Shown here piece after piece: positions 1 through 10,761 of a DNA stretch of 10,761 nt. This DNA comes from Candidatus Fermentibacterota bacterium (GTDB lineage: Bacteria > JAFGKV01). Numbering within the stretch: position 1 is the first letter of the stretch; the number at the start of each line of letters is the position of its first letter. Made by a program: the position numbers and the translations under genes. The DNA is taken from contig JAFGKV010000316.1 of the NCBI GenBank assembly GCA_016928395.1, forward strand, positions 1 to 10,761, read 5' to 3'. The notes beneath the pieces are model-generated. The model was not told where the DNA came from, searched no databases, and saw only the letters and a list, made by a program, of their open reading frames with translations.

Positions 1-93
1 ATCCCGGGGATCATCAAGACGGAGACTTCGATTCTGATGAGCTACGAAAAGCGAGACTACTACTGGGGCACCGCTTCAGACGAAAACGGTTAG
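1..93 (+). CDS. Lrp/AsnC-family transcriptional regulator, C-terminal end (partial)
   Basis: Frame 1 is open from the window edge to TAG at 91-93 and gives 30 residues, beginning IPGIIKTETSILMSYEKRDY. The Pro-Gly-(I/V)-x-(K/R)-(T/S)-x-T-x-I-x-(L/M) pattern is typical of the last beta-strand and end of the Lrp/AsnC effector-binding (RAM) domain, which is followed by only a few residues. The DNA-binding half lies outside the window, so the regulator cannot be subtyped. Its last bases overlap the stop of the convergent gene at 90-320. Lrp/AsnC proteins commonly sense amino acids, so it could regulate the amino-acid-type transporter operon nearby, but no binding site links them here. The family call rests on a short tail. 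Confidence 0.65.
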   Translation: MPGIIKTETSILMSYEKRDYYWGTASDENG

Positions 94-320
94 CAGCCTC
101 CGGCAACGTGTCTGTTCAACTCAAAGATTAGCCGTTCCGGATCCTCAACTCCTTTCAAGGACAACAGCTCGCCAAGGCTGCCCCAAAACGGGTCTCCGCA
201 CTGGACGCATACTACACCGCGCTGAAGCAGCCAGTGCATCGCTTCGGGCCAAGTATCCACAATCCACTGGATCGGTGTCTCGGCGGTGATCGGTAGCTCC
301 TGAGCCGCACTGTCAACCAT
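90..320 (-). CDS. Small CxxC protein, DUF1858 / ScdA N-terminal-like redox-disulfide domain
   Basis: A 76-residue protein that is essentially one small helical domain. It reads as a Pro-Ile-x-x-(I/V)-(V/L) start (residues 16-21), a Pro-Glu-Ala-x-x-x-Leu-x-x-x-Gly segment (25-35), Cys38-Val-Gln-Cys41-Gly42, and a C-terminal Asp-Pro-Glu-Arg-Leu-Ile-x-Glu-Leu-Asn helix (60-69). This order matches the DUF1858 / 'hybrid-cluster-protein-associated redox disulfide' family and the N-terminal domain of ScdA/RIC iron-sulfur repair proteins. The Cys pair suggests a redox or metal-binding role; the exact function is unknown. The ATG at 318-320 is preceded on the minus strand by GGGAGG (plus-strand 327-332), a good ribosome site. 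It ends with TAA overlapping the stop of the Lrp/AsnC-type gene and is divergent from the aldehyde dehydrogenase operon. A second Cys is the final residue (Cys76). Confidence 0.75.
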   Translation of the reverse strand: MVDSAAQELPITAETPIQWIVDTWPEAMHWLLQRGVVCVQCGDPFWGSLGELLSLKGVEDPERLIFELNRHVAGGC

Positions 321-437
321 GCTTCGCCTCCCGACGCGCGTGTGGGATGCTCGGGGCTCGCCGTGGCGGGCCGTCCCACTTTTCGATTTTTTTTTCGCCC
401 AAACTTCGGTTTTTCCACGATACTACCAACTCTTTCC

Positions 438-466
438 TTGATTTCCGCAGTATGTGCCACTATAAT
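438..466 (+). promoter_or_regulatory. Near-consensus sigma-70 promoter of the aldehyde dehydrogenase / transporter / mtbBC operon
   Basis: A TTGATT -35 box (438-443) and a perfect TATAAT -10 box (461-466) are separated by exactly 17 bases. Transcription would start near 473 and leave a leader of about 30 bases before the GTG at 504. It is the only strong promoter I can see before the eight-gene run, whose internal gaps are at most 85 bases, so it probably drives all of it. I see no convincing dyad operator overlapping it. Confidence 0.75.
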
Positions 467-490
467 CAGAAAACAGAGTCACGTCGAGTC

Positions 491-498
491 AAGGAGGG
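491..498 (+). promoter_or_regulatory. Ribosome binding site that fixes the GTG start at 504
   Basis: AAGGAGGG sits 5 bases before GTG at 504. The frame is also open further upstream to an ATG at 342, but that codon lies upstream of the promoter, lacks a Shine-Dalgarno site, and would add a 54-residue extension unlike any aldehyde dehydrogenase N-terminus. The GTG is therefore the start. Confidence 0.85.
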
Positions 499-503
499 TT
501 GTC

Positions 504-1994
504 GTGAAAGTAGTAATTCCGAAAGAACTGCTGGATAAGGCCAATCTGATAGGGGGGGTTTGGAGTAATGCAGAATCCGGGAAGACCTTCGAGGTTCAGA
601 GCCCGGTGACGGGCGAGGTGATTGCCAAGGTCCCGCTCTGCGATACTGCGGATGTGGAAAAGGCCGTGCAGGCCGCCAGAAGAGTACGAGACGAGTTCAA
701 GGACACTCCCGTGCTGCGGAGAGTGGAGCTGTGCAACAGAATCAAGCAGCTCGTTCTGGAGAGGAAGGAGATCATTGCGAAGGTCATGACCCTGGAACAG
801 GGGAAGCCCTGCGAGGGAGAGTCGATTCCGGATTTGGACGAAACCGCCCTGTTGTTCACGGACTTCGCCGAAGACATCGTCAGGCTGGAAATGGACACGT
901 ATCCTCTGAAGGACCCAAACAAGATGGCCTTCTCGGTGCGCGAGGCGATAGGTGTGACTGCGGTGATCACTCCGTGGAACTACCCGGTGTTGATCCCGGC
1001 GGAATACATCGCTCCTGCTCTTGTCGTCGGTAACCCGATCGTCTTCAAGCCCGCATCGTACACTCCCCTGTCGGCGATCCTGTTCGCGCGCTGCATTCAG
1101 GACGCTCTGGACGAGCTTGGGTTCCCCAAAGGGATCTTCAACTTGATCACGGGCCCCGGAGGCAGTGTGGGCAACCATCTGGTCGGTCACCCTCACGTGG
1201 ACTGCATCGCGTTCACGGGGGAAACGGTCACAGGGCAGGCGATCTGCAGCCGTGCCGGACTCAAACGAACGCTCATGGAGCTCGGGGGCAATGGCCCTCA
1301 GATCGTGTGTGACGATGCAGACCTCGCAAAAGCTGCCGCCGCTGCCGCCTTCGGCTGCTACACGAACGCGGGGCAGGTTTGCTGTGCAACGGAACGAATC
1401 CTGGTAGACGCGAGGGTCCACGACAAGTTCGTGAAGCTAATGCTCGAGGAAACGGAGAAATGGAAGGTGGGGGACCCATTTGACAAGAAGACGAACGTGG
1501 GGCCTCTGAACAACGAGCCTACGGCCGCGAAGACGGAAACTCACCTGGACGATGCGGTGAAAAAGGGCGCCAGGATCCTGGTGGGTGGCAAGCGGGAATC
1601 CGGACGGCCCACCGGGTTGTACTTCCAGCCCACCGTCATCGACGGGGTGACCCCGAGCATGCTCCTGAACAAGGAGGAGACCTTTGGGCCCGTTGCTCCC
1701 ATCATCAGCTTCGAGAGCGACGAGGAAGCAGTCCAGATCGCTAACGGCAGCGGGTACGGGCTGCAGATGGCGGTCTTCACATCCTCGATCAAGAAATGCT
1801 TCTTCTATTCCAAGAAGCTGAGAACCGGCACGATCGTGGTCAACGACACCACCGACTACTGGGAAGACCTGTATGTTCCTTTTGGTGGAGGCGGCGGGAC
1901 CAAGAGCGGGCACGGTCGCATTGCCACCCATTTTACCATGGAGGATCTCACGTATATCAAGACGACGACCATTGATTTTGCCAACGCAAAGTGA
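504..1994 (+). CDS. NAD(P)-dependent aldehyde dehydrogenase
   Basis: A 496-residue protein of normal length for the aldehyde dehydrogenase superfamily, cytosolic, oxidising an aldehyde to an acid with NAD(P)+. The catalytic set is complete: Thr-Pro-Trp-Asn-Tyr-Pro with Asn159, the cofactor-contact Lys182 in Phe-Lys-Pro-Ala-Ser, the Phe-Thr-Gly-Glu turn, the general base Glu259 in Met-Glu-Leu-Gly-Gly, the nucleophile Cys293 in Gly-Gln-Val-Cys-Cys, and Glu392 before Thr-Phe-Gly-Pro. The C-terminal Pro-Phe-Gly-Gly motif is followed by an unusual run of Gly before Thr-Lys-Ser-Gly. The substrate cannot be read from sequence; it resembles betaine-aldehyde or semialdehyde dehydrogenases in general. 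As the first gene of the operon, 24 bases ahead of the binding protein, it probably processes an aldehyde derived from the imported compound (inference). Confidence 0.93.
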   Translation: MKVVIPKELLDKANLIGGVWSNAESGKTFEVQSPVTGEVIAKVPLCDTADVEKAVQAARRVRDEFKDTPVLRRVELCNRIKQLVLERKEIIAKVMTLEQGKPCEGESIPDLDETALLFTDFAEDIVRLEMDTYPLKDPNKMAFSVREAIGVTAVITPWNYPVLIPAEYIAPALVVGNPIVFKPASYTPLSAILFARCIQDALDELGFPKGIFNLITGPGGSVGNHLVGHPHVDCIAFTGETVTGQAICSRAGLKRTLMELGGNGPQIVCDDADLAKAAAAAAFGCYTNAGQVCCATERILVDARVHDKFVKLMLEETEKWKVGDPFDKKTNVGPLNNEPTAAKTETHLDDAVKKGARILVGGKRESGRPTGLYFQPTVIDGVTPSMLLNKEETFGPVAPIISFESDEEAVQIANGSGYGLQMAVFTSSIKKCFFYSKKLRTGTIVVNDTTDYWEDLYVPFGGGGGTKSGHGRIATHFTMEDLTYIKTTTIDFANAK

Positions 1995-2018
1995 GAACAG
2001 AACACTAAGGAGGAGAGC

Positions 2019-3284
2019 ATGAAACGTGTCCTGTACGTAGGCCTGTTGCTGCTCGTAGGCGCGGCAGTCGTGTTCGCTGGGGGAAAGAAGGAGGCGCCGG
2101 CCGTGGAGGGAACCGCCGCGTCCGGAGTCGTCAAGATCGGCTTCCTGGCTCCACTTACCGGGGATGCTGCAGCTTGGGGGCTGCCCGGGCTCTATGGGGC
2201 GCAGATGTGGATGGAGGATGTCAACGCCGCGGGAGGAATCAAGGCCGGCGGCAAGTCGTACAAGGTCGAGCTCGTGACGTACGACGAGGAGAACGTGGCC
2301 TCGAAGGCGTTGCTCGGGGCCAAGAAGTTGGTTCTGGAAGACAAGGTGGCGGTTGTGCTCATGATGGCGGGAGCCACGGTAACGGCCTGCCAGTCCTTCT
2401 TCACCGAGAACAAGGTTCTCTCGATGAGCCTGGCACCGTACGACACCAGGGCGGAAGCGCCGTACCACCTCTGTGCTGCGGAGCCGTCCCTAGTGTATCA
2501 TCTCGCCTCAATCCCTTATATCGCGAAGACGTACCCCAACGTGAAGCGGGTGGCGATTGTCGCCCAAGATGACGAAATCGGCCGCCAGGGGCTTGCGTAT
2601 CTGCGCGCTGCCTGCGAGTCCGCGGGCCTGCAGGTCGTGTACGACAAGTTCTACGGGTTCGAGACCACGGATTTCGCGCCGATCATGACGGCGATCCTCA
2701 ATGCCAAGCCCGACCTGATCAGTTTCGACGGGGGCTATTCCTACTACGTCGAGCTCCTGGCCGAGCAAGCGTATCTGATGGGGTTCGAGGGTATCATCGA
2801 GAGCTCGGAGTTCTTCCTCAGCTCGCTACTGGCGAAAGTCCCTGCAGACTGGGCCGAAGGCGCCGTGGCGTCCTTCGCCGACTGGGACGACCCGAAACTC
2901 CCGAAGTACTGCCACGATTTCTATGCGGAGTACACCCAGCGCTGGCCTGGGCAGTGGGGTGCGGTTTCCTGGGAGTACGCCGCCAACCTCGACATCTGGA
3001 AGTTCGGAGTGGAGAGTGCCGACAGCATTGATCCCATGGAAGTCTTCAAGGCACTCAAGTCCGCCGAGACGATTCCGCACGTGTACGGTGAGGGTGTGTG
3101 GTCCGGCAAAGAGATCTGGGGCATCGACAACTTCCTGGCGACACCGTGGCACAACACGGAGGTCAGGAATGGGAAACACGTCATCGTGAACACTCAGCCG
3201 ATTCTCGGGTGGTTCTATCAACCAGGGAACAAAGAGATACTGCTCAAGCATCTGAAGGCGGCGGGTGTGTACTACGTGAAGTAA
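2019..3284 (+). CDS. livJ: ABC transporter periplasmic substrate-binding protein, branched-chain amino acid (LivJ/LivK, Peripla_BP_6) type
   Basis: A 421-residue exported protein. Residues 1-20 form a signal peptide (Lys2-Arg3, a hydrophobic core, then Val-Phe-Ala), with likely signal peptidase I cleavage after Ala20; there is no lipobox Cys. The mature end starts Gly-Gly-Lys-Lys-Glu and is followed by a short linker. The body opens with the family hallmark Ile-Gly-Phe-Leu-Ala-Pro-Leu-Thr-Gly-Asp, then the Gly-x-x-x-Trp-x-Glu-Asp-Val-Asn-x-x-Gly-Gly-Ile segment. It is rich in Trp, mainly in the C-terminal half. The family binds amino acids, short amides, urea or aromatic acids; the ligand here is unknown, though the operon suggests a methylated amine or amino acid (inference). 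A strong AAGGAGG precedes the ATG by about 6 bases. It is followed by an intergenic hairpin. The symbol is by family position only. Confidence 0.92.
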   Translation: MKRVLYVGLLLLVGAAVVFAGGKKEAPAVEGTAASGVVKIGFLAPLTGDAAAWGLPGLYGAQMWMEDVNAAGGIKAGGKSYKVELVTYDEENVASKALLGAKKLVLEDKVAVVLMMAGATVTACQSFFTENKVLSMSLAPYDTRAEAPYHLCAAEPSLVYHLASIPYIAKTYPNVKRVAIVAQDDEIGRQGLAYLRAACESAGLQVVYDKFYGFETTDFAPIMTAILNAKPDLISFDGGYSYYVELLAEQAYLMGFEGIIESSEFFLSSLLAKVPADWAEGAVASFADWDDPKLPKYCHDFYAEYTQRWPGQWGAVSWEYAANLDIWKFGVESADSIDPMEVFKALKSAETIPHVYGEGVWSGKEIWGIDNFLATPWHNTEVRNGKHVIVNTQPILGWFYQPGNKEILLKHLKAAGVYYVK

Positions 3285-3305
3285 GAGGCACCTGGTAGAC
3301 AGTGC

Positions 3306-3355
3306 GCGGCCCGTTGGCCTGCAGCCAGAGTCATCGGCGTCTGCCGACGGGCCGC
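3306..3355 (+). repeat. Large intergenic stem-loop between binding-protein and permease genes
   Basis: Arms 3306-3318 (GCGGCCCGTTGGC) and 3343-3355 (GCCGACGGGCCGC) pair over 13 base pairs with a single G-U wobble, enclosing a 24-base loop. No T run follows, so it is not a standard intrinsic terminator. It sits right after the binding-protein stop and ends 14 bases before the livH ATG. Hairpins here in binding-protein operons are known to protect the upstream mRNA and to raise binding protein over permease. It could also limit livH translation, because no clear Shine-Dalgarno site is visible before that ATG. Confidence 0.8.
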
Positions 3356-3369
3356 ATCTGCTCCAAGCC

Positions 3370-4230
3370 ATGTCAATCATCCTGCAGACCTTGGTCAACA
3401 GCCTTATCACCAGCTCCTTCTACATGCTGATCGCAGTCGGGTTGACTCTCGTCTTTGGAGTGATGAACATCGCCAATTTTGCCCATGGCGAGTTCTACAT
3501 GGTGGGAGCCTACACGGTCTGGCTTCTCTACAGTGTGGGAAAGATCCCTTTCTTTGTCTCCGTCCTCGTCGCACTTGTGGTGGTGTGTGCGATAGGGGTC
3601 GTCGCCGAACGGGTCTTGTTTCGCCGAGTGTACGGCAATGTCCTCGGCGGCTTCATCATCTCGATAGGACTGGTGTTCATTCTACAGGTCCTGGTGGGTC
3701 AGATATGGGGCGTAGGCATGATGAAGCCGGTCCCCAAGGTCTTTCCCGGCTCGTTGAGCGTCCTTGGAATCAGTGTTGGCTGGCAGAGATTCATCGTCGT
3801 CCCCTGCACTGGGTTCCTGCTGGCGGTTCTGTGGTTCTTTCTCGCCAAGACGAAGACGGGGAGGGGACTGCGGGCGGTAGCCCAGGATCGCGAAGCCGCG
3901 ATTCTGCATGGGATCGACGTGAATCGGTGCTGTGCCGTCGCCATGGGCCTCGGCAGCGCCATGGCTGCGGCCGGTGGAGCCCTCATGGCTCCGATTGTTT
4001 CGGTGTACCCTTACATGGGGCACTCGGTGGTCTGGACCGGATTCGTTATCGTCATCGTGGGAGGGGCAGGCAACATCAAAGGCACGATCCTGTCCGCCCT
4101 GTTCTTCGGATTCCTGCACACCATCGTGGCGACGGTCCTTGACTCGACGATCGGGAATCTCGTAGGTGTGCTTTGCATGCTCATCATCCTGGCGATCAAG
4201 CCCGAAGGTCTCGCAGGTGAGAGGGAATAG
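3370..4230 (+). CDS. livH: ABC transporter membrane permease, LivH type
   Basis: A 286-residue integral inner-membrane protein with about eight hydrophobic segments. It has the LivH family start (a short Leu-Gln-x-Leu-Val-Asn-Ser-Leu lead into Gly-Leu-Thr-Leu-Val-Phe-Gly-Val-Met), then Ile-Ala-Asn-Phe-Ala-His-Gly-Glu-Phe-Tyr-Met, where canonical LivH proteins have a near-identical Ile-Asn-Phe-Ala-His-Gly. The cytoplasmic coupling loop is visible near residues 160-185 (Thr-x-x-Gly-Arg-Gly-Leu-Arg-Ala-Val-Ala-Gln-Asp-Arg-Glu-Ala-Ala). It forms the translocation pore with LivM. The ATG is chosen because the protein starts where the family starts, although no good ribosome site precedes it. It ends in TAG and overlaps the LivM gene. 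Confidence 0.92.
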   Translation: MSIILQTLVNSLITSSFYMLIAVGLTLVFGVMNIANFAHGEFYMVGAYTVWLLYSVGKIPFFVSVLVALVVVCAIGVVAERVLFRRVYGNVLGGFIISIGLVFILQVLVGQIWGVGMMKPVPKVFPGSLSVLGISVGWQRFIVVPCTGFLLAVLWFFLAKTKTGRGLRAVAQDREAAILHGIDVNRCCAVAMGLGSAMAAAGGALMAPIVSVYPYMGHSVVWTGFVIVIVGGAGNIKGTILSALFFGFLHTIVATVLDSTIGNLVGVLCMLIILAIKPEGLAGERE

Positions 4231-5218
4231 CGCTTCCCTGCCCATTACGCTGATCTCCTGGATCGCCGTCATCGCGGTCTTTCTTGTCCTCCCCTTTGTC
4301 GTCGGTCCGTATCTGCTGGAAGTGATGATCATGCTCCTCATCAACATCGTGGTCGTGGCCAGCTTCCGGCTCATTACCATGACCGGGGGGTGGTCGCTGG
4401 CTCACATCCCCTTGGTCGGGGTCGGCGCCTACTCGGCGGCCCTTCTGTCGAAGCACTTCGGGGTCTCGTTCTGGCTGAACCTTCCCCTGGGAGGATTGAC
4501 TGCCGCGTTTGTTGCCGCGGCGATCTGCTATCCGCTGCTGCGCATGAAGGGCTTCGCGTTCTTCATCGGCTCTTTTGCGGCCGGCGAAGCCATCCGCTTG
4601 TGCTGGATCCGTTTCCGCAATCCCTTCGGCGGTCCGCGGGGGCTGATCGACATAGCCGGTGCGGGAAGCCTTCGGGTGGCCGGGCTGTTCTCCTTGAATC
4701 TGGATTCCGGGATTCCGTTCTACTTCCTGACAGTCCTGGTCACGCTGATTTGCCTATACCTCATGCACCGGCTGGGCGATTCCCGCATAGGCGTCACCCT
4801 CGAAGCGATTCATATCCATGACAATCTGGCGAAGAGTCTGGGGATTCCGGTCACGAAATACCGGGCCCTTGCCTTCATTGCAGGCGGCTTTTTCGCCGGG
4901 GTGGCCGGCGCGATGCTCGCTCACCGCTTGCGAACTATCGATCCGCATCAGTTCGGGTTCACCACGACGCTGTACCTGCTGCTTTGGGCAATCGTCGGCG
5001 GCACGACCACGTTCGCGGGCCCGCTGCTGGGCATTGTTGCTCTAACGGCAATCGGAGAGCTGATACGGCGGTTCAGCGAGTGGGTGCCCCTGATCTATGG
5101 CGTCATTCTGATTGTTGTGGTTCTCTTTTTCCCGCAGGGGCTCGAGAGTCTTCCCGCGCGGATTCCGTTCTTGCTGAAGAAGTACGGGATCGCCCAGAAA
5201 GGGAAGCCGAGAAAATGA
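4217..5218 (+). CDS. livM: ABC transporter membrane permease, LivM type
   Basis: A hydrophobic protein of about 333 residues with eight or so membrane segments, the second half of the transporter pore. Family landmarks are Gly-Gly-Trp-Ser-Leu-Ala-His (where LivM usually reads Gly-x-x-Ser-Leu-Gly-His), Gly-Val-Gly-Ala-Tyr-Ser-Ala-Ala, the coupling loop Asp-Ser-Arg-Ile-Gly-Val-Thr-Leu-Glu-Ala-Ile with Lys-Ser-Leu-Gly-Ile-Pro-Val-Thr-Lys-Tyr, and the Val-Gly-Gly-x-x-x-x-x-Gly-Pro-Leu-Leu-Gly loop. I place the start at GTG 4217, giving a 14-base overlap with livH that implies translational coupling. The frame is open further upstream to an ATG at 4166, which would add residues unlike the family. 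The true start could be a little further downstream, so the 5' end is less certain than the rest. Confidence 0.88.
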   Translation: MRGNSASLPITLISWIAVIAVFLVLPFVVGPYLLEVMIMLLINIVVVASFRLITMTGGWSLAHIPLVGVGAYSAALLSKHFGVSFWLNLPLGGLTAAFVAAAICYPLLRMKGFAFFIGSFAAGEAIRLCWIRFRNPFGGPRGLIDIAGAGSLRVAGLFSLNLDSGIPFYFLTVLVTLICLYLMHRLGDSRIGVTLEAIHIHDNLAKSLGIPVTKYRALAFIAGGFFAGVAGAMLAHRLRTIDPHQFGFTTTLYLLLWAIVGGTTTFAGPLLGIVALTAIGELIRRFSEWVPLIYGVILIVVVLFFPQGLESLPARIPFLLKKYGIAQKGKPRK

Positions 5219-5261
5219 CCCACAGGGGCAACCGAGGCGTGATGGAGGGCGGACTGCAGAG

Positions 5262-6020
5262 ATGGCCCTGTTAGAGCTGGCAGGTCTCACCAAACGTTTC
5301 GGTGCCCTGGTTGCCGTGGACGAGTTGAACGTCTCCATCGAAAGGGGGGAGATTCGGGGACTGATCGGCCCGAACGGCTCCGGCAAGACCACGGTTTTTA
5401 ACCTGGCCACCGGCTTCTACAGGCCGTCGGCCGGACGAGTCCTATGGCAGGGCGAAGACGTCACGCTCTTGTCCCCGGAACGCAGAGCGAAATTGGGCAT
5501 CATCAGGACATTTCAGCAAGCAGCCCTTTTCGGCGAGATGACAGTGGTGAACAACGTGATCGTGGCCTGTCATCTTCATCTGGACGTCGGGCTTGCGGGT
5601 CAGTTCTTGAAAACCCCCAAGATGAGAGCCGTCCAGAGAAGGATCGAGGCCAGGGCTGACGAGATCCTGGAATTGATGGGGCTTCTCGAGGTGAAGCACG
5701 AAGTCGCGGGCGATCTGCCTCACGGTTCGCAGCGTGTCTTGGGCATCGCCATGGCGCTGGCGTCGCAGCCGCAGCTCCTGCTGCTCGATGAACCGGCCGC
5801 AGGCATGAATCCGGTGGAGACCGAGCGCTTGATGTCGATCATCCGTATGCTGCGCGACAAGGGAACAACGATGTTCCTGGTGGAGCATGACATGAAAGCA
5901 GTCATGAGCACTTGCGACAGAATCACGGTCATGGACTTTGGGCAAGGGATCGCGGAGGGTACGCCGCACGAGGTTGCAAAGAACGCTGCGGTTATCGAAG
6001 CGTACCTCGGCGGGGGATAG
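5262..6020 (+). CDS. livG: ABC transporter ATP-binding protein, LivG type
   Basis: A 252-residue cytosolic ATPase that drives the LivHM pore. Walker A is Gly-Pro-Asn-Gly-Ser-Gly-Lys-Thr-Thr at 36-44 and the Q-loop is Arg-Thr-Phe-Gln-Gln. The long insert after the Q-loop (about residues 100-130) is typical of LivG and not LivF. The signature motif is Leu-Pro-His-Gly-Ser-Gln instead of Leu-Ser-Gly-Gly-Gln, Walker B is Leu-Leu-Leu-Leu-Asp-Glu-Pro-Ala-Ala-Gly-Met-Asn-Pro, and the switch His is in Leu-Val-Glu-His-Asp-Met. The ATG follows GGAGG (5244-5248) with a rather long 13-base spacer. It ends in TAG at 6018-6020, one codon before the livF ATG and in the same frame, so UAG readthrough would fuse the two ATPases. 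Confidence 0.93.
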   Translation: MALLELAGLTKRFGALVAVDELNVSIERGEIRGLIGPNGSGKTTVFNLATGFYRPSAGRVLWQGEDVTLLSPERRAKLGIIRTFQQAALFGEMTVVNNVIVACHLHLDVGLAGQFLKTPKMRAVQRRIEARADEILELMGLLEVKHEVAGDLPHGSQRVLGIAMALASQPQLLLLDEPAAGMNPVETERLMSIIRMLRDKGTTMFLVEHDMKAVMSTCDRITVMDFGQGIAEGTPHEVAKNAAVIEAYLGGG

Positions 6021-6023
6021 GCT

Positions 6024-6728
6024 ATGCTGCGCATAGAGAATCTTGTCGTTCACTACGGGGGAGTCGCAGCGCTAGACGGGATATCCCTGGAGGTCGAAGA
6101 GGGGAGCATCGTCACCCTCATCGGAGCGAACGGTGCCGGCAAGAGCACCTGCCTCAAGGCGGTATCCGGTCTCGTGAGGCCGACCTCCGGCGAGATCTGG
6201 TTTCAGGGCACACGCATCGACGGTATGAAACCGCAGCGAATCGTGAAGATGGGTATCGTGCAGGTTCCTGAAGGGCGCAGATTGTTCCCGTACATGAGCG
6301 TCTTTGACAATTTGCTGACGGGGGCTCATCTCCGAAAGGACCAGGAGCAGATTGCCCGCGATTTGGACGGGGTGTACCGGTACTTCCCGATCTTGCTAGA
6401 GAAGCGCAAACAGGCCGCCCGGAGCCTGAGCGGCGGGCAGCAGCAGATGGTTGCGTTCGGCCGCGGGCTCATGGCCCACCCGAAGGTGTTTCTCTTTGAC
6501 GAGCCGTCACTCGGCTTGGCGCCGATGCTGGTGCGGGAAGTTGGAGAGCATATCAGGCAGCATGCAGAGGAAGGATACACGATCGTGCTGGTGGAACAGA
6601 ACGCGAACTTGGCCCTCGCGCTGGCGGACCGGGCGTACGTTCTGGAAAGAGGAAGAATCGTCCTGGAAGGAGCCGCCAAAGAGCTTCGGGACAACGAATA
6701 CGTGAGGAAGGCGTACCTCGGCATATGA
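6024..6728 (+). CDS. livF: ABC transporter ATP-binding protein, LivF type
   Basis: A 234-residue ATPase, the partner of LivG and of normal LivF length. Walker A is Gly-Ala-Asn-Gly-Ala-Gly-Lys-Ser-Thr at 34-42. The LivF-typical Val-Pro-Glu-Gly-Arg-Arg-Leu-Phe-Pro-x-Met-Ser-Val follows, then a canonical Leu-Ser-Gly-Gly-Gln-Gln-Gln signature, Walker B with Asp-Glu-Pro-Ser-Leu-Gly-Leu-Ala-Pro, and Leu-Val-Glu-Gln-Asn-Ala, in which Gln replaces the switch His as is usual in LivF. The ATG is 3 bases after the livG stop, so translation is probably coupled. It ends in TGA, 45 bases before mtbB. Confidence 0.94.
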   Translation: MLRIENLVVHYGGVAALDGISLEVEEGSIVTLIGANGAGKSTCLKAVSGLVRPTSGEIWFQGTRIDGMKPQRIVKMGIVQVPEGRRLFPYMSVFDNLLTGAHLRKDQEQIARDLDGVYRYFPILLEKRKQAARSLSGGQQQMVAFGRGLMAHPKVFLFDEPSLGLAPMLVREVGEHIRQHAEEGYTIVLVEQNANLALALADRAYVLERGRIVLEGAAKELRDNEYVRKAYLGI

Positions 6729-6773
6729 TCGTGCTGTCGGCGAAGCCGGGCATGCAGCCGTCCGGAGGCGAAT

Positions 6774-8198
6774 ATGAAGGGTGACAAGATACTGACCCGC
6801 ATGGGTGACGGCGAACGTGTATGGATGGCGATCGAACAGGCCAGGGAGGACGTGGCTCTGGGCAGTCAGGACGCGGGGAAGAAGGGCAACATCGCGGAAC
6901 TGTGCGCCGAGGATCAGGAACGGCTGCTGGCGATCCTGGCCGAGCCCGGACGGATCGTGAGCGTCAGCCCCGGCGAAGAAGTGGTTGTCACTGACGACGG
7001 CGCTGCGCTCATTCTCTGCAGCGGCTCAACGGACGGCGGGTCCGGACTGGCGATCGACCGCCAGCCCGCGATCTTGGCCTACGAGCGGACCTTCGCCCCC
7101 GATACGGTCTCCACGGGGATTCATGACTACAGCTTCAAGCCGGTCAAGGCGATCATGAGCAATGAGCGCCAAGCCTACGCTTCGACGGTTCTCTTGACGA
7201 CTGCACCGCTGTTCTACGGTTCCCAGCCCAACCTCGGGTTGTACTTCCAGCCCGACGGGCCTCATCCCAACCCCGCGGAGCTGCTGCCGAAGGGTGACGT
7301 TCAGGGTGCTCGGCAGTCGCAGGAGGAAGCGGCAGCCCACCTTACCAGAGACATGGTGTTCGTCGGAGAGAGCCTCTACGAGATGGGGTGCGAGGGGCTC
7401 AATTTCGACACAGCCGGATCAGCCGGCGATGCCGATTTTTATGCCGCCCTGATGGCGATTGAGCAGCTCAAGATGTCGGCGCCAAACATGGCGATCGAGG
7501 TCGGCATGGCGGGGGAGTTCGTCCTGGGGATGCACGGGCAAATCGTCTATCGCGGCGAGCGCCTGGCCGGCATGTTCCCCCATCAGCAGGTCAAGATGGC
7601 CGAGGCGGCGGGGGCGGACATCTTCGGCCCTGCGGTCAACGTGAACACTTCCCGTTCGTTCGCGTGGAATCTCGCTCGGGCCGTGACCTTCGTGAAGGCC
7701 ACGGTGGAAGCTGCCGGGATTCCCGTGCACGCCAATGTCGGCATGGGGGTGTGCGGTGTTCCGATGTGCGTGGAAACCCCGATCGACTGCGTTACGCGAA
7801 CCACGAAAGCCCTGGTGCAGATTGGGAAGATCGATGGGTTGTAGCTGGGCGTAGGGGACGCTTTCGGGATGCCCCTGGCGCATATCATGGCTGCAGGCAT
7901 GGGAGGCATCCGGACTTCCGGAGATCTGGTGGCCTGGATGCAGATGCGACGAAAGATGCGGATTGCCGAAGCCAAGCGGTATGTGGCGAAAAACCTGGGC
8001 ATAGACCTGATCGACTTGACGAACGAGGAGGTCATGTACCAGCTGCGGCAGGATCTGGGAATAGGAGTGGTGACCGGGGTGCCAGGAGACCCGGAAGGAA
8101 TCGTGGCAAAGTGCAGGATTGCCCAGCTGCTGGGGATATCCATCAACTCCGTCGATCGCTTTGTATCGAGTCTGTCGTTCTTGAAGGGAAGTCAATAG
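6774..8198 (+). CDS. mtbB: Dimethylamine:corrinoid protein methyltransferase with in-frame amber (pyrrolysine) codon
   Basis: MtbB moves a methyl group from dimethylamine to the Co(I) corrinoid of MtbC, giving monomethylamine. Translating the UAG at codon 357 as pyrrolysine gives 474 residues; methanogen MtbB is about 467. Family landmarks before the UAG include His-Asp-Tyr-Ser-Phe-Lys-Pro-Val-Lys, Leu-Phe-Tyr-Gly-Ser-Gln-Pro-Asn-Leu-Gly-Leu-Tyr, Gly-x-Asn-Phe-Asp-Thr, Asn-Thr-Ser-x-x-x-Ala-Trp-Asn-Leu-Ala-Arg-Ala-Val-Thr-Phe and Ile-Asp-Gly-Leu just before the amber. After it come Leu-Gly-Val-Gly-Asp-x-x-Gly-Met-Pro, His-Ile-Met-Ala-Ala-Gly-Met and Gly-Asp-Leu-Val-Ala-x-Met-Gln, as in archaeal MtbB from memory. 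GGAGG at 6764-6768 is 5 bases before the ATG. The terminal stop at 8196-8198 is also UAG. It must not be annotated as a truncated 356-residue protein plus a separate downstream piece. A paralogue acting on another dimethylated amine is possible. Confidence 0.95.
7842..7844 (+). other. In-frame UAG codon, pyrrolysine insertion site of mtbB
   Basis: Codon 357 of mtbB is TAG. The same frame then stays open for 117 sense codons that read as conserved MtbB sequence, which rules out a true end here. Pyrrolysine sits at the equivalent place in methanogen MtbB (residue 356 in Methanosarcina barkeri), where its imine ring is thought to bind and orient the methylamine. Decoding needs the tRNA(CUA) PylT and the ligase PylS, which are not in the window. 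Confidence 0.93.
7849..7881 (+). promoter_or_regulatory. Possible PYLIS-like stem-loop just downstream of the mtbB amber codon
   Basis: Bases 7849-7857 (GGCGTAGGGG minus its first G: GCGTAGGGG) can pair with 7872-7881. The pairs are G7849-C7881, C7850-G7880, G7851-C7879, a bulged G7878, a U-G wobble at 7852/7877 and five pairs AGGGG/CCCCT (7853-7857 with 7872-7876), with a 14-base loop. The stem begins 4 bases after the UAG. Stem-loops at this distance were proposed as pyrrolysine insertion elements in archaeal methyltransferase genes, though they are not strictly required for decoding. The GC-rich coding sequence makes chance pairing likely. Confidence 0.4.
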
Positions 8199-8216
8199 AG
8201 GGGAGCTGACCGGAGC

Positions 8217-8864
8217 ATGCTTTCAGACGACCTGATCGAGCGCGCCAATCAGACGGTTCTCGGCTTTGACACACAAGGTGCCGTCGCTCTCGTCGAAGAG
8301 CTCATCTCCTCCGGAGGAGATCTCCTGGAATTGATGGACAGGGCCTACATCCCCGCAATCGGTGAGATCGGCGAGCGCTTCAGCTGCGGGCAGGTGTTTC
8401 TGCCGGAGCTCATTCAAGCGGCCAACGTGATGAAAGCGGTCACGGAAATGGTGAGCCGGGCCTTACCCAAAGAGGCGACGAGGCCCGCAGGGGCAAAGTT
8501 CGTCATCGGTACCGTCGAGGGCGATATCCACGACATCGGGAAGACCCTGGTCGTGACCCTGCTCGAGGTGCACGGCTTCACGGTCTATGACCTGGGAAGA
8601 GACGTCAGCTCCAAAAGACTCATCGCGAAAGCAGTCGAAGTGGATGCCGGCATCATCGGAACGAGCGCCCTGCTGTCTACCACAATGGAGAAACAGAAAG
8701 AGCTCGTGCAGGCGCTCACGAAACCCGAATACAAGGGGCGCTTCAAGACGATGGTCGGCGGTGCTCCGGTGACGCGCCGTTGGGCCGAGAGGATCGGAGC
8801 GGACGGTTACGGCGAGAATGCTCACGAGGCGGTGGTGAAGGCGAAGGAGCTTAGCGGCCCGTAG
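8217..8864 (+). CDS. mtbC: Corrinoid (cobalamin-binding) methyl-carrier protein, MtbC type
   Basis: A 215-residue cytosolic protein of normal length. An N-terminal helical cap domain (about 1-85, with the Glu-x-x-x-Gly-x-x-Phe-x-x-Gly-x-x-Phe-Leu-Pro-Glu pattern) precedes a B12-binding Rossmann domain. The cobalt ligand His105 lies in Asp103-Ile-His105-Asp-Ile-Gly108-Lys, followed by the nucleotide-loop Gly-Thr-Ser-Ala-Leu-Leu-Ser-Thr-Thr-Met and the Val-Gly-Gly-Ala-Pro-Val-Thr motif. It accepts the methyl group from MtbB and passes it to a downstream methyltransferase. MtmC, MtbC and MttC proteins are hard to tell apart; adjacency to mtbB decides the name. AGGGGAG (8199-8205) serves as ribosome site. 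It starts 18 bases after the mtbB stop and in the same frame. It ends with TAG, after which the frame stays open for 51 codons of unconvincing sequence. Confidence 0.93.
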   Translation: MLSDDLIERANQTVLGFDTQGAVALVEELISSGGDLLELMDRAYIPAIGEIGERFSCGQVFLPELIQAANVMKAVTEMVSRALPKEATRPAGAKFVIGTVEGDIHDIGKTLVVTLLEVHGFTVYDLGRDVSSKRLIAKAVEVDAGIIGTSALLSTTMEKQKELVQALTKPEYKGRFKTMVGGAPVTRRWAERIGADGYGENAHEAVVKAKELSGP

Positions 8865-8868
8865 GAGC

Positions 8869-8881
8869 CATCCGGCGGATG
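8869..8881 (+). terminator. Short hairpin after mtbC, weak terminator candidate
   Basis: CATCC and GGATG pair around a GGC loop, starting 4 bases after the mtbC stop. The stem is only 5 base pairs and no T run follows, so this is at most a weak or Rho-assisted end of the long operon. The GC-rich stretch 8890-8935 may hold further unstable pairings, none clean. Confidence 0.25.
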
Positions 8882-9000
8882 TCAAGACCGCTCGCCGCGA
8901 CGCCGCCATCCTGCCCGCAGCGGGGGCGCCTTCGCCAGTTTCCATATCGAAATCACGAATTATGCAAGGAAGACCGCTTTCAATTTCGAAATATGCGATG

Positions 9001-9016
9001 GAATACTTGAGTATTC
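9001..9016. promoter_or_regulatory. Perfect 16-base palindrome, probable regulator binding site
   Basis: GAATACT-TG-AGTATTC is an exact inverted repeat of 7-base arms around a 2-base centre, lying in an AT-rich island within GC-rich sequence. A smaller perfect palindrome, ATTTCGAAAT, lies at 8983-8992. The site abuts the putative -35 box of the dehydrogenase promoter, where an activator or repressor would act. The regulator is unknown. Confidence 0.6.
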
Positions 9017-9046
9017 TTGAATTACGTACTAAGGTAGGAGTGAAAT
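9017..9046 (+). promoter_or_regulatory. Putative promoter of the saccharopine-family dehydrogenase gene
   Basis: TTGAAT (9017-9022) and TGAAAT (9041-9046) are spaced by 18 bases, with 4 of 6 consensus matches in each box. The position directly downstream of the palindrome and about 50 bases before the GTG start makes it the best candidate in this 230-base gap. An alternative pair using TTGAGT at 9007 with TAAGGT at 9030 overlaps the palindrome. Confidence 0.4.
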
Positions 9047-9094
9047 AACGCTATCTCCAGCGGCCAAGCGTGCCTGCACCGAGGAGGTTCGATC

Positions 9095-10294
9095 GTGAAG
9101 ATTGCGGTATTGGGAGGGGCGGGCCTGATGGGCTCGGGGACCGTGCGAGATCTGGTTTCCCGGGAATCCGCTGGAATCGACCGGGTGATCGTAGCAGACA
9201 TAGACCTGGACAAGGCGCGGCGGCTTGTCGATAGCCTCGGTGACAAACGGCTGGAGCCAGCCCGCCTAGACGTTCGGGATCGCCGGAGCTGCCTGGCGGT
9301 TCTGAAGGCAGTGGACATCTGCATCAACGGCGTACCTACGTTTGCGGGATTTCAGATGGACATCTTCCACTGCTGCCTGGAGGCCAAGTGCCACTACATT
9401 GACTTCGGCGGAATGGGGATCTACACACCCCAGCAGAAAGCCGAGCACGACGCTTGGAGCCGAGCCGGGGTGACCGCGATCCTGGGCCTGGGGTCCGACC
9501 CCGGCATGTCGAATGTACTGTGCAAGGCCGTGGCGGAACAGCTGGAGGAGATCGACAAGATCAGTCTCTATTGGGCGTCGAAGTTGGTGGGTGACGAGAA
9601 TCCGGTACTCGTGCCTCCGTACAGTATTTCGACGCTGCTCGGGGAATACGCCAACAACAGCAAGCAATTCATAAACGGCGAGCTTGTGGACAAACCACCG
9701 CTCAGCGGAGAGGTGTCTCTCGTGCTGCCGCCGCCCTTTGGCCAAACCGAGTTCGTGCATTCGCAGCATTCGGAACCGCTCACCGTTCCCTTCGCCAAGG
9801 GAATCAAGGACAAGGGGATCAGAGAATTCACCTGGCGTCTCCATCTCCCGGAGAAGGAACATGAGGTGTACAAGAGTCTCGTCAAAGTAGGATTCGGGGA
9901 GTTTGCCGTTCCGATCGACTTTAGAGGCATGAGCGTCGCGCCCGCCGAGTTCCTCGAGGCTCTGATCGCCCGAAACATCGAGAGGAACCGGCACAGGATC
10001 CCCCACCAGGATGCCTACGAGATCCACCTGGCCATCGGCGAAGGCAGAATGAACCGCAAGAAGACCACCGTGCAGTGCATGGTTTTCGTGGCTCCGGATC
10101 CGTTCTACACAGACTACAACGATGCGGCTACTTCGATGAACGCCTCGATTGGAGCTCAGCTCCTGGGACGACCGAAGCCAGTTCCCGGCGTATGGGGGCC
10201 GGAGGAATACTACAATGTACAGGAATACTTCTCGGAACTAAAGAAGAGGCACTTCAAGATTACTCTCGCGGTGACAACGGAAGAGGAACTCTAG
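9095..10294 (+). CDS. Saccharopine dehydrogenase-family oxidoreductase, lysine 6-dehydrogenase-like
   Basis: A 399-residue cytosolic NAD(P)-dependent oxidoreductase. The N-terminal Rossmann fold has Gly7-Gly-Ala-Gly-Leu-Met-Gly13, with an acidic strand end (Ala-Asp-Ile-Asp) suggesting NAD preference. Further family marks are Val-Asp-Ile-Cys-Ile-Asn-Gly-Val-Pro, His-Tyr-Ile-Asp-Phe-Gly-Gly and Gly-Leu-Gly-Ser-Asp-Pro-Gly-Met-Ser-Asn, matching the Gly-x-x-Pro-Gly-Met pattern of saccharopine dehydrogenase-like enzymes. From memory, the general layout and C-terminal end resemble bacterial lysine 6-dehydrogenase, which converts lysine to an aminoadipate semialdehyde, but the substrate is not established. 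The GTG start follows GAGGAGG (9081-9087) by 7 bases. It is separated from mtbC by 230 bases with its own likely promoter, so it is a separate but perhaps functionally linked unit. It ends in TAG. Confidence 0.85.
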   Translation: MKIAVLGGAGLMGSGTVRDLVSRESAGIDRVIVADIDLDKARRLVDSLGDKRLEPARLDVRDRRSCLAVLKAVDICINGVPTFAGFQMDIFHCCLEAKCHYIDFGGMGIYTPQQKAEHDAWSRAGVTAILGLGSDPGMSNVLCKAVAEQLEEIDKISLYWASKLVGDENPVLVPPYSISTLLGEYANNSKQFINGELVDKPPLSGEVSLVLPPPFGQTEFVHSQHSEPLTVPFAKGIKDKGIREFTWRLHLPEKEHEVYKSLVKVGFGEFAVPIDFRGMSVAPAEFLEALIARNIERNRHRIPHQDAYEIHLAIGEGRMNRKKTTVQCMVFVAPDPFYTDYNDAATSMNASIGAQLLGRPKPVPGVWGPEEYYNVQEYFSELKKRHFKITLAVTTEEEL

Positions 10295-10316
10295 CCGGTC
10301 CGAGGCCTTTCGGTCG

Positions 10317-10348
10317 GGGGGTACTCGGGCCGCAGACCTCTCACCCCC
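10317..10348 (+). terminator. Weak terminator-like hairpin after the dehydrogenase gene
   Basis: GGGGGT (10317-10322) can pair with ACCCCC (10343-10348) around a 20-base loop, 22 bases after the stop. A TTT lies about 12 bases further on, too far for a classical intrinsic terminator. Confidence 0.25.
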
Positions 10349-10367
10349 ATCTCGCCGGGGTTTCACC

Positions 10368-10399
10368 TTGACATTCCTGCACGCCTCCACTCTCATAGA
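10368..10399 (+). promoter_or_regulatory. Possible promoter of the DUF2779 gene
   Basis: A perfect TTGACA -35 box lies at 10368-10373. No good -10 box is found at 16-18 bases; the nearest AT-rich hexamer is CATAGA at 10394-10399 with a 20-base spacer. It may need an activator, or the match may be chance. Confidence 0.3.
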
Positions 10400-10422
10400 C
10401 AATCAGGGCACCGCCTAGAAAC

Positions 10423-10761
10423 ATGGACTACCGACTGTCCAAGTCCAAGTATCTCACCGGCCTGAACTGCCTGAAGGCGCTCTGGCTCACGATCCGCGAT
10501 CCGGGCAAGGCCGCTCCGCCCTCGCCCGCCCAGGAGTACATCTTTGCGCAGGGCACGAGGGTCGGGCTCGTGGCCCAGGAGTGCTTCCCTGAGGGGGTTC
10601 TGGTGGCCGCACCCTCGTACCAGGCTCCTGCTGCCCTGGCGGAGACCCGGGCGCTCGTAGCCGGAGGGGTGCCGGCTGTGTTCGAGGCCGCCTTCTTCCA
10701 CGATAACATCCTGGTGCGGGTCGACGTGCTGCGCCGCTCGGCCGAGGTCGGGCACGATGCC
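10423..10761 (+). CDS. DUF2779-domain protein, N-terminal 113 residues (partial)
   Basis: The frame is open from ATG 10423 to the window edge. The start, Leu-Ser-Lys-Ser-Lys-Tyr-Leu-Thr-Gly-Leu-Asn-Cys-Leu-Lys-Ala-Leu-Trp-Leu, matches the N-terminus of DUF2779 proteins, a RecB/Cas4-like nuclease-related family in which Gln-Cys-Pro-Lys is usual. Later landmarks are Phe-Ala-Gln-Gly-Thr-Arg-Val-Gly, Phe-Pro-Glu-Gly-Val, and Val-Phe-Glu-Ala-Ala-Phe followed by Leu-Val-Arg-Val-Asp-Val-Leu. The Glu and Asp of the last pair would be metal ligands of the nuclease core, and Cys16 could be an iron-sulfur ligand, as in Cas4/AddB-like enzymes (family knowledge plus inference). The ribosome site is weak. 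It looks unrelated to the methylamine operon; its biological role is unknown. Confidence 0.75.
   Translation, partial: MDYRLSKSKYLTGLNCLKALWLTIRDPGKAAPPSPAQEYIFAQGTRVGLVAQECFPEGVLVAAPSYQAPAALAETRALVAGGVPAVFEAAFFHDNILVRVDVLRRSAEVGHDA

Follow-up and report, generated by a model that had tools for sequence, protein, structure and literature searches.

A pyrrolysine-type dimethylamine methyltransferase gene in an apparent bacterial N-methylated-amine cassette, and the absence of detected pyl genes from its assigned genome

A reading frame that ends at a UAG codon and resumes behind it in the same frame raises two questions: whether the UAG marks a genuine pyrrolysine position, and whether the organism to which the sequence has been assigned decodes it. 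The frame considered here lies in a window of 10,761 bases, which is the complete contig C50 of the genome bin G000. This bin comprises 4.79 Mb in 343 contigs, with a completeness of 94.18% and a contamination of 2.97%, and was compared with a genus relative (G001) and a family relative (G002). The features of the window are as follows.

498-1994, forward strand: aldehyde dehydrogenase (PF00171, 490 bits; start uncertain, the open reading frame opening at 342)
2019-3284, forward strand: LIV-type periplasmic substrate-binding protein (PF13458, 161 bits)
3370-4230, forward strand: LIV-type ABC permease 1 (PF02653)
4166-5218, forward strand: LIV-type ABC permease 2 (PF02653; start uncertain)
5262-6020, forward strand: LivG-like ATPase (PF00005; NF008449 at 267 bits, below the cut-off of 362)
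6024-6728, forward strand: LivF-like ATPase (PF00005; NF008626 at 243 bits, below the cut-off of 441)
6774-8198, forward strand: mtbB, [dimethylamine--corrinoid protein] Co-methyltransferase, complete (PF09505 and TIGR02368 above cut-off; terminal stop UAG)
7842-7844, forward strand: in-frame UAG, pyrrolysine position, codon 357 (alignment column common to four archaeal MtbB genes)
7842-7941, forward strand: PYLIS_2-like segment (RF02509, mtbB; Rfam score 66.9 bits, gathering score 36)
8217-8864, forward strand: MtbC-like corrinoid protein (B12-binding domains PF02310 and PF02607)
9095-10294, forward strand: saccharopine-dehydrogenase-like NAD(P) oxidoreductase (PF03435, PF16653)

From ATG 6774 to the UAG at 7842-7844, the mtbB frame encodes 356 amino acids with the C-terminus ...KIDGL; past this codon, which is the single internal in-frame UAG of 6774-8198, the frame runs for 117 more codons to the UAG at 8196-8198. 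The read-through product matches PF09505 with 613 bits over profile positions 4-461 of 463 (cut-off 25) and TIGR02368 with 519 bits over positions 7-463 of 466 (cut-off 369.1). The full-length match over the curated cut-off and the UAG at the pyrrolysine position together place the protein in the MtbB (Dimeth_Pyl) family. In an alignment with four MtbB of Methanomassiliicoccales, each of which carries one in-frame UAG, the UAG of the window gene and those of the four archaeal genes occupy a single column. Over the 118 residues preceding the UAG, identity to the archaeal sequences amounts to 0.59-0.62, and over the 117 codons that follow it to 0.53-0.58. The GC content by codon position is similar on both sides of UAG 357 (0.65/0.45/0.80 before, 0.62/0.41/0.71 after), and the downstream part therefore still looks coding. 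These observations bear out the preliminary description, in which the gene was taken for an intact full-length MtbB with codon 357 at the archaeal pyrrolysine position and a conserved MtbB C-terminus downstream of it. As judged from its sequence, 6774-8198 is an authentic pyrrolysine-type mtbB and not a frame interrupted by a chance stop.

A separate open reading frame of 109 amino acids opens at ATG 7869, as would be expected if the UAG were a sequencing error, or the genuine stop of a shorter gene with a second small gene behind it. However, one profile covers both sides of the UAG from end to end, and it is very unlikely that an error would hit the exact pyrrolysine column, so that this explanation can be practically discounted. 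Inspection by eye located a GGAGG upstream of ATG 6774 and no comparable site upstream of ATG 7869. Automatic annotation would cut mtbB into two genes; the earlier expectation that a standard gene caller would introduce a false stop and, at ATG 7869, a spurious second start is correct.

The RNA fold of the PYLIS_2-like segment is no more stable than that of shuffled sequences (z -0.24), so the Rfam match may only echo the conserved coding sequence of the gene. A structure model was of poor quality (mean pLDDT 54), and no conclusion was drawn from it.

The window gene resembles archaeal MtbB (PF09505/TIGR02368) in its full-length homology and in having its one in-frame UAG at the same alignment position, but differs in being 48-49% identical to it, in its bacterial-type neighbours and in its assignment to a genome without detected pyl genes. 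The MtbB relatives obtained from the scan of genome contigs were archaeal only, and none turned up in scans of viral contigs, of phages or of plasmids; among 386 sampled genomes, MtbB is present in G000 alone. Marine Deltaproteobacteria are reported to possess an MtbB with an in-frame Pyl codon, and their genomes also encode Pyl biosynthesis proteins (PMC8318568). The likeness, drawn from the published description, lies in the bacterial genome and in the dimethylamine methyltransferase with an in-frame Pyl codon, and the difference in the Pyl biosynthesis proteins, which are encoded there but were not found in the present bin. The non-Pyl MttB superfamily (PF06253) likewise consists of corrinoid-dependent amine demethylases, but is another family and has no in-frame UAG. 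One gene of this superfamily occurs on contig C73 of G000 (L059 83-3805) with genes for an MtgC-like corrinoid protein, a homocysteine S-methyltransferase-family protein and a carbon-nitrogen hydrolase. An MttB match in G002 containing one TGA was considered as a second case of recoding and rejected, since the TGA falls close to where the match begins on its upstream side, outside the conserved gene.

The product of 8217-8864 has its best match in MtbC, with 182 bits for NF041607 (cut-off 350) and 181 bits for TIGR02370 (cut-off 215.3), both below cut-off, and probably accepts the methyl group from MtbB as its cognate corrinoid protein. The substrate-binding protein has relatives (33-38%) on plasmids of Paracoccus, Ponticoccus and Rhizobium, with dmmA (dimethylamine monooxygenase) nearby in Ponticoccus and choline dehydrogenase genes nearby in Rhizobium. 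Relatives of the saccharopine-dehydrogenase-like gene (52-56% identity) are on alphaproteobacterial plasmids; an aldehyde dehydrogenase gene lies alongside three of the four inspected, and ABC importer genes are near all four. These alphaproteobacterial neighbourhoods suggest that an N-methylated amine is taken up and broken down. The stretch 498-10294 is apparently one cassette for the catabolism of such a compound, its five-gene LIV-type importer included, and the substrate is possibly a larger molecule than dimethylamine. At 10423-10761, a further gene start runs off the contig; this fragment has no Pfam match and shares 49% identity with a portion of a long open reading frame in G060.

As regards decoding, the searches of G000, G001 and G002 gave no PylS, PylB, PylC or PylD above the family cut-off; Methanosarcina acetivorans, the positive control in each of them, scored over it. 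The archaeal genome G041, which bears an MtbB relative, was positive for PylB, PylC and PylD, and its PylS adjoins PylC. PylS exceeded the cut-off in none of the 386 bacterial genomes, a sample that is thus without a bacterial positive control. A single archaeal PylS query, however, matches the PDB chains 3dsq and 2zni, PylS of Desulfitobacterium, at 229 bits, and a bacterial PylS should therefore not have escaped. Two PylB-like matches in G001 (L017 312-1181 at 124 bits and L020 97-633 at 90 bits) are far under the cut-off of 348 and were not counted as PylB, being probably related radical-SAM proteins. The window contains no tRNA, and a CTA-anticodon tRNA is absent among the eight tRNAs found in the 0.82 Mb sampled (about 17% of G000). 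A tRNAPyl consensus pattern gave no match in G000-G002, a result without weight, since the control, the genome of the MtbB-bearing archaeon L010, likewise gave none. No locus combining mtbB with pyl genes was seen for this organism.

The use of the 22nd amino acid by the host, which the preliminary description had deduced from the gene, is thus not supported by the host genome and should not be claimed from this bin. A complete genome without pyl genes had been named there as grounds for refuting the whole reading. Within the limits of the 94%-complete assembly such an absence is recorded, but with an incomplete genome and a possibly foreign contig, the missing pyl genes do not refute mtbB itself.

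The relationship of the contig to the bin bears directly on this absence. In codon usage, the window ranks 55th of 58 by RSCU distance and has a larger PCA residual than every sampled contig; its tetranucleotide correlation (0.64) falls among the values of other G000 contigs. MtbB, the substrate-binding protein, the saccharopine-dehydrogenase-like protein and the product of the gene at 10423 are each encoded only once in G000, and neither G001 nor G002 has a true counterpart of any of them, the saccharopine-dehydrogenase-like protein showing one very weak partial match in G001. About 3% of G000 open reading frames match at a minimum of 50% identity in a 15% sample of G002, which scales to about 20%; in a family so diverse, missing counterparts are a weak sign of contamination. 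At its N-terminus, the substrate-binding protein carries a signal peptide with the ending ...VFAGGKKEA, which resembles those of spirochaete lipoproteins. No lipoprotein of this kind was found in the G000 sample, and the resemblance is a hint, serving only as a lead to the source of the contig. Mis-binning of C50 is plausible; alternatively, C50 may be an island acquired by transfer, or it may be native, the pyl cassette then falling within the 6% of the genome that is missing. Probably, the contig has been mis-sorted or the pyl machinery was left unassembled, and the host assignment of C50 is doubtful.

UAG serves as an ordinary stop in G000, as evident from its terminal position in 141 of the 417 long open reading frames of the sample (about a third) and in five of the nine window genes. 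When long open reading frames joined by each stop were counted, UAG showed no excess over its ordinary share, in a count blurred by shadow open reading frames in GC-rich DNA. In Asgard archaea, a Pyl-encoding class with 21% UAG has been likened to Pyl-encoding bacteria (PMC9723677), which indicates that ordinary UAG stops alone do not exclude pyrrolysine.

The usual employment of UAG as a stop, the absence of PylS, B, C and D from the 94%-complete assembly and from both close relatives, and an outlying codon usage as in a transferred island would all fit a contig native to G000, whose mtbB was transferred without the pyl cassette or outlived its loss, so that UAG 357 terminates translation and yields a non-functional product of 356 residues. 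Against this, the codons past the UAG carry neither a frameshift nor a further stop and have kept both conservation and coding composition, which means that decoding, if lost, must have been lost recently; this explanation is considered unlikely. A conserved downstream frame in a bin without Pyl genes would also result if UAG 357 were read by an ordinary suppressor tRNA or by programmed read-through, with a standard residue at 357. The exact coincidence of the UAG with the pyrrolysine column, the cost of general suppression where UAG is a frequent normal stop and, more weakly, the lack of a CTA anticodon among the tRNAs of the sampled sixth or so of the genome make such a reading very improbable. 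It is hardly to be expected that the contig is native to a sparsely sampled lineage truly without PylS and the Pyl biosynthesis genes, in which a functional full-length MtbB is made through another reading of UAG 357.

It is thus likely that the locus represents an authentic Pyl-type bacterial mtbB in an N-methylated-amine cassette, the pyl cassette being outside the bin owing to mis-binning or an assembly gap. In the true source cell, a charged tRNAPyl would decode UAG 357, and the full-length MtbB would transfer a methyl group from an N-methylamine, putatively dimethylamine as judged from the family, to the corrinoid protein of 8217-8864. The pyl cassette would reside elsewhere, in another genome if the 10.8-kb contig was mis-binned, or else in the unassembled part of this one.

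Pyl-containing MtbB is already known in bacteria (PMC8318568), and no description was found of the operon setting of the present bacterial Pyl-type mtbB. This setting, in which the gene is accompanied by an aldehyde dehydrogenase, a LIV-type importer, a corrinoid protein and a saccharopine-dehydrogenase-like enzyme, is less usual than the gene itself. The case also calls for caution: where a methyltransferase gene with an in-frame UAG sits on a short metagenome-style contig, pyrrolysine use by the organism into whose bin it was placed is not thereby shown. If the contig is native, the locus would provide a test of whether Pyl-type genes persist without their decoding machinery.
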